Of a stretch of DNA of 64,000 nucleotides, positions 1-64,000 are shown piece after piece. Positions within the stretch are counted from its first letter, which is position 1, and each line of letters begins with the position of its first letter. The DNA is taken from NCBI GenBank assembly GCA_013791775.1, contig VMTE01000037.1, forward strand, positions 186,001 through 250,000, given 5' to 3'. The DNA comes from Hyphomonas sp. (GTDB taxonomy: Bacteria; Pseudomonadota; Alphaproteobacteria; Caulobacterales; Hyphomonadaceae). A program made the position numbers and the translations under genes. The notes beneath the pieces were generated by a model that saw only the letters and a list, made by a program, of their open reading frames with translations, did no database searches and was not told the DNA's origin.

Positions 1-904
1 CGTTCATGCCGGGCCATTCCGCGATGTCTTCCAGCGCAAGACCCAGCATATCCAGTGTACGGACGAGCGCATGTTGCGGATGGCTTGGCGCGGTGCGCAC
101 GGCCCCCATCGCTTTCGGTGTGAGTTCCGTGTCAAGGCCGGGGAAAACGACGAGCCCCTTCGGCAAGTCCAGTGCCGCGCGCATCAGGCTGCGGCCAGAA
201 GGCGTCGCCCCGGTCGAACCCGCGATGATGACCGGCGACTGCGGCGGATGTGAGCGCCAGGTCTCCACCAGCGCATTCGCCGCGATCTGGCGTCGCTCGA
301 ACGGATCTGCAGCATTGTTCTGGACGAGCCATTCAGGCCAGGCGGCGGTGATGATGCCGAGAAAACGCGTGGAGTTGACCCAGTGCACCGCAAGATCGGA
401 CTCAGCGACGAGCGATTGCAGCCCCGACCAATCGACGGGTTCCTCGCCCATCGACGCCTGCTCCAGCAACCGCGCGAGTTCGCGCGCCGCCGCAAGAGCT
501 GAGCTGGGCGGCAGCTGCCGGCCATACTCGGCGCGGTAGAATGCTGCCGCGAGCTGAGCCAGCGCGCCCTGACGCTTGGCCTGCGACAAGGCGGGCGGCA
601 GGGCCGCAATCGCCGCTTCGCTGACCGGCGGCGGTTCTTCCGTTTCAAGGTCACCCAGGGTCCGGATATCGGGTGGCAGCAAGGTACTGCCTCCGCCCAG
701 CGCATCAAACAAGGCAAGCGTGAGGGCCCGCGCTGATCGGCGGTTCGGCACATAGATGATGGCGTCTGCCAGCGCATCCGGCCGGGCCGCGAGATCGAAC
801 TCCTTCGCGAGCAGGCTGGCGAGGGAGCCCAGAAAGTCTGTGCCCGGAGGAATGGTCCAGGTCTTCGGCGCACATTCTGCGAAAGGCCGAAGGTCAGCCG
901 CCAT
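1..904 (-). CDS. addB: Double-strand break repair protein AddB, N-terminal part (runs off window)
   Basis: Reading the minus strand from the ATG at 904-902 gives an open frame of 301 codons that continues past position 1, so only the N-terminal third or less is present. The protein begins MAADLRPFAE and contains IIYVPNRRSARALTLAL (about residues 48-64) and PVIIAGSTGATPSGRSL (about residues 223-239), which I recognise as typical of the alphaproteobacterial AddB family. AddB is the partner of the AddA helicase-nuclease; the complex resects DNA ends for RecA loading at Chi-like sites. The start overlaps the 3' end of the murU-like gene by 11 bases, so the two are probably translationally coupled. 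addA would be expected just outside the window. Confidence 0.85.
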   Translation of the reverse strand, partial: MAADLRPFAECAPKTWTIPPGTDFLGSLASLLAKEFDLAARPDALADAIIYVPNRRSARALTLALFDALGGGSTLLPPDIRTLGDLETEEPPPVSEAAIAALPPALSQAKRQGALAQLAAAFYRAEYGRQLPPSSALAAARELARLLEQASMGEEPVDWSGLQSLVAESDLAVHWVNSTRFLGIITAAWPEWLVQNNAADPFERRQIAANALVETWRSHPPQSPVIIAGSTGATPSGRSLMRAALDLPKGLVVFPGLDTELTPKAMGAVRTAPSHPQHALVRTLDMLGLALEDIAEWPGMN

Positions 905-1619
905 GGCAGGCGACCCACATCTCGGCGTCCGCCAGAGCCTTTGGATCGCCGACATGCAACCAGAACCGGTCGAGCTTCAGGCCCGCCAGCCGTCCTCTCG
1001 GGATAAGCTCGTCCCAGACTTTCAGCGCAGAAAACCGCTCGACCGGCAGATGGTCGTAGAGCTGCGGCTTCATGATACGGACCCCCGCATAGGCCCACGG
1101 CGCCGAGGGCGCCTGCCCGCGCCGTTCGAGACGGTCGCCATCCGTCAGGAAGAAGTCGCCGGCGCCATCAAAGCCGAGCGCCCGCTCCGTGTCAGCAAGC
1201 AGCAGACGCTCATCTTCCTTGTCCGGATCAAACGCAGCCGCCAGTTCAAGGAACGGGTCCGCCGATTCCGGGCCCCAGAACGCGTCTGTATTCATCACAT
1301 AGACAGGATCGGATCCGAGCAGCGGGCGGGCCTTGGCCAGCGCGCCGCCGGTTTCGAGCACGTCGCCCCGCTCGTCGGAGATGATCACATCGACACCGGA
1401 GCGAGACGCCAGATGCGTTTCCACCTGATCGGCGAGGTAGTGCACGTTGACGATGATGCGTTTGACACCGGCTTCTATCAACGGGTCCAGCAGCCGGTCG
1501 ATCAAAGCCTTGCCGCGCACCTTCAGAAGCGGCTTGGGCGTCGCGTCCGTCAGCGGCCGCATCCGGGTGCCCAGACCTGCGGCGAGAACCATGGCCGTGT
1601 GCGGAACAGGTACGCTCAT
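894..1619 (-). CDS. murU: Nucleotidyltransferase, MurU-like (MurNAc-1-phosphate uridylyltransferase)
   Basis: A 241-residue sugar-nucleotide transferase. The N-terminal GLGTRMRP signature (residues 15-22), TPKPLL (27-32) and the metal-site NTD (110-112) are all visible. In the MurU branch the enzyme makes UDP-MurNAc from MurNAc-1-phosphate in a peptidoglycan recycling route that bypasses de novo synthesis. Assignment to MurU rather than a general NDP-sugar pyrophosphorylase rests on size (about 230-240 aa) and on the preceding gene, which encodes an AmgK-like anomeric sugar kinase that would supply the substrate. The start overlaps the kinase stop in an ATGA tetranucleotide, and the gene's own 3' end overlaps addB. 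Confidence 0.85.
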   Translation of the reverse strand: MSVPVPHTAMVLAAGLGTRMRPLTDATPKPLLKVRGKALIDRLLDPLIEAGVKRIIVNVHYLADQVETHLASRSGVDVIISDERGDVLETGGALAKARPLLGSDPVYVMNTDAFWGPESADPFLELAAAFDPDKEDERLLLADTERALGFDGAGDFFLTDGDRLERRGQAPSAPWAYAGVRIMKPQLYDHLPVERFSALKVWDELIPRGRLAGLKLDRFWLHVGDPKALADAEMWVACHGG

Positions 1620-2716
1620 GCGAGGCCCTCGAACACGAACGGCGTCGTCTCGCGCACGAACGCCGCCATCCCGGCCAGAGACGGATGGGAAAGATTGTGC
1701 GCCAGCAGCTGAAGCTGTCTCGGCTGGAAATCCCCGTAGCGCGGCTTGCCGTCCCGGTGCTGCAACCGGGAGAACACACCGGCAATCCGCAGCGCATTGA
1801 GCGTGCCGATCACCGCGAGACGCTCGTTGAAGGCTTCGCGCGCCTGTCCGGTCAGATCAAGGAAGCGGTGGATTGCCGCCTCGGACGCGTCTTCGGAAAC
1901 ATGCCGCCTTGCGTCCTGCGTCAGCATGGCAATATCCCACGCGTCCCATCCGACCACAGCGTCCTGAAAGTCGAGCACCCCGACATCGCCCTCCGGCAGC
2001 CAGAGCAGGTTTTCTGCGTGATAATCGCGAAGCGTGAACGCGCGCGGGAACGTCATCGCCTGCTGGATGAGACTGTCGCGCTCGGCCTCCCAGCGCGACC
2101 GCTGCGCGCCGGTGAGCGGGCCCTGTCCGACTTCAGCCCGAAGCCAGTCCGCATAGAGGTCCGCATTGGCCCCGAGCGCGACGGCATCGAAATCGAGGAT
2201 AGGCCAGCTGACCGTCTCCAGAACCAACTGCTTGGGAATGGAGGCTTTGTGGAGCGTCGCAAGGCGTTCTGCCGCCGCGACATAGAGCGGTGTTTCGGCC
2301 TGAGTGCCGCGTTCGATCAGCCGCGCGAACTCCCGTCCGTCACCAAAATCCTCGATCAGCGCAAACCCTGTCTCCGGATCAAAACGCATCACGGCCGGCG
2401 CCTTGAGACCCAGGCTGCGCAAGTGGTCCGATATCAGCGCGAAGGCCTCGACGCGCGACGCCGCAAGGCGCGTCATCGCGTTCCAGCCCATCCGGGCGCG
2501 GGTTGCCGGATCGGCGTCCGGCGGACATGGATCGCTCTCCACGCGCGGCGCGTCCATCAGCAGGGCTGTCGCGCCATCCTCCCGGAACAGGCGGATATAC
2601 CTCCGCGTCGAGGCATCCTGGCCAAGCGGATGCCGGCGCGCGCGGTCCCACCCCTCGCCGGCGGCGAACAGGAAGGCATCAGTCGCTTCGGTCCGCGGAT
2701 CAGACAAAGAGTTCAT
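1616..2716 (-). CDS. amgK: Aminoglycoside phosphotransferase-fold sugar kinase, AmgK-like
   Basis: A 366-residue APH-fold kinase. The catalytic-loop motif DYHAENL and a DFG-equivalent LDFQDA occur about two thirds of the way in. AmgK phosphorylates MurNAc and GlcNAc at the anomeric position, and MurU next door converts the product to UDP-MurNAc. The frame stays open upstream, but the ATG at 2716 (MNSLSDPRTE) is preferred because it lies 17 bases inside the end of tsaE, as usual for this cluster. The substrate is inferred from family and neighbourhood; the fold alone would also fit other small-molecule kinases. Confidence 0.82.
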   Translation of the reverse strand: MNSLSDPRTEATDAFLFAAGEGWDRARRHPLGQDASTRRYIRLFREDGATALLMDAPRVESDPCPPDADPATRARMGWNAMTRLAASRVEAFALISDHLRSLGLKAPAVMRFDPETGFALIEDFGDGREFARLIERGTQAETPLYVAAAERLATLHKASIPKQLVLETVSWPILDFDAVALGANADLYADWLRAEVGQGPLTGAQRSRWEAERDSLIQQAMTFPRAFTLRDYHAENLLWLPEGDVGVLDFQDAVVGWDAWDIAMLTQDARRHVSEDASEAAIHRFLDLTGQAREAFNERLAVIGTLNALRIAGVFSRLQHRDGKPRYGDFQPRQLQLLAHNLSHPSLAGMAAFVRETTPFVFEGLA

Positions 2717-3152
2717 CCAGGCGTTCCTGCCAGCCTTCGCCCCTGGCTTCCAGCCTCGCACGGCGCCCTTCCCCAGAGTTTTGAAGGAAAACGTCGAGCC
2801 GGTTTTCCGGCAGGTGCGCGCCGGCCCGCTGCGGCCATTCGATCAGGGCCACGCCGCCCGGTGTGTCATCCCAGCCCAGTTCCTGCAGGTCGCCGGCCTG
2901 CTCGATCCGGTAGAGATCGAAATGCCAGAGCGGAAAAGACGGCCCCTCATACATCTGAACCAGCGCATAGGTAGGACTGGGCACCTCGGTCGCGGGCCCG
3001 AGAATGGACTGGATCAGCCCCCGGACCAGCGTGGTTTTCCCGGCGCCGAGATCGCCGTGCAAGGCCACAACATCCCCGCGCTGCAACAGCGTGGCCAACC
3101 GCGCGCCCAGCGCACGGGTTTCATCTTCTGAAGCCAGGTCGAGATTCTGCAT
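2700..3152 (-). CDS. tsaE: tRNA threonylcarbamoyladenosine biosynthesis ATPase TsaE
   Basis: A 150-residue P-loop protein. Walker A is GDLGAGKT at residues 33-40, followed by SPTYALV, HFDLYRI and LIEWPQR, the standard TsaE order. TsaE works with TsaB and TsaD in making the t6A37 modification of ANN-decoding tRNAs. The frame extends upstream to 3320, but ATG at 3152 gives the normal family length and a normal N-terminus. It is the first gene of a tightly overlapping run (tsaE, amgK, murU, addB) and is divergent from the ferredoxin reductase gene. Confidence 0.92.
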   Translation of the reverse strand: MQNLDLASEDETRALGARLATLLQRGDVVALHGDLGAGKTTLVRGLIQSILGPATEVPSPTYALVQMYEGPSFPLWHFDLYRIEQAGDLQELGWDDTPGGVALIEWPQRAGAHLPENRLDVFLQNSGEGRRARLEARGEGWQERLDELFV

Positions 3153-3264
3153 AGGTCGCCACACACTAGCGGCATCGAGCGTTGACGCAACGCGGGGAAA
3201 CCTGTGACGGTGTGCCCCGAAAGCAGTCTGTTGCAGCCTTGGGCACAAACGCATAAAGACAAAA

Positions 3265-3280
3265 GTGACGCACCCGTCAC
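3265..3280. promoter_or_regulatory. Palindrome GTGACG-N4-CGTCAC in divergent promoter region
   Basis: Perfect 6-bp arms (3265-3270 and 3275-3280) around CACC lie 24 bases upstream of the GTG start of the ferredoxin reductase gene. A weak promoter-like pair, TTGCAG at 3231-3236 and TAAAGA at 3254-3259 with 17-base spacing, sits just upstream. Location and symmetry would fit an operator, but no regulator gene is adjacent and a chance palindrome of this size is possible. Confidence 0.3.
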
Positions 3281-3304
3281 CAAAGGTTTGGAGGAGCCCG
3301 AAAG

Positions 3305-4546
3305 GTGTTGCAGGACGCAAAGGACATCGTGGTCATCGGCGCCGGTCAGGCCGCCGCGCAGGCCGTGCAGTCGCTCCGCTCCGGTGGATATGCGGGCTCA
3401 TTGACGATTATCGGCGACGAACCGGCGCTCCCCTACCAGCGCCCACCGCTCTCGAAAGCCTACATGAAGGGCGAATTCGCGGAGGAACGGCTCTATTTCA
3501 AACCGGCCTCCTGGTACGAAGAGCAGATAGTTGAAGTCCTGCTCGGCACCCGCGCCGTGCGAATCGACCGCGCCCATCAGCAAGTGCATCTCGGGCATGG
3601 CGGCCAGTTGCCCTATGACGCGCTGATCCTGGCCACCGGCTCGCGCCCGCGTCCATTGCCAGTGCCGGGCGCCGATCTGAACGGTGTCCACGATCTGCGG
3701 ACCCTGGCAGATGTCGAGCAGTTGCGGCCCAAGATGGTGGCAGGCCGCCGGCTGGTCATCATCGGCGCGGGCTATATCGGCCTCGAGGCGGCAGCGGTTG
3801 CCCGCCAGATGGGCGTCGATGTGACAGTCATCGAAATGGCGCCGCGCGTGCTCGCCCGTGTCACCAGCCCCGTGATCAGCGAGTTTTACACGGCAGAACA
3901 CCGCCGCCAGGGCGTGACGATCCTGACCGGCGCGCACCTTGCCAGACTGGAGGGTGAGGCCGGCGAGGTGAGCGGCGCCGTGCTCGCAGACGGCACCACG
4001 ATCAAGGCCGACATGGTGCTGGCCGGCATCGGCATCCTTCCGAACGAAGAACTGGCGCGCGAGGCGGGAATTGCCTGCTCGAACGGCATTCTGGTGGACC
4101 GCGATGCGCGAACGTCTGACCCGCACGTGTTTGCGGCCGGTGACTGCGCCAGCCGCCCGCTGGTGCATTACGGCCGCACCGGACGCCTCGAAAGCGTCCA
4201 CAACGCCATCGAGCAAGGCAAGCTGGCCGCAGCGGCCATCCTTGGCCAACCACGCCCGGCAGAAGACTGCCCCTGGTTCTGGTCGGATCAATATGACCTC
4301 AAGCTCCAGATCGCCGGTCTCAGTCAGGACTATGACACCCTCGTCGTGCGCGGGGATCCGGAGTCCCGGAAGTTTGCGGTTTTTTACCTGCGCAACGAAA
4401 CCCTGATTGCGGTCGACGCCGTGAACAGTCCGCCGGAGTTCCTCGCGTCGAAAAAACTCATCATGTCAGGGGCGAAGCTTGCGCCCCGCGTGCTTAGCGA
4501 TACATCAACCCCCATGAAGGATATAGCGGCCCAAGCAGCCGCCTGA
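3305..4546 (+). CDS. FAD/NAD-dependent ferredoxin reductase (putidaredoxin reductase type)
   Basis: A 413-residue pyridine nucleotide-disulfide oxidoreductase-fold flavoprotein. The FAD-binding GAGQAA is at residues 12-17, the NAD-binding GAGYIG at 154-159, and a second FAD contact, FAAGDCA, lies about two thirds along. The C-terminal domain is of the ferredoxin-reductase type. It would pass electrons from NAD(P)H to the [2Fe-2S] ferredoxin encoded 18 bases downstream. The start is GTG with GGAGGAG (3290-3296) eight bases upstream; the next codon TTG is an alternative. No P450 or ring-hydroxylating oxygenase lies in the window, so the terminal acceptor is unknown. Confidence 0.9.
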   Translation: MLQDAKDIVVIGAGQAAAQAVQSLRSGGYAGSLTIIGDEPALPYQRPPLSKAYMKGEFAEERLYFKPASWYEEQIVEVLLGTRAVRIDRAHQQVHLGHGGQLPYDALILATGSRPRPLPVPGADLNGVHDLRTLADVEQLRPKMVAGRRLVIIGAGYIGLEAAAVARQMGVDVTVIEMAPRVLARVTSPVISEFYTAEHRRQGVTILTGAHLARLEGEAGEVSGAVLADGTTIKADMVLAGIGILPNEELAREAGIACSNGILVDRDARTSDPHVFAAGDCASRPLVHYGRTGRLESVHNAIEQGKLAAAAILGQPRPAEDCPWFWSDQYDLKLQIAGLSQDYDTLVVRGDPESRKFAVFYLRNETLIAVDAVNSPPEFLASKKLIMSGAKLAPRVLSDTSTPMKDIAAQAAA

Positions 4547-4564
4547 AGGAGACGGAAACAAGAG

Positions 4565-4885
4565 ATGGCAAAGATTACCTTTGTGAACCACGACGGCACC
4601 GAACGCACGGTCGAGGCGAAGAATGGCATGTCCGTAATGGAAGCCGCCGTGAACAACTCGATCCCCGGCATTGATGCCGATTGCGGCGGCGCCTGCGCCT
4701 GCGCCACCTGCCATGTGTACGTCGAGGACGCCTTCCTGGCTAAAGCCGGCGAACAGCAGGAAATGGAAAAGTCGATGCTCGACTTTGCCGAAAACGTACA
4801 ACCGAACTCGCGCCTGTCCTGCCAGATCAAGGTCAGCGACGCGCTGGACGGCATGCGGGTCACGACCCCGGAAAGCCAGCACTGA
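4565..4885 (+). CDS. [2Fe-2S] ferredoxin (adrenodoxin/putidaredoxin type)
   Basis: A 106-residue small ferredoxin. Cluster ligands are Cys40, Cys46, Cys49 and Cys86, giving the C-x5-C-x2-C...C spacing of adrenodoxin/putidaredoxin-type proteins; Cys44 is an extra non-ligand cysteine. An AGGAGA Shine-Dalgarno sequence lies just upstream. It follows the ferredoxin reductase closely and is followed by a strong rho-independent terminator, so the two form a complete two-gene electron-transfer unit. It could serve a cytochrome P450 or another monooxygenase elsewhere on the chromosome. It lacks the features of the Isc-operon ferredoxin context (no hscA or iscU nearby). Confidence 0.93.
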
Positions 4886-4916
4886 TCCTTCGCCCTTCGC
4901 GGCACCCTCATCACAA

Positions 4917-4947
4917 CGCCCCGGCCCCGCGCCGGGGCGTTTTCGTT
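4917..4947 (+). terminator. Rho-independent terminator after ferredoxin gene
   Basis: Stem CGCCCCGG (4917-4924) pairs with CCGGGGCG (4932-4939) across a seven-base loop, followed by TTTTCGTTT. It lies 32 bases after the ferredoxin stop codon. Confidence 0.85.
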
Positions 4948-5020
4948 TGACGCTGGGTTACGGCTTGGGTTCCTTTTCAGAACGATGTAGGGCGGGTGAA
5001 CATCTCCCAGGAGCCTCGCC

Positions 5021-5809
5021 ATGAACTTCACCGAACTGCTCGCCTCAGTCTCCCCTTCAGGCGACAACGCCCGCGCGACCGTCATTCCGGAAACCTGGAA
5101 GCAGGGCCGCACGGCCTATGGCGGGCTGACCGCCGCGCTCTGCCTTGAAGCGGCGATTCCGCTCAGCGGTGGGCTACCCGTGCGCGCCGTTCAGATCGCC
5201 TTCGTCGGTCCCGTGAACGGCACGGCCGTCTGCAAGGCGGAAGTTCTGCGCCAAGGCAAGAACACGGTGTTCACCTCGGTACGCATGACAGGCGAAGACG
5301 GCGTGCTCGCTGAAGCCATCATCACCTTCGGCGCGGCCCGCACCTCGACGCTGGACTTCGCGCATCTTCCGCCCCCGGAGGTTCCCGCGCCCGATGCGGC
5401 GGCGTTGTTTTTCCGAAAGGAGGGTCAGGGACCTACCTTCGCGCAAAACTTCGACATGCTTCTGGCGGGCGGCCATGCGCCAATGAGCGGCGCCGCCCAA
5501 GCCGACATCTCGATCTGGATGCGCCACAGGGATCCGGCCACGCGGAGCGACGCCGTTGCCCTGCTGGCACTCGCCGACGCCCCGCCCCCGGCGGCGATCA
5601 CGATGTGCACCGCGCCGGGCCGCTTCAGCTCGATGACCTGGATGGCGGAGTTCCTGACGGAAACCATTGAAACCGATGACCGCTGGTTCCTGGCCCGGCA
5701 CGTCGGGCAGACCGCCGGCAATGGCTATTCCAGCCAGGAAATGACCCTGTGGAACAGCAAGCGCGAGCCGGTTATGGTCGGTCGGCAGACGATTGCCATC
5801 TTCGTCTGA
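5021..5809 (+). CDS. Acyl-CoA thioesterase family protein (double hotdog, TesB-like)
   Basis: A 262-residue protein with two consecutive hotdog-like halves. The N-terminal half has TWKQGRTAYGGL (around residues 25-36), typical of the TesB/FadM-like thioesterase family PGAP names acyl-CoA thioesterase. The C-terminal half has MTWMAEFL and a closing GYSSQEMTLWNS segment. It probably hydrolyses acyl-CoA esters in the cytoplasm. The ATG is preceded by CAGGAG. It lies downstream of the ferredoxin terminator, so it is probably transcribed separately. Substrate chain length cannot be read from the sequence. Confidence 0.82.
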   Translation: MNFTELLASVSPSGDNARATVIPETWKQGRTAYGGLTAALCLEAAIPLSGGLPVRAVQIAFVGPVNGTAVCKAEVLRQGKNTVFTSVRMTGEDGVLAEAIITFGAARTSTLDFAHLPPPEVPAPDAAALFFRKEGQGPTFAQNFDMLLAGGHAPMSGAAQADISIWMRHRDPATRSDAVALLALADAPPPAAITMCTAPGRFSSMTWMAEFLTETIETDDRWFLARHVGQTAGNGYSSQEMTLWNSKREPVMVGRQTIAIFV

Positions 5810-6007
5810 CACCGGGCTTGTGCAACAGATTTGCGGCCCGCGCGGCCTGCATCCTGTTGCAGTCGCGGGCCTCTGGAGAATTCCACAGGAACCTTGTCCT
5901 ACAGCGCGCCAGCGGCGTTATTCTCTTCCGGCCGGCAATGGTGCCGGCAGGTCCAGGCGCGCGCCGTGACGGAAAGGACTCCAGCAGGCGCCGCCGACAG
6001 ATAAGCC

Positions 6008-6101
6008 GGATGGGAGCCGGGCCGCCGTGACGACGGGGACCGGACTACCAGACTACCCACTTTGAATTTCACATCCCCGAGACGGAGCCTGGCTCCCATC
6101 C
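6008..6101. repeat. Imperfect 15-bp inverted repeat enclosing 64 bases
   Basis: GGATGGGAGCCGGGC (6008-6022) pairs with GCCTGGCTCCCATCC (6087-6101) with a single mismatch. The enclosed sequence could form further structure. It sits in the convergent gap after the thioesterase and may act as a 3'-end structure or be an old repeat unit. Confidence 0.5.
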
Positions 6102-6218
6102 GCAGGACCGAAAATGCGCGACAACCGGAAGGGTATCTGCCCTGTCCGGCTTCAAGTGTTGGCGCGGATGTCACGATGTTGCCGAGCCTGGCCTGTGTGC
6201 CAAACAACCCGCCGCTCT

Positions 6219-6292
6219 TCCTGAGCGAAGTCGAAGGATGGGCAAAGCCGAGCTGTCGTGAAGCCCCGGCTCTCCTTCGACTTCGCTCAGGA
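6219..6292 (+). repeat. REP-like palindromic repeat, copy 1
   Basis: A perfect 20-bp inverted repeat: TCCTGAGCGAAGTCGAAGGA at 6219-6238 and its complement at 6273-6292, enclosing 34 bases. The same unit, including the inner GGATGGGCAAAGC and CCCGGCTCTCCTT blocks, occurs in the opposite orientation at 42183-42248. Both copies lie between the 3' ends of convergent genes. I recognise the core as a widely dispersed palindromic repeat of GC-rich proteobacteria. Confidence 0.85.
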
Positions 6293-6326
6293 TGAGCCGT
6301 TCGGACAGGCCAGATGCCAGCGGAAA

Positions 6327-6734
6327 TCAGTTCGCGAGCGCGGCGCGCAGGCCTTCGAGATAGGCGATGTGTTCCTGCAGCGTGAACTGCTTGGTGTCGT
6401 CCTTGTCGAGCGCCAGCAGCTTCAACCGCGTGGCTTCGATTTCGGCATCGACCTCGTCCGCTTTGATGTCGTTCAGGTTGCGGGCCTCTTCGGCGAGGAT
6501 GGTCAGGCCAGCCGAGGTCACGTCCGCAAAACCGCCGCGCACGAAGATGCGCATCTTGACCGTGTCGCCTTCCAGCACCCGGACGACACCGTTCTTCAGC
6601 GTCGTCATGAACGGGGCGTGATGGGCAAGCACGCCGAACTCACCGTCCGTGCCCGGAGCGATCACGTGATCGACCTCGCCCGAGAACAGTTCCCGGGCGG
6701 GCGAGACGAGAGAGAAGTGCAGTTTGTCGGCCAC
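6327..6734 (-). CDS. atpC: F1Fo ATP synthase subunit epsilon
   Basis: A 135-residue protein with the usual epsilon N-terminal beta-barrel (LHFSLVSPARELFSGEVDHV) and the GEFGVLAHHAPFM signature, followed by a short C-terminal helical hairpin. Epsilon sits on the central stalk of F1 with gamma, couples rotation to catalysis and can inhibit hydrolysis. It is the last gene of the F1 operon, 29 bases after atpD, and the REP-like repeat lies just beyond its stop codon. Confidence 0.96.
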   Translation of the reverse strand: MADKLHFSLVSPARELFSGEVDHVIAPGTDGEFGVLAHHAPFMTTLKNGVVRVLEGDTVKMRIFVRGGFADVTSAGLTILAEEARNLNDIKADEVDAEIEATRLKLLALDKDDTKQFTLQEHIAYLEGLRAALAN

Positions 6735-6763
6735 GGTCGATTACCTCTTGCCTGCGCTGCGGC

Positions 6764-8230
<1,467 letters not shown>

Positions 8231-9109
8231 CTAAAGGGCCTCGGCACCGGAGATGATCTCGATCAGCTCCTTGGTAATCTGTGCCTGGCGTGCGCGGTTG
8301 TACTTGAGGTTCAGGGCCTTGATCAGATCCTTGGCGTTGCGGGTCGCGTTGTCCATCGCGGTCATCCGGCTGGCCTGTTCGCCGGCCGAGCTTTCGAGCA
8401 GGGCTGACAGGATCTGGGTGTTGATGTAGCGCGGCAAAAGCGCTTCCAGCAGCGCTTCCTCGTTCGGCTCGTAGGTGTAGATCGCCCCGCCCAGATCGAT
8501 CGTCGGTGCGCCTTCCGGCGCCTTCGCCGGGATCAGTTGCTGCGCGGTCGGAACCTGGCTGATGACGTTCTTGAACTGCGAGTAGATCAGCGTCGCCACG
8601 TCGAACTCGCCGGCTTCGTAGCCCTTGGTCAGCATCTGGCCGATGCCGATGGCCGACTCGGCGAAGTTGTTACCCTTGATCTCGGACAGGTTCACATGGC
8701 CGGAGAACAATTGCGCATGATCGCGGGACAATTGTTCGCGGCCCTTCTTGCCGATGGTCAGGACCTTGACGATCTTGCCTTCGGCCAGCAGCGCCGCAAT
8801 CTTCTGACGGGCGAGTTTCACGACATAGGCGTTGAATCCGCCGGCAAGGCCGCGCTCTGCCGTCATCACGACGACGAGATGGACCTCGCTCTTGCCGGTG
8901 CCGGCCAGCAGTTTCGGACCGCCGCCGCCGGCCGAAGCCGCCAGGTTTGCCAGCACCGCCGCCATGCGTTCCGCATACGGACGGGCCGCCGTGGCCGCAT
9001 CCTGCGCACGCTTCAGCTTGGCCGCTGCAACAAGTTGCATGGCCTTCGTGATCTTCTGCGTGGATTTCACGCTGGCGATCCGGTTCTTCAGATCCTTAAG
9101 GCTGGGCAT
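8231..9109 (-). CDS. atpG: F1Fo ATP synthase subunit gamma
   Basis: A 292-residue central-stalk protein. The N-terminal [21 protein letters not shown] and the C-terminal [20 protein letters not shown] helices are the conserved coiled-coil ends that rotate inside the alpha/beta hexamer. The central Rossmann-like domain contains the [12 protein letters not shown] signature. It lies between atpA and atpD in the standard order. Confidence 0.98.
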
Positions 9110-9148
9110 GTCTGGCCTTTATTGTCCTTAGGGCGCTAGCGGTGCAGC

Positions 9149-10684
9149 TCAGGCGAACTTCGACGTGAAGGCTTCGAGTGCGGCTCTGAGTTCGCCTTCG
9201 ATTTCGTCGGTCAGTTCCTTCTTGTCGCGCAGCTTGGCGAGGAAGTCCTTCTTCGAACCGCGCATGTGGGCGAGCAGTTCTTTCTCGTAACGAACGACGT
9301 CCTTGAGGGCGACCTTGTCGAGATAGCCGCGCGTACCGGCGTAGATCACGACGACCTGCTCTTCCATCAGCAGCGGCGAGTATTGCGGCTGTTTCAGAAG
9401 TTCCGTCAGACGGGCGCCGCGGTTGAGCAGGCGCTGGGTGGCAGCGTCGAGGTCCGAGCCGAACTTCGCGAAGGCGGCCATCTCGCGGTACTGGGCGAGT
9501 TCACCCTTCATCGAGCCGGCAACCTTCTTCATCGCTTTCGTCTGGGCCGCAGAACCCACGCGCGACACCGAGAGACCGACGTTCACGGCCGGGCGGATAC
9601 CCTGGTAGAACAGGTCCGTCTCGAGGAAGATCTGGCCGTCAGTGATCGAGATCACGTTGGTCGGGATATAGGCCGACACGTCGTTGGCCTGGGTTTCGAT
9701 GATCGGCAGGGCCGTCAGCGAGCCCGAACCATTGTCCGCGTTCAGTTTCGCGGCGCGCTCGAGAAGCCTCGAGTGGAGGTAGAACACGTCGCCCGGATAG
9801 GCTTCGCGGCCCGGCGGACGGCGCAGCAGCAGCGACATCTGGCGGTAGGCGACGGCCTGCTTGGAGAGGTCATCATAGATGATCAGGGCGTGCATGCCGT
9901 TGTCGCGGAACCATTCACCCATCGTGCAGCCGGTGAACGGCGCAAGGTATTGCATCGGGGCCGGTTCGGACGCGGTCGAGGACACGACGATCGTGTAGTC
10001 CAGCGCGCCGCGCTCTTCGAGCACCTTCACGACCTGGGCCACCGTCGACCGTTTCTGGCCGATGGCGACGTAGACGCAGAACAGCTTGTCCTTGTCGGAC
10101 TTCGCGGCGTCGTTGATCGCTTTCTGGTTCAGGATCGTGTCGATGCAGATCGCTGTCTTGCCGGTCTGGCGGTCGCCGATGATCAGTTCGCGCTGGCCGC
10201 GGCCGACCGGGATCATGCCGTCGATGGCTTTCAGGCCGGTCATCATCGGCTCGTGCACCGATTTGCGCGGGATGATGCCTGGGGCTTTCACGTCCACGCG
10301 CTGACGGCTGGCGACGTCTTTCAGCGGACCCTTGCCGTCGATGGGCTCGCCCAGCGGATTGACGACGCGGCCGAGGAGGCCTTTGCCGACCGGCGCTGCG
10401 ACGATCTCGCCGGCGCGTTTCACGGTGGCGCCTTCCTTGATGCCGCGGTCATCGCCGAAGATCACGACGCCGACGTTGTCGCTTTCGAGGTTGAGGGCCA
10501 TGCCTTTCAGGCCGCCCTCGAACTCGACGAGCTCGCCGGCCTGAACGCTGTCGAGGCCGTAAACGCGGGCGATACCGTCGCCCACGGAAAGCACCTGCCC
10601 GACATCCGACACTTCGGCTTCAACGCCAAAATTGTCGATCTGCGACTTCAGGATGCCCGAAATTTCTGCTGGTGAAATGTCCAT
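9149..10684 (-). CDS. atpA: F1Fo ATP synthase subunit alpha
   Basis: A 511-residue non-catalytic nucleotide-binding subunit with P-loop GDRQTGKT at residues 170-177 and the [23 protein letters not shown] region. The frame also has an ATG four codons earlier (10696) whose ATGA overlaps the atpH stop. I prefer 10684 ([10 protein letters not shown]) because alphaproteobacterial homologues start this way, but the upstream AAGGGAG is badly spaced for both starts, so the earlier one remains possible. Confidence 0.97.
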
Positions 10685-10692
10685 CGAGCTTC

Positions 10693-11253
10693 TCATGCTC
10701 CCTTCATGGCGGTGTTCATGCGATTCAGTTTGGCGGCAACGCTGGCATCCACGAGCTTGGAGCCGATGCGCAGCTGGATGCCGCCGATCAGCGAGGGTTC
10801 AACCTCGCTGGAAAGTTCCACTTCGCCGCCGACCAGTTTGGCCAGGAGCGCTTCGATGCGGGCGGTTTCCGCGCCGCTCATCGGTTTGGCGGTACGCACA
10901 ACGGCGCGCTTGATGCCGCGCTGTTTGGCATAGAGCTGGTCGAACGCCACTTCCGCGCCGAGAATATCCTTGGCGCGGCCATTGGTGGCCATGACACCCA
11001 GAAACTTCGTGAAAACCGGCGAGTAGCCGGCCTTTTTGGCGAGGGCGCCGAGGGCTTTGACTTTTGTGTCGCGGCTGAAAGCGGGCGAGTCGAGGAGCTT
11101 GGTCAGATCCTTCGAGGTCCGCACGCTGGCGACAAACGCGCGGAAGTCGGCATAGACCTCCGACAGCGCACCTTTGTCCTGCGCCAGTTCAAACAGCGCG
11201 GTGGCATACCGCTGCGCTGCTTCACTCGTCTGCGTCACGCTCGATGCCGGCAA
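10693..11253 (-). CDS. atpH: F1Fo ATP synthase subunit delta
   Basis: An up to 186-residue peripheral-stalk subunit (OSCP) that joins F1 to the b/b' stalk. [16 protein letters not shown] near the start and the C-terminal [21 protein letters not shown] are family hallmarks. The longest start is TTG at 11253; GTG at 11238 (giving [10 protein letters not shown]) fits homologues about as well and neither has a good ribosome-binding site. It is the first gene of the F1 operon. A possible promoter on the minus strand is TTGTCA (11374-11369) with TAAGCG (11351-11346), 17 bases apart. Confidence 0.95.
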
Positions 11254-11441
11254 GGTCGATATCCGTCACGGTTAAGGGGCGAAAATGCCCTGAAAATCCT
11301 GATCGCAGGCAATCGCAAATGATGCGCGCCCGCGACGATGTGCGGCGCTTAACACCAGAAAACTGCCCTGACAACATGGCCGCCATGCCAGACACTGCGG
11401 CGAAATGACAAAACCGGCTACGGCAGGGAAAACCTGAACAA

Positions 11442-13610
11442 TTACAGGAATGAATACGGGTCGATATCGACAGATAAACGCACCTGGGACGGCACTTTCA
11501 AACGGGCAGCCCAGGCCGTCATGTACGCGGAAAGATCCACATTTCGGAGGCTTTTCACAAGGAATCGCCTCCGGTGGCGTCCCCGGAGCACGGTTATCGG
11601 GGCCGGCGCGGGCCCGAACAGCTCGATTCCCTCGGTATTCGGCGCCTGTTCCGCCAGCTGCAGCGCGAAGCTGTCCACCAGTTCGGCCGACGGGGCGGAC
11701 AGGATCAGGGCTGCCAGCCGGCCGAACGGGGGAAGCCCCAGTTCGCTGCGAACCTCGCGTTCGATCGCCAGATAGCCGTCCCGGTCGTTGGCCGCGAGCG
11801 CCTGCATGGCGGGATTTTCCGGCGCATAGGTCTGGACATACGCCACGCCGGGCCGCTCGGCCCGCCCGGCGCGGCCGGCCACCTGACTGAGCAGCTGGTA
11901 AGTGCGCTCGCCTGCCCTGAGGTCCCCGCCTTTCAGGCCGCTGTCGGCATCAACCACCCCGACAAGGGTGAGATTTGGAAAATTGTGCCCCTTGGCGACG
12001 ATCTGCGTGCCGATCAGCACGTCAATCTCGCTGGCCGCCATCCGCTCGACGATGCCCCGGGTCGCCTCGCCGCCCTGAGCGGTGTCCGAGGAAAAGATCT
12101 CGATCCGCGCGTTCGGCAGCAGAACGCGCACTTCTTCCGCCACCCGCTCGACCCCCGGCCCGACGCCGATCAGCGAATCGGCCGCGCCGCACTTCGGGCA
12201 AACGGCCGGCTTGGGGATCGAATAGCCTGTGAGGTGGCAGACGAGACGGCCGGAATACCGGTGTTCGGTCAGCCAGTTCTCGGTTCCGGGAGACTTCAGC
12301 CGTTCCCCGCAAGCCTTGCAGATGACCAGGGGCGCATAGCCGCGCCGGTTGAGAAACAGCAGCGACTGTTCACCTGCAGCCAGCCTATCCGCCATGGCGC
12401 GCGCCAGTACGGGCGACAGCCACTTGCCCTTTTCCGGGGGCGCTCGCTTCAGATCAATCAGCTCGATTTCGGGCAATCTTGCCGTACCCGGCCGGGCGGC
12501 GAGCCGCAGACGCGTGTACCGGCCGGCCTCGGCGTTGACGACCGTTTCCAGCGCGGGCGTTGCGGACGCCAGGATGACCGCGCCGTCTTCCAGCTTGGCG
12601 CGCATCACGGCGAGGTCGCGGGCGTGATAGGTGACGCCGTCTTCCTGCTTGTAGCTGCCGTCATGCTCTTCATCGACGATGATCAGCTTCAGCTTGCGGA
12701 ACGGCAGGAACAATGCCGAGCGCGCGCCGATGACGATCCGTGCGCGCCCGTGCAGCACTTCGCGCATCGTGCGGCGGCGCTCCTTCGGGTTCAGACCGGA
12801 ATGCCAGGGCGCTGGCGCGGCGCCGAAGCGCTGCTCGAAGCGGGTGAGGATCGCCTGCGTGAGCGCGATTTCCGGAAGCAGAACAAGGATCTGCGCCTCC
12901 GGGTCCGCGCGCAGGACTTCCGCGATGGCTTCGAAATAGACTTCGGTTTTGCCCGAACCCGTCACCCCGTCGAGCAGGTAGGCGGAAAAGCCGCCCTTGC
13001 GCAGCCCGTCGCGGAGTTCTCCGGCAGCGGCGGCCTGCTCGCCGGTCAGCACGGCGCCGGGCAGATCCGGATCAGGCGCCGGGAATGGCAGGTCTACCGC
13101 CTCTTCGATCTCTTCCAGTGCGCCCATGCTAACGAGGCCTTTGACGACGCTGGAGGACACGCCCGCTGCGGCGGCGAGTTCGCTGGACGAGGCGAGGCCG
13201 AGCGCGGCGGCCTGTTCCAGCACCTTCGCCCGCGCAGGCGTCAGGCGCCCCTCCGGGGGCCCCGCAAGCCGGTAGCGCAGCTCGACCGGTGAGGGCAGCA
13301 GCGCCTCGCGCGCCCGCAGCGCCATCGCGAGGATCGTGCCCGGATGGCTGACCGTGTAACGCGTCGTCCACACCAGGAATTCGCGCATCGGCTGGGACAT
13401 CGGCGGAACGTCATAGACGGCGGTGACCGCCTTCAGCTTCCGGTTCGTGCCGGGCTGGTCCGGCAGCACCTCGACCACCATGCCGAGCCGGTCATACGGG
13501 CCCACCGGCGCGGCAACATAGGCGCCAGGCTCCAGGGCCATACCTTCGGGCACCGTGTAATCGAACGGCTCCGGCAACGGCAGCGTGAAGAGAATCCGGG
13601 CGATGGGCAT
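11442..13610 (-). CDS. priA: Primosomal protein N' (replication restart helicase PriA)
   Basis: A 722-residue SF2 helicase that recognises stalled forks and reloads the replisome. An N-terminal DNA-binding region is followed by Walker A GVTGSGKT (215-222), DEEHD (313-317) and the C-terminal helicase lobe with TQIVAKGHNFP. The zinc module is unusual: only Cys431, Cys434, Cys458, Cys471 and Cys474 remain. The positions expected for the second zinc site read S440, T443 and T461, so one site (431/434/471/474) is intact and the other is lost. The gene stands alone, convergent with nothing, 188 bases after the F1 operon start region and divergent from the MoxR gene. Confidence 0.95.
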   Translation of the reverse strand: MPIARILFTLPLPEPFDYTVPEGMALEPGAYVAAPVGPYDRLGMVVEVLPDQPGTNRKLKAVTAVYDVPPMSQPMREFLVWTTRYTVSHPGTILAMALRAREALLPSPVELRYRLAGPPEGRLTPARAKVLEQAAALGLASSSELAAAAGVSSSVVKGLVSMGALEEIEEAVDLPFPAPDPDLPGAVLTGEQAAAAGELRDGLRKGGFSAYLLDGVTGSGKTEVYFEAIAEVLRADPEAQILVLLPEIALTQAILTRFEQRFGAAPAPWHSGLNPKERRRTMREVLHGRARIVIGARSALFLPFRKLKLIIVDEEHDGSYKQEDGVTYHARDLAVMRAKLEDGAVILASATPALETVVNAEAGRYTRLRLAARPGTARLPEIELIDLKRAPPEKGKWLSPVLARAMADRLAAGEQSLLFLNRRGYAPLVICKACGERLKSPGTENWLTEHRYSGRLVCHLTGYSIPKPAVCPKCGAADSLIGVGPGVERVAEEVRVLLPNARIEIFSSDTAQGGEATRGIVERMAASEIDVLIGTQIVAKGHNFPNLTLVGVVDADSGLKGGDLRAGERTYQLLSQVAGRAGRAERPGVAYVQTYAPENPAMQALAANDRDGYLAIEREVRSELGLPPFGRLAALILSAPSAELVDSFALQLAEQAPNTEGIELFGPAPAPITVLRGRHRRRFLVKSLRNVDLSAYMTAWAARLKVPSQVRLSVDIDPYSFL

Positions 13611-13687
13611 GGCCCTGTTCTCCTAGCCGCGCCCTTTCCCGGCGTCACGCCTTGCCTCTCAGCCGGGTGGGCCCTACCCCTCGTTTC

Positions 13688-14680
13688 ATGGCTAAAGACA
13701 AGAAAACCGGCTACGAGCCGCTGACCTCGATTGAGGCAATCTCCGCCGGTCTCGGCACGGCGGGGTACATTTCCACGACACAGATTTCGACCGCGGTGTT
13801 TCTCGCCCACGGCCTGCGCAAACCCATCCTGATCGAAGGCCCGGCTGGGGTCGGCAAGACCGATCTCGCCGCCTCGCTCGCCAAGTGGATGAGCCTGCCG
13901 CTGATCCGCCTGCAATGCTATGAAGGCCTCGATGAAGGCAAGGCGCTGTACGAGTGGAAATATGGCAAGCAACTCCTCTACACGCAGATCCTCAAGGAGA
14001 AGCTGAGCGAACTGCTCGGTGATGCAAAGACACTGGCTGCCTCGCTCGACAAGCTGTCCGGCTTCGAGGACCTGTTCTTCTCGCCGCAATTCCTGGAAGC
14101 CCGCCCGCTGCTCACCGCCATGCAGCAGAGCAAGGGCTCAGTGCTTCTGATCGACGAGATCGACAAGTCCGACGAGGCCTTCGAGGCGTTCCTGCTGGAA
14201 GTGCTGTCCGACTATCAGGTCTCCGTTCCGGAAATCGGCACGATCCGGGCGGACGTTCCGCCGCTGGTGATCCTGACGTCGAACAACGTGCGCGAACTCG
14301 GCGACGCGCTGAAGCGGCGCTGCCTGCACCTGCACATCGGCTTTCCGGACCATGCGCGCGAACAGCGCATCGTGCGGGCGCGCGTGGAGGGGATATCCGA
14401 CACACTGCTCAACCAGCTCGTCCGGTTCGTTCAGTCCGTGCGCGAGGCCGACATCAAGAAGCGTCCCTCCATCGCCGAAACGGTGGACTGGGCGCGCACT
14501 CTGCTGCTGCTGCATACCAGCACGCTCGACGAAGCCTTCGTCCGCGACACGCTCAACGTTTTGCTCAAGCACGAGAGCGACATAGCCGCCATCGCGCCGG
14601 CGATTCCCAAGATGGTGCGCGAGGCGACCGGGCCGGATGCGCGCGGGCGGCTGGCATCGGGTTATCCGGACGTGGGCTGA
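13688..14680 (+). CDS. MoxR-family AAA+ ATPase
   Basis: A 330-residue AAA+ protein. Walker A GPAGVGKT is at residues 51-58, Walker B LLIDEIDKSD follows about 100 residues later, then the TSNN sensor-1 and an R-finger region RRCLHLHI. MoxR ATPases act as chaperones that mature or remodel protein complexes, usually with a partner VWA protein; that partner is encoded 14 bases downstream. The start ATG at 13688 is chosen over one at 13652 because the first 12 residues of the longer frame have no family character. It resembles the CoxD type of carbon monoxide dehydrogenase clusters, but no cox genes are present. Confidence 0.88.
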   Translation: MAKDKKTGYEPLTSIEAISAGLGTAGYISTTQISTAVFLAHGLRKPILIEGPAGVGKTDLAASLAKWMSLPLIRLQCYEGLDEGKALYEWKYGKQLLYTQILKEKLSELLGDAKTLAASLDKLSGFEDLFFSPQFLEARPLLTAMQQSKGSVLLIDEIDKSDEAFEAFLLEVLSDYQVSVPEIGTIRADVPPLVILTSNNVRELGDALKRRCLHLHIGFPDHAREQRIVRARVEGISDTLLNQLVRFVQSVREADIKKRPSIAETVDWARTLLLLHTSTLDEAFVRDTLNVLLKHESDIAAIAPAIPKMVREATGPDARGRLASGYPDVG

Positions 14681-14694
14681 GGGCGCGGCCCGCC

Positions 14695-16041
14695 ATGGAA
14701 AAGCAGATCTCCAACTTCATCCGCGCACTGAGATCGGCCGATGTCCGGGTCTCGACCGGTGAAGCGCTGGACGCGGCCCGCACCCTTGCAATGATCGGCT
14801 ATGACGACCGCAGCTTGATGAAGGATTCGCTTGGCTGCGTGCTGGCCAAATCGGAGTCCGAGAAGTCCGTCCACGATCGTCTGTTCGATCTCTATTTTTC
14901 ATCCGCCCCGACATCCGCGTCTGCCTCCGGAGCAGCCTCTGAAAGCGATGCCAGCAGCGACGAGGCCCCGGCCGACGCCGCCGAGCGGCTCTCGGCGCTG
15001 ACCGAGGCGGGCAACGAGCAGGCGCTGGCCAGCGCCGTCGAACGCGCCGCCGAAGCCGCCGGACTCAACGACATCCGTTTCTCCACGCAGGTCGCCTACT
15101 TTGCCCAGTCCATGCTGCGCGCAATGGGCGGCGAGGCACTGCAGGCAAGGCTGCTTGAGGCCCTGCAGGGGCGCACGCCCGATGCGGACGCCGAAGCCCA
15201 GCGCCTGATCGATGTGCGCCGTGCACTGACAAAGGCGACCCGCGAGCGGGCCGAGCGCGGCTTCGAGATTTTCGGCGCCGCCGAGACGGAACGCTTCCGC
15301 GACGACGTGGCAGCCACCAAGCGCCTGTCCGCCATCGAGGCGAGCGACATGGCGCGCATGAAGCACCTCGTCGCGAAGGTGGCGAAGAAGCTGGCCGTGA
15401 AACACTCGCGCCGGCGCAAGCGTACGCAGCGCGGGATGCTGGACGTGCGCCGCACGATGCGCGCCAATGCCGGCTTTGACGGTGTGCCGTTCAATGTCGT
15501 GTGGCGCCAGAAGAAGAAGGACCGGCCGAAGATCCTCGTGATCTGCGACGTTTCGGGATCTGTCGCGGCCTATGTGCGCTTCCTGCTGCTGCTTCTGTTC
15601 TCGATGAAGGAAGCCATTCCGGACCTGTCCGCCTTTGCCTTTTCCTATCGCCTGAAATGCGTGGACGATATTCTGGAAACCTACGAATTCGACGCCGCGA
15701 TCAAGAAAATCCTCCGCGAAATCGGGCTGGGCTCGACCAGCTATGGCCAGGCCTTCTCGGACTTCAAGATGGACCACGAAAACAAGATCGACCGGCGCAC
15801 GACCATCATCATCCTCGGCGATGGCCGTTCAAACTACGGCGATCCGCGCCTCGACCTGTTCCGGGATTTTGCCGGTCGTGCGAAGCGGATCATCTGGTTA
15901 AATCCCGAAGGCCGCGCCCTCTGGGGCACGGGCGACAGCGTCATCCCGTGCTATGAACCCTTCTGTGCACAGATGAGTCATGTGGCAACCTTGAAGGACC
16001 TCGAACGGGCGGTGGACGAAGTTCTCACCGCCTATGATTAG
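14695..16041 (+). CDS. VWA domain-containing protein (CoxE-like partner of MoxR ATPase)
   Basis: A 448-residue protein. The N-terminal part is helical, with an Ala/Ser/Asp-rich low-complexity linker around residues 68-98. The C-terminal half is a von Willebrand A domain with the MIDAS start DVSGS (in ILVICDVSGSVAAYVRF) and the later GDGRSN segment. A basic stretch HSRRRKRTQRG precedes the VWA domain. Such proteins pair with the MoxR ATPase encoded immediately upstream and select or position its client. The client here is unknown. The gene ends 3 bases before the convergent ccrM stop. Confidence 0.87.
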   Translation: MEKQISNFIRALRSADVRVSTGEALDAARTLAMIGYDDRSLMKDSLGCVLAKSESEKSVHDRLFDLYFSSAPTSASASGAASESDASSDEAPADAAERLSALTEAGNEQALASAVERAAEAAGLNDIRFSTQVAYFAQSMLRAMGGEALQARLLEALQGRTPDADAEAQRLIDVRRALTKATRERAERGFEIFGAAETERFRDDVAATKRLSAIEASDMARMKHLVAKVAKKLAVKHSRRRKRTQRGMLDVRRTMRANAGFDGVPFNVVWRQKKKDRPKILVICDVSGSVAAYVRFLLLLLFSMKEAIPDLSAFAFSYRLKCVDDILETYEFDAAIKKILREIGLGSTSYGQAFSDFKMDHENKIDRRTTIIILGDGRSNYGDPRLDLFRDFAGRAKRIIWLNPEGRALWGTGDSVIPCYEPFCAQMSHVATLKDLERAVDEVLTAYD

Positions 16042-16044
16042 AAC

Positions 16045-18921
<2,877 letters not shown>

Positions 18922-18925
<4 letters not shown>

Positions 18926-20055
18926 AGCCCGAGCAGGTACTGCCCTTCCGGTGTCACACGCGGACGGAACAGGTCGGTGCGCAGCTCGGGCCGCCGTCCG
19001 CTCAGGCCGTTGCGGGCTGCGGCCTTCTGAAACCGCTGCGAAATCAGGTCCGCCATCGCGCCGCGTCCACGTCCGCGCTCGAACCAGCGCGGATCGTAAT
19101 CCTTCCCGCCGCGCATCTCGCGGATGAGATTGATCACGCGGGCGGCGCGGTCCGGCACATGCTGGACGAGCCACTCGTGGAACAGGTCCTTTATTTCATA
19201 GGGAAGCCTGAGCACGACATACCCCGCGCCGGTGGCGCCGTGTGCCGCCGATGCGTCCAGCAGGGCTTCGATCTCGTGGTCCGTCAGCCCCGGGATGATC
19301 GGCGCCGTCATCACCGAGACCGGGATACCGGCCTGCGACAGCGCCCGCACCGTCTCCAACCGGCGCTCCGGCGTCGCCGCGCGCGGCTCCATCTTGCGCG
19401 CCAGCTTGCGGTCCAGCGTGGTGATGGACACGCCGACACGCACGATGCCCTTTTCCGCCATCGGCGCCAGCAGGTCGATATCGCGCTGGATCAGGGCCGA
19501 CTTCGTCAGCAAGCTGACAGGATGGTTGTGGTCCGACAGGATCTGCAGAAGCTGGCGCGTCAGGCGCTGCTGGCGTTCGACCGGCTGGTAGGCGTCGGTA
19601 TTCATGCCCAGCGCGATGGGCTTCGGAACATAGGCGGGGCGCGACAGCTCCTTCACCAGAAGCTCCGGCGCGTTCGACTTCCGGAACAGCCGGCTTTCAA
19701 AGTCGAGCCCCGCCGAAAGGCCGGACCAGGCATGGGTCGGCCGCGCAAAACAATAGATGCAGCCATGCTCGCAGCCGCGATACGGATTGATCGACCGGTC
19801 AAAATTGATGTCGGGCGAATTGTTGAACGTGATGATCGTTTTCGCCGTCTCGTCCATGAGGATCGTCTCGAGCGGCGCCGCGTCATCTTCAATCGTGCTC
19901 CAGCCATCGTCGAACGGATCGCGCGTATGGCGCTCATACCGCCCCGTCTGGTTCGACACGGCGCCCCGGCCGCGATGCTCGAACCGCTCGCCGGCCTCCC
20001 CCGCTTCTGCAAGGGTGACACGGCCGGTTGCCTTCAGTTTCTGTCCCGTCCTCAT
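18922..20055 (-). CDS. PA0069-family radical SAM protein
   Basis: A 377-residue radical SAM protein. The cluster motif C-x3-C-x2-C is visible as CEHGCIYC in NPYRGCEHGCIYCFARP. The N-terminal sequence with RGRGAVSNQTGRYE and the C-terminal RGRGRGAMADLI fit the PA0069 family related to spore photoproduct lyase-type Rv2578c proteins. The biochemical function of the family is unknown to me; it is often near DNA repair or damage genes, and a uracil-DNA glycosylase is encoded 2 kb away. ATG at 20055 (MRTGQKLKAT) is preferred over 20091. Confidence 0.87.
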
Positions 20056-20120
20056 GGGCCCATCAGAGCCACAATAAAAAGAACAAAGCAAGAACTTGTT
20101 CGGGGTTTGATCTGGGGAAT

Positions 20121-20723
20121 TCAGCTGCTGCGGCGGATCCAGTCGCGCCAGTCGCCGGCTTCGTCGATGTCGATCAACCGGTCCATCCGCCCGATCCGGT
20201 AGCCGGCGGGCAACCGGCTGAGGACATCTTCCATCGCATGGGGGCCAGACCAGCGAACGCCTGAAAAGGGCGCCTGGGTGCGGGGCCGCTTGTGCAAACC
20301 GAACAACCAGAAGCCGCCGTCACGCGCAGGCCCGAACACGGCATCCTTGCGCCGCAGCAGGGCGACGGACTGCCGGATCAGCGCGGGTGAGATATCCGGC
20401 ACATCCGCGCCGATGAACAGCACGGGTCCGTTCGGGGCCTCTTCCAGCCCGCGAGACAGGCGGTCCGTCAGATTGCCGCCGCCCTGTGGATAAAGGGCCT
20501 GTCCCAGGAAGGTCCGCCCCGCGCTGCGGCTCAGCGCGGCGGCGTCCGGTGCCACATAGACGCGCACGGCGCAGCCACTCGCCCGGGCGGCCCGCAAGGT
20601 GCGCGCCAACGTAAATCCGGCGATCCTGCGCGCCGCAGCCTTGCCCATCCCCGCCGCGAGACGTGTTTTCGCGAGGCCGATCCGAGGCGGCTTCGCAAAA
20701 ATCAGGAGGGTTGCAGGACGCAT
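20121..20723 (-). CDS. TIGR04282-type glycosyltransferase (DUF2064)
   Basis: A 200-residue GT-A-fold protein. LLIFAKPPRIGLAKTRLA near the start and FIGADVPDISPALI with DAVFGPARDGGFWLFGL in the middle match the DUF2064/TIGR04282 family, annotated as arsenosugar biosynthesis-associated glycosyltransferase. A TIGR04283-type partner is encoded at 21432-22115, separated by a lipoprotein gene on the other strand. No arsenic methyltransferase or radical SAM ArsS is seen, so the arsenosugar role is doubtful here. ATG at 20723 starts MRPATLLIFAK. Confidence 0.83.
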   Translation of the reverse strand: MRPATLLIFAKPPRIGLAKTRLAAGMGKAAARRIAGFTLARTLRAARASGCAVRVYVAPDAAALSRSAGRTFLGQALYPQGGGNLTDRLSRGLEEAPNGPVLFIGADVPDISPALIRQSVALLRRKDAVFGPARDGGFWLFGLHKRPRTQAPFSGVRWSGPHAMEDVLSRLPAGYRIGRMDRLIDIDEAGDWRDWIRRSS

Positions 20724-20803
20724 GCACAAACAGCCTTGGATTTGCCGGAAACGAGGCGGAAACTGTCCGACACCCACTGGAAACGCAAGGAATTCAGTCT
20801 GAC

Positions 20804-21334
20804 ATGAAACCGCACGTCTTCGTGATCCCGTTGCTGGCCCTGACCGCCCTTGCGGGCTGCTTCATGTCGACCGAGCCAAGAATTGCGGCCGGCGTCCTGC
20901 TGGCCGACGGCCCGGTCGCGTTCTGTCTGCCGGATGAAGACCCCTGCCAGACCGGCTTGCCGGACGGGGACGGCTACCTCATCCAATCCGAGGACGAAGA
21001 CGAAGAAGACGTGCGCCTGCGCTTCGAAGCGCTCACTGAAGTGGACGGGGTCGTCATCTATCTCAGCGAAACAGAACTCAGTGATGAGGCCGACCGGGCC
21101 TGGACTTACCTGGTCGCGCGCAGCGCCGGTGAAACGCCGGACGGCCTCGCGCAATTCGACCTGATGATGCCAAGCTGCAGCGACCTGCCTCCGGAACAGG
21201 GCGAACGCTTCGGGATCGTCCACGCCGATGCCTATTCCTGCACCGTGACAGATCTCGAAGGCTTTCGCGCGTATCTGATCGAAACGTACACGGATGACTT
21301 CGCCGACCCCGCCTGGTGGGCGGACGAGGACTAG
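20804..21334 (+). CDS. Hypothetical lipoprotein
   Basis: A 176-residue protein with a signal peptide and lipobox ALAGC placing the lipid-modified cysteine at residue 19. The mature part is acidic, with an EDEDEEDVRLRFE segment around residues 64-76 and paired cysteines (for example CLPDEDPC). I do not recognise the family. The start ATG at 20804 is set by the signal peptide; the frame continues open upstream into the promoter region of the divergent glycosyltransferase. It is alone on its strand and ends in a strong hairpin at 21334-21370. Confidence 0.7.
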   Translation: MKPHVFVIPLLALTALAGCFMSTEPRIAAGVLLADGPVAFCLPDEDPCQTGLPDGDGYLIQSEDEDEEDVRLRFEALTEVDGVVIYLSETELSDEADRAWTYLVARSAGETPDGLAQFDLMMPSCSDLPPEQGERFGIVHADAYSCTVTDLEGFRAYLIETYTDDFADPAWWADED

Positions 21335-21370
21335 ATCAAAGGCCTGATTCCCTGAATCAGCCCTTTGATC
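21334..21370. terminator. Hairpin between convergent genes (17-bp arms)
   Basis: Arms 21334-21350 and 21354-21370 pair almost completely (GATCAAAGG...CTGATTC with GAATCAG...CCTTTGATC) across a three-base loop. It starts at the last base of the lipoprotein stop codon. There is no T-tract, so it may act as a 3'-end stabiliser or bidirectional terminator. Confidence 0.6.
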
Positions 21371-21387
21371 CAGCATTCTGGGTGGTC

Positions 21388-21430
21388 GCGGCGTGTTCCC
21401 GAAAACCGGGTCCACTTTTCGGCACGCCGC
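21388..21430. repeat. Inverted repeat with interrupted stem (8 + 7 bp)
   Basis: GCGGCGTG (21388-21395) pairs with CACGCCGC (21423-21430), and after a TTC bulge CCGAAAA (21399-21405) pairs with TTTTCGG (21416-21422) around a ten-base loop. It ends one base before the stop codon of the convergent glycosyltransferase. The CCCGAAAACCGG core resembles a palindromic repeat I recall from other alphaproteobacterial intergenic regions. Confidence 0.6.
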
Positions 21431-21431
21431 T

Positions 21432-22115
21432 CTAACGATAGGCTTTCGCCAGATCTTCCGGTTTCGCCCCCATAAGGAAGCGCGTCAGCAGCCAGGCGTT
21501 TTGCCAGGACCGTTTGTGCCATCCGTCGCGCTCATACTTTGCAGCCGACGTGCGCGCTTCGGCGTCCAGCAACACGAGCCGCTTCTTGCCGATGGCCCGC
21601 ACCAGCATCACATCTTCCATCAGCGGCACGTCCGCATAGCCGCCGACCTCTTCATACAGTGCGCGGGAAATCAGCAGGCCCTGGTCTCCGTAGGGCAGGC
21701 CCATCCACTGGGCCCGGTGGTTGGCCCGGTCTTCAAGCCAGCGCGCCTGACGGGCATCGGAGCGGAACTTCAGTTTGAATGCCGCCGCCAGTTCCGGGCG
21801 CGTGTCCATGTGCGCCGCTGCCCGCTCCGGCCAGTCGCGAGACAGGGCGGTGTCCGCATGCAGGAAGAGGAACCAGTCGCCGCGCGCAGCCGCCGCGCCG
21901 GCGCGGAGCTGTCTGCCGCGTCCCGCTTCGCATTCAATAAGGCGCGCCCCTGCCGATTCTGCAATGGCGCGCGTCGCGTCGGCCGAGCCGCCATCGACCA
22001 CGATCACTTCGCGGATCAAGCCCGCTTCAAGTCCAGGCAGCAGACTCTCAAGGCACAGTGCGAGATCACCGGCGGCGTTGAGCGTGGGCACGATAACGGA
22101 TAGCGGTGCAGGCAT
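21432..22115 (-). CDS. TIGR04283-type family 2 glycosyltransferase
   Basis: A 227-residue GT2 enzyme. LSVIVPTLNAAGDL at the start, VIVVDGGSADATRAIA and FLHADTAL (the DxD-like metal site) follow in the standard order, with GLPYGDQGLLISR and PLMEDVMLVRAI further on. The family is named for arsenosugar biosynthesis association and commonly occurs beside a TIGR04282 protein, encoded here at 20121-20723. Its ATG directly follows the stop codon of nothing upstream; instead the downstream uracil-DNA glycosylase reads toward it, its stop abutting this gene's ATG (TGA-ATG). Confidence 0.86.
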   Translation of the reverse strand: MPAPLSVIVPTLNAAGDLALCLESLLPGLEAGLIREVIVVDGGSADATRAIAESAGARLIECEAGRGRQLRAGAAAARGDWFLFLHADTALSRDWPERAAAHMDTRPELAAAFKLKFRSDARQARWLEDRANHRAQWMGLPYGDQGLLISRALYEEVGGYADVPLMEDVMLVRAIGKKRLVLLDAEARTSAAKYERDGWHKRSWQNAWLLTRFLMGAKPEDLAKAYR

Positions 22116-22913
22116 TCAGCCGCCGAGCTCCGCGAGGCGTTTCTCGATCAGCATCAGGTCGCGCCAGGCGCGGCTCTTGTCCTGCGGCCGGCGCAGAAGG
22201 TAGGCCGGGTGCAGGATGGGAATGATCGGCGCCTTGAACCCGTCCGGCGTCGCGTAGGCGTATTCGTTGCCCCGCAGCTTCATGATGCCGTCCTTGCTCG
22301 CGAGCAAGGACGTGGCCGGCACGCCGCCCGCCGCGATGATCAGCTTGGGTTTCGCGAGTTCGATCATCCGGTCCACGAACGGCCGGCAGACGGCCAGTTC
22401 ATCGGGTTCGGGATTCCGGTTCCCGCCGGGGCGCCAGTAGTTCACGTTCGAGATGAAAACGTTCCCGGTGCGGGTCCGACCGATTGCCGCCAGCATCTTG
22501 TCGAGCAGCTGGCCGGCCTTGCCGACGAACGGCAATCCGCGCCGGTCCTCTTCCGCCCCCGGCCCCTCCCCGATCACCATCAGACTGGCGCCGGCGACGC
22601 CGTCAAACACGACCGCCTGTTCGCAGCCCGCCTTGAGCGGGCTTCCGTCAAACGCGCGAATGGCGTCTGCCAGCGCGTCCAGCGTCTGGGCGGTCTTCGC
22701 TTCGGCGCGGGCGACCTTCGCCCAGTCCGTCACCGTCCGCGAGGCCTTGCGGATCGGCACGACAGCCGCCTCGTCCTTCGGTGGCTCCGGCGACTTGGGC
22801 TTTGGCGCAGATTTCAGAAGGGCGTCCACCAGAACGGTATCCACGCTCACGCCCATGTCGGCCCACCACTCGGTGAGCGCAGAAATTGGCTCTCTTGACG
22901 CAGGGTTTGGCAT
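22116..22913 (-). CDS. Uracil-DNA glycosylase family protein, family-4-like with reduced Fe-S cysteines
   Basis: A 265-residue protein. Motif A is GEGPGAEEDRRGLPFVG (GEGPG at 115-119) and motif B is LHPAYLLR (His235), matching the family-4 UDG superfamily that excises uracil from DNA. Family-4 enzymes normally hold a [4Fe-4S] cluster with four cysteines. Here the region before the active site reads FDGSPLKAGC, the position of the third ligand reads NYWRPGGNR, and only Cys176 (AVCRPF) looks like a retained ligand; Cys97 is shifted. The first 60 residues are Pro/Lys-rich. ATG at 22913 is preferred to the 22985 start. The stop codon touches the next gene's ATG, implying coupling. Confidence 0.85.
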   Translation of the reverse strand: MPNPASREPISALTEWWADMGVSVDTVLVDALLKSAPKPKSPEPPKDEAAVVPIRKASRTVTDWAKVARAEAKTAQTLDALADAIRAFDGSPLKAGCEQAVVFDGVAGASLMVIGEGPGAEEDRRGLPFVGKAGQLLDKMLAAIGRTRTGNVFISNVNYWRPGGNRNPEPDELAVCRPFVDRMIELAKPKLIIAAGGVPATSLLASKDGIMKLRGNEYAYATPDGFKAPIIPILHPAYLLRRPQDKSRAWRDLMLIEKRLAELGG

Positions 22914-23000
22914 TGCGGACAGACTGGACCTCAAGGAAACAGGCTGTAAGTGCTTAACCGGATAGAGATAAGGCGCAAAGCGCAAACAAGGAGCTGACCG

Positions 23001-24680
23001 ATGGCCGATGCCCCCGAACGTGAGTCGATGGAGTTTGACCTGGTGATCGTCGGCGGCGGCCCGGCCGGGCTGTCAGCCACCATCCGGTTCAAGCAACTGG
23101 CGAACGCAGCCGGTGAAGACGTCTCGGTGGTCGTCATCGAGAAAGGCGGCGAGATCGGCGCGCATATCCTCTCGGGCCTGGTCATGGATCCCAAGGCCCT
23201 CGACGAGTTGCTGCCCGACTGGCGCACACGCCCCGACCGGCCGGTCACGACCGAAGTGAAAATCGACAGCTACAAGCTGCTGGGCGAGAGCGGCTCGGCC
23301 GAAGTCGGCTGGGCGCCCTTCCCGCCGCTGATGAGCAATCATGGCTGCTTCATCGGGTCGCTCGCAAATGTCTGCCGCTGGCTCGGCGCCGAAGCCGAGA
23401 AACTCGGCGTTGAAGTCTTTCCGGGCTTCGCCGCCTCGGAAATCGTCTACGGCGACAACGGCGCGGTCAAAGGCATCGTGGCCGGCGTCATGGGCATCGG
23501 CAAGGACGGCAATCCAGGTCCGGACTACCAGCCCGGCATGGAGCTGCTCGGCAAGTACGTCCTGTTCGCCGAGGGCGCGCGCGGATCGCTGACCAAGGAA
23601 CTCACCGCGAAGTTCGGCCTGCGCGATGATTGCGACCCGCAGAAGTTCGGCATCGGCCTGAAAGAAGTCTGGTCCGTGCCGGAGGAAATCTTCCAGGAAG
23701 GCCTCGTGCAGCACACCTTCGGGTGGCCCGTGATGGGCAAGAGCGGGGACGGCGGCGGTTTCCTCTATCACTTCCGCGACAATGGCGAGGCGTTCGTGTC
23801 GGTCGGCTACGTCGTCCACCTCAACTACAAGAACCCCTACCTGTCGCCCTATCACGAGTTCCAGCGCTACAAGCACCATGTCGATGTTGTGCGCTACCTG
23901 AAGGGCGGCAAGCGCGTCGCCTACGGCGCCCGCGCCATCACCTCAGGTGGTATCCAGTCGATCCCGCAGCTCGCCTTCCCGGGCGGCGCGCTCATCGGCT
24001 GCTCGGCCGGTTTCGTGAACCTGCCGCGCATCAAGGGCACGCATAACGCCATGAAGACCGGTATGCTCGCTGCTGAAGCCGCCTTCGACGCGGTGAAGGC
24101 CGGCCGCCAGAGCGACGTGCTGGAGACGTATGCGGCGTCGGTGCGCGAGTCCTGGGTCTGGAAAGACCTGTCGCCGGTGCGCAACATGAAGCCGCTGATG
24201 TCGAAATTCGGCACACTCTTGGGCGCCATGATCGGTGTGCCGGACATGTGGATGCGGTGCCTGGTCGGGTTCGGTTTCCTGCCGACGCTCCGCCACACCA
24301 AGACCGATGCCGAATCGCTGAAGCCCGCGAAATACTTCAAGCCGATCAACTATCCGAAGCCGGACGGCGTCATCAGCTTCGACAAGCTGACCAGCGTTTC
24401 CTTCACCAACACCAATCACGGCGAAGACCAGCCGGTTCACCTGATCGTCGCCGACATGGCCCTGCAGAAATCGTCCGAGCACGACATTTTTGCCGGTCCA
24501 TCGGCGCGCTATTGCCCGGCCGGCGTGTACGAGTGGGTCGGCGAAGGCGCGGACCTGAAGTTCCAGATCAACGCCCAGAACTGCATCCACTGCAAGACCT
24601 GCGACATCAAGGACCCCAACGGGAACATCAACTGGACGGTGCCCGAAGGCGGCGGCGGCCCGGCCTATCCGAACATGTGA
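23001..24680 (+). CDS. Electron transfer flavoprotein-ubiquinone oxidoreductase (ETF-QO)
   Basis: A 559-residue membrane-associated flavoprotein that passes electrons from ETF (fatty acid and amino acid oxidation) to ubiquinone. The FAD-binding GGGPAGL is at residues 18-24. The C-terminal [4Fe-4S] site has Cys505 and the CIHCKTC cluster Cys528, Cys531 and Cys534. Length and the ending NWTVPEGGGGPAYPNM match the family exactly. The ATG has AAGGAG ten bases upstream. It is divergent from the uracil-DNA glycosylase gene; etfAB are not in the window. Confidence 0.97.
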   Translation: MADAPERESMEFDLVIVGGGPAGLSATIRFKQLANAAGEDVSVVVIEKGGEIGAHILSGLVMDPKALDELLPDWRTRPDRPVTTEVKIDSYKLLGESGSAEVGWAPFPPLMSNHGCFIGSLANVCRWLGAEAEKLGVEVFPGFAASEIVYGDNGAVKGIVAGVMGIGKDGNPGPDYQPGMELLGKYVLFAEGARGSLTKELTAKFGLRDDCDPQKFGIGLKEVWSVPEEIFQEGLVQHTFGWPVMGKSGDGGGFLYHFRDNGEAFVSVGYVVHLNYKNPYLSPYHEFQRYKHHVDVVRYLKGGKRVAYGARAITSGGIQSIPQLAFPGGALIGCSAGFVNLPRIKGTHNAMKTGMLAAEAAFDAVKAGRQSDVLETYAASVRESWVWKDLSPVRNMKPLMSKFGTLLGAMIGVPDMWMRCLVGFGFLPTLRHTKTDAESLKPAKYFKPINYPKPDGVISFDKLTSVSFTNTNHGEDQPVHLIVADMALQKSSEHDIFAGPSARYCPAGVYEWVGEGADLKFQINAQNCIHCKTCDIKDPNGNINWTVPEGGGGPAYPNM

Positions 24681-24793
24681 CCACGAAGCGGGCGGATGCT
24701 GTGTGCCGCCCGTCTCGTACACACCGGCGCCTTGCTCTTGCCGCAAGGGCCTGCTTCACTCAGCCGTCAAGCAAGGTGGAGAATGCCGCGCTA

Positions 24794-26695
24794 ATGTCCC
24801 CAAAACTGTCCCTGTTCGCTTCGGGTCTCGTTCTTGCGCTTGCCGCCTGCACGGGTGTGCCGAACGGTTCAGCACCGCCAGCGGCCACAGAGAGTGCGGA
24901 AACTGCCCTTGCGCTTTCACCTGCCGCCCGCGCGACCGCCGCGCTCGATGCGGCCGGTCATCCGGCGGCCTATGAGACACCCCTCCAGGCGCTGGAGGCC
25001 GGCGATTCGGCGGGTTACCTCACCCTGCTGGCCCGGATGCCCGAGAGCGAACGGGCGGACGACAAGTTCCTGAACGCCTATCTTGCGCTCGACCGGGCAG
25101 CGGCGGGCGACATGGCCGGTGCGCGCAGCTTTCTCGGGCTGACCGGCAATGAAACCACCGATCTCGAGCAACCGGGCTTCTATCTCTGGATCGATGCCTG
25201 GCTGCTGGCCCTCGAAGGCGATCTTGACGGCGCCATCAACCGCCACCGCGAAGTGGCCGGCGGCATGCCCGGCATCACGGCCGATCTCTCGCTCGCGGCC
25301 ATGCTTGAAGCGGCGGGACGCGATGAAGAGGCGCTGGCGGTCTATGACGCACTAACGCCGACCATCATCGAGGCGCCTGAGCACGAGTTCGACCCGCAAG
25401 GCATCGTGTTTGCGCATGTCAGCACGGTGATCGTGCGCCACGCGCTGCTGCTTCAGCGGATGGGCCGTATCGACGAATCCAAGCAGGTTTACCAGCAACT
25501 GGCGGACGCCGAGCCCGAACAATCGACCAGCTACGCTGCAGCCATCGACAGTCTCGAAACCGGCAAGAACCTCCACAACAAGCCGCTGACGGTGAAGACC
25601 GGGTTTGCCATGGCACTGTCGGATGTGTCCTTCGCGATGCAACAGCAGCGGTTCATCCAGACGGTGATGATGGGCGGAAATATCGACGGGTTCGACGACA
25701 AGCGTGCCGCCTTCGACCTTTCGATCCTGCTGGTGGATCCGGAGAATGAAAACATCCGGAGCGGGGTGATCAACGCTCTGTATGACGAAGCCCTCTATGC
25801 CGGCGCCGCCCATGTGGCGCTGACTGCGCCGGAGCCTTCGCCGTCGCTGCAGATTTCTGCGGCGCAGGCCCTGCTGATGAACGGCGACGAACCGGCCGCC
25901 CGCACGGCCATCGAGAAAGCCCTGTCGATCAGCGATGACAAAGATCGCCTGTCCACACTCTACGGCGCCCTGCAGCTGCGGGCTTTGCTGGACGATGAGC
26001 AAGCCGCTTACGATCTCGTGCCCGAACTCCTGGGGCTCGCGGAGAACCCGGCCGAAAAGGCCGCCGCCCTCGGCGCATCCAGCTCAATCTACCTGCACTT
26101 CGGAAACGCCGCCAAGGCCGCCGAATACGCCAAGGATGCCCGCAGCCTCGATGACACGCACGAGCGCCGCATGGTGCTGGCCGACGCCTTGGGTCAGGCG
26201 GGGCATATCAACGACGCACTGGTCATCCTGAGATCTGAGCGGCTTGCCCGGCCCAATGACCCCTACACGCTGAATTCACTCGGTTATTTCCTGATCACCC
26301 GGACTGACAAGTACGAGGAAGGCTACAAGGTTCTCGCTCGCGCCCTGCTGCTGGCCGATTCCGATCCTTACATCGCCGATTCCTTCGGTTGGGCCCTGTT
26401 CCAATTGGGCGACCTCGACCGGGCGAAAGGTCTGATCGAGAGCGCGCGCGATGAACTGCTGCCTCAAAGCCACTGGGAAATCGAAGACCATCTGGGCGAC
26501 ATTTACTGGCACCTTGACCGCAAGGAAGATGCAAAGGCCGCCTGGCAGGCTGCGCTGGACAACTACCCGCCCAAGTCCGAAAATGACCGGATTGCCGCCA
26601 AGCTCGAAGGCGGTCTGACGACCCAACGCCCCGAAAAGCGGCCGCTTCCGGAAATTTCACTGGAAGACCTCGAGGTAGAACGTCAGGACATCTGA
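24794..26695 (+). CDS. Tetratricopeptide repeat lipoprotein
   Basis: A 633-residue protein. ATG 24794 gives a signal peptide with lipobox LAAC (Cys19). The rest is alpha-helical with TPR-like repeats, clearest in the last third (for example GYFLITRTDKYEEGYKVLARAL and SFGWALFQLGDLDRAKGLI). Such lipoproteins act as protein-interaction scaffolds in the cell envelope. The long open frame upstream of 24794 overlaps ETF-QO and is not used. Gap to ETF-QO is 113 bases, gap to PBP1A is 90, so co-transcription with either is possible. Partner unknown. Confidence 0.88.
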   Translation: MSPKLSLFASGLVLALAACTGVPNGSAPPAATESAETALALSPAARATAALDAAGHPAAYETPLQALEAGDSAGYLTLLARMPESERADDKFLNAYLALDRAAAGDMAGARSFLGLTGNETTDLEQPGFYLWIDAWLLALEGDLDGAINRHREVAGGMPGITADLSLAAMLEAAGRDEEALAVYDALTPTIIEAPEHEFDPQGIVFAHVSTVIVRHALLLQRMGRIDESKQVYQQLADAEPEQSTSYAAAIDSLETGKNLHNKPLTVKTGFAMALSDVSFAMQQQRFIQTVMMGGNIDGFDDKRAAFDLSILLVDPENENIRSGVINALYDEALYAGAAHVALTAPEPSPSLQISAAQALLMNGDEPAARTAIEKALSISDDKDRLSTLYGALQLRALLDDEQAAYDLVPELLGLAENPAEKAAALGASSSIYLHFGNAAKAAEYAKDARSLDDTHERRMVLADALGQAGHINDALVILRSERLARPNDPYTLNSLGYFLITRTDKYEEGYKVLARALLLADSDPYIADSFGWALFQLGDLDRAKGLIESARDELLPQSHWEIEDHLGDIYWHLDRKEDAKAAWQAALDNYPPKSENDRIAAKLEGGLTTQRPEKRPLPEISLEDLEVERQDI

Positions 26696-26785
26696 CAGCG
26701 GCCTCTTTTATGCGCCGCGGACGCGCCATAGTATCGCCGGAAACGCATGCGACCCCGTCAGCCTGCCCGATAGACCGGGACGCCA

Positions 26786-29419
26786 ATGGCTTACGGCCGT
26801 CGAATCACCGCACAGGTACAGTTGATGACCGACACTCCTCCCCCGACCTTCCGGATGACGCTCGAAAAGTATTCCGGCCACCTGAAATGGGCGCGCCGGC
26901 TGCTGATCGCGGGCCTCGTGCTGTTCGTGATCGGATTGATCGTGGTCTGGGTCATATTCGCCGCCCTGGGCCGCGATGTGCCGTCGATTGCCAAACTCAA
27001 GCAATATGAGCCGCCCATCACGTCCCGCGTCCATGCAGGCGACGGAACGCTGATCGCCGAGTTCGCCGACCAGCACCGGGTCTTCGTACCCTACGAGTCG
27101 ATCCCCGAGCACGTGATCCAGGCCTTTGTCGCGGCCGAGGACAAGAACTTCTTCACGCACAACGGTCTCGACTATGTCGGCATCACGCGCGGCGCCGTGA
27201 ACACGGCGAAGAATAAGATAACCGGAGAGGGCGGCATGCAGGGTGGTTCGACCATCACTCAGCAGGTCGCCAAGAACATGCTGCTGACCCGTGACCAGAA
27301 CTTCGAGCGCAAGGCGAAGGAAGCCATCGTCGCCCAGCGCATGGAGAAGGAATTCACCAAGGGCGAAATCCTCGAACTCTACCTCAACGAAATCTACCTC
27401 GGGGGCCGATCCTACGGCGTGGGTTCGGCGGCGTTGAATTACTTCAACAAATCCCTGCCGGAACTCGATCTTTCGGAAGCCGCGATCCTGGCATCGCTGG
27501 CCCAGCTCCCCTCGGCGGTGAACCCGTACACCAACCCTGACCGGCTGCTGAAGCGCCGTAACTACGTGCTCGGCCGCATGGTGGAAGACGGTTACATCAC
27601 CAAGGACGAGGCGGAAGTCGCCAAGGCGATGCCGCTGACCACCACGAAACGCCTGCGCGGACCCGAATATGCCGCGACAACCTATTTCGTCCAGGAACTC
27701 CGCCAGGACCTGATCAAGACCTACGGCGAAGACACACTCGAACAGGGCGGCCTGTCGATCCGCTCCACCATCGACACGCGCCTGCAGCTGGCGGCGCAGG
27801 CCGCGCTGCAGAACGGCCTCATCGCCTATGACCGCCGCCATGGCTGGCGGGGCCCGATCACGACCCTGCCGGTGGATGACAATTCCGCCGAAGCCCTGAA
27901 GGCGGTCAAGCTGCCGGGCGGCAACGGATCTTGGGAAGCCGCGCTCGTCACGAAAGTCAGCTCCAATTCCGCGCAACTGCTGCTGATCGATGGCGCGACC
28001 ATCAAGCTGCCCGTCGATGAAATCAAATGGGCGCAGACCTACACGCCCGAGAAGGGCAAGCCCGGCCTTCAGGTCGGCCATGTCATCCTCGCAGAGCTGA
28101 CGCGCCAGGCGCTGAATCCCAGCGAAGCCAGCGCGCCCGATGAAACCGTCGAACTCGATCCGGACGGCAATCCGATCGCTGCTCCCAAGCCAGAACCGGT
28201 CATGGTTCCGGTCGGCAATGCCACGCTCCGTCAGGTGCCTGAAGTCGATGGCGGCCTTGTCGCGCTCGACCCGCATACCGGCCGGATCCTGGCGATGCAG
28301 GGCGGGTATTCCTTCTTCAAGTCGAGCTTCAACCGCGTCACGCAGGCCAAGCGCCAGACCGGATCGAGCTTCAAGCCGTTCGTCTATGCGGCCGCGCTTG
28401 AGAAGGGCTACACGCCGGTCACGCGGATGTTGGACGCCCCGTTCGTGTCCTATGACGTGTCGACCAAGAAATACTGGGCGCCAAAAAACTACACGGCTGG
28501 TCAGTCTTACGGCATGGTGACACTGCGGGTGGCGCTCGAGAAATCGCTGAACCAGATCACCGCCCGCGTGGCGCAGGATATCGGCATGGAAGCCGTGTCC
28601 GACCTGGCTGAACGCGTCGGCGCGTATGACGACCTCCCGCCATACCCCGCCATGTCGCTCGGATCGGGCGATACCGAGCTGATCAACCTCGTGCGCGGCT
28701 ACGCCGCTTTCGTGAACGGCGGCAAGAAGGTGACCCCCACCTTGCTCGACAGGGTGCAGGACCGTTACGGCCACACGCTGTACCGCAACGACCAGCGCGC
28801 CTGCGAAGGCTGCCTCGCCGATGACTGGAACGGCGGGGAACCGCCGGAACTGCCCGACATGCGCGATCAGGTGCTCGACCCGATCGTCGCCTATCAGATC
28901 ACGCACATGATGGAAGGCGTGATTGAACGTGGCACCGGCCGCCGCGCCCTGCGCGTCGGCAAGCCGCTGGCCGGCAAGACGGGCACCACGAACGACTACC
29001 GGGATGCCATCTTCGTCGGCTTCTCGCCCGACCTCGTCGTCGGCATCCGCGTGAGTTTCGATGATAACCGCCCGCTGGGCGAAGGCGAAGCCGGCGGCTC
29101 GGTTGCCGCGCCGATCTTCACCGAGTTCATGGAAAAGGCGCTCGAGAACGACCCGCCGACTCCGTTCCGGATTCCGCCAGGTGTCCGCCTCGTGAAAGTC
29201 GACGCACGTTCCGGCGCGCTTGCCTCGGGCAACGGCCCGGGCGTGATTGACGAAGCGTTCCGCCCCGGCACGGAGCCGGGCCTGACCGTGTTCAATTCGG
29301 CGGAAGATTGCCTGTCGATCTCCGGCTCGTGCGGCGGTAACCCGGACACCCCGGTGACGTCACCTGACGGCACTGACCCGGCTGACGCCGCCGACGAGAA
29401 CCTCGACGGCATATTCTGA
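26786..29419 (+). CDS. mrcA: Penicillin-binding protein 1A (bifunctional glycosyltransferase/transpeptidase)
   Basis: An 877-residue class A PBP. One membrane helix lies at about residues 38-60. The GT51 domain follows with catalytic Glu118 (AAEDKNFF) and QGGSTITQQVAKN. The transpeptidase domain has the nucleophile Ser527 in SSFKP, SLN, and KTGTT at 731-735. An OB-like insertion (about 345-430) separates the two as in PBP1A. It polymerises and crosslinks peptidoglycan at the inner membrane. The C-terminus is an acidic, Pro/Asp/Thr-rich tail. Starts at 26786 and 26825 (codon 14) are both possible; the first is used here. Confidence 0.95.
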   Translation: MAYGRRITAQVQLMTDTPPPTFRMTLEKYSGHLKWARRLLIAGLVLFVIGLIVVWVIFAALGRDVPSIAKLKQYEPPITSRVHAGDGTLIAEFADQHRVFVPYESIPEHVIQAFVAAEDKNFFTHNGLDYVGITRGAVNTAKNKITGEGGMQGGSTITQQVAKNMLLTRDQNFERKAKEAIVAQRMEKEFTKGEILELYLNEIYLGGRSYGVGSAALNYFNKSLPELDLSEAAILASLAQLPSAVNPYTNPDRLLKRRNYVLGRMVEDGYITKDEAEVAKAMPLTTTKRLRGPEYAATTYFVQELRQDLIKTYGEDTLEQGGLSIRSTIDTRLQLAAQAALQNGLIAYDRRHGWRGPITTLPVDDNSAEALKAVKLPGGNGSWEAALVTKVSSNSAQLLLIDGATIKLPVDEIKWAQTYTPEKGKPGLQVGHVILAELTRQALNPSEASAPDETVELDPDGNPIAAPKPEPVMVPVGNATLRQVPEVDGGLVALDPHTGRILAMQGGYSFFKSSFNRVTQAKRQTGSSFKPFVYAAALEKGYTPVTRMLDAPFVSYDVSTKKYWAPKNYTAGQSYGMVTLRVALEKSLNQITARVAQDIGMEAVSDLAERVGAYDDLPPYPAMSLGSGDTELINLVRGYAAFVNGGKKVTPTLLDRVQDRYGHTLYRNDQRACEGCLADDWNGGEPPELPDMRDQVLDPIVAYQITHMMEGVIERGTGRRALRVGKPLAGKTGTTNDYRDAIFVGFSPDLVVGIRVSFDDNRPLGEGEAGGSVAAPIFTEFMEKALENDPPTPFRIPPGVRLVKVDARSGALASGNGPGVIDEAFRPGTEPGLTVFNSAEDCLSISGSCGGNPDTPVTSPDGTDPADAADENLDGIF

Positions 29420-29516
29420 CGCATCGCCCGCCGCATTCTGCGCTTTGACCGTGCCGGCCGGCGCGTCTATAGCCAATGCAATTGCCCATAACCGTAAAGT
29501 TGAAGGAGGCGCCACC

Positions 29517-30624
29517 ATGTCCGCCGAAATCCGTTCCCTGATCGACCAGATCCGCCAGTCCAGCGCCTTGCTCCGGAGGCGTCTTTGACTGGGATACAGC
29601 CACGAAACGACTCGATGAACTGACCGCCCTTTCGGAACGTCCGGGTTTCTGGAACGATCCTCAGGAAGCCCAGAAACTGATGCGGGAGCGCCAGAAGCTG
29701 GCGGACGGTATCGCCGTCGTGCAGGCGCTCGAGAAGGACGTCTCCGACGCGCCGGAATTGATGGAACTTGCCGAGGGCGATCCCGCCATGCTGGCGGACC
29801 TTGAATCCTCGCTCGCGCGGTCCGCCGGGATCGCGCAGAAAGCTGAACTCGCCGCCCTGCTTTCGGGCGAAGCGGATGGCAATGACTGTTACGTGCAGAT
29901 CAATGCCGGCGAAGGCGGAACCGAGTCCCAGGACTGGGCCTCCATCCTCCGGCGCATGTATGTCCGCTGGGCCGAGAAGCATGGCTATCAGGTCGAGGAA
30001 CTGGACGAGCGCGAGGGTGAGGAAGCGGGCATCAAGTCGGCCACGATCCAGGTCAAGGGCGAGAATGCCTATGGCTGGCTCAAGTCCGAAACCGGCGTCC
30101 ACCGGCTCGTGAGGATTTCGCCTTACGATTCCTCGGCACGCCGCCATACCTCGTTCTCGTCGGTCAGCGTCACGCCCGTGATCGATGACAAGATCGAGAT
30201 CGAGATCAATCCGTCTGACGTGCGCACCGACACGTTCCGCGCGTCCGGCGCTGGCGGCCAGCACATCAACCGGACCGACTCAGCCGTGCGCCTCACACAC
30301 ATCCCGACCAACACGGTCGTTCAGTGCCAGATGGGACGCTCCCAGCACCAGAACCGGGATGAAGCCTGGAAAATGCTGCGCTCAAAACTCTACGAGCTGG
30401 AACTCCAGAAACGCAAATCCGTTGCCGACGCTCAGTATGCCGACAAAAGCGCCATCGGCTTCGGACACCAGATCCGGTCCTACGTCCTGCAGCCCTACCA
30501 GATGGTCAAGGATCTGCGCACTGATGTCGAAACCTCCGATACCGGCGGCGTGCTGGACGGCGATATCGACCGGTTCCTGTCGGCTTCGCTGGCCGCCTCC
30601 GTTGCCAAGGAAGAGGCGTCGTGA
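29517..30624 (+). CDS. prfB: Peptide chain release factor 2, with programmed +1 frameshift
   Basis: Translation begins at ATG 29517 with AAGGAGG upstream. After 23 codons an in-frame TGA (29586-29588) is met; a +1 shift on CTT-TGA-C resumes at GAC 29587 and continues to 30624, giving 368 residues. RF2 releases peptides at UGA and UAA, so low RF2 favours the shift: autoregulation. The catalytic GGQ is in [12 protein letters not shown]. The stop-codon recognition tripeptide is SPY (in RISPYDSS), not the SPF of E. coli; I recall SPY in other alphaproteobacteria. Annotations beginning at the internal ATG 29680 would lose about 54 residues. Confidence 0.96.
29574..29589 (+). promoter_or_regulatory. 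prfB: prfB programmed +1 frameshift signal
   Basis: The internal Shine-Dalgarno-like CGGAGG (29574-29579), a three-base spacer CGT and the slip site CTTTGAC (29583-29589) have the same spacing as the classical RF2 signal. Continuity of the RF2 protein across the shift confirms it. Confidence 0.95.
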
Positions 30625-31262
30625 CCGAACCCCCGCCCCCGGCGCCTGCCGGCAGCAAGCCGGCAACGATCCGTGTGCGCGGGAAATTGATCAACTGGAA
30701 TGATGGCCGGGGCTTCGGCTTTTTCGCGCCCGAAAGCGGCGGCCCCGATGTGTTCGTTCACGCCAGCGCCTTTGCCAAGGAAGACCGGCACATCGAAGTC
30801 GGCCTCGACTACGAATTCGAAGTTGAATTCGGCAAGGACGGCCGCCCCAAAGCCAAACGCGTGACCCAGGTTTTGACACCGAAAGCGGGGCCGAGCCTCG
30901 TCGCACAGCTCCTGCAGCGGGGTCCGCGGTTCCTGGTCATTCCGGCATTCCTGTTCACGATCCTGGCGATTGCGTCGATCCAGCCCGTCTCTCCGAACTG
31001 GTTCATCATCTACGGCGTCGCCAGTGTCGCCTGCTTTGCAGGCTATGGACTCGACAAGCGCGCGGCCAACCAGAAAGAGTGGCGCGTTTCCGAAACCATC
31101 CTGCTCCTGATCGGCCTGGTCGGCGGCTGGCCCGGCGGCATTCTCGGCCAGGAAGTGTTTCGTCACAAGACGCAGAAGAAATCCTTCCGTACACTGTTCT
31201 GGATGAGCGTGGCCATCAACATGGCGGCCTTCGTGCAGATCAACGTCTTTTCGGCACGTTGA
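30621..31262 (+). CDS. Cold-shock domain / DUF1294 membrane protein
   Basis: A 213-residue fusion. Residues about 16-80 form a cold-shock domain with the RNP-like motifs GFGFFAP and VFVHASAF. The rest is DUF1294 with about three membrane helices and the conserved YGLDKRAA and [22 protein letters not shown] segments. It probably binds nucleic acid from a membrane-tethered position; the function is not known. The start is GTG overlapping the prfB stop (GTGA), so it is translationally coupled to RF2. Its 3' end overlaps mutY on the other strand by 23 bases. Confidence 0.9.
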
Positions 31263-32286
31263 CGCCACCGAGCCTTGCGGCCTTTGCAAACACAGTCGGC
31301 AGGCCCGCCGTCTGCGCCTCATCCGCCCAGACGCCTTCCGGCAAATCCGCATCGGCGACATCGGCGGTCCAGACGTCCAGCTTCAGGCTGAAATGCGTGA
31401 ACACGTGCCGCACGTCTCCCACCCTGCGCCAGTCGGCCTCAAGCGGCGCCGCCGTGTGCGCCGATGTCTCGCTCCACGCCGAGGTCGGCAGCGCCAGCAT
31501 ACCGCCGAGAAGCCCGGATGGCGCCCGCCTCACCAGCCAGACGAAACCCGCTCGCCGCAGCACATAGACCGCGCCGAAACGCTCCGGGCGCGCCGCCTTT
31601 TCCGGCTTGACCGGGTACTGCTCCGGCGCGCCCTCGATCCGCGCAAGGCAAAGCTCCGCCAACGGACAGACGTGGCAATCCGGCCGCTTCGGTGTGCAGA
31701 CGGTTGCGCCGAGGTCCATCAGGGCTTCAGCGAAATCTCCCGGCCGGCTGGCGGGCACGAGCTCGCGGACGATGGCGGCTATCCGCTTCTTCGCCGCCGG
31801 CCAGTCCTCCTGCATCGCCAGCAGGCGCGCAAACACGCGCTCGGCATTGCCATCGACCGCTGGCGTGCGCTCGCCGAACGCCAGCGCCGCAATCGCGCCC
31901 GCCGTATAGGGTCCGATCCCCGGCAGCGTGCGCAGCGCCGCTTCGGTCTCCGGAAAGCCGCCCCGCGCGGCCACGTCGCGGGCGCATTTCAGCAGGTTGC
32001 GAGCCCGGGCGTAGTAGCCGAGCCCGGCCCAGGCCTGCATCACGTCTTCATCCTTCGCGGCCGCAAGGTGGTCCACGGTCGGCCAGCGGGTCGTAAAGTC
32101 GATGAAATACGGCGCCGCGTGCGGCACGGTGGTCTGCTGCAACATGATTTCCGACAACCAGACCCGGTAGGCATCGCGCTTGACGCCGCGCGCGGTGCGC
32201 CAGGGCAGCGAGCGGGCCGACTGGTCGAACCAGGTCAGCAACACCGGCACGAGGCGCGTGAGCGTTTTGTCACTTTTGCCGCGCAT
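31240..32286 (-). CDS. mutY: A/G-specific adenine glycosylase MutY
   Basis: A 348-residue repair enzyme that removes adenine opposite 8-oxoguanine. The helix-hairpin-helix is LPGIGPYTAGAIAALAFGE with the catalytic Asp in PAVDGNAERV. The [4Fe-4S] ligands follow the C-x6-C-x2-C-x5-C pattern in VCTPKRPDCHVCPLAELC. The C-terminal third is the NUDIX-like 8-oxoG recognition domain with FTHFSL. It is divergent from the dciA-like gene and convergent, with a 23-base overlap, with the DUF1294 gene. Confidence 0.96.
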   Translation of the reverse strand: MRGKSDKTLTRLVPVLLTWFDQSARSLPWRTARGVKRDAYRVWLSEIMLQQTTVPHAAPYFIDFTTRWPTVDHLAAAKDEDVMQAWAGLGYYARARNLLKCARDVAARGGFPETEAALRTLPGIGPYTAGAIAALAFGERTPAVDGNAERVFARLLAMQEDWPAAKKRIAAIVRELVPASRPGDFAEALMDLGATVCTPKRPDCHVCPLAELCLARIEGAPEQYPVKPEKAARPERFGAVYVLRRAGFVWLVRRAPSGLLGGMLALPTSAWSETSAHTAAPLEADWRRVGDVRHVFTHFSLKLDVWTADVADADLPEGVWADEAQTAGLPTVFAKAARLGGVNVPKRR

Positions 32287-32325
32287 GCCTTTTCCTCGCC
32301 TCAGAAGCCGTGCAGATTTGCGAAC

Positions 32326-32865
32326 ATGGTGAAGAGATCAACCCTCGATCCGATCGAAGAGGCCCGGGCGCTGGTCAAGCTGCGCTATTCGCGGGCCCGC
32401 GCGCTGAAGCCGCCGATGAAGCCTCTGGCGATCGCCGCCGACCGGGTGGGCCGCAAGACCGGCGCGGCCAAGCTGCCGCCCCTGAAGCTGCTCCAGGCCC
32501 GCTGGCGGGAGATTGCGGGCGAGCAACTCTACCGCTTCTCCCATCCGGAAAAACTCAGTTCGTCGAAAGATGGCCGCATCCTGACCCTGCGGGTGGTCCC
32601 GCAAGCCGCACCGCTGGTCCAGCACCAGTCAGAGACGATTCGCCAGCGCGTCTCGGTGTCGGCGGGCGGGGACATCACAGGCATCCGCATCGTGCAGGGC
32701 ACCATCTCGCGCGGCGCCGAGACCATCACTTACCGCCCCCGGTCCCGCCCGCTGACACCCGATGAGACCGAAACCATCGAATCAGGCGCCCGGCGAATTG
32801 AAAACGCCCGCCTGCGCGCGGCAATTGTTGCTTTAGGCAAGGCTGTGCTATCGGCGGACCCGTAA
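32326..32865 (+). CDS. DciA-like DUF721 protein (replicative helicase loader candidate)
   Basis: A 179-residue protein. The DUF721 core is LLQARWREIAGEQLYRFSHPEKLSS with ILTLRVVPQAAPLVQHQSETI following. DUF721/DciA proteins act with DnaB at replication initiation in bacteria lacking DnaC. The N-terminal 50 residues are basic. The frame is open upstream across mutY, but ATG at 32326 (MVKRSTLDPI) is the plausible start. Gene order dciA, dsbA-like, smc is common in this class. Confidence 0.85.
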   Translation: MVKRSTLDPIEEARALVKLRYSRARALKPPMKPLAIAADRVGRKTGAAKLPPLKLLQARWREIAGEQLYRFSHPEKLSSSKDGRILTLRVVPQAAPLVQHQSETIRQRVSVSAGGDITGIRIVQGTISRGAETITYRPRSRPLTPDETETIESGARRIENARLRAAIVALGKAVLSADP

Positions 32866-32929
32866 ACAACCGGCCCGGTTTCCTTAACCATTTGGCAACC
32901 GGTGCGACTCATTCCTTAACGCGAGGCTT

Positions 32930-33622
32930 ATGACCATGGCATCCCTTTCCCGGCGTTTGGCCCTTCTGGCTCTTCCCGCCCTGGCCCTAGTGGCCTGCGG
33001 CGCAGCGAATGGTGACGGCAACACAGCCGCCCAGGACGGCACCAACAGCCCGTCAAGCTCGGTGGAAGCGGGCGAACTGGGCCACATCAAGGGCGATTCG
33101 AACGCACCGGTCACGCTGATCGAATATGCGTCGCCCACCTGCCCGGCCTGCAAGTATTTCCATGACTCCATCCTGCCGGAGATCGAGGCGAAGTACATCT
33201 CGACCGGCAAGGTGAAGTTCGTCTTCCGCGAATTCCCGATCCACGGCGCGCCTGATGTCGCCGCCTACGTCGTCGCCCGCTGCGCCGGTGATGACAAATA
33301 CTTCGACGTGCTCGACGACCTCTTCACCAACCAGGAAGGCATCGTTCAGGCCGCCCAGGTCGGTGCGCTTGGCGGCATGCTGAAAACGGTCGCCCAACGC
33401 CACGGCATCGAAACCACTGAAGCGTTCGATGCCTGCATGGCGGACCGCACCATCCGCGACAAGCTGGCGGCCGTCTACCAGACTGCCGAACAGTACAGCG
33501 TCAACGGCACGCCGACGTTCATTCTCGACGGCAAGGTGCGCAATTTCGAAGGCGATTACCGCTCGCCGGAAGGCTTCTCGCGCCAGATCGACGCCGTGCT
33601 CGCCGAAAAAGGCGTCCAGTAA
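32930..33622 (+). CDS. DsbA-family thioredoxin-fold lipoprotein
   Basis: A 230-residue periplasmic protein. The signal peptide ends in lipobox LVAC (Cys24 from the first ATG), followed by a Ser/Asn/Gly-rich linker. The thioredoxin fold has active site CPAC in SPTCPACKYF and the cis-proline loop NGTPTFIL. It probably oxidises or isomerises disulfides in exported proteins. Two more ATGs lie two codons into the frame (32936), so the exact start is uncertain. It is followed 15 bases later by smc. Confidence 0.92.
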   Translation: MTMASLSRRLALLALPALALVACGAANGDGNTAAQDGTNSPSSSVEAGELGHIKGDSNAPVTLIEYASPTCPACKYFHDSILPEIEAKYISTGKVKFVFREFPIHGAPDVAAYVVARCAGDDKYFDVLDDLFTNQEGIVQAAQVGALGGMLKTVAQRHGIETTEAFDACMADRTIRDKLAAVYQTAEQYSVNGTPTFILDGKVRNFEGDYRSPEGFSRQIDAVLAEKGVQ

Positions 33623-33637
33623 CGATGAGGTCCCGGC

Positions 33638-36600
33638 ATGCAGATCACTGAGCTTCGCATTGCCGGCTTCAAGTCGTTCGTAGATCCGCAAACCGTGCCG
33701 ATCGAGCCGGGCCTGACAGGGATTGTCGGCCCGAACGGCTGCGGCAAGTCCAATCTGCTCGAAGCCCTGCGCTGGGCCATGGGCGCCAACTCCGCCAAAG
33801 CCATGCGCGGCGGCGAGATGGACGACCTGATCTTCAACGGCGCGCAGGGCCGCCCGGCCCGCGAGACGGCGGAAGTCATCCTTGTCCTCGATAACTCGAA
33901 GCGCACCGCCCCGCCGGAATTCAACGGCGCTGATTCGCTTGAAATCGAACGAAAGCTGAAGCGCGGCGCCGGCTCCAGCTACCGGATCAACGGGCGCACC
34001 GTACGCGGCAAGGATATCCAGCTCCTGTTCGCGGACGCTTCGACCGGCGCAAACTCGCCCGCCCTCGTCCGGCAGGGCCAGATATCCGAACTCATCGGCT
34101 CCAAGCCGCAGAACCGCCGCCGGATCCTCGAAGAAGCTGCCGGCATCGCGGGCCTCAACAGCCGCCGCCACGAAGCCGAACTGAAGCTGGACGGCGCCGA
34201 AGCCAACCTCCAGCGCCTCGCGGAAGTCTCCGCCGAGGTCGAGCGCCAGCTGTCGAGCCTGAAGCGCCAGGCGGCCAAGGCCCGCCGTTACCGCAAGCTG
34301 TCGGAAGAAATCCAGGCGCTCGACGCCCTCGTAGCGCACCTGCGCTGGGCGGAAGCGCGCCAGACGATGGATCTGGCCCGCACGCAGCTCGACACCCTGA
34401 AGCGCCAGGTCGAAGACCTCTCCCGCGAAGACGCCCTGTGCGAGACGGCGCGGATCGAGGCTGGCGACGGTCTCGCGCCCTTGCGTGACACCGAAATGGA
34501 AGCCGCAGCCCGTCTCGGCCAGGCCCGGATCACGCTCGCCAAGCTCGAGACCGAGCGGCGCATTGCCGCCGATGCCCATGCCCGGCTCGAAGCCGAAGCC
34601 CTTCGCCTCATCATGGATCTGGCGCGCGAAACCACTACGCGGGACGAAGCCGCCGAAGCGCTGGCGCAGGCACGCGAAGAACTCGCCGGTTTGCCCGAAG
34701 AGGACGCCGCGCTCGCCGAGCAGCTGGAGCGGGGCGCACACGCTGCACTGGAAACCGCGCGCACCCGGCTGGCCGAAGCTGAACGCGCCGCCGACGACGC
34801 CCAGCAGCGCCTGTCCGAGCTGCGCGCCCGCCGCCGGGCCGCCGAGGAAAACGCCGCCGCCCAGTCGCGCCGCAAGGACCACCTGACGGCCGAGATCGAC
34901 CGGCTGAAAACCGAGATGACCGGGCTTGAGGATGCAGGCATCAACCTGCTGCATCTGCGCCAGGCGAAGAATGCCGAAGCCGAAGCCCAGATCGCCCTCG
35001 ACGATGCCGAACGCGCCGTCGAACTGGCGGAGAGCGAACTGGCGCGCGCCCGCGTGTCCGAAGGCGAAGCCCAGCCCCCGTTTGATGCCGCCAACCACGC
35101 GGTCCGCGCGCTTGAGGCCGAAATCGCCGGCCTGACGCGCCTGATGCGCCGCGCCGGTGAATCCTCTGCGCCGCCCGTGCTCGACCGCCTGCGGACCCGC
35201 GACGGGTTCGAGAAGGCCGTTGCTGCCGCTCTGGGTGACGACATCGAAGCGCCGACTGATCGCAGCGCGGCGCTCTACTGGAACGGCGCGCAGGCCTCGG
35301 CCCAGAGCCTGCCGGACGGCGCCGAGCCGCTCTCTCACTATGTCGACGCGCCCGGCGAACTCGCCGCCCGCCTGTCACAGTGCGGCCTTGTCAGCCTGGT
35401 GGACGGGGCCCATCTCGCGGCGGGTCTGCGGCCTGGCCAGCGGCTGGTCTCGCGCGAAGGGCATCTGTGGCGCTGGGACGGCTTCATCCGCACGCCCGAC
35501 GCGCCCGTCAGCGCAGCGGCCCGGCTCGAACAGAAGGCACGGATCGAAGCTGCCCAGACCGAACTCGCCAGCCGCCAGTCCGAACTGGACGAACTTGCCG
35601 CGCAGCTGGACACCGCCCGCAAGGCGCGTCTCGCGTCGGAAGAAACGCTGCGCCATCTCCGCCAGTTCATCGCGCCGGCCCAGCGCACGCTGACCGATGC
35701 CCGCGCCGCCGCCATCGACGCGACACAGGCCAACGAACGCACAATGCTGAAGCGCGAAGCCGGCACCGAAGCGCTGGTCCGCGCCGAGAATGATCTGGCC
35801 GCCATTGCCGAAATGCTGGCGCTGGCCACGCCGGGTGCTGGCGCTGAGGAAGAAGCCGCACTCGAGGCCGCGCTGGCATCGGCGCGCGAAACCCTGTCGG
35901 TTGCCCGCGCCGCTGAAACGGAAGCCCGCGGCCAGCTCGCTGACCTGCTGCGCGGCCGGGAACAAGCCGTTGCCCGGCGCACGGCGCTCGTCCGCGACGT
36001 CGAAGCCTGGACGACCCGGCTTGCCTCGGCCGAGGAGCGGCTCACCCAGGTCACCGAACGCCGCGCCGATGTTTCTGCGTCGGTCATCGCGTCGAAGGAA
36101 CGCCCCGAGGCGCTTCACGCCGAAATCGAAGGTCTTGCGGCGGAGACTGAACGCCTCGAGATCGAACGCCAAGCCGCCGCTGATGCGTTGGCGCGCAAGG
36201 ATGCGGCGATCCGCGAAGCCGACAGCGCCGCACGCCGCGCCGCGACCGCCGCCGCCGAAGCCCGCACCCAGCTGGCCGCCTGGTCGGTCAAGCTCGAAAA
36301 CGCCGAAGCCAAGCTCGCCGAGTGCATCGAGCATGCCCGCAACACGTTCCAGCGCGCGCCGGAAGGTCTGCTGGCGATTGCCGAGGCGGGTCTCGACGAA
36401 GACGAACTGGGCGCCTTCACGCCGCGCGAGGCCGAAGCGAAGTTGGACGGCCTGCGCCGGGACCGCGATCAGCTCGGCGGGGTCAACATGAACGCCGAGG
36501 AGGAAGCCGACGAGCTGGAATCCCGGCTGGGCGTCCAGATTGCTGAGCGCGACGATCTCGTCGCCGCCATCGCCAAGCTGCGCGAGGGTGTCGAGGCATT

Positions 36601-37099
36601 GAATATCGAAGGCCGCCAACGCCTCATCGAAGCCTTCGACACGGTCAACGAGCACTTCAAGGCACTGTTCACCGCGTTGTTCGCCGGTGGCCAGGCCGAA
36701 CTCCGCCTGGTCGATGCCGACGATCCGCTGAATGCCGGCCTCGAGATCTTCGCCCAGCCCCCCGGCAAGAAGCTCGGCACGCTGGCGCTGATGTCCGGCG
36801 GGGAGCAGGCGTTGACCGCCTCCGCCTTGATTTTTGCCGTGTTCCTGTCGCGCCCGGCGCCGATCTGCGTGCTGGACGAGGTGGACGCACCACTGGACGA
36901 CGCCAACGTGGACCGTTTCTGCAACATGCTGAACGAGATGCGCCAGCGCACCGACACCCGATTCGTGGTGATCACCCACAATCCTGTAACCATGAGCCGG
37001 ATGGACAGGCTTTTCGGCGTCACGATGCGCGAAAAGGGAGTCTCTAAACTGGTTTCCGTGGACCTTGCGGCAGCCGAGCGGCTCGTTGCGGCGGAGTAG
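33638..37099 (+). CDS. smc: Chromosome segregation protein SMC
   Basis: An 1153-residue condensin ATPase. N-terminal Walker A GPNGCGKSN is at 31-39; the C-terminal signature LMSGGEQALTASAL and Walker B ICVLDEVDAPLDDANV complete the head. Two long Ala/Glu/Arg-rich coiled coils flank a hinge at about residues 490-640 (RDGFEKAVAAALGDDI onward). SMC compacts and aligns chromosome arms. Very high GC3 makes long antisense frames opposite it; these are artefacts. It is followed by the Fo operon after a 146-base gap with a weak hairpin (37100-37116). Confidence 0.98.
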   Translation: MQITELRIAGFKSFVDPQTVPIEPGLTGIVGPNGCGKSNLLEALRWAMGANSAKAMRGGEMDDLIFNGAQGRPARETAEVILVLDNSKRTAPPEFNGADSLEIERKLKRGAGSSYRINGRTVRGKDIQLLFADASTGANSPALVRQGQISELIGSKPQNRRRILEEAAGIAGLNSRRHEAELKLDGAEANLQRLAEVSAEVERQLSSLKRQAAKARRYRKLSEEIQALDALVAHLRWAEARQTMDLARTQLDTLKRQVEDLSREDALCETARIEAGDGLAPLRDTEMEAAARLGQARITLAKLETERRIAADAHARLEAEALRLIMDLARETTTRDEAAEALAQAREELAGLPEEDAALAEQLERGAHAALETARTRLAEAERAADDAQQRLSELRARRRAAEENAAAQSRRKDHLTAEIDRLKTEMTGLEDAGINLLHLRQAKNAEAEAQIALDDAERAVELAESELARARVSEGEAQPPFDAANHAVRALEAEIAGLTRLMRRAGESSAPPVLDRLRTRDGFEKAVAAALGDDIEAPTDRSAALYWNGAQASAQSLPDGAEPLSHYVDAPGELAARLSQCGLVSLVDGAHLAAGLRPGQRLVSREGHLWRWDGFIRTPDAPVSAAARLEQKARIEAAQTELASRQSELDELAAQLDTARKARLASEETLRHLRQFIAPAQRTLTDARAAAIDATQANERTMLKREAGTEALVRAENDLAAIAEMLALATPGAGAEEEAALEAALASARETLSVARAAETEARGQLADLLRGREQAVARRTALVRDVEAWTTRLASAEERLTQVTERRADVSASVIASKERPEALHAEIEGLAAETERLEIERQAAADALARKDAAIREADSAARRAATAAAEARTQLAAWSVKLENAEAKLAECIEHARNTFQRAPEGLLAIAEAGLDEDELGAFTPREAEAKLDGLRRDRDQLGGVNMNAEEEADELESRLGVQIAERDDLVAAIAKLREGVEALNIEGRQRLIEAFDTVNEHFKALFTALFAGGQAELRLVDADDPLNAGLEIFAQPPGKKLGTLALMSGGEQALTASALIFAVFLSRPAPICVLDEVDAPLDDANVDRFCNMLNEMRQRTDTRFVVITHNPVTMSRMDRLFGVTMREKGVSKLVSVDLAAAERLVAAE

Positions 37100-37158
37100 C
37101 GCAGCCGCACGCTGCGTAATTCCAATAAAAACAAGGCGCTCAATCGACTTAAATTCCG

Positions 37159-37187
37159 TTGACTTGACAGCCCCCCCCTCATAGTTT
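37159..37187 (+). promoter_or_regulatory. Possible promoter of the Fo operon
   Basis: TTGACT (37159-37164) and TAGTTT (37182-37187) are 17 bases apart, 58 bases upstream of atpI. A run of eight C residues lies in the spacer. The -10 match is poor, so this is only a candidate; TTGACA at 37164-37169 overlaps it but has no partner at the right distance. Confidence 0.35.
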
Positions 37188-37245
37188 GCGCCAAATTTCA
37201 TGGGGTGGTGCACGTCGTCCCTCTATCGTTGGCAGGAGCCTTCAG

Positions 37246-37590
37246 ATGTCCGGACCTGATCCCTCGGATCTTGGCGACCGGATCGCGAAGGCCCAGGCCA
37301 AACGGGAAGAGCGGGCGAAACGGGACGAACGCCAACGCAAGAACAGCGTGAACACGCCAGCGAGCATGGCCCTGCGCTACAGCTCGGAACTCGTGGCCGC
37401 TGTTGTCGTCGGTGTCGGACTGGGCCTGCTGATCGACCATTTCGCGAAGAGTTCGCCCTGGGGCCTGCTCGTGATGATGGGGTTCGGCATGGCGGCGGGC
37501 ATTCGAAATCTCATGCGGGCGGCCAAACAGCTGACCGAAGAAGCACAAAAAGCGGCGGATACGCCTGAACCGACAGACGAGAAGACCTGA
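37246..37590 (+). CDS. atpI: ATP synthase protein I (AtpI)
   Basis: A 114-residue protein. The first 40 residues are charged and coiled (RIAKAQAKREERAKRDERQRK), followed by two membrane helices separated by the LLIDHFAKSSPWGLL turn. AtpI assists assembly of the c-ring. ATG 37246 is preceded by GCAGGAG; the frame open from 37186 lacks homology. Its stop overlaps the atpB start by one base (TGATG). Confidence 0.92.
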   Translation: MSGPDPSDLGDRIAKAQAKREERAKRDERQRKNSVNTPASMALRYSSELVAAVVVGVGLGLLIDHFAKSSPWGLLVMMGFGMAAGIRNLMRAAKQLTEEAQKAADTPEPTDEKT

Positions 37591-38366
37591 TGACCCTGCC
37601 TTTCCCCGGTTTCCTTCCGACCGTGTCGACGGACCCGATCCACCAGTTCAAGATTTTCTCGCTGCTCGACTGGAATGTGGGCGCCTACAATCTGTCGTTC
37701 ACCAACTCCAGCTTCTGGATGCTGGTTTCCACCGGCCTCGTGCTGACGTTTCTCGGCCTCGCTGCGTCGCGCGGCGGCCTGATCCCGAACCGCCTTCAGT
37801 CACTGGGTGAGCTGTCCTACGGCTTCATCGCCGACATGGTGCGCTCCACCGCCGGCGAGGAAGGCCTGAAATTCTTCCCGTTCGTCTTCACATTGTTCTT
37901 CTTCATCCTCGGCGCCAACATCGTCGGCATGTTCCCCTACGCCTTCACCACCACCAGCCACATCGCCGTGACCGGCGCGCTGGCGATTGTCGTGATCCTG
38001 ATCGTCGTGGGCTACGGCATCTACAAGAACGGCCTTGGTTTCTTTGGCCTATTCGCGCCGCACGGCGTTCCCCTGCCGGTCATGTTCTTCCTCGTGCCGA
38101 TCGAGATCATCTCCTTCCTGGCCCGCCCGATCACCCTCGGCATGCGTCTGTTCGCCAATATGCTGGCCGGGCACATCATGCTGAAATTGCTGGCGATTTT
38201 CGTGGTCATGCTGGCCGGCGCCGGCCTCGCCTGGGCGGCCTGGGTGCCGTATGTGCTGCTGATCCCGATCACCGCCCTCGAATTCCTCGTCGCCTTCCTT
38301 CAGGCATACGTTTTCGCCCTTCTGACCTGCGTTTACCTCAAAGACGCGATCCACCCGTCACACTGA
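37590..38366 (+). CDS. atpB: F1Fo ATP synthase subunit a
   Basis: A 258-residue integral membrane protein with about six helices. The essential arginine lies in RPITLGMRLFANMLAGH, facing the c-ring proton-binding glutamate. The C-terminal ALEFLVAFLQAYVFALLTCVYLKDA helix is also conserved. It forms the two half-channels for protons. Confidence 0.98.
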   Translation: MTLPFPGFLPTVSTDPIHQFKIFSLLDWNVGAYNLSFTNSSFWMLVSTGLVLTFLGLAASRGGLIPNRLQSLGELSYGFIADMVRSTAGEEGLKFFPFVFTLFFFILGANIVGMFPYAFTTTSHIAVTGALAIVVILIVVGYGIYKNGLGFFGLFAPHGVPLPVMFFLVPIEIISFLARPITLGMRLFANMLAGHIMLKLLAIFVVMLAGAGLAWAAWVPYVLLIPITALEFLVAFLQAYVFALLTCVYLKDAIHPSH

Positions 38367-38487
38367 CCCGGGAGACGAACCCGCCGGTGCGTCCAAACGC
38401 ACCAAGACTGCCCCTTGACGGTTCCAGCGGAACACGCTTCACGGGCCACACATCAACCGAATTCATAGATTCCAACAGGAGACTCCC

Positions 38488-38724
38488 ATGGAAGGCAATA
38501 TCACCGAAGGTCTGCGGTATGTCGGCGCTGGCCTTGCCACGCTTGGCATGATCGGCGCCGCGATCGGCGTGGGCAACATCTTCGGCTCGTTCCTCGACGC
38601 CGCGATGCGCAACCCCTCGGCCGCCCCGCAGCAGTCGGGCAACCTCTTCCTCGGCATGGCCCTCGCAGAAGCCCTCGGCCTCTTCGCGTTCGTCATCTCG
38701 ATGCTGATCCTGTTCGCCGCTTAA
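38488..38724 (+). CDS. atpE: F1Fo ATP synthase subunit c
   Basis: A 78-residue hairpin of two membrane helices. The polar loop RNPSAAP (41-47) binds gamma/epsilon and Glu61 in ALAEALGLFAF carries the proton. The 121-base gap before it contains a small hairpin, GTTCC (38421-38425) with GGAAC (38429-38433), and no gene. Such long leaders before atpE are common and may raise its expression, since several copies per complex are needed. Confidence 0.98.
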   Translation: MEGNITEGLRYVGAGLATLGMIGAAIGVGNIFGSFLDAAMRNPSAAPQQSGNLFLGMALAEALGLFAFVISMLILFAA

Positions 38725-38755
38725 TCCCGGCAACAGGTAAGGAGCTGGGCACGCC

Positions 38756-39316
38756 ATGAGCTTGCTGGCATTTCTCGCAGAAACCGCTGCCCATGGCGGC
38801 GAGCATGGCGAAGGCGTGAAAGCGCCCTTCCCCGCGTTCGATCCGACGTGGTTTGCGTCGCAGCTGTTCTGGCTCGCGGTGTTCTTCCTGGGGCTTTACT
38901 TTGCCCTGGCACGCTTCATCCTGCCGAAGCTCAGCGACACGCTGGAAAAGCGCGCCAACCGGATCGCGGCAGATCTGGACGAAGCCGCCCGGCTCAACAA
39001 CCAGTCGGTGGAAGCGCAGAAAGCCCTCGAGCTGCGTCTCGCCCAGGCCCGCGCAAAGGCGCGCGAAACCGGCGACAAGGCCCGCGAAAAAACCGAAGCG
39101 GAACTCGCGGCGGAAACCTCGCGTGTGGACGCCGATCTCACCCGCAAGCTCGAAACCGCTGAAGCCCGCATCGCCAAGTTGCGCGCCGACGCGATGAAGA
39201 ATGTCGAGCAGATCGCGGTGGATGCCGCCGAAGCCATGACCGCCCGTCTCGGCGTCAAGGCAAGCCGGTCGGACGTCAAGAAAGCCGTGGCGGCAGCCCT
39301 GGAGCAACGCGGATGA
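38756..39316 (+). CDS. F1Fo ATP synthase subunit b' (AtpF')
   Basis: A 186-residue peripheral-stalk protein. A single membrane helix (about residues 33-55, LFWLAVFFLGLYFALARFIL) is followed by a long Ala/Lys/Glu coiled coil. The N-terminus is extended and contains His/Gly (AAHGGEHGEG). Having both b' and b is typical of photosynthetic and many other alphaproteobacteria. Its stop overlaps the atpF start in ATGA. Confidence 0.94.
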   Translation: MSLLAFLAETAAHGGEHGEGVKAPFPAFDPTWFASQLFWLAVFFLGLYFALARFILPKLSDTLEKRANRIAADLDEAARLNNQSVEAQKALELRLAQARAKARETGDKAREKTEAELAAETSRVDADLTRKLETAEARIAKLRADAMKNVEQIAVDAAEAMTARLGVKASRSDVKKAVAAALEQRG

Positions 39317-39879
39317 TACGGCGTACCCTCGCTTCTGCCCTCGCGGCGATGACCCTGGCCCCGGCCGCCTTTGCGGCCGAAGGGCAAGACACCCTGCTGA
39401 CCCCCTTCACCGACACCGTCACGAACCTCGTGATGATCGGTATCCTGATCTTCTTCGTGATCGTCTGGCGCGCCGGCGCATTCAAAGCGATCCTTGGCGG
39501 CCTCGACACTCGCGCCGAGGGGATCAAGAAGGAACTCGAAGAAGCGGCCAACCTGCGTGAGCAGGCCGCCGAAGCGCTGGCCCTGGCCGAGCGCCGCCAG
39601 CAGGACGCGGACAAGGAAGCCGAAGCCATCATCGAGCAAGCCAAGCGCGACGCGAAGACGATGCTGGAAGAAGCCAAGAAAGACCTCACCGACAAGATTG
39701 CCCGCCGCGAAGCGCAGGCCATCGGACGGATCGCCCGCGCGGAAGCGGAAGCCGCTGATGAAGTCCGCCGCGCTGCGGCCGACGCAGCCACCGAAGCGGC
39801 CCGCCGCGTGATGTCTGAGCAGACCAGCGTTGACCAGTTCGAAGCCGCCGCCCGCGAGATCGAAAAAGCGCTGAGCTGA
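39313..39879 (+). CDS. atpF: F1Fo ATP synthase subunit b (AtpF)
   Basis: A 188-residue peripheral-stalk subunit. A signal-like hydrophobic stretch (residues 7-21, ending AFAAEG) precedes the membrane helix at about 39-52 (LVMIGILIFFVIVW), then a long charged coiled coil. The cleavable-looking leader is unusual compared with E. coli b, though seen in some alphaproteobacteria. Last gene of the Fo operon, followed by a strong terminator. Confidence 0.95.
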   Translation: MIRRTLASALAAMTLAPAAFAAEGQDTLLTPFTDTVTNLVMIGILIFFVIVWRAGAFKAILGGLDTRAEGIKKELEEAANLREQAAEALALAERRQQDADKEAEAIIEQAKRDAKTMLEEAKKDLTDKIARREAQAIGRIARAEAEAADEVRRAAADAATEAARRVMSEQTSVDQFEAAAREIEKALS

Positions 39880-39902
39880 CCGCGCGCCGCTGAGCGTCCA
39901 AC

Positions 39903-39934
39903 AAAAAAGCCGCCGGGTTTCCGGCGGCTTTTTT
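39903..39934 (+). terminator. Rho-independent terminator of the Fo operon
   Basis: GCCGCCGG (39909-39916), loop GTTT, CCGGCGGC (39921-39928) and six T residues; a preceding A-run makes it bidirectional, serving also the TIR gene that converges on it. Confidence 0.95.
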
Positions 39935-39953
39935 CATGTCTGCGGCAGTGCCC

Positions 39954-40892
39954 TCAGGAGGGGTCTTCAGCCGTGTCGTCGATAACCTGCGGCTGCGTGT
40001 CGTCGATGATCTCACCCGGTTCCAGGACGTTCAGCAGCGCGCGTGGGACGGTGCCTGCCGGGCAGGTGACCATTTGTGAATTGGCAATCGCCGTCTGGGA
40101 AACGCCGGGGCGAACCGCCGGTTGCGACCGGAACACCCAGGCCAGGAACAGCATGGCCACGATCGCCGTGCCGACCGACGCCATCGTGCCGAAGCCGAGG
40201 GCGTCTTCCACGAGCGTGGCCGTCTTGATCGCGCCGTCCGACGCCAGCGGAGCAGCGCCGTTCTTGCGGCCGTTCACCGCCGTCGCCGCTTGCGGCGGCG
40301 TCGAGGTTCCACGAAGCGAGGCCGCCGCCAGCGCGGCTGCGCCAATGGCTTCACGCGCCGGCGCCGGCTTGATGCCCAGATCCTTGTCGCGCTTCTTCTT
40401 GGCTTCGACGGCCAGAGGGTCCGCCGGATGGGCGGCCAGCCAGTCGATGCGCTGGTCTTCATCCTGCGCGCCGTAGCCCATCCAGTCCCGCAGGCCGATG
40501 CGGCCCTGGCGGCGGCCCAGCTCGTCGATCAGGTCGGCAAAGCCCGGCGGTGTCTTGCGCGAGGTCATGCCATCCAGCGTAAAGCGCTTGTGCTGGCGAA
40601 AGGGTTCGTAGGGTATGGTCTTGTCGAGCGCGGCTTCGACCAGCGAATCGCCGCGCGAATGACCAACCGCTGCGGCAGCGCGCACCCAGTCGCTCTTCAC
40701 CGCGCTCTGCGACCAGAGCACCAGCATCGACTGCGAGTTCATCGCGTCGCGGGCATCTTTGGCGTCAAAGACTTCGTTTTCCTGCTTCTGGTCGAGCCAG
40801 ACACGGAATTTCAGCGACCGGAGGCGGCGCGCGATCAGCTTGGCGGTGTCCCGATCTTCGAGCGCCGACACTAGGAAGACGTCATAACTCAT
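39954..40892 (-). CDS. Membrane-anchored TIR-domain protein
   Basis: A 312-residue protein. Residues about 1-130 form a TIR fold (MSYDVFLVSALEDRDTAKLI, then LRSLKFRVWLDQK and SMLVLWSQSAVKSDWV). A long linker with Ala/Gly/Pro stretches leads to one membrane helix at about 235-254 and a 58-residue acidic tail. In active bacterial TIR NADases a Glu follows the SxW motif; here the region reads SDWVRAAAAVG, with no Glu, so NAD hydrolysis is doubtful. ATG 40892 (MSYDVF) is preferred over 40961. The gene stands alone, divergent from ychF, with no neighbouring defence genes. Function unknown. Confidence 0.85.
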   Translation of the reverse strand: MSYDVFLVSALEDRDTAKLIARRLRSLKFRVWLDQKQENEVFDAKDARDAMNSQSMLVLWSQSAVKSDWVRAAAAVGHSRGDSLVEAALDKTIPYEPFRQHKRFTLDGMTSRKTPPGFADLIDELGRRQGRIGLRDWMGYGAQDEDQRIDWLAAHPADPLAVEAKKKRDKDLGIKPAPAREAIGAAALAAASLRGTSTPPQAATAVNGRKNGAAPLASDGAIKTATLVEDALGFGTMASVGTAIVAMLFLAWVFRSQPAVRPGVSQTAIANSQMVTCPAGTVPRALLNVLEPGEIIDDTQPQVIDDTAEDPS

Positions 40893-41048
40893 GGGCGCGT
40901 GTACCCTTCTGATACGGTTAACCACGGCAGAATACCCCCGCAGTCTGGCCAGGCCAGCCATTTAAGCTGCCAAGCGATTTTTGTGCCTGTTTTTGCAGCG
41001 CAAAAGGGGCTAAGGCGCCGGATCAGCCAAACCGGAGGTCAAGGCGCC

Positions 41049-42146
<1,098 letters not shown>

Positions 42147-42182
42147 CGTATTGAGATAAAGCTCAGCATCGAGAACGGCTCG

Positions 42183-42248
42183 TCCTGAGCGAAGTCGAAG
42201 GAGAGCCGGGCGTGCATCGCTTTGCCCATCCTTCGACTTCGCTCAGGA
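42183..42248 (-). repeat. REP-like palindromic repeat, copy 2
   Basis: The 20-bp arms at 42183-42202 and 42229-42248 are perfect complements. Read on the minus strand this is the same unit as copy 1 (6219-6292), sharing the inner GGATGGGCAAAGC and CCCGGCTCTCCTT blocks; the loops differ in between. Like copy 1 it lies between convergent 3' ends (ychF and secF). Confidence 0.87.
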
Positions 42249-42284
42249 TGAACGGTGACGGATTTGACTGATGCGTAGGTTCGT

Positions 42285-43277
42285 TCAGCCTACGCCCTGA
42301 AAGCCGGGGGTGTCGTCAACGGTTTTCTGGGTCAGGTCCATGCCGAGTGACAGCACGATCGACGAGGCGATGAAGATCGACGAGTAGGTGCCGATCACGA
42401 TGCCCCAGATCAGCGCGAAGCTCATGCCGCGCAGGACCGGCCCGCCCAGGAAGAAGATCGCCAGCAGGGCGAGCAGCGTTGTGCCCGAGGTCAGCAAGGT
42501 GCGCGACAGGGTCGAGTTCAACGCCAGGTCGATCACGTCGCGGTCCGGCATCTTCTTGTACTTGCGCCGCTCCTCCCGCACGCGGTCGAACACGACCACC
42601 GTGTCGTTCATCGAATAACCGATGATGGTCAGCAATGCGGCGATGGTCGTCAGGTTGAACTCGAGCTGCAGGAACGAGAACACGCCCAGCGTGATGATGA
42701 CGTCATGCGCCAGCGCCGCCACGGCGCCAATCGAGAACTGCCATTCGAACCGGTACCAGATATAGGCCAGCATCAGGATCAGCGCGACCACAAGGGCCGT
42801 GATGCCGTCCCGGAACAGCTCTTTCGACACTTTCGGGCCGACCGTGTCATTCTTCAGGAGGTCCGTGCCCGGATCGATACCCAGCTTCTCGACAAGGCTG
42901 CGCACCACCAGTTCGTTCGTGGCGCCGCTGGCGCGTTCGGCCTTTTCGGCCGTCGTCAGGGCCTGGAACTCAGGACCGAGCAAGGCTTCGGGCGCCTCGC
43001 CGAATTTCACCACCACGATCCGGCGCGCGTCGGTTCCGACGGCGGCGTTGACGTCTGCGCTGAACGGGATGGCAGCGCGGACGGTGCCTTCGTTGACGGT
43101 TTCGGTGGCGTTGATCTCCATCGCGGTGCCGCCGGCAAAGTCCACGCCGAAATTCAGCCCGCGCGTCGCCAGGAAGAAAACCGACGCGGTCAGCAAGACC
43201 ACCGACAACAGAGTCCCCGCCATGCGCAGGTTCATGAACTTGAGGTGGGTTTCCTTGGGCCAGATCTTCATCAGCAT
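42285..43277 (-). CDS. secF: Protein translocase subunit SecF
   Basis: A 330-residue membrane protein with six helices. FGVDFAGGTAMEI is the conserved periplasmic start, and the IGYSMNDTVVVFDRVREERRK segment is the conserved RND/SecF motif. With SecD it uses proton motive force to pull translocating proteins. ATG 43277 (MLMKIWPK) has GGGGAG eight bases upstream; ATG 43271 is an alternative. Lies 18 bases after secD. Confidence 0.97.
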   Translation of the reverse strand: MLMKIWPKETHLKFMNLRMAGTLLSVVLLTASVFFLATRGLNFGVDFAGGTAMEINATETVNEGTVRAAIPFSADVNAAVGTDARRIVVVKFGEAPEALLGPEFQALTTAEKAERASGATNELVVRSLVEKLGIDPGTDLLKNDTVGPKVSKELFRDGITALVVALILMLAYIWYRFEWQFSIGAVAALAHDVIITLGVFSFLQLEFNLTTIAALLTIIGYSMNDTVVVFDRVREERRKYKKMPDRDVIDLALNSTLSRTLLTSGTTLLALLAIFFLGGPVLRGMSFALIWGIVIGTYSSIFIASSIVLSLGMDLTQKTVDDTPGFQGVG

Positions 43278-43295
43278 GGCTGTCTCTCCCCGGCC

Positions 43296-44903
43296 TTAGA
43301 CCGAAAGTTTCTTGGTCTTGAACGTCTTGATCCACATCACCGTCAGCCAGCGCGTCACCACGAAGGCCGTGAACACGGATGTCAGGATGCCGATGCCCAG
43401 CGTCGCGGCGAACCCCTTCACCGGGCCGCTGCCCAGCAGGTAGAGGATGGCGGCTGCGATCAGCGTCGTGATGTTGGCATCCAGGATGGTGGACAGCGCG
43501 CGTTCATAGCCCGCCTGGACGGACGTGAGCAGACTGCGCCCGGACTGCTGTTCCTCGCGGATGCGCTCGAACACGAGCACGTTGGCGTCCACCGCCATAC
43601 CGATGGTGAGGATGATGCCCGCGATGCCTGGCAGTGTCAGCGTCGCGCCGAGGCCCGAGAGCGCGCCGAAGATGAGCACAACGTTGGCCGCCAGCGACGC
43701 AACCGCGAAAATGCCGAGGAGGTTATAGGCGAGGATCATGAACCCCGCGACCAGCAGGATGCCGATCACCGAGGCGCGGATACCGGCATTGATCGAGTCC
43801 CGGCCGAGCGTCGCGCTGACCGTGCGCTGGTCGAGGAATTGCAGCTTCGCTGGCATCTCGCCCGCAGAAATGATCGCCGCGAGATCCTGCGCTTCTTCCA
43901 TCGTGAAATCGCCCGTGATGCGGACGTTTCCGCCGGCGATGGGCTCGTTGATGTTCGGCGCCGACATGATCACGTCGTCGAGCACGATGGCGAAGCGCTT
44001 GTTGGTGTTGACGCGGGTTGTCTCGAAGAACTTGCGCGCGCCGTTCGAGTTGAGGCGGAAATTGATCTGCGGACGGTTGGCCTCGTCATTGCCCTGGCTG
44101 GCGTTGGCGATGTCGGAGCCGACGATTTCCGGGATCGACCGCACGAGGAGGTCGCCGGTCGTCGGCCCGGACAGCAGGCGGTAGCCCGGCTTCACAACAC
44201 CGGCCTGCGCCGCCGTGATCGCGGACGGGCTGTCGTCAACGATGTTGAAGGTCATCCGGCCATCACGGCTGAGCAGCGACTTCAGGCGCTCCGGGTCGGG
44301 CTCGCCGGGCGCTTCCAGCACCAGCCGGTCAACCCCGGACGGGGTGATGGAAATCTCGGCCACGCCGTCCGGGTCAACCCGGCGGCGCACGATCGTCTCG
44401 GTCTTCGCGAGGGCGTCCGCCATCATCAGGTTTTCGGAATTCTCGGGCACCGTCACCAGGATCGAGTCCGGTCCGGCGCGGGTAACCTCATAGGTCTTGC
44501 CTCCGGCAAGTCCGCCTTCCAGCGGTCCATTGACCTTGTCGATCCGCGCGATGGCCGCCTCAACCGGAAAGTTGCCCGCCTCGTCCGCACGGGTCAGTTT
44601 GATCGTCATCGTCTGACCGTTGACTTCGGCGAGGTGCGTAACCGGATCGGCCGAGTCCGTCCGCGCCAGCGCCGTGCGCACGTCCCGCGCGAACACTTCC
44701 AGCCGCCCGCCGATCACGTCCTCGGACCGGATTTCCATTTCGAGGTAGACCCCGCCGCGCAGGTCAAGGCCGAGATTGACGCCTTCCCTCGGCATGAAGC
44801 CGGGCGCGCCGCTCATGTTCACCACGTTGGGCAACGCCATCACGACGCCCCAGGCGAGCGTGAGGACAATCAGGATGACTTTCCAGAGTGGAAACTGAAG
44901 CAT
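43296..44903 (-). CDS. secD: Protein translocase subunit SecD
   Basis: A 535-residue protein with six membrane helices. VNLGLDLRGGVYLEMEI near the N-terminus and the periplasmic P1 head are followed by GMAVDANVLVFERIREE. It forms the SecDF complex with the next gene product. The operon order yajC-secD-secF is standard. Confidence 0.98.
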   Translation of the reverse strand: MLQFPLWKVILIVLTLAWGVVMALPNVVNMSGAPGFMPREGVNLGLDLRGGVYLEMEIRSEDVIGGRLEVFARDVRTALARTDSADPVTHLAEVNGQTMTIKLTRADEAGNFPVEAAIARIDKVNGPLEGGLAGGKTYEVTRAGPDSILVTVPENSENLMMADALAKTETIVRRRVDPDGVAEISITPSGVDRLVLEAPGEPDPERLKSLLSRDGRMTFNIVDDSPSAITAAQAGVVKPGYRLLSGPTTGDLLVRSIPEIVGSDIANASQGNDEANRPQINFRLNSNGARKFFETTRVNTNKRFAIVLDDVIMSAPNINEPIAGGNVRITGDFTMEEAQDLAAIISAGEMPAKLQFLDQRTVSATLGRDSINAGIRASVIGILLVAGFMILAYNLLGIFAVASLAANVVLIFGALSGLGATLTLPGIAGIILTIGMAVDANVLVFERIREEQQSGRSLLTSVQAGYERALSTILDANITTLIAAAILYLLGSGPVKGFAATLGIGILTSVFTAFVVTRWLTVMWIKTFKTKKLSV

Positions 44904-44943
44904 GGAACTTTCCTTGGGGGGGCCGGCGCGCGGCCGCCTCGGC

Positions 44944-45318
44944 TTAGTCGTTCGCCGGAACGGGCTCAGCCTTGTTGCGCACTTCGATCACCATCGACTT
45001 GATCACGCGAACGCGGACGTTCTCGGCCAGATCCAGCGTGATTTCGGTATCGTTGACCTTGTTGACCTTGCCGATCAGGCCGCCCGAGGTGATCACGGTA
45101 TCGCCCCGTTTGACCCCGGCGATCATTTCGGCGTGCTTCTTGGCGCGCTGCTGCTGCGGGCGGATCAGGAGGAAATAGAAGATCAGGATCAGCGGCAGGA
45201 AGAACAGGAGCTGCGTGACCAGGTTCGGGCCCGGCGCAGGGGCCGCTGCCGCCTGGGCCAGCGCCGGCGCTGCCATCAGCGCAACAACAAGGCCCGACAC
45301 CACCAATTTGTCCCGCAT
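44944..45318 (-). CDS. yajC: Preprotein translocase subunit YajC
   Basis: A 124-residue protein. A first hydrophobic stretch (residues 5-23) looks like a signal or second helix, and the YajC helix LLFFLPLILIFYFLLIRPQQ is at about 38-57, followed by the HAEMIAGVKRGDTVITSGGL domain. ATG 45318 gives this product; the frame open up to 45507 is not used. In related genomes a LysM/M23 peptidase gene often lies between pcm and yajC; here only an 89-base gap is present. Confidence 0.94.
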   Translation of the reverse strand: MRDKLVVSGLVVALMAAPALAQAAAAPAPGPNLVTQLLFFLPLILIFYFLLIRPQQQRAKKHAEMIAGVKRGDTVITSGGLIGKVNKVNDTEITLDLAENVRVRVIKSMVIEVRNKAEPVPAND

Positions 45319-45407
45319 GCCCGCTTCTCCTCGAATCCAGCCAACTTCATGAAACTGCCAGCCGTATAGCGGGGGGGCCGGGCCTTGGCAAACACCCCCT
45401 GCAGGCT

Positions 45408-46061
45408 TCAGAGGACGGCGGCCCTGCCTTCGGTGAGCGCCGGAACCGGCTGGAAAAACGGGGTGCGCTGCGCCGCCCCGTCCGCCGTGACCGAAACCAC
45501 CTCGCACCCGGCGCCGGAAACCACCGGCGCGGCGAGCCGGCCGTCCGTCGCCAGCTGGGCGAGCAGCGCGGCCGGAACCTCCGCCGCCGCCCCCGCCAGC
45601 ACGATCCGGTCAAACGGCCCCTGCTCCGGCCAGCCGGCAAGCCCGTCGCCCTGAACGACGGTGACATTCCCGATACCGAGCCGGTCAAGCCGCGACCGGC
45701 CTTCCGTCACCAGCCGGGCATACCGCTCCACGGCATAAACATGCGCCGCGAGGCTGGCGGCCACCGCCGTCATGTAGCCCGCCCCGAAACCGACCAGCAG
45801 CACCCGCGCCCCGCCATCCTCCGGCAAGGCTAGAGCCTGCAGCAGATGCCCGGTCGCCGCCGGGCGCAGGATCACCTGGCCGCAGGGGATCGGCAGCACC
45901 GCATCCTCGAAGGCCAGCGGCGCCAGCGCCGCGTCGTCCACGAAGGCGGCCCGGTCCAGTGTTTCCATGGCGGTGAGCACGCGGGCGTCCGTCACGCCCT
46001 CCTGGCGGAGATGGAGCAATAGCCGCGCAGCGCGGTACGGGTCGGCGATCAATCCTGCCAT
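45408..46061 (-). CDS. pcm: Protein-L-isoaspartate O-methyltransferase family protein
   Basis: A 217-residue SAM methyltransferase of the PCMT family. The SAM-binding region is VLLVGFGAGYMTAVAA with the acidic AVERYARL in the next strand; the family SxGSGY form reads GFGAGY here. PCMT repairs isoaspartyl residues, though this shorter alphaproteobacterial branch may act differently. Its ATG lies 13 bases inside the end of surE, so the two are coupled. Confidence 0.85.
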   Translation of the reverse strand: MAGLIADPYRAARLLLHLRQEGVTDARVLTAMETLDRAAFVDDAALAPLAFEDAVLPIPCGQVILRPAATGHLLQALALPEDGGARVLLVGFGAGYMTAVAASLAAHVYAVERYARLVTEGRSRLDRLGIGNVTVVQGDGLAGWPEQGPFDRIVLAGAAAEVPAALLAQLATDGRLAAPVVSGAGCEVVSVTADGAAQRTPFFQPVPALTEGRAAVL

Positions 46062-46810
46062 GACGCCTGCAGCGTCTTTAGGAACGCCTCGTGCGTCAAG
46101 TCCACATGCAGCGGCGAGACCGAGACATAGCCCTCATAGATGGCGCGCAGGTCCGTGCCCTCGTCCGGGCGCGACAGCTTTCCCCGGTAGCCGATCCAGT
46201 AATAGTCATTGCCGCGCAGGTCTTCGCGCCGGTCGGTATGGATGATCGTCTCGTCCCGGAAACCCTGCCGCGTCATCTGGATGCCGCGCACGTCCTCCGG
46301 CTCGACATCCGGGAAGTTCACGTTGAGCACCACATCCTTCGGCCAGCCCATCTTGAGCAGCGGGCGCAGCGTGCGCGCGCCCCAGGCCTTAGCCGTCTCC
46401 CAGGGCAGCGAGCCCCGGTCGCGGAAGTTCTGCGCCTGGCTCAGCGCAATCGATGGCACGCCCATCTGCATGCCAAACATGGCGGCCGCGACGGTGCCCG
46501 AAAAACTCGTATCCTCGGCAATGTTCTGCCCGCGGTTGACGCCGGAAAGAACCAGGTCCGGCGGATCCGGCATCAGGTCCTTGTAGGCCAGCAGCACCGC
46601 GTCCGACGGTGTGCCCGCAATCGCCCAGGCCTTCGCCCCGACCTTCCGTACACGCACCGGCTGCGTCAGCGAAATCGCGCGCCCCTTCCCGGACTGCTCC
46701 TCCTCCGGCGCCGCAATCCAGATATCGTCGGACAGCTGCTTGGCAATCTCCTCCAGAACGGAGAGGCCAGGGGCGTTGATGCCGTCATCGTTGGTGAGGA
46801 GGATTCTCAT
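46049..46810 (-). CDS. surE: 5'/3'-nucleotidase SurE
   Basis: A 253-residue metal-dependent phosphatase. The start MRILLTNDDGINAPGL holds the metal-binding NDDG, SLTQPVRV and SGVNRGQNIAED follow in family order. It dephosphorylates nucleoside monophosphates, linked with survival under stress. ATG 46810 is the conserved start; the 46831 start adds seven residues without support. It overlaps pcm downstream. Confidence 0.96.
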   Translation of the reverse strand: MRILLTNDDGINAPGLSVLEEIAKQLSDDIWIAAPEEEQSGKGRAISLTQPVRVRKVGAKAWAIAGTPSDAVLLAYKDLMPDPPDLVLSGVNRGQNIAEDTSFSGTVAAAMFGMQMGVPSIALSQAQNFRDRGSLPWETAKAWGARTLRPLLKMGWPKDVVLNVNFPDVEPEDVRGIQMTRQGFRDETIIHTDRREDLRGNDYYWIGYRGKLSRPDEGTDLRAIYEGYVSVSPLHVDLTHEAFLKTLQASWQD

Positions 46811-46846
46811 GTGCGTCTCTTTCACACCCATTCGGTTCTTTCAGAC

Positions 46847-46943
46847 CCCCTCTCCCCTCGGGGAGAGGGGCAGGGGTGAGGGGGCGAGGTTGTGCGCTGC
46901 CGCCGCCCCTCATCCCCAACCCTTCTCCCCAAGGGGGAGAAGG
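46847..46943. repeat. Two GC-rich hairpins between serS and surE
   Basis: CCCCTCTCCCC (46847-46857) pairs with GGGGAGAGGGG (46860-46870), and CCTTCTCCCC (46921-46930) with GGGGAGAAGG (46934-46943). The intervening GGGGTGAGGGG and CCCCTCATCCCC blocks are also mutually complementary, so the unit could fold as one large structure. It lies 7 bases after the end of serS and immediately before surE. Confidence 0.7.
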
Positions 46944-46950
46944 GGGCAAA

Positions 46951-48468
46951 TCACTTAACTACTTCAACCCCGCCCATATACGGCACAAGCGCCTTCGGCA
47001 CCGTGATCGAGCCGTCCGCGTTCTGATAATTCTCCAGCACCGCCACCAGCGTGCGGCCAACAGCAAGACCCGACCCGTTCAGCGTGTGCACGAATTCCGG
47101 CTTTGACTTTGCGTCGGCGCGGTAGCGGGCGTCCATGCGGCGGGCCTGGAAGTCGCCGCAATAGGAGCAGGACGAGATTTCGCGGTAGGTGTTCTGCGAG
47201 GGCAGCCAGACTTCGAGGTCATAGGTCTTGCGCGCCCCTGCCCCCATGTCGCCGGTGCAGAGCAGCATGCGGCGGAAGGGCAGATCGAGGCGCTTGAGCA
47301 CCTCCTCGGCGCAGCCGGTCATGCGCTCCAGTTCCTTCAGGCCATCCTCCCCGTTCGCGACGATGGAGACGAGCTCGACCTTGTAGAACTGGTGCTGCCG
47401 GATCATGCCCTTGGTATCACGCCCGGCGCTGCCCGCCTCGGACCGGAAGCACGGCGTGTGCGCCGTCATGCGCAACGGCAGCTGCCCCGCCTCGAGGATC
47501 TGCTCACGGACGAGATTGGTGAGAGGGACTTCGGCGGTGGGGACTAGATACCGTATGTCCGTGTATGCGCCCTCTGCAATTTTTTTATCTAAGACTGATT
47601 GGAGAATTGTTCCCCGTCCTTCAGCGAATTGATCTACGAACGCTTCTAGCGCAGACTTTCGTAGATCAGCATCAACTTCATCCAACCAACTTAAGTCGGA
47701 TTCTTCTAAAAACTGCTTCTTCCGCACGCTCAAAATTGCATTGAAGTGACGATTGGCGCGATCTCGGTCTATAGCTTCGGTCTTGAACAAATCTTCTTCA
47801 AACTTCGGCAACTGCCCAGTGCCCACCAGCGCCTGGTCGCGCACCAGCAGCGGCACGCTCGTCTCCTGATAGCCATGCTCCGTCGTCTGAATATCCAGCA
47901 TGAAGTTCGCGAGCGCGCGTTCCATCCGTGCCAGCTGTCCGCGCAGCGCGACGAAGCGCGCACCGCTCATCCGGGCGGCGGCTTCGAAGTCCATCATGGA
48001 GAACCCGCTCGGCACTTTCAGCGCCTCGCCAAGGTCGGCATGGTCCTTCGGATTGTTGATCAGTTTCGGCGTGCCCCAACGCGATTTCTCGATGTTGCCA
48101 TGCTCGTCCGTGCCTTCGGGCACTTCGTCCAGCGGCAGGTTCGGCAGGCCCATCAGCAGGTCGTCGAGCGCCGCGCGTTTCGTCTTCTCTTCCGCCTCGG
48201 CCGCCTCGATGGCGGTCTTGGCGTCGGCCACCAGCGCCATCAGGCGCGCGGCTTCCGCCTCGTCCTTCTTGGCCTTGGCCTGGCCGATCAGTTTGGAGGT
48301 GTCGTTGCGCGCCTTTTCGGCGTCCTGCTTGGCGGTGGTCGCCGCGCGCCAGGCGGTGTCGAGGGCGAGGATTTTCGAGACCGTCTCGTCCCCCAGCCCC
48401 GCCTTGCGGCGGTTCCAGGCGCGGATGAAAACGTCAGGGGTCTCGCGGATCGCGCGGATATCGAACAT
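46951..48468 (-). CDS. serS: Seryl-tRNA synthetase with a large in-frame insertion
   Basis: A 505-residue class II synthetase that charges tRNA-Ser and tRNA-Sec. The N-terminal coiled-coil arm is at about 30-105. The catalytic domain has [23 protein letters not shown] and the C-terminal [17 protein letters not shown]. Family members are about 425-430 residues. The excess is an insertion at about residues 231-306, between [12 protein letters not shown] and [12 protein letters not shown], where E. coli has a 13-residue loop. The insert is encoded by 47551-47778, where GC falls to about 44% and Leu is written TTA/CTA, unlike the rest of the gene. All catalytic motifs outside it are intact. Confidence 0.95.
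47551..47778 (-). other. In-frame AT-rich insertion within serS (about 76 codons)
   Basis: The segment codes residues 231-306 of SerRS without disrupting the frame. GC over 47581-47820 is 105 of 240 bases (about 44%), and 23 of 60 in 47581-47640, against about 65% around it. The peptide is charged, helical-looking and cysteine-free, with no similarity I can name. The compositional change spills about 20-40 bases into the conserved flanks on both sides (up to about 47800 and down to about 47540). An 11-bp perfect inverted repeat lies at its centre. Confidence 0.8.
47630..47668. repeat. 11-bp inverted repeat at centre of the serS insertion
   Basis: TGATCTACGAA (47630-47640) is the exact complement of TTCGTAGATCA (47658-47668) around a 17-base spacer. 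The midpoint (about 47649) is close to the middle of the insertion. It lies in coding sequence for about residues 267-280 of SerRS. Confidence 0.85.
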
Positions 48469-48553
48469 GGGGGCGGTCTCGGTCTCGGAGGGTCAGTTGG
48501 TTCGGCACAGGCTCTAATCCGCCGCGCCCCTGCCTGTCCACAGGCGTACCGTC

Positions 48554-49606
48554 TCAGGCCGTGGGGGACAGGCCTGCAATCGCCGGGGCGTCGTCGTCCG
48601 CCGCCGTCCGGGTTGGGGCCGGCTCGCTCGCCGCCTCGGCCCGGACCACCCGGGGCCGGTCGCCCGGTTCACGGTAAATCACCTCGACCCGGCCCTGCCC
48701 GAGTGTCTTCACCTCGATCTCCGGGTGGATCTGCTGGAGGCGGCGCATCATCGCCGCGAAATTCTTGTGGCCGAGCCAGGGGCGGATGCCGTTCTGGTAG
48801 GCGGGGGTGAATTCCGGGATGGCGGTCAGCGTCCGCACGATCTTGGATTTTGACAGCAGCTGGTCGGGCATCCGCTCGCCCAGCGCCTTCACCATGTCGG
48901 CGGCCCGCAGCAGTTCGGACGCCAGCGACGAGCCGGCCGCCTCGCCGGTCGCCAGCGCAGCGCGCACCCGGCCAAGCAGCGGCGACTGGCGCTCACGCTG
49001 CAGGGTCAGCGGCGCAACCACCGGCGGCGGCGAGCGCAGCTGGTACCATTTGCGCGGGGTGCGGGCATAATTGAAGGCATCCTTCATCGCGGCAATGTGG
49101 ATCACCGCGTCGGCGTGCTGGCTGTAGAGTTCGTAGGTCGGGTCGGTTTCCTTGCCGGCCGTCACCACGCGCAGGCCCGGATGCTGGACCCGGTTCACCA
49201 CCGGCACGAAGTCAGAATCGGTGGTCAGCACGATCAGCTCATCGAGTTTTTTTGTCTGGAGGGCGAGTTCGATCGCGTCCATCGTGATGACGATGTCGGC
49301 CGAGCTCTTGCCGGCGCTGATCTTGCGTTTGGCGAGGGCGCGGCAGTTGAACGCCTCGAAGCCGGCCCGTTCGAAATCGGGACGGAACCGGTCGAACTGC
49401 AGGTTCCAGTACACGCGCTTGTGCAGGAATGAACGGCGCTTCTGGCCGTGGGACAGCGCGCCATCCTCCAGCCACAATAGCCAATTATCGATGCTAGACA
49501 CCACGTCGTCGCCGGTCGCGCCGTAGATGTTGTCGAAATCGACCAGCAAAACGCTTCTGACGCGCGCCACGCAAGAGGCTCCTCGTTTCTCGAGAGACGG
49601 GGTCAT
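48554..49606 (-). CDS. NYN-domain (LabA/DUF88-like) protein
   Basis: A 350-residue protein. The NYN (PIN-like) nuclease domain occupies about residues 18-175, with the conserved acidic positions in LLVDFDNIYG, SADIVITMDAIELA and LTTDSDFVPVV. The C-terminal part (about 215-310) is a winged-helix-like region possibly of the OST-HTH type. NYN proteins usually act on RNA. Start at ATG 49606 (MTPSLEKRG); a later in-frame start closer to the domain (around VARVRSVLLVDFDN) is also possible. It sits between serS and tatC, an unusual place in this cluster. Confidence 0.85.
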   Translation of the reverse strand: MTPSLEKRGASCVARVRSVLLVDFDNIYGATGDDVVSSIDNWLLWLEDGALSHGQKRRSFLHKRVYWNLQFDRFRPDFERAGFEAFNCRALAKRKISAGKSSADIVITMDAIELALQTKKLDELIVLTTDSDFVPVVNRVQHPGLRVVTAGKETDPTYELYSQHADAVIHIAAMKDAFNYARTPRKWYQLRSPPPVVAPLTLQRERQSPLLGRVRAALATGEAAGSSLASELLRAADMVKALGERMPDQLLSKSKIVRTLTAIPEFTPAYQNGIRPWLGHKNFAAMMRRLQQIHPEIEVKTLGQGRVEVIYREPGDRPRVVRAEAASEPAPTRTAADDDAPAIAGLSPTA

Positions 49607-49672
49607 GACCCGTCGTCCACAATCGACACCTGCAAGAAAAATGCAACCGGCAGTCAGCAGGCGCAAAAAGGC

Positions 49673-50500
49673 TTAAGGCGCAGGCGCCCCAGCGGTTTCG
49701 GCGGCATTGGCCTTCTTTTCAATGAGTTTTACACAGAAGATCGAGATTTCGTAGAGCAGGTAGACCGGACCGGCCAGCAGGATCTGGGACATCGGGTCGG
49801 GCGGCGTGAACACCGCAGCAAAGGCCAGGATGGCCACGATCGCATACTTGCGCCCTCCGGCGAGCATGCGGGCCGAGACAATCCCGATACGGGCCAGAAG
49901 GGTCAACACCAGCGGGAGCTGGAAGGACAGGCCGAAAGCCAGCATCAGCGCCATCACCAGCGAGAGATAATCGGCCACCTTCGGCAGCAGCCGGATGGTC
50001 GTGCCGGCCGCCTCGATCTGCTCCATCGACACGGTGAACCGCGCCAGCATCGGTAGCATGACGAAGTAAACAAACGCCGCGCCGACCGAGAACAGCACCG
50101 GGGCGAGCACGAGATAGGGCCAGAAGGCCCCGCGCTCGGTCTTGTAGAGGCCCGGCGCCACGAAGGCATAAACCTGCCAGGCAATGAACGGGAAAGCGAC
50201 GAACAGTCCCGCGAAGACCGCAATCTTCAGCTTGGCGAAGAAGAACTCCATCGGCGCCGTGAAGATGAATTCGAGCGGTGCGCCGCGGATATCTTCAGCG
50301 ATCGCGGCGAAGGGCTTGATCAGCAGCAGGTAGATGTCGCCGGCAAAATAGAAGCAGCCGATGGCCCCGACAGTGAGCGCCAGCAGGCTCTTGATCAGGC
50401 GCGAGCGCAGCTCGTTCAGATGTTCGAGCAGCGGCGCGCGGCTCGATTCCACGTCATCAGTGATTTCGGGCTGCTCGTCTTTCGGGGGCGCGAAGGTCAC
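49673..50500 (-). CDS. tatC: Sec-independent protein translocase TatC
   Basis: A 275-residue membrane protein with six helices. The N-terminal LLEHLNELRSRLIKSL carries the conserved signal-peptide-binding Glu/Arg. Other helices include FAGLFVAFPFIAWQVYAFVAPGLY. TatC recognises twin-arginine signals and, with TatB, recruits TatA. Its ATG overlaps the tatB stop in ATGA. Confidence 0.97.
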   Translation of the reverse strand: MTFAPPKDEQPEITDDVESSRAPLLEHLNELRSRLIKSLLALTVGAIGCFYFAGDIYLLLIKPFAAIAEDIRGAPLEFIFTAPMEFFFAKLKIAVFAGLFVAFPFIAWQVYAFVAPGLYKTERGAFWPYLVLAPVLFSVGAAFVYFVMLPMLARFTVSMEQIEAAGTTIRLLPKVADYLSLVMALMLAFGLSFQLPLVLTLLARIGIVSARMLAGGRKYAIVAILAFAAVFTPPDPMSQILLAGPVYLLYEISIFCVKLIEKKANAAETAGAPAP

Positions 50501-50850
50501 GGGGTCTTGTCCTCCGCTGCGGGAGGGAGCGCGTCTGGGCCGGGCGCGGGTTCTGCGGTCTCGCGCATCACGGCGGAGTTGATGTCCGCTTCGACGGCGG
50601 CAAGGTCCTCGGCGGCCTGGGTCATCATGTTGGAGCGCTTTAACGCCTCGATTTCCTTTTTCAATTCATCGAGTTCGCTCTGGCGGGCGATATCGTCAAA
50701 GGCGGCCTGGAATTCGCTGGCCATGCGCCGGCCCTTGCCGATGATCTGGCCCAGCTTGCGCATCAGCATCGGCAAGTCCTTCGGGCCGATGAAGATCAGC
50801 GCCGCGAGGCCAAGCACGATGATTTCGGAAAACCCGATACCGGGCAGCAT
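50497..50850 (-). CDS. tatB: Sec-independent protein translocase TatB
   Basis: A 117-residue protein with one N-terminal helix (IGFSEIIVLGLAALIFIGPKDLP) and an amphipathic helix, then an acidic disordered tail. The IGPKDLP hinge distinguishes TatB. It forms the receptor complex with TatC. Confidence 0.94.
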   Translation of the reverse strand: MLPGIGFSEIIVLGLAALIFIGPKDLPMLMRKLGQIIGKGRRMASEFQAAFDDIARQSELDELKKEIEALKRSNMMTQAAEDLAAVEADINSAVMRETAEPAPGPDALPPAAEDKTP

Positions 50851-50875
50851 GGCAATGCGCCCTCTGGTCAGCGAC

Positions 50876-51085
50876 TCACGAAGAGGACTTCGTTTCGTCC
50901 TTCTTCGGGGTGATGTTGAGAAGGTCGTCCTTGCTGGCCGGCTTCTCCTCGTCCTTCAGCCCCTTGCGGAAGGCGCCGATCCCCTTGGCCATGTCACCCA
51001 TAATCGAGGAAATGCGACCGCGCCCTCCGAAGAGGAGGATGGCCACAACCGCAACCAACAAAATCTGCATCCAACCGGGTGCCAT
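50876..51085 (-). CDS. tatA: Sec-independent protein translocase TatA
   Basis: A 69-residue protein with one helix (MQILLVAVVAILLFGGRGRI), the FGGRGRI hinge and an amphipathic stretch MGDMAKGIGAFRKGLKDEE. It forms the pore for folded proteins. ATG 51085 gives MAPGWMQILL; a much longer open frame upstream (to 51826) lies opposite xth and is not translated here. First gene of tatABC, divergent from exonuclease III. Confidence 0.95.
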   Translation of the reverse strand: MAPGWMQILLVAVVAILLFGGRGRISSIMGDMAKGIGAFRKGLKDEEKPASKDDLLNITPKKDETKSSS

Positions 51086-51166
51086 GCGCAAACTCCTGAT
51101 GATTAGCCGGACTATACGGCCCCGGACCCGCTGGAACAATGGGGCGAAGCTGTTATGAGAGGGCCG

Positions 51167-51943
51167 ATGCGGATTGCGACGTGGAATGTCAACTCGGTCA
51201 AGGCGCGGCTTCCGACCGTGCTGGAGGTGCTCGCCAGCCTCGAGGCGGACGTCGTCTGCCTTCAGGAACTGAAGTGCGAGACGGACGCCTTTCCCTATCT
51301 CGAACTGGAGGAACAGGGCTGGACCTGCGCCGTGCACGGCCAGAAAACCTATAACGGCGTCGCGATTCTCTCGAAATTCCCGCTTGAGGGCGTGTCGAGA
51401 GAGATGTCCACCCTGAAGGACGACCAGGCCCGCTATATCGAGGCGACAGTGCTGAGCGACCGGCCCGTGCGGGTCGCCGGCGTCTATGTGCCCAACGGCA
51501 ATCCGACCCCCGGCGAGCGCTACGATTACAAACTGGAATGGCTCGACGCCCTGGAGCGCCACGCCGCCGCGATGCTGAAGGATGAAACGCCGTTCGTGAT
51601 CTGCGGCGACTATAACGTGATCCCGGCGCCGGAAGACTGCTGGGACGATACGGTCTGGAACACCGACGCGCTGGGCCTGCCGGAAACCCGCGCCGGCCTG
51701 CGCCGGCTGAAGCATCTCGGCCTCGTGGACGCGTTCGCCGCCTGTGACGGGCGCGCCCACCAATACACCTTCTGGGACTATCAGGGCGGCGCCTTCCAGA
51801 AGGATCACGGCATCCGGATCGACCATGTGCTCACCTGCCCCCGGATGACCGACCGGCTGGAAGCCGCCGAAATCTACCGCAAGGCCCGCGCACTGGAAAA
51901 ACCGTCAGACCATGTGCCACTGATCGCGACATTTGCGGACTAG
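51167..51943 (+). CDS. xth: Exodeoxyribonuclease III (Xth family AP endonuclease)
   Basis: A 258-residue EEP-fold nuclease. MRIATWNVNSVKAR, LQELKCE with the metal-binding Glu, GDYNVIPAPEDCWD and the final SDHVPL (catalytic His) are all present. It nicks DNA at abasic sites and trims 3' ends. ATG 51167 with GAGAGGG upstream is preferred to 51155. Confidence 0.95.
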   Translation: MRIATWNVNSVKARLPTVLEVLASLEADVVCLQELKCETDAFPYLELEEQGWTCAVHGQKTYNGVAILSKFPLEGVSREMSTLKDDQARYIEATVLSDRPVRVAGVYVPNGNPTPGERYDYKLEWLDALERHAAAMLKDETPFVICGDYNVIPAPEDCWDDTVWNTDALGLPETRAGLRRLKHLGLVDAFAACDGRAHQYTFWDYQGGAFQKDHGIRIDHVLTCPRMTDRLEAAEIYRKARALEKPSDHVPLIATFAD

Positions 51944-51994
51944 GTTGCGCGGCTGGACTGTGGGGCTTGGATTCTTACACATCTGGTTCTGTCA

Positions 51995-52026
51995 CCCCCT
52001 CTCCGCAGGTACCTGCGGAGAGGGGG
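51995..52026. repeat. Perfect 32-bp palindrome
   Basis: CCCCCTCTCCGCAGGT (51995-52010) is directly followed by its exact complement (52011-52026), with no loop. It can extrude as a cruciform; the CCCCTCTCC arm resembles the hairpin at 46847-46870. Confidence 0.85.
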
Positions 52027-52049
52027 CGCACTTTGCATCTCCCATTTTT

Positions 52050-52127
52050 CCCGCTCGTCCCCGCGCCGGCGGGAACCGGGTGAGGCAAGCGCCTCGCGAG
52101 ACCCCCGCCTGCGCGGGGGTGAGCGGG
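52050..52127. repeat. Nested repeat: outer stem enclosing three hairpins
   Basis: Outer arms CCCGCTC (52050-52056) and GAGCGGG (52121-52127) enclose three small hairpins: CCCGC/GCGGG (52060-52064, 52069-52073), GAGGC/GCCTC (52082-52086, 52091-52095) and ACCCCCGC/GCGGGGGT (52101-52108, 52113-52120). The layout is cloverleaf-like, but it lacks tRNA consensus bases. It resembles GC-rich palindromic repeats common between genes of alphaproteobacteria. Confidence 0.6.
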
Positions 52128-52274
52128 AACCGGGAGGTGCCGGGGATGGACCTTGCCCCACGACCGCACTGACCCGTCTTTCACCGTCCGCCCGTACGAA
52201 ATAGTCTCGGCAACCCAACGCCCCGTCCGGGCTGCTTGCCTCTCTTCGCACATGAACGTCACCGGAGCCGACCC

Positions 52275-52619
52275 ATGCCCCCGCACATCCTGCCGATTGT
52301 CCTGCTGTCGGTTTCCAACCTGTTCATGACGCTGGCCTGGTATGGCCACCTGAAATTCAAGGCGGCGCCCCTGCTGCTCGTGATCCTCGCCAGCTGGGGC
52401 ATCGCGTTTGTGGAATACTGCTTCGCCGTTCCGGCCAACCGCTGGGGACACAGCGTCTATTCCGCCGCACAGCTGAAAACGATTCAGGAGGTGATCACCC
52501 TGATCGTGTTTGCCGGCTTTTCGGTGTGGGTGCTGAAGGAGCCGCTCGGCTGGAACCACGCAGTGGGGTTCGGCCTGATTGCGCTCGGCGCCTGGTTCGT
52601 TTTCCAGGGCAAGGGCTGA
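52275..52619 (+). CDS. DUF486 (DMT-like) small membrane protein
   Basis: A 114-residue protein with four membrane helices: about 5-20, 30-50, 68-83 and 95-110. Sequences LSVSNLFMTLAWYGHLKF and SWGIAFVEYCFAVPANRWGH are typical of DUF486, a family related to small drug/metabolite transporters. Substrate unknown. ATG 52275 follows GGAG. Convergent with the entericidin-like gene; a hairpin 52620-52647 (8-bp arms, no T-tract) lies between them. Confidence 0.87.
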   Translation: MPPHILPIVLLSVSNLFMTLAWYGHLKFKAAPLLLVILASWGIAFVEYCFAVPANRWGHSVYSAAQLKTIQEVITLIVFAGFSVWVLKEPLGWNHAVGFGLIALGAWFVFQGKG

Positions 52620-52658
52620 CCGGCGAAGCCTGTTCTGGTTTCGCCGGCGCCGTTCCGA

Positions 52659-52811
52659 TTACTCGGTGATTTCTTTTTCGACGTCTTTCGCGACTTCTTC
52701 AACGGCTTCGCCGCCGGCTTGCACGTCCTTGCCAACGCCTTTGACGGTGTTGCAGGCAGCCAGAGTCGGGACGAGGGCGGCAACGAAAAGGGCCGCAATG
52801 ATCTTCTTCAT
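52659..52811 (-). CDS. Entericidin A/B-family small lipoprotein
   Basis: A 50-residue lipoprotein. The signal peptide [20 protein letters not shown] ends in a lipobox with the modified cysteine at 20, followed by [23 protein letters not shown], the entericidin pattern. In E. coli the pair acts in programmed lysis/antidote fashion, but single copies in alphaproteobacteria are of unknown role. ATG 52811 is set by the signal peptide. The upstream AGGAGAA is a good ribosome-binding site. Confidence 0.9.
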
Positions 52812-52981
52812 GTGTTCATTCTCCTGATTGTGACTGGTCCGGCATAATTGGTCCGGAAGTGAAGGCAAAACAAGAGCCTTGCCATCCGAACCGGCGAAAC
52901 CTGTTGCGGAAATGGCGCAGCTTCCCCCGCGCGCAAGCGACCCGTTTTCAAGCCGGCCGACTCCCTGCTAAGGAGCGGTAC

Positions 52982-53650
52982 ATGAAAACAGCTGTGATTG
53001 TCTTTCCGGGCTCGAACTGTGACCGCGATGCGCAGGACGCATTGGCCAAGCTGACCGGCCAGGCGCCGGCGATGGTCTGGCACAAGGATGGGGTGATCCC
53101 GGACGGCACCGATCTCGTGATGGTGCCGGGCGGGTTCTCGTACGGCGATTACCTTCGCTGCGGGGCGATGGCGGCGAACTCGCCGATCGTGTCGCAGCTG
53201 AAGGCGCATGCCGCGCGCGGCGGCTATGTGCTGGGCGTGTGCAACGGCTTCCAGATCCTGACCGAGACGGGCCTCCTGCCCGGCGCGCTGGTGCGCAATG
53301 CCTCGCTGCACTTCGTCTGCCGGCCGCAGAAGCTGAAGGTGGAGAGCACCAATACCGCCTTCACCAGTGCCTATGCCGGCGCCGGCGAGATCGTCATTCC
53401 GATTGCCCATGCCGAGGGCAACTACTTTGCCGACGCCGCGACGCTGGACCGGCTGGAAGGCGATGGCCGCGTGGCCTTCCGCTATGCCGCGGGCGAAAAC
53501 CCCAACGGCGCGGCGCGGGACATCGCGGGCGTCCTGTCCGAGAATGGCCGGGTGCTGGGCATGATGCCGCATCCGGAACGCGCGGTGGGCGGCGCCGAGT
53601 GCGGACAAGATGGTGTGCGCTTGTTCGAGAGCCTGATGGCGGCGGCGTGA
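52982..53650 (+). CDS. purQ: Phosphoribosylformylglycinamidine synthase subunit PurQ
   Basis: A 222-residue class I glutamine amidotransferase. The triad is Cys87 (LGVCNGFQ), His197 and Glu199 (MMPHPERAV). It supplies ammonia to PurL, encoded 3.5 kb downstream, for step 4 of purine synthesis. ATG 52982 with AAGGAG upstream; the longer frame is not used. purS is not seen immediately upstream. Its stop overlaps the cytochrome-like gene start (TGATG). Confidence 0.97.
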
Positions 53651-54048
53651 TGAGACCGGGCTTCGCCTTGCTCTCGCTCTGCGTCGCCCTCGCGCTTCCC
53701 GCTTGCACCAAGGTTGCGGACGAGCCCCCTCCGGAACCAGTGCCCGCTGCCAGTGCGGACGCGGCCGGAATAACGGAACAAGACGAACTTGTCGGCCGGG
53801 GCGAAGCGATTGCCGAGGTCGCCTGCGCCGATTGCCACGCCATCGGCGCGGACGGCGAAAGTCCTCACGCCGAGGCCCCGCCCTTCCGCCTTCTCTACCA
53901 GACCGTCGAGATCGGTGCCCTCAAGGACGCCTTTGCGGCGGGCCGCGTGACGGACCATCCCGACATGCCCGACTGGGTGTTCGAACCGGTCGATATCGAC
54001 GGGCTCATCGCCTACCTCGAAACAGTCCAGGCACGCAGCCCGGAGTGA
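53650..54048 (+). CDS. Cytochrome c-type lipoprotein
   Basis: A 132-residue protein. The signal peptide ends in a lipobox ALPAC (Cys19); a Pro/Glu-rich linker follows. One heme-binding motif CADCH and a possible axial Met in HPDMPDWVF support a small class I cytochrome c. It would be exported and anchored by a lipid, passing electrons in the periplasm. The start overlaps purQ by one base (TGATG), so it is coupled to a purine gene for no evident reason. It ends about 90 bases before the convergent TonB-like gene. Confidence 0.85.
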   Translation: MRPGFALLSLCVALALPACTKVADEPPPEPVPAASADAAGITEQDELVGRGEAIAEVACADCHAIGADGESPHAEAPPFRLLYQTVEIGALKDAFAAGRVTDHPDMPDWVFEPVDIDGLIAYLETVQARSPE

Positions 54049-54139
54049 GGACTGTCTGGACGCCTCCGGGCGGTTCAGCGCAAGCGCGTTGAGACTTCAC
54101 GCGACCGGACGAGCTGTATGCGAGCCTCATGCCACCGGC

Positions 54140-54835
54140 TCATTCTTCGGATGTTTGTTCCGGGTCTTTTGGCATCTTGAACTGAAACGGGTAGACGACG
54201 TTCCGGCGTTCGACGGCGGTTCCGCGAACGATCTTCGGCGAAAATTCAATTGCCCTTACCGACTGTTCAGCAACCTCCTTAAAAACGTCATGGCTGCATG
54301 TTGCGACAACGTTTTTGGGGATACCCTCGATATCCACGTCGAACACGACATTGCAGGTGCCGTCGATGCCGAGGACGATTGCCTCCGGCGGATATGCAGG
54401 CTTTGGCGGCCTGATCACCTGGGCTTCCCTGTTGGACAATTTCCTTTCGAAATCCGGGCGGCTCATCCCAGGCGTGCACGAAATTGAGATGCACGGCGGC
54501 CGAACGGGGCCGAATACTTGAAGGCTCTCCTCGTAGATGGAGCGCCCTTCGTCGATCCGGTCCAGCTTCCAGTAATTCAAAATCAAATAGGCATAGGTGG
54601 GGGTCTGTGGTTTGCCGGATTCCATCTCTTTCAGGCGGAGGGCGGCCTCCAGCGACTGTTCAAAGCACTTCGCCCGATAAGACCCGATGACATAATCCAG
54701 CAGTCGGTATTGTTCGGGGCGATCCGATGCGGTGCCCATTTCAACGTTGCAACCGGGCGAAGCGCTCTGATGCGCGTCCTGTGTCGCGCAGGCTGCAAGC
54801 AACATAATTGTTACGGATGCAAAAAAGCCGCGCAT
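54140..54835 (-). CDS. Lipoprotein with TonB C-terminal-like domain
   Basis: A 231-residue protein. A signal peptide with lipobox LLAAC (Cys16) is followed by a helical region (about 45-110) and a TonB-like C-terminal domain (about 135-215: PPKPAYPPEAIVLGIDGTC...VRAIEFSP). Classical TonB has an inner-membrane helix and a Pro-rich spacer; here the domain is on a lipid-anchored protein. GC is lower than that of neighbours (about 43-63% by 60-base block). ATG 54835 has GGAG six bases upstream; 54847 is an alternative. Confidence 0.82.
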   Translation of the reverse strand: MRGFFASVTIMLLAACATQDAHQSASPGCNVEMGTASDRPEQYRLLDYVIGSYRAKCFEQSLEAALRLKEMESGKPQTPTYAYLILNYWKLDRIDEGRSIYEESLQVFGPVRPPCISISCTPGMSRPDFERKLSNREAQVIRPPKPAYPPEAIVLGIDGTCNVVFDVDIEGIPKNVVATCSHDVFKEVAEQSVRAIEFSPKIVRGTAVERRNVVYPFQFKMPKDPEQTSEE

Positions 54836-54943
54836 GACTGGCTCCATCTTAGCGTGCTTCGATGCTACTTCTTTGAACAGCCATGGCAACCATATTGAGG
54901 TCGCAACTAGACAAGCTCAGGCGCGCCTAGTCTAAAAGGCAGC

Positions 54944-55957
54944 ATGACCGACTCGTCCCAAAATTCCCTGATTCAACGCCTGCCCAAAGCGGAACTCCAC
55001 CTGCACATCGAAGGCAGCTTCGAGCCGGAGCTGATGATGCAGCTCGCCGCCCGCAACCGGATCGACCTGCGCTTCAAGACGCTGGACGAGGCGAAGGCGG
55101 CCTACAATTTCTCGAACCTGCAGGAATTCCTCGACCTCTATTACGAGGGCATGCAGGTGCTGCGCACCGAGGAAGATTTCCACGACCTGACCTGGGCCTA
55201 CCTGCAGCGGGCGGCGCAGGACAATGTGCGCCATGTCGAGATGTTCTTCGATCCGCAGGCACACACGGAACGCGGCGTGCCGTTTGGCGTGGTGACCGAG
55301 GGCATCCTCGCGGCGCTCGCGCGGGGGGAGAAGGAGCTCGGCGTGACCAGCTACCTGATCCTGAGTTTCCTGCGCCACCTGTCTGAAGACGATGGCTTCG
55401 CGCTGCTGAAGGAATCCGAAGGCTGGCATGACCGGTTTGTCGGCGTGGGGCTTGATTCCTCCGAGATGGGCCATCCGCCACTGAAATTCGAACGTCTCTA
55501 CAAGCGCTGCCGGGAGATGGGGTTCAAGCTGTGCATGCATGCCGGCGAAGAAGGCCCGCCCGCCTATGTGCGCGAGGCGCTGATCGAGATCGGCGTGGAC
55601 CGGATCGACCATGGCAACCGCTCGATGGAGGACCCGGCCCTGATCCAGATCCTGAAGGACACCCAGACGCCGCTGACCAACTGCCCGCTGTCCAACCTGT
55701 CGCTCTGCGTGATCAATGACCTGAAGGACAGCCCCGTGAAGGCGCAGCTCGAGGCCGGGTTGCTGGTGACAGTAAACTCCGACGATCCGGCCTATTTCGG
55801 CGGCTATATCGCGCGCAACTACGAGAAGACCGCCGAGGCGCTGGGCCTGTCGGATGCGCAGCTGATCACATTGGCCCACAACAGCTTCACCGCCAGTTTC
55901 CTGCCGGAAGCCGGGAAACAGAAACACCTCGCCGCCATTGATGCGGCGGTCGCCTGA
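54944..55957 (+). CDS. add: Adenine deaminase / adenosine deaminase-family amidohydrolase
   Basis: A 337-residue zinc amidohydrolase. Zinc ligands H19 and H21 are in KAELHLHIEGS; CMHAGEEGP (the catalytic region), DRIDHGNR and NSDDPAYFGGY complete the set. The form KAELHLHIEGSFEPELM with FFDPQAHTERG and GLDSSEMGHPP resembles the adenine deaminase (type 2, Aah1-like) branch more than classical adenosine deaminase, so adenine to hypoxanthine is my preferred reaction. It lies between purQ and purL, fitting purine salvage. Confidence 0.88.
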   Translation: MTDSSQNSLIQRLPKAELHLHIEGSFEPELMMQLAARNRIDLRFKTLDEAKAAYNFSNLQEFLDLYYEGMQVLRTEEDFHDLTWAYLQRAAQDNVRHVEMFFDPQAHTERGVPFGVVTEGILAALARGEKELGVTSYLILSFLRHLSEDDGFALLKESEGWHDRFVGVGLDSSEMGHPPLKFERLYKRCREMGFKLCMHAGEEGPPAYVREALIEIGVDRIDHGNRSMEDPALIQILKDTQTPLTNCPLSNLSLCVINDLKDSPVKAQLEAGLLVTVNSDDPAYFGGYIARNYEKTAEALGLSDAQLITLAHNSFTASFLPEAGKQKHLAAIDAAVA

Positions 55958-55974
55958 CAGGCTTGGGGGAAGCG

Positions 55975-57159
55975 ATGATCCTGCGCACCGGACTGATTGC
56001 AGCGCTGTTGCTGGTGACAGGTTGCAAGGCGCCGCCAGTGCCCGAGGCGGAACCGGCGGTCGAAGCGCCGCCTGTCCCGCCGCCCTTCGCCCATGTGGAC
56101 TATGACGACATGCGCAACTGGCTGTGCCACCCCGACATGCCGGAGGGCAATGCCTGCGACGTGGATCTGACCGCAACGGTGATCCACGAGGACGGCACGA
56201 CCGAGATCGAGGAATCGTATGCCTTGCTGGATACGGCGCCGTTCGACTGTTTCTACATCTACCCGACCGTCTCCTTCGACCAGACCTGGAACAGCGACCT
56301 GCTGACTGGTCCGGAGGAACTGAACGTCGCGGAGAACCAGCTGGCGCGGTACGGATCGGTCTGCAATCTCTATGCGCCGATCTATCGCCAGCGCACGCTG
56401 CTGGAACTGCAGACGCTGATGGTAACAGGTGTCTCGAACGCTAATGTCGAGATGCGCTGGGCCGATGTCGTGGACAGCTGGGAATATTATCTCGAGCATA
56501 ACAACAAGGGCCGGCCGGTTCTGTTGATCGGCCATTCGCAGGGCGCCGACATGGTGCTGCAGCTCTTGAAGGCGGAGATCATCGGCAAGCCGGTGCAGGC
56601 GCAGATCGTCGGCGCACACGCCATCGGCTTCACGGCGCATGCCGACGCCGACGGCACCTTCGGCGGCATGCCGGTGTGCAGCGCGCCGGGCGAAGCCGGG
56701 TGCCTGGTGAACTATGAGAGCTTCCGGGCTACGGCCGAGCCGCCAGCGGCGTCTCGCTTCGGCCTGAAAGCGGCCGATGGGCGGTCGGCGATCTGCACCA
56801 GTCCGCCGGCGCTGGTGGAAGCCGGAGCAACGGCGCTGGACGCCTACATGCCGGCCCAGAGCTTCAGCGCGGCGGAGCCGACCGATTTCGGGGCGCCCGT
56901 ATCCACGCCGTTCGTGAAACTGCCGGGGCTGGTTTCGGGTGAATGCCGCTCGAACGCCACGCATGACTGGTTCGCCGTGACCGTCGCGCCGGGCGATGGC
57001 CCGCGCGTGGACGACATCCGGGGCGATGTCATGTTTAACGGGCAAGTCGTGGCCGAATGGGGCTTGCACCTCGTGGACATGAACCTGGCCATGGGCAACC
57101 TCGTGGCGCTGGCCGCCTTGCAGGCCGAGGCTTGGCAAGCGGCGCAGACCGGCGATTGA
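55975..57159 (+). CDS. DUF3089 alpha/beta-hydrolase-like lipoprotein
   Basis: A 394-residue protein. Lipobox VTGC (Cys17) follows a signal peptide. The nucleophile motif GHSQG (Ser188) is typical of the DUF3089 family of predicted lipases/esterases. FYIYPTVSFDQTWN and SVCNLYAPIYRQRTLLEL are also characteristic. ATG 55975 after GGGGGAAG is preferred to 55963. It probably acts at the cell envelope. It lies between the deaminase and purL, 39 bases before purL. Confidence 0.87.
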   Translation: MILRTGLIAALLLVTGCKAPPVPEAEPAVEAPPVPPPFAHVDYDDMRNWLCHPDMPEGNACDVDLTATVIHEDGTTEIEESYALLDTAPFDCFYIYPTVSFDQTWNSDLLTGPEELNVAENQLARYGSVCNLYAPIYRQRTLLELQTLMVTGVSNANVEMRWADVVDSWEYYLEHNNKGRPVLLIGHSQGADMVLQLLKAEIIGKPVQAQIVGAHAIGFTAHADADGTFGGMPVCSAPGEAGCLVNYESFRATAEPPAASRFGLKAADGRSAICTSPPALVEAGATALDAYMPAQSFSAAEPTDFGAPVSTPFVKLPGLVSGECRSNATHDWFAVTVAPGDGPRVDDIRGDVMFNGQVVAEWGLHLVDMNLAMGNLVALAALQAEAWQAAQTGD

Positions 57160-57198
57160 GGCTGGCGACTCGCGGACTTTGCCGGTAAATGCCCGGCC

Positions 57199-59460
<2,262 letters not shown>

Positions 59461-59514
59461 ACCCGCTCACCCCGGCCTTGCCGGACCGAACGGGCTCAAC
59501 ACGACGTATACGGA

Positions 59515-60021
59515 TCAGGCCGGAACGAGATAGTCCCGCTTGCCGATCTGGACGCCCTGCATGCGCAGCAGGCCGTAGGCCATGGCGGCGTGGAAATGCA
59601 AATTCGGCAGAATGAAGCTCTGCAGGTATTGCTGGCCGGTCATCGGCAAGGTCGCCTGCCCCATCGGGATCTGCAGCGTCTTGCTGGCGGTCGCATCGAT
59701 CTTCGCGTCATCGATGGCGTTGACATAGGCGATGGCCTTATCGCAGCGGGCGATCAGCTCGGCAAAGTTTTGCTCCGTGTCCGGAAAGTTCGGCATGTCC
59801 ATTTCGGCGAGGCGGGCTGCCCCGCGGGCGGCCGTGTCACACGCAATCTGCACCTGGCGCGGCAGGGCGAACATATCGGGATAGAGGCGCTGCGCCAGCA
59901 TGGCCGCTTCCTCGCATTTGATCGATGCGGTATAGGCCTCGCCTTTGGCGAGCAGGCCCTTGAGGGCGCCGAGAGTCTGATTGGTCGAGGATTTCAGGAT
60001 GTAGGAGACCGTTGTGGTCAT
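59515..60021 (-). CDS. DUF1993 family protein
   Basis: A 168-residue soluble helical protein. FILPNLHFHAAMAYGLLRMQGV near the end is characteristic of DUF1993, a DinB-like four-helix family of unknown function. Its ATG overlaps the upstream M28 peptidase stop in ATGA, so the two are coupled. No catalytic residues are clear to me. Confidence 0.85.
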   Translation of the reverse strand: MTTTVSYILKSSTNQTLGALKGLLAKGEAYTASIKCEEAAMLAQRLYPDMFALPRQVQIACDTAARGAARLAEMDMPNFPDTEQNFAELIARCDKAIAYVNAIDDAKIDATASKTLQIPMGQATLPMTGQQYLQSFILPNLHFHAAMAYGLLRMQGVQIGKRDYLVPA

Positions 60022-61052
60022 TCGGCATGTCCTTCTGGTTGAGCGGTCTCGTCCGGCGCGCGGCGCAGGGCGTGGATATCCGGCAAGTTGGCGTCCGCAG
60101 CGCGGACAATCGACGTCGCTGTGTCTGCGGCCCGGACGTAGAAGTCCAGCGGGATCACGGAGAAGTCATCAGTCGGCTTGTGATAATCCGGGTGATCTTC
60201 GACACCAAGATAGAGGAACGGCATGCCGAGCTCGTGGAACAGGGCGTGGTCGGACTGGGTCGTCCAGTCATTGACGCCGTCTTCCGGCCGGTCATGGCCG
60301 ATGCGCAGCGTTACCGGTGCCTTCGCGGCGACCTGTTCGACCAGCGGGACGAGGCCCGGCGTGTGGAACGTGCCGGTGACATACAGCTCACCCACATCCG
60401 AGCGGCTGACCATGTCCATGTTGATATTGAGAGCGGCCCGGTCGATCGGCACGGCCGGGTCGCGGACGAGAGCGCGCGCGCCCAGGAAACCCACTTCCTC
60501 GCCGTCGAGCGCCACGAACAGGATGTCATGCCGGGGCGGCTGGCGTACGAAATACTCAGCCAGTGCCGTCAGCGCTGCGGCGCCCGAGGCATTGTCGTCC
60601 GCGCCGTTGTAGATTTCGCCGTTCCGGATACCGAGATGGTCATAATGGGCGGTGACGATGATCAGCGGGCCGGTGCCCGGCGTTTCGCCGGGGACCCAAC
60701 CGATGAGGTTGGCGCCGGGCCCGGGATTGTCGAGACCCGGGCGCGGGAGGATCGTGACCGGTTGTTCCCACCCGCCCGGCAGAAATGGCAGAAGGCCCAC
60801 ATCCTCGAAGCGCTTGCGGATGAACCCGCGCGCGGCGTCATTGCCCGGCGTACCGGACGCGCGCCCTTCCAGCGCATCGGACGACAAGACGTCTGCGAGA
60901 TGCAGCATCGGGCCGGGATCGATGAAGCGGGTTTCATAGGTGACGCCGGGGATGTCGCGGGCTTGCCGTTCCTGCCAGAGCAGGAACCCGCCCAGACAGA
61001 CCGCCACAAAACCAAGCAAGGCGGCGAGGGCAAAGGCACGTTTTTGGGTCAA
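60018..61052 (-). CDS. M28 family metallopeptidase
   Basis: A 344-residue protein with an N-terminal signal/anchor helix (FALAALLGFVAVCLGGFLL). The M28 aminopeptidase domain has the zinc-binding set TAHYDH, GADDNASG, ALDGEEVG, NMDM and DYHKPTDD. It probably cleaves peptides outside the cytoplasm. It is the first gene of a two-gene unit with the DUF1993 protein and divergent from the BolA gene. Confidence 0.91.
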   Translation of the reverse strand: MTQKRAFALAALLGFVAVCLGGFLLWQERQARDIPGVTYETRFIDPGPMLHLADVLSSDALEGRASGTPGNDAARGFIRKRFEDVGLLPFLPGGWEQPVTILPRPGLDNPGPGANLIGWVPGETPGTGPLIIVTAHYDHLGIRNGEIYNGADDNASGAAALTALAEYFVRQPPRHDILFVALDGEEVGFLGARALVRDPAVPIDRAALNINMDMVSRSDVGELYVTGTFHTPGLVPLVEQVAAKAPVTLRIGHDRPEDGVNDWTTQSDHALFHELGMPFLYLGVEDHPDYHKPTDDFSVIPLDFYVRAADTATSIVRAADANLPDIHALRRAPDETAQPEGHAE

Positions 61053-61141
61053 GGGGAGCTCCGGCTGCGCGAGTCGCGACGCTTGACCCTAGCCCGCCGG
61101 AGCGCCATCTGCCTAGCGCCAGCCGCGAAAGGACCCGTCAC

Positions 61142-61372
61142 ATGGGCATGAGCCAGGACACATTGATGAAGTTCCTCAAGGAAGGGTTTCCCGACGCCGA
61201 GATCACGCTCACCGACCTCGCCGGAGACGACAACCACTGGCAGGCCGAAATTGTCAGCGCGCGCTTTGCCGGCCTGCCGCGCGTGCGCCAGCACCAGATG
61301 GTTTATGAGGCCCTGCAGGGCCATATGGGCGGCGTTCTGCACGCTCTCGCGCTGAAGACGCGGGCGCCGTAA
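61142..61372 (+). CDS. BolA family protein
   Basis: A 76-residue BolA-fold protein. The core LTDLAGDDNHWQAEIVSARFAG and RVRQHQMVYEALQGHM includes the conserved His used with monothiol glutaredoxins in Fe-S handling. No grxD gene follows in this window, unlike the common purL-bolA-grxD order. ATG 61142 has AAAGGA eight bases upstream, better spaced than for ATG 61148. Confidence 0.92.
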   Translation: MGMSQDTLMKFLKEGFPDAEITLTDLAGDDNHWQAEIVSARFAGLPRVRQHQMVYEALQGHMGGVLHALALKTRAP

Positions 61373-61441
61373 GCTGCGGCAATATTGACCTTGCGTCCGG
61401 TTCGCTGTCTGCTGGGGCAAACCTCCGGGAGAGCTGAATCC

Positions 61442-63274
61442 ATGTCAAAACTGATGAAATCCGCCAGCGCCGCTGCGCTTGGCCTTCTGCTTGTTTCGTG
61501 TTCGGCGGGAAACGACAAGGTCGATCCGTCGGCCATTGCCGCCGAAGAAATGGCCATCGAGGCCCGCGCCTTCCTGGGCCGCGCCGAGTCCGAGCTCGCG
61601 GCGATGAACAAGGAAGCCGCCCAGGCGTTCTGGAACCAGGCCACCGACATCACGCCCGAAACCAACGCGGCCGCCGCTGACGCAGGCGCGAAGGCAACCA
61701 AACTGGCGGTCTCGCTGGCGAGTGAATCGAAAAAGTTTGACGTGGCGAAGCTGCCGCCGGATCTGGCGCGGAAAATTCAGATCCTGCGCGGGGGCATCAC
61801 GATCCCGGCGCCGTCGCGCGAAGGAGCCGCCGAGGAGCTGTCGAAACTCACCACCGATCTCGACGCGGCCTACGGCACGGGCAAGTTCGAATACAAGGGA
61901 CAGATGATCACGCTGGATGAAGCCTCCACGATCATCGAGACCTCGCGCAATCCGAACGAAACCAAAGCGGTGTGGGAAGGCTGGCGCACGGTTTCGCCGC
62001 CGATGAAAGACAACTACGCCGCGATGGTGACACTCGCCAACGAAGGCGCCAGGGAGCTTGGCTATCCGAGCCTCGATCAGATGTGGCTGTCGAACTACGA
62101 CATGCCGCCCGAACAGATGGAAGCGGAAGTCGCCCGCCTGTGGGGCCAGGTCGAGCCGCTCTACAAGGAGCTGCATTGCTACACGCGCATGAAGCTGAAC
62201 CAGACCTACGGCGACGGCGTGCAACCCGCGACCGGTCCGATCCGGGCTGACCTGCTCGGCAATATGTGGGCGCAGCAATGGTCGTCGATCTACGACATCG
62301 TCGAGCCGGAAGCCGCCCCGCTGAAGTATGACCTCACGCAGCGGCTGGTCGAGAAAGGCTATACGCCGGTCAAGATGGTCGAGACGGGCGAGGCCTTCTT
62401 CGTGTCGCTGGGGCTCGCCCCGCTGCCACAGACGTTCTGGGAACGCTCGATGATCGTGCGGCCGGAAGGCAAGGAAGTTCAGTGCCACGCGTCGGCCTGG
62501 GATCTCGATGACGCCGACGACGTGCGCATCAAGATGTGCACCGAGGTGAACTCGGAGGACTTCTACACGGTCCACCATGAGCTCGGTCACAACTTCTACC
62601 AGCGCGCCTACAAGAACCAGGACTTCCTCTACAAGAACGGCGCGAATGACGGCTTCCACGAGGCCATCGGCGATTTTATCGGACTGTCGATCACGCCCGA
62701 ATACCTGAAGCAGATCGGCCTGATCTCGAACGAGGAAATGCCGGGCCCCGATTCCGACATCGCCCTGCTGATGCAGACCGCGCTCGACAAGATCGCGTTC
62801 CTGCCCTTTGCGATCACCGTGGATGGCTGGCGCTGGGGTGTGCTGTCGGGCGAGACGACGCCGGAAAACTACAACCAGGCCTGGTGGGACCTTCGCCTCA
62901 AGAACCAGGGCATTGTGCCTCCGGCCCCGCGTCCTGCGGACGCCTTTGATCCGGGTGCGAAGTATCACATTCCGGGCAACACGCCGTACCTGCGCTACTT
63001 CCTCAGCTTCATCATGCAGTTCCAGTTCCACAAGGCCGCCTGCGAACAGGCCGGCTGGGAAGGCCCGCTCCACCGCTGCTCGATCTATGGCAACAAGGAA
63101 GTCGGCGAACGGTTCAACGCCATGCTGGAAGCTGGCGCCTCGCAGCCCTGGCCGGATACGCTGGAGAAGTTCACCGGCACCCGCCAGATGGATGGCAGCG
63201 CGATCATCGAGTATTTCGATCCGCTGATTGTTTACATGAAGGAACAGAACGCCGGTCAGAGCTGCGGCTGGTAG
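61442..63274 (+). CDS. M2 family metallopeptidase (angiotensin-converting-enzyme-like dipeptidyl carboxypeptidase), lipoprotein
   Basis: A 610-residue protein. Lipobox VSC (Cys20) follows a signal peptide. The zinc site HEXXH is HELGH at 379-383 with Glu380 catalytic, and the third ligand lies in GFHEAIGD. Bacterial M2 peptidases release C-terminal dipeptides, probably in the periplasm. The frame upstream of ATG 61442 lacks family similarity. A strong terminator follows. Confidence 0.94.
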   Translation: MSKLMKSASAAALGLLLVSCSAGNDKVDPSAIAAEEMAIEARAFLGRAESELAAMNKEAAQAFWNQATDITPETNAAAADAGAKATKLAVSLASESKKFDVAKLPPDLARKIQILRGGITIPAPSREGAAEELSKLTTDLDAAYGTGKFEYKGQMITLDEASTIIETSRNPNETKAVWEGWRTVSPPMKDNYAAMVTLANEGARELGYPSLDQMWLSNYDMPPEQMEAEVARLWGQVEPLYKELHCYTRMKLNQTYGDGVQPATGPIRADLLGNMWAQQWSSIYDIVEPEAAPLKYDLTQRLVEKGYTPVKMVETGEAFFVSLGLAPLPQTFWERSMIVRPEGKEVQCHASAWDLDDADDVRIKMCTEVNSEDFYTVHHELGHNFYQRAYKNQDFLYKNGANDGFHEAIGDFIGLSITPEYLKQIGLISNEEMPGPDSDIALLMQTALDKIAFLPFAITVDGWRWGVLSGETTPENYNQAWWDLRLKNQGIVPPAPRPADAFDPGAKYHIPGNTPYLRYFLSFIMQFQFHKAACEQAGWEGPLHRCSIYGNKEVGERFNAMLEAGASQPWPDTLEKFTGTRQMDGSAIIEYFDPLIVYMKEQNAGQSCGW

Positions 63275-63300
63275 GCTGCCCGAAAGGGCTGAAATGAAAA

Positions 63301-63330
63301 AGGGCGCTCCGGTTGGAGCGCCCTTTCTTT
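63301..63330 (+). terminator. Rho-independent terminator after the M2 peptidase
   Basis: AGGGCGCTCC (63301-63310), loop GGTT, GGAGCGCCCT (63315-63324) and TTCTTTTT. It is bidirectional in form and also serves the minus-strand gene that ends at 63349. Confidence 0.93.
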
Positions 63331-63348
63331 TTGTCGGTGCACTGACGG

Positions 63349-64000
63349 CTAGTCGCGTTCCATCCGTGATGCGAGATAGCTTTCCGCCTGATGGAGCGAG
63401 GCGGTATTGCGCGGCATCGAATAGAGCGCGCGCAGGAAGTCCTTATCCCAATCCGTGAGCTGGGTGGCGCGCGCTTCGCCGATGTCCGACCGGAACAGGT
63501 TCATGATCGTGTTGATGCCGGTGGTGTTGCCGTTCGGATCGGCCTGCATCAGCGCGACAAAGGCAATGTAATCGCCAAGCGAGTCCATCGACACGCCCTG
63601 CACCATGTTGGCATCAACCACGATGATCGCCCGGTTCAGATCCTGGCGTGTGGCCGACCGCAGGCGGCTGCCTTCGGAGCGCACGGTGGGCGCGCCGGTG
63701 ACACCGTCGGTGACACCCTGACGGGCTTCACCCGAGATGCGCGAGCCGTCGGCGCCGCGCGTTTCAGAAACATGCCACCAGCGCACCGGGCGTTCTTCGG
63801 CCTTGAACTGTTCGAACGCCGCATTGCCGAGCGTGCCGACACGCTTCTCGTTGCTGACGGCGAAGAGGTTTGCGTAATTCTCCTGCATCGCGCCGATCAG
63901 CGATTCCGGTTCGGCGGTCACCAGGATCGTGATGTCCGGCGAGCAACCCGGCTTGCCGGTCCGCAAGCCGATCTCGACCGCGCGCTGCGAAACCCGGTCG
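63349..64000 (-). CDS. Protein of unknown function, C-terminal part (enters from right edge)
   Basis: The minus-strand frame is open from the right edge of the window to the TAG at 63351-63349, about 216 codons. Visible sequence includes DRVSQRAVEIGLRTGKPGC near the edge, ERPVRWWHVSE, and RAIIVVDANMVQGVSMDSLGDYIAFVALMQ. I recognise it only as a hypothetical family seen in caulobacterial relatives. A TTG at 63966 would give an internal start of 205 residues but the frame continues upstream, so the real start lies outside. Confidence 0.7.
   Translation of the reverse strand, partial: DRVSQRAVEIGLRTGKPGCSPDITILVTAEPESLIGAMQENYANLFAVSNEKRVGTLGNAAFEQFKAEERPVRWWHVSETRGADGSRISGEARQGVTDGVTGAPTVRSEGSRLRSATRQDLNRAIIVVDANMVQGVSMDSLGDYIAFVALMQADPNGNTTGINTIMNLFRSDIGEARATQLTDWDKDFLRALYSMPRNTASLHQAESYLASRMERD

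What the first reader, a model, noticed from the sequence alone, without database searches (positions are those of the whole stretch)
47551..47778. Large AT-rich in-frame insertion inside seryl-tRNA synthetase
SerRS here has about 505 residues against about 430 in the family. The extra 76 residues (231-306) lie between [12 protein letters not shown] and [12 protein letters not shown], where E. coli has a short loop near the active site. Their DNA is about 44% GC, with TTA/CTA leucine codons, in a gene otherwise about 65% GC, and the compositional change spills into the flanking conserved codons. Seen in sequence: length, composition, intact flanks. Inferred: acquisition by recombination or an in-frame mobile element, tolerated because it forms a surface loop.
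Basis: partly seen in the sequence, partly recalled or inferred. Interest (0 to 1): 0.78.

Follow-up and report, generated by a model that had tools for sequence, protein, structure and literature searches.

The report
Swappable variable domain in seryl-tRNA synthetase
An essential protein-making enzyme of this bacterium carries, next to its active site, a small extra folded segment that is present or absent, and usually different, even between close species, apparently because it is swapped by DNA recombination; why it is kept so variable is unknown.

Summary
The insertion is real: serS (46951-48468, minus) encodes 505 residues. A 79-residue stretch (47548-47784, GC 0.447) stands where insert-free relatives have 7, and is the lowest-GC stretch of the window. 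It is not isolated. At this site 21 of 42 genomes of the genus (one per species) carry stretches of 30-95 residues, all lower in GC than their gene; only 5 of 21 fall into clear sequence families. More occur sporadically elsewhere in Alphaproteobacteria and a few Beta/Gammaproteobacteria. Two species with 99.1% identical rpoB carry 95- and 37-residue stretches without clear similarity; synonymous divergence near the insert is 0.36, against 0.07 in the rest of serS and 0.03 in rpoB. One insert family lies in five places of a SerRS backbone tree. In 12 of 12 related pairs pN is below pS, so the peptides are constrained. AlphaFold2 predicts helical inserts just before the TAE motif. I found no copies, terminal repeats or convincing outside homologues. 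Reading: a cassette site exchanged by homologous recombination. That it shields SerRS from an intracellular antagonist is inference.

The parts
46951..48468 (-). serS, seryl-tRNA synthetase, 505 codons plus stop
   Evidence: the ORF listing; Pfam PF02403 and PF00587; best solved-structure relatives are bacterial SerRS
   Evidence: GC 0.447, lowest in the window
47575..47670 (-). predicted long helix 267-298 of the cassette
   Evidence: AlphaFold2 model mc00be4f9ac7c, 10-residue block pLDDT 79-88
47701..47766 (-). predicted helix 235-256 of the cassette (a short helix 260-264 lies between)
   Evidence: AlphaFold2 model, block pLDDT 84-90
47530..47538 (-). TAE, residues 311-313 (serine-binding motif of SerRS; role recalled), just downstream of the cassette
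   Evidence: T311 and E313 invariant in 97 aligned SerRS
47785..47874 (-). conserved N-side flank (30 codons, ends ...LPKFEEDLF); the corresponding stretch shows excess synonymous divergence between close relatives
47458..47547 (-). conserved C-side flank (30 codons, starts [11 protein letters not shown]); counted together with the N-side flank for the excess synonymous divergence
48133..48468 (-). N-terminal tRNA-binding arm (PF02403, residues 1-112)
47026..47550 (-). class II catalytic core, the part matched by PF00587 (residues 307-481)

Best explanation
The insert is one allele at a cassette site in the essential serS gene, which is single in the genomes looked at. (1) Each cassette is an in-frame, probably helical mini-domain (stretches of 30-95 residues in the genus, up to 117 elsewhere, loop residues included) in the hairpin just before the serine-binding TAE motif. 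Helical cassettes are shown by two predicted models; closeness to the active site follows from sequence position. (2) Cassettes are gained, lost and replaced by homologous recombination in the conserved flanking codons, drawing on a pool of divergent, mostly AT-richer alleles that crosses species and higher taxa (shown by divergence peaks and by a family that does not follow the backbone tree). (3) Cassettes are constrained protein modules, not filler (shown for the few families with more than one member). (4) The diversity is most likely kept by selection for novelty: an intracellular antagonist that binds or modifies SerRS near its active site (phage protein, toxin or bacteriocin), from which a changed cassette shields the enzyme or to which it acts as decoy. 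Step 4 is inference; no antagonist was found. My confidence is about 0.85 for steps 1-3 and about 0.35 for step 4.
For: 21 of 42 genus genomes have an insert, 21 of 21 lower in GC than the gene. Insert presence changes at least 10 times on an rpoB tree of 33 of them. G404 and G035 (rpoB 99.1% identical) carry 95- and 37-residue stretches without clear similarity (local score reached by 12 of 500 shuffles); about 15 kb of shared neighbourhood is mostly 95-100% identical but 80% in the 300 bp at the insert. Synonymous differences in the 60 flanking codons, the rest of serS and rpoB for that pair: 0.36, 0.07, 0.03; near exceeds far in 14 of 14 close pairs in which at least one member has an insert (pairs share genomes). 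Insert family A3 (5 members) needs 5 changes on a 147-SerRS backbone tree; L072 and L075 have sisters with other inserts. In 12 of 12 related pairs pN (0.15-0.50) is below pS (0.42-1.00). Two different inserts are both predicted helical. Controls: rpoB span 4059 nt in 31 of 31 full-length matches; ThrRS span 1677-1734 nt in 41 of 41.
Against: No antagonist, partner or donor was found: no convincing relatives of the few inserts tested in phages, plasmids, viral contigs or outside serS. Four of six close pairs without inserts also show raised flank divergence, so exchange may be partly independent of insert presence, or inserts were lost. Synonymous sites in most inserts are near saturation, so constraint is judged from alignments of 32-75 codons. 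In 2 of 12 pairs insert pS is not above core pS. The backbone tree is a quick one; two A3 members (L076, L161) sit on long, unresolved branches. One genome per species was held; no within-species polymorphism was seen. Only rpoB and ThrRS served as controls. Eight of 58 inserts are not AT-richer than their gene.
Confidence: 0.55

Rival explanations
1. Lineage-specific accessory module: the site is a convenient platform on which species add small helical domains for regulation, partner binding or moonlighting; turnover reflects changing partners, not attack.
For: Human cytosolic SerRS has insertion II (G254-N261) at the corresponding site: the match to 4l87 starts at query residue 300, chain residue 260. 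[quoted passage not shown] Inserts are protein-constrained and predicted to fold.
Against: Replacement by dissimilar sequence between species with 99.1% identical rpoB is faster than expected for a partner interface, and only 5 of 21 genus inserts fall in clear families.
Confidence: 0.25
2. Nearly neutral loop: the hairpin tip tolerates in-frame additions; random AT-rich fragments enter by illegitimate recombination, drift under AT-biased mutation, and ride along when serS segments recombine.
For: Inserts are AT-richer than the gene in 50 of 58 distinct cases; sequences mostly unrelated; hairpin-tip position in the model.
Against: pN below pS in 12 of 12 related pairs; stop-free frames that fold with good confidence in AlphaFold2; no similar variation in rpoB or ThrRS; raised flank divergence in 14 of 14 close pairs with an insert.
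Confidence: 0.17
3. In-frame mobile element of the Rickettsia palindromic element or MITE type.
For: In-frame, compositionally foreign, in an essential gene; RPEs make such fusions (PMC10969869, passages).
Against: No second copy, no convincing relatives elsewhere in the genus, no terminal inverted repeats or target duplications at the window's insert, and dissimilar inserts in most species.
Confidence: 0.02
4. Sequencing, assembly or frame artefact, or a pseudogene.
For: None beyond the odd composition.
Against: Intact frames with inserts in many independent genomes, some of one contig (G019, G404); catalytic-motif residues kept; one full serS locus per genome in the relatives.
Confidence: 0.01

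Closest known systems
Insertion II of higher-eukaryote cytosolic SerRS
   Same: Corresponding place in the protein; an addition near the active site that aminoacylation tolerates, as reported in PMC10817482 (passages)
   Different: About 8 residues and described there as higher-eukaryote-specific; here stretches of 30-95 residues, mostly dissimilar between species, on/off among close relatives, and exchanged by recombination
Rickettsia palindromic elements and other in-frame MITEs
   Same: In-frame insertion of small coding DNA into genes (PMC10969869, passages)
   Different: Those form repeated families in a genome; here one site, no copies, no repeats
Mosaic loci under diversifying selection (surface antigens, phage receptors, mosaic drug-target genes; recalled)
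   Same: A local divergence peak with near-identical flanks, dissimilar alleles in close lineages, a shared allele family across distant lineages
   Different: Those are mostly exposed or drug-selected proteins; here a cytosolic, essential, universal enzyme with a short cassette beside its active site and no known selecting agent
Conserved signature indels in housekeeping proteins (used for taxonomy)
   Same: In-frame indels in an essential enzyme; a 1-residue SerRS deletion is listed for Borrelia (PMC3726837, passage)
   Different: Those are conserved and clade-marking; these are neither

Membership tests
Bacterial class II seryl-tRNA synthetase | N-terminal tRNA-binding arm and class II core domains | tested here: met
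   PF02403 E 4.5e-21, PF00587 E 2.6e-39
Bacterial class II seryl-tRNA synthetase | Motif residues kept (TAE, FRSEAG, RQHQF; motifs recalled) | tested here: met
   T311, E313, R342, E344, R357, H359, Q360, F361 invariant in 97 sequences; model matches E. coli SerRS 6r1m, TM 0.95 by target length
Bacterial class II seryl-tRNA synthetase | Aminoacylates tRNA-Ser | not testable with these tools
   needs an assay
In-frame MITE / Rickettsia palindromic element | Multiple copies in the genome | tested here: not met
   besides itself only matches of 15-39 nt in the own genome; no peptide relative at E below 0.4 in 42 genus genomes
In-frame MITE / Rickettsia palindromic element | Terminal inverted repeats or target-site duplication | tested here: not met
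   one internal pair of 11-nt inverted repeats and one 11-nt palindromic pair, none at the ends; no direct repeats in 47400-47950
Intein | Splicing domain, about 130 aa or more, with Cys/Ser at its start and His-Asn before Cys/Ser/Thr (recalled) | tested here: not met
   79 residues, begins K, ends RY before L; no Pfam match of the window's insert up to E 0.5
Eukaryotic SerRS insertion II | Same site in the catalytic domain | tested here: met
   match to 4l87 begins at query 300, chain 260; insertion II is G254-N261
Eukaryotic SerRS insertion II | Homologous sequence and similar length | tested here: not met
   8 against about 72 net residues; human cytosolic chains match only from query 299-300 on
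Recombining mosaic locus | Divergence peak at the locus in otherwise near-identical flanks | tested here: met
Recombining mosaic locus | Alleles shared across lineages against the backbone tree | tested here: met
   five members of family A3 need 5 changes on the quick backbone tree; two of them are on long, unresolved branches
Recombining mosaic locus | Several alleles within one species | not testable with these tools
   one genome per species held
Antitoxin (VbhA, DUF6364) | Pfam curated cut-off reached | tested here: not met
   VbhA 22.2 of 25.9 bits for L075, DUF6364 20.8 of 27.3 bits for G404; the window's own insert has no Pfam match up to E 0.5

The most novel reading that the evidence does not exclude
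SerRS is a front line of an unrecognised intracellular arms race: in many Alphaproteobacteria an antagonist docks beside the serine-binding site, and cells escape by swapping in a new helical cassette from a shared gene pool, making an essential enzyme a polymorphic immunity locus.
Probability: 0.3. Interest if true: 0.93.

Novelty: new variant of a known kind. Interest (0 to 1): 0.75.

Why it matters
Essential cytosolic enzymes are expected to be conserved and are used as phylogenetic markers and drug targets. Here a universal translation enzyme has, beside its active site, a module that can be replaced between species with 99% identical rpoB and that is shared across distant lineages. That implies strong, unidentified selection on SerRS, suggests that one hairpin can host many dissimilar folded segments, and warns that serS is a poor marker in these groups. 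It gives a direct experiment: remove or swap the cassette and see what changes.

Tried and rejected
Mobile element: rejected. Intein: rejected from sequence. Phage or plasmid origin of the window insert: no tblastn match in phages; one weak 40-residue match (E 8) in plasmids. No relatives of the G000, G196 or A3 inserts in viral contigs. A scan of viral contigs with the whole SerRS gave 14 loci that I did not read.

Cysteine avoidance: 0 Cys in 41 inserts looked striking, but over 58 inserts it is 1 of 3358 residues, and the N-terminal arm of the same proteins is also Cys-poor (10 of 5780), so it was dropped. Compositional 'spill' into the flanks: rejected.

Failures: one search found nothing because of a wrong motif pattern (fixed); one search mixed strands in the rpoB rows (fixed); one search gives a meaningless rpoB identity (0.287) for G017/G003, whose rpoB rows were not aligned column by column; one search used an AspRS model that does not suit these genomes (0 of 42 over its cut-off) and is not used as evidence; one search timed out (replaced). 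One search scored 580 of the 1653 insert pairs (length ratio and score filters), so close-species pairs of unequal length were tested separately.

Full report
WHAT IS THERE. The window's serS gene (46951-48468, minus) encodes a normal bacterial SerRS (Pfam PF02403 and PF00587; motif residues kept). A 79-codon stretch (47548-47784) lies between DLF and LVPTAEV, where insert-free relatives have 7 codons. Its GC is 0.447 and GC3 0.41, against 0.65 and 0.85 in the rest of the gene. Over the 64-kb window, in 237-bp windows at 10-bp steps, it is the only region with GC at or below 0.48. One detail does not: the low GC of the flanking conserved codons is shared by insert-free relatives (0.545, against 0.556 with insert).

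DISTRIBUTION. I recovered SerRS from all 42 genomes of the genus that were searched (one genome per species); the genes of G026 and G403 are cut by contig ends, the site itself is readable. 21 of 42 have a stretch of 30-95 residues at this exact site (loop residues included) and 21 have 7 residues; 21 of 21 inserts have lower GC than their gene (means 0.48 and 0.63). In the class survey 237 of 241 genomes had a match and 14 gave a split match. One of these 14 was a contig break with a plain loop (G062); the other 13, the window's genome included, carry inserts. The match list was cut and shorter inserts need not split a match, so 13 of 237 is a lower bound. Among 89 genomes of other classes of the phylum, 85 had a match and none was split. 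It showed inserts in, among others, Microvirga, Bosea and a Xanthomonas isolate, and in MAGs named Mesorhizobium, Devosia, Methylophilaceae, Methylotenera and Thiobacillus. The most extreme case is the 117-residue stretch of G196, GC 0.34 in a gene of 0.70. Over 58 distinct inserts of 28 residues or more, 50 are lower in GC than their gene and 8 are not.

TURNOVER AND RECOMBINATION. On an rpoB tree of 33 genus genomes (two of them with partial rpoB), insert presence changes at least 10 times. The closest pair, G404 and G035 (rpoB 99.1% identical), have 95- and 37-residue stretches; their best local alignment is matched or beaten by 12 of 500 shuffles, that is, no clear similarity. Their next relative on that tree, G036, has the plain loop. 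The roughly 15 kb they share is 95-100% identical in nearly all 300-bp windows; it falls to 80% at the insert and 93% in the window on either side, and there is one other dip (89-94%) near the far end. Within serS, 90-nt windows run 100, 100, 96, 91, 87, 97, 94, 70 | insert | 89, 96, 96, 98, 100, 100, 100. Counting only synonymous differences, the 60 codons nearest the junction differ at 0.36, the far part of serS at 0.07 and rpoB at 0.03. Over 20 pairs with rpoB identity of 0.93 or more, near exceeds far in 14 of 14 pairs in which at least one member has an insert and in 4 of 6 insert-free pairs; pairs share genomes and are not independent. The flanks nearest the insert often have no close match in the genus (G035's last 75 nt: best 73%), so most donors are unsampled. 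On a quick backbone tree of 147 SerRS without inserts, the five A3 members need 5 changes; L072 and L075 have well-supported sisters with other inserts (L156, L082), L070 groups with insert-free SerRS, and L076 and L161 are long, unresolved branches. The three G012-type inserts need 3 changes on the same tree. Together this is the pattern of cassette exchange by homologous recombination in the conserved flanks.

CONSTRAINT. In 12 of 12 pairs of related inserts pN (0.15-0.50) is below pS (0.42-1.00). Insert pS exceeds core pS in 10 of 12 pairs (G017/G003: 0.95 against 0.52; G012/G025: 0.84 against 0.48), not in L076/L161 and L070/L161; some differences are slight. The peptides are therefore constrained, and the alleles mostly look older than, or faster diverging than, the backbones that carry them. 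Saturation and short alignments (32-75 codons) limit precision.

STRUCTURE. AlphaFold2 on the window SerRS (97 sequences, mean pLDDT 93.1) predicts the insert as helices 235-256, 260-264 and 267-298 (10-residue block pLDDT 79-92) between strands 229-233 and 303-308. The G404 insert is predicted as four helices (block pLDDT 67-86). The closest solved structures are bacterial SerRS of about 370-450 residues such as those of E. coli and Pseudomonas; the best match, shown residue by residue, has no such insert. The site corresponds to that of human insertion II: the match to 4l87 begins at query 300, chain 260, and insertion II is G254-N261, reported as near the active site with a negligible role in aminoacylation (PMC10817482, passages only).

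CONTROLS. rpoB spans 4059 nt in 31 of 31 full-length matches in the genus; of the other 11 genomes 7 gave no match and 4 only partial ones, which I take to be gaps in draft assemblies. ThrRS spans 1677-1734 nt (a range of 19 residues) in 41 of 41 full-length matches, one further genome having a partial match. The cassette is thus not a general feature of essential genes of the genus, as far as two genes can show.

WHAT IT IS NOT. Not a MITE or RPE, not an intein (length, ends, no Pfam match), not an assembly artefact (the one-contig genomes G019 and G404 carry inserts).

HOW IT MOST LIKELY WORKS. Shown: a constrained, predicted helical module a few residues before TAE, exchanged by recombination, without counterpart in the two control genes. 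Inferred: selection for novelty by an antagonist acting on SerRS. I looked in print (searches: listings and starts of abstracts; passages of four papers). In these I saw no report of this site as hypervariable in bacteria and no protein antagonist of bacterial SerRS; the nearest was a toxin that modifies serine tRNAs (MenT3, PMC11541572, listing). Small-molecule SerRS inhibitors such as albomycin appeared in the listing; I judge point changes likelier than whole-segment swaps as an answer to them. The library is open-access only, so absence from print is not established. The leading rival is a lineage-specific accessory role.

NOVELTY AND VERDICT. Inserted segments in aminoacyl-tRNA synthetases and mosaic loci are both known kinds. 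Their combination, an interchangeable and mostly dissimilar cassette beside the active site of an essential cytosolic enzyme, replaced between species with 99% identical rpoB, is to my knowledge undescribed. I file it as a new variant of a known kind, with high interest and a weak mechanism for the selecting force. The genus may be Hyphomonas-like: this is a guess from recall, and the top-ranked named record is a Hyphomonadaceae MAG; it is not established here. On re-checking, the ties of G019/G404 and of the window insert to G033, G057 and G045 were weakened; the odds did not need to change.

Noticed in passing
window 46845-46950: Between surE and serS lies a C/G-rich, partly palindromic stretch with two similar arms (ccctctcccctcggggagagggg ... 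cttctccccaagggggagaaggggg) that looks like a dispersed intergenic repeat.
   Followed up: no
L010, L011, L012, L014, L211, L212 (G010, G023, G021, G011, G402, G405): Six members of the genus without inserts have a changed flank: DMF-loop-LISTSEIS instead of DLF-loop-LIPTAEVP, a form also seen in some Beta/Gammaproteobacteria (L092, L095, L103); perhaps an imported segment.
   Followed up: partly
L162:1156-1506 (G196): 117-residue stretch with GC 0.34 inside a SerRS gene of GC 0.70, possibly a very recent arrival.
   Followed up: partly
L075:3661-3816 and L213:1255-1539: Sub-threshold Pfam similarity of two inserts to antitoxin or antitoxin-like families (VbhA 22.2 of 25.9 bits; DUF6364 20.8 of 27.3 bits; the antitoxin nature of DUF6364 is recalled).
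   Followed up: partly
G001:C21:7353-7421: A second, 100% identical match to the first 23 residues of SerRS on another contig, in a 25-codon open frame; possibly a contig edge or a gene fragment.
   Followed up: no
58 inserts: Only one cysteine in 3358 insert residues and net positive charge in 3 of 58; the N-terminal arm is also Cys-poor, so this may be an ordinary property of surface helices.
   Followed up: partly
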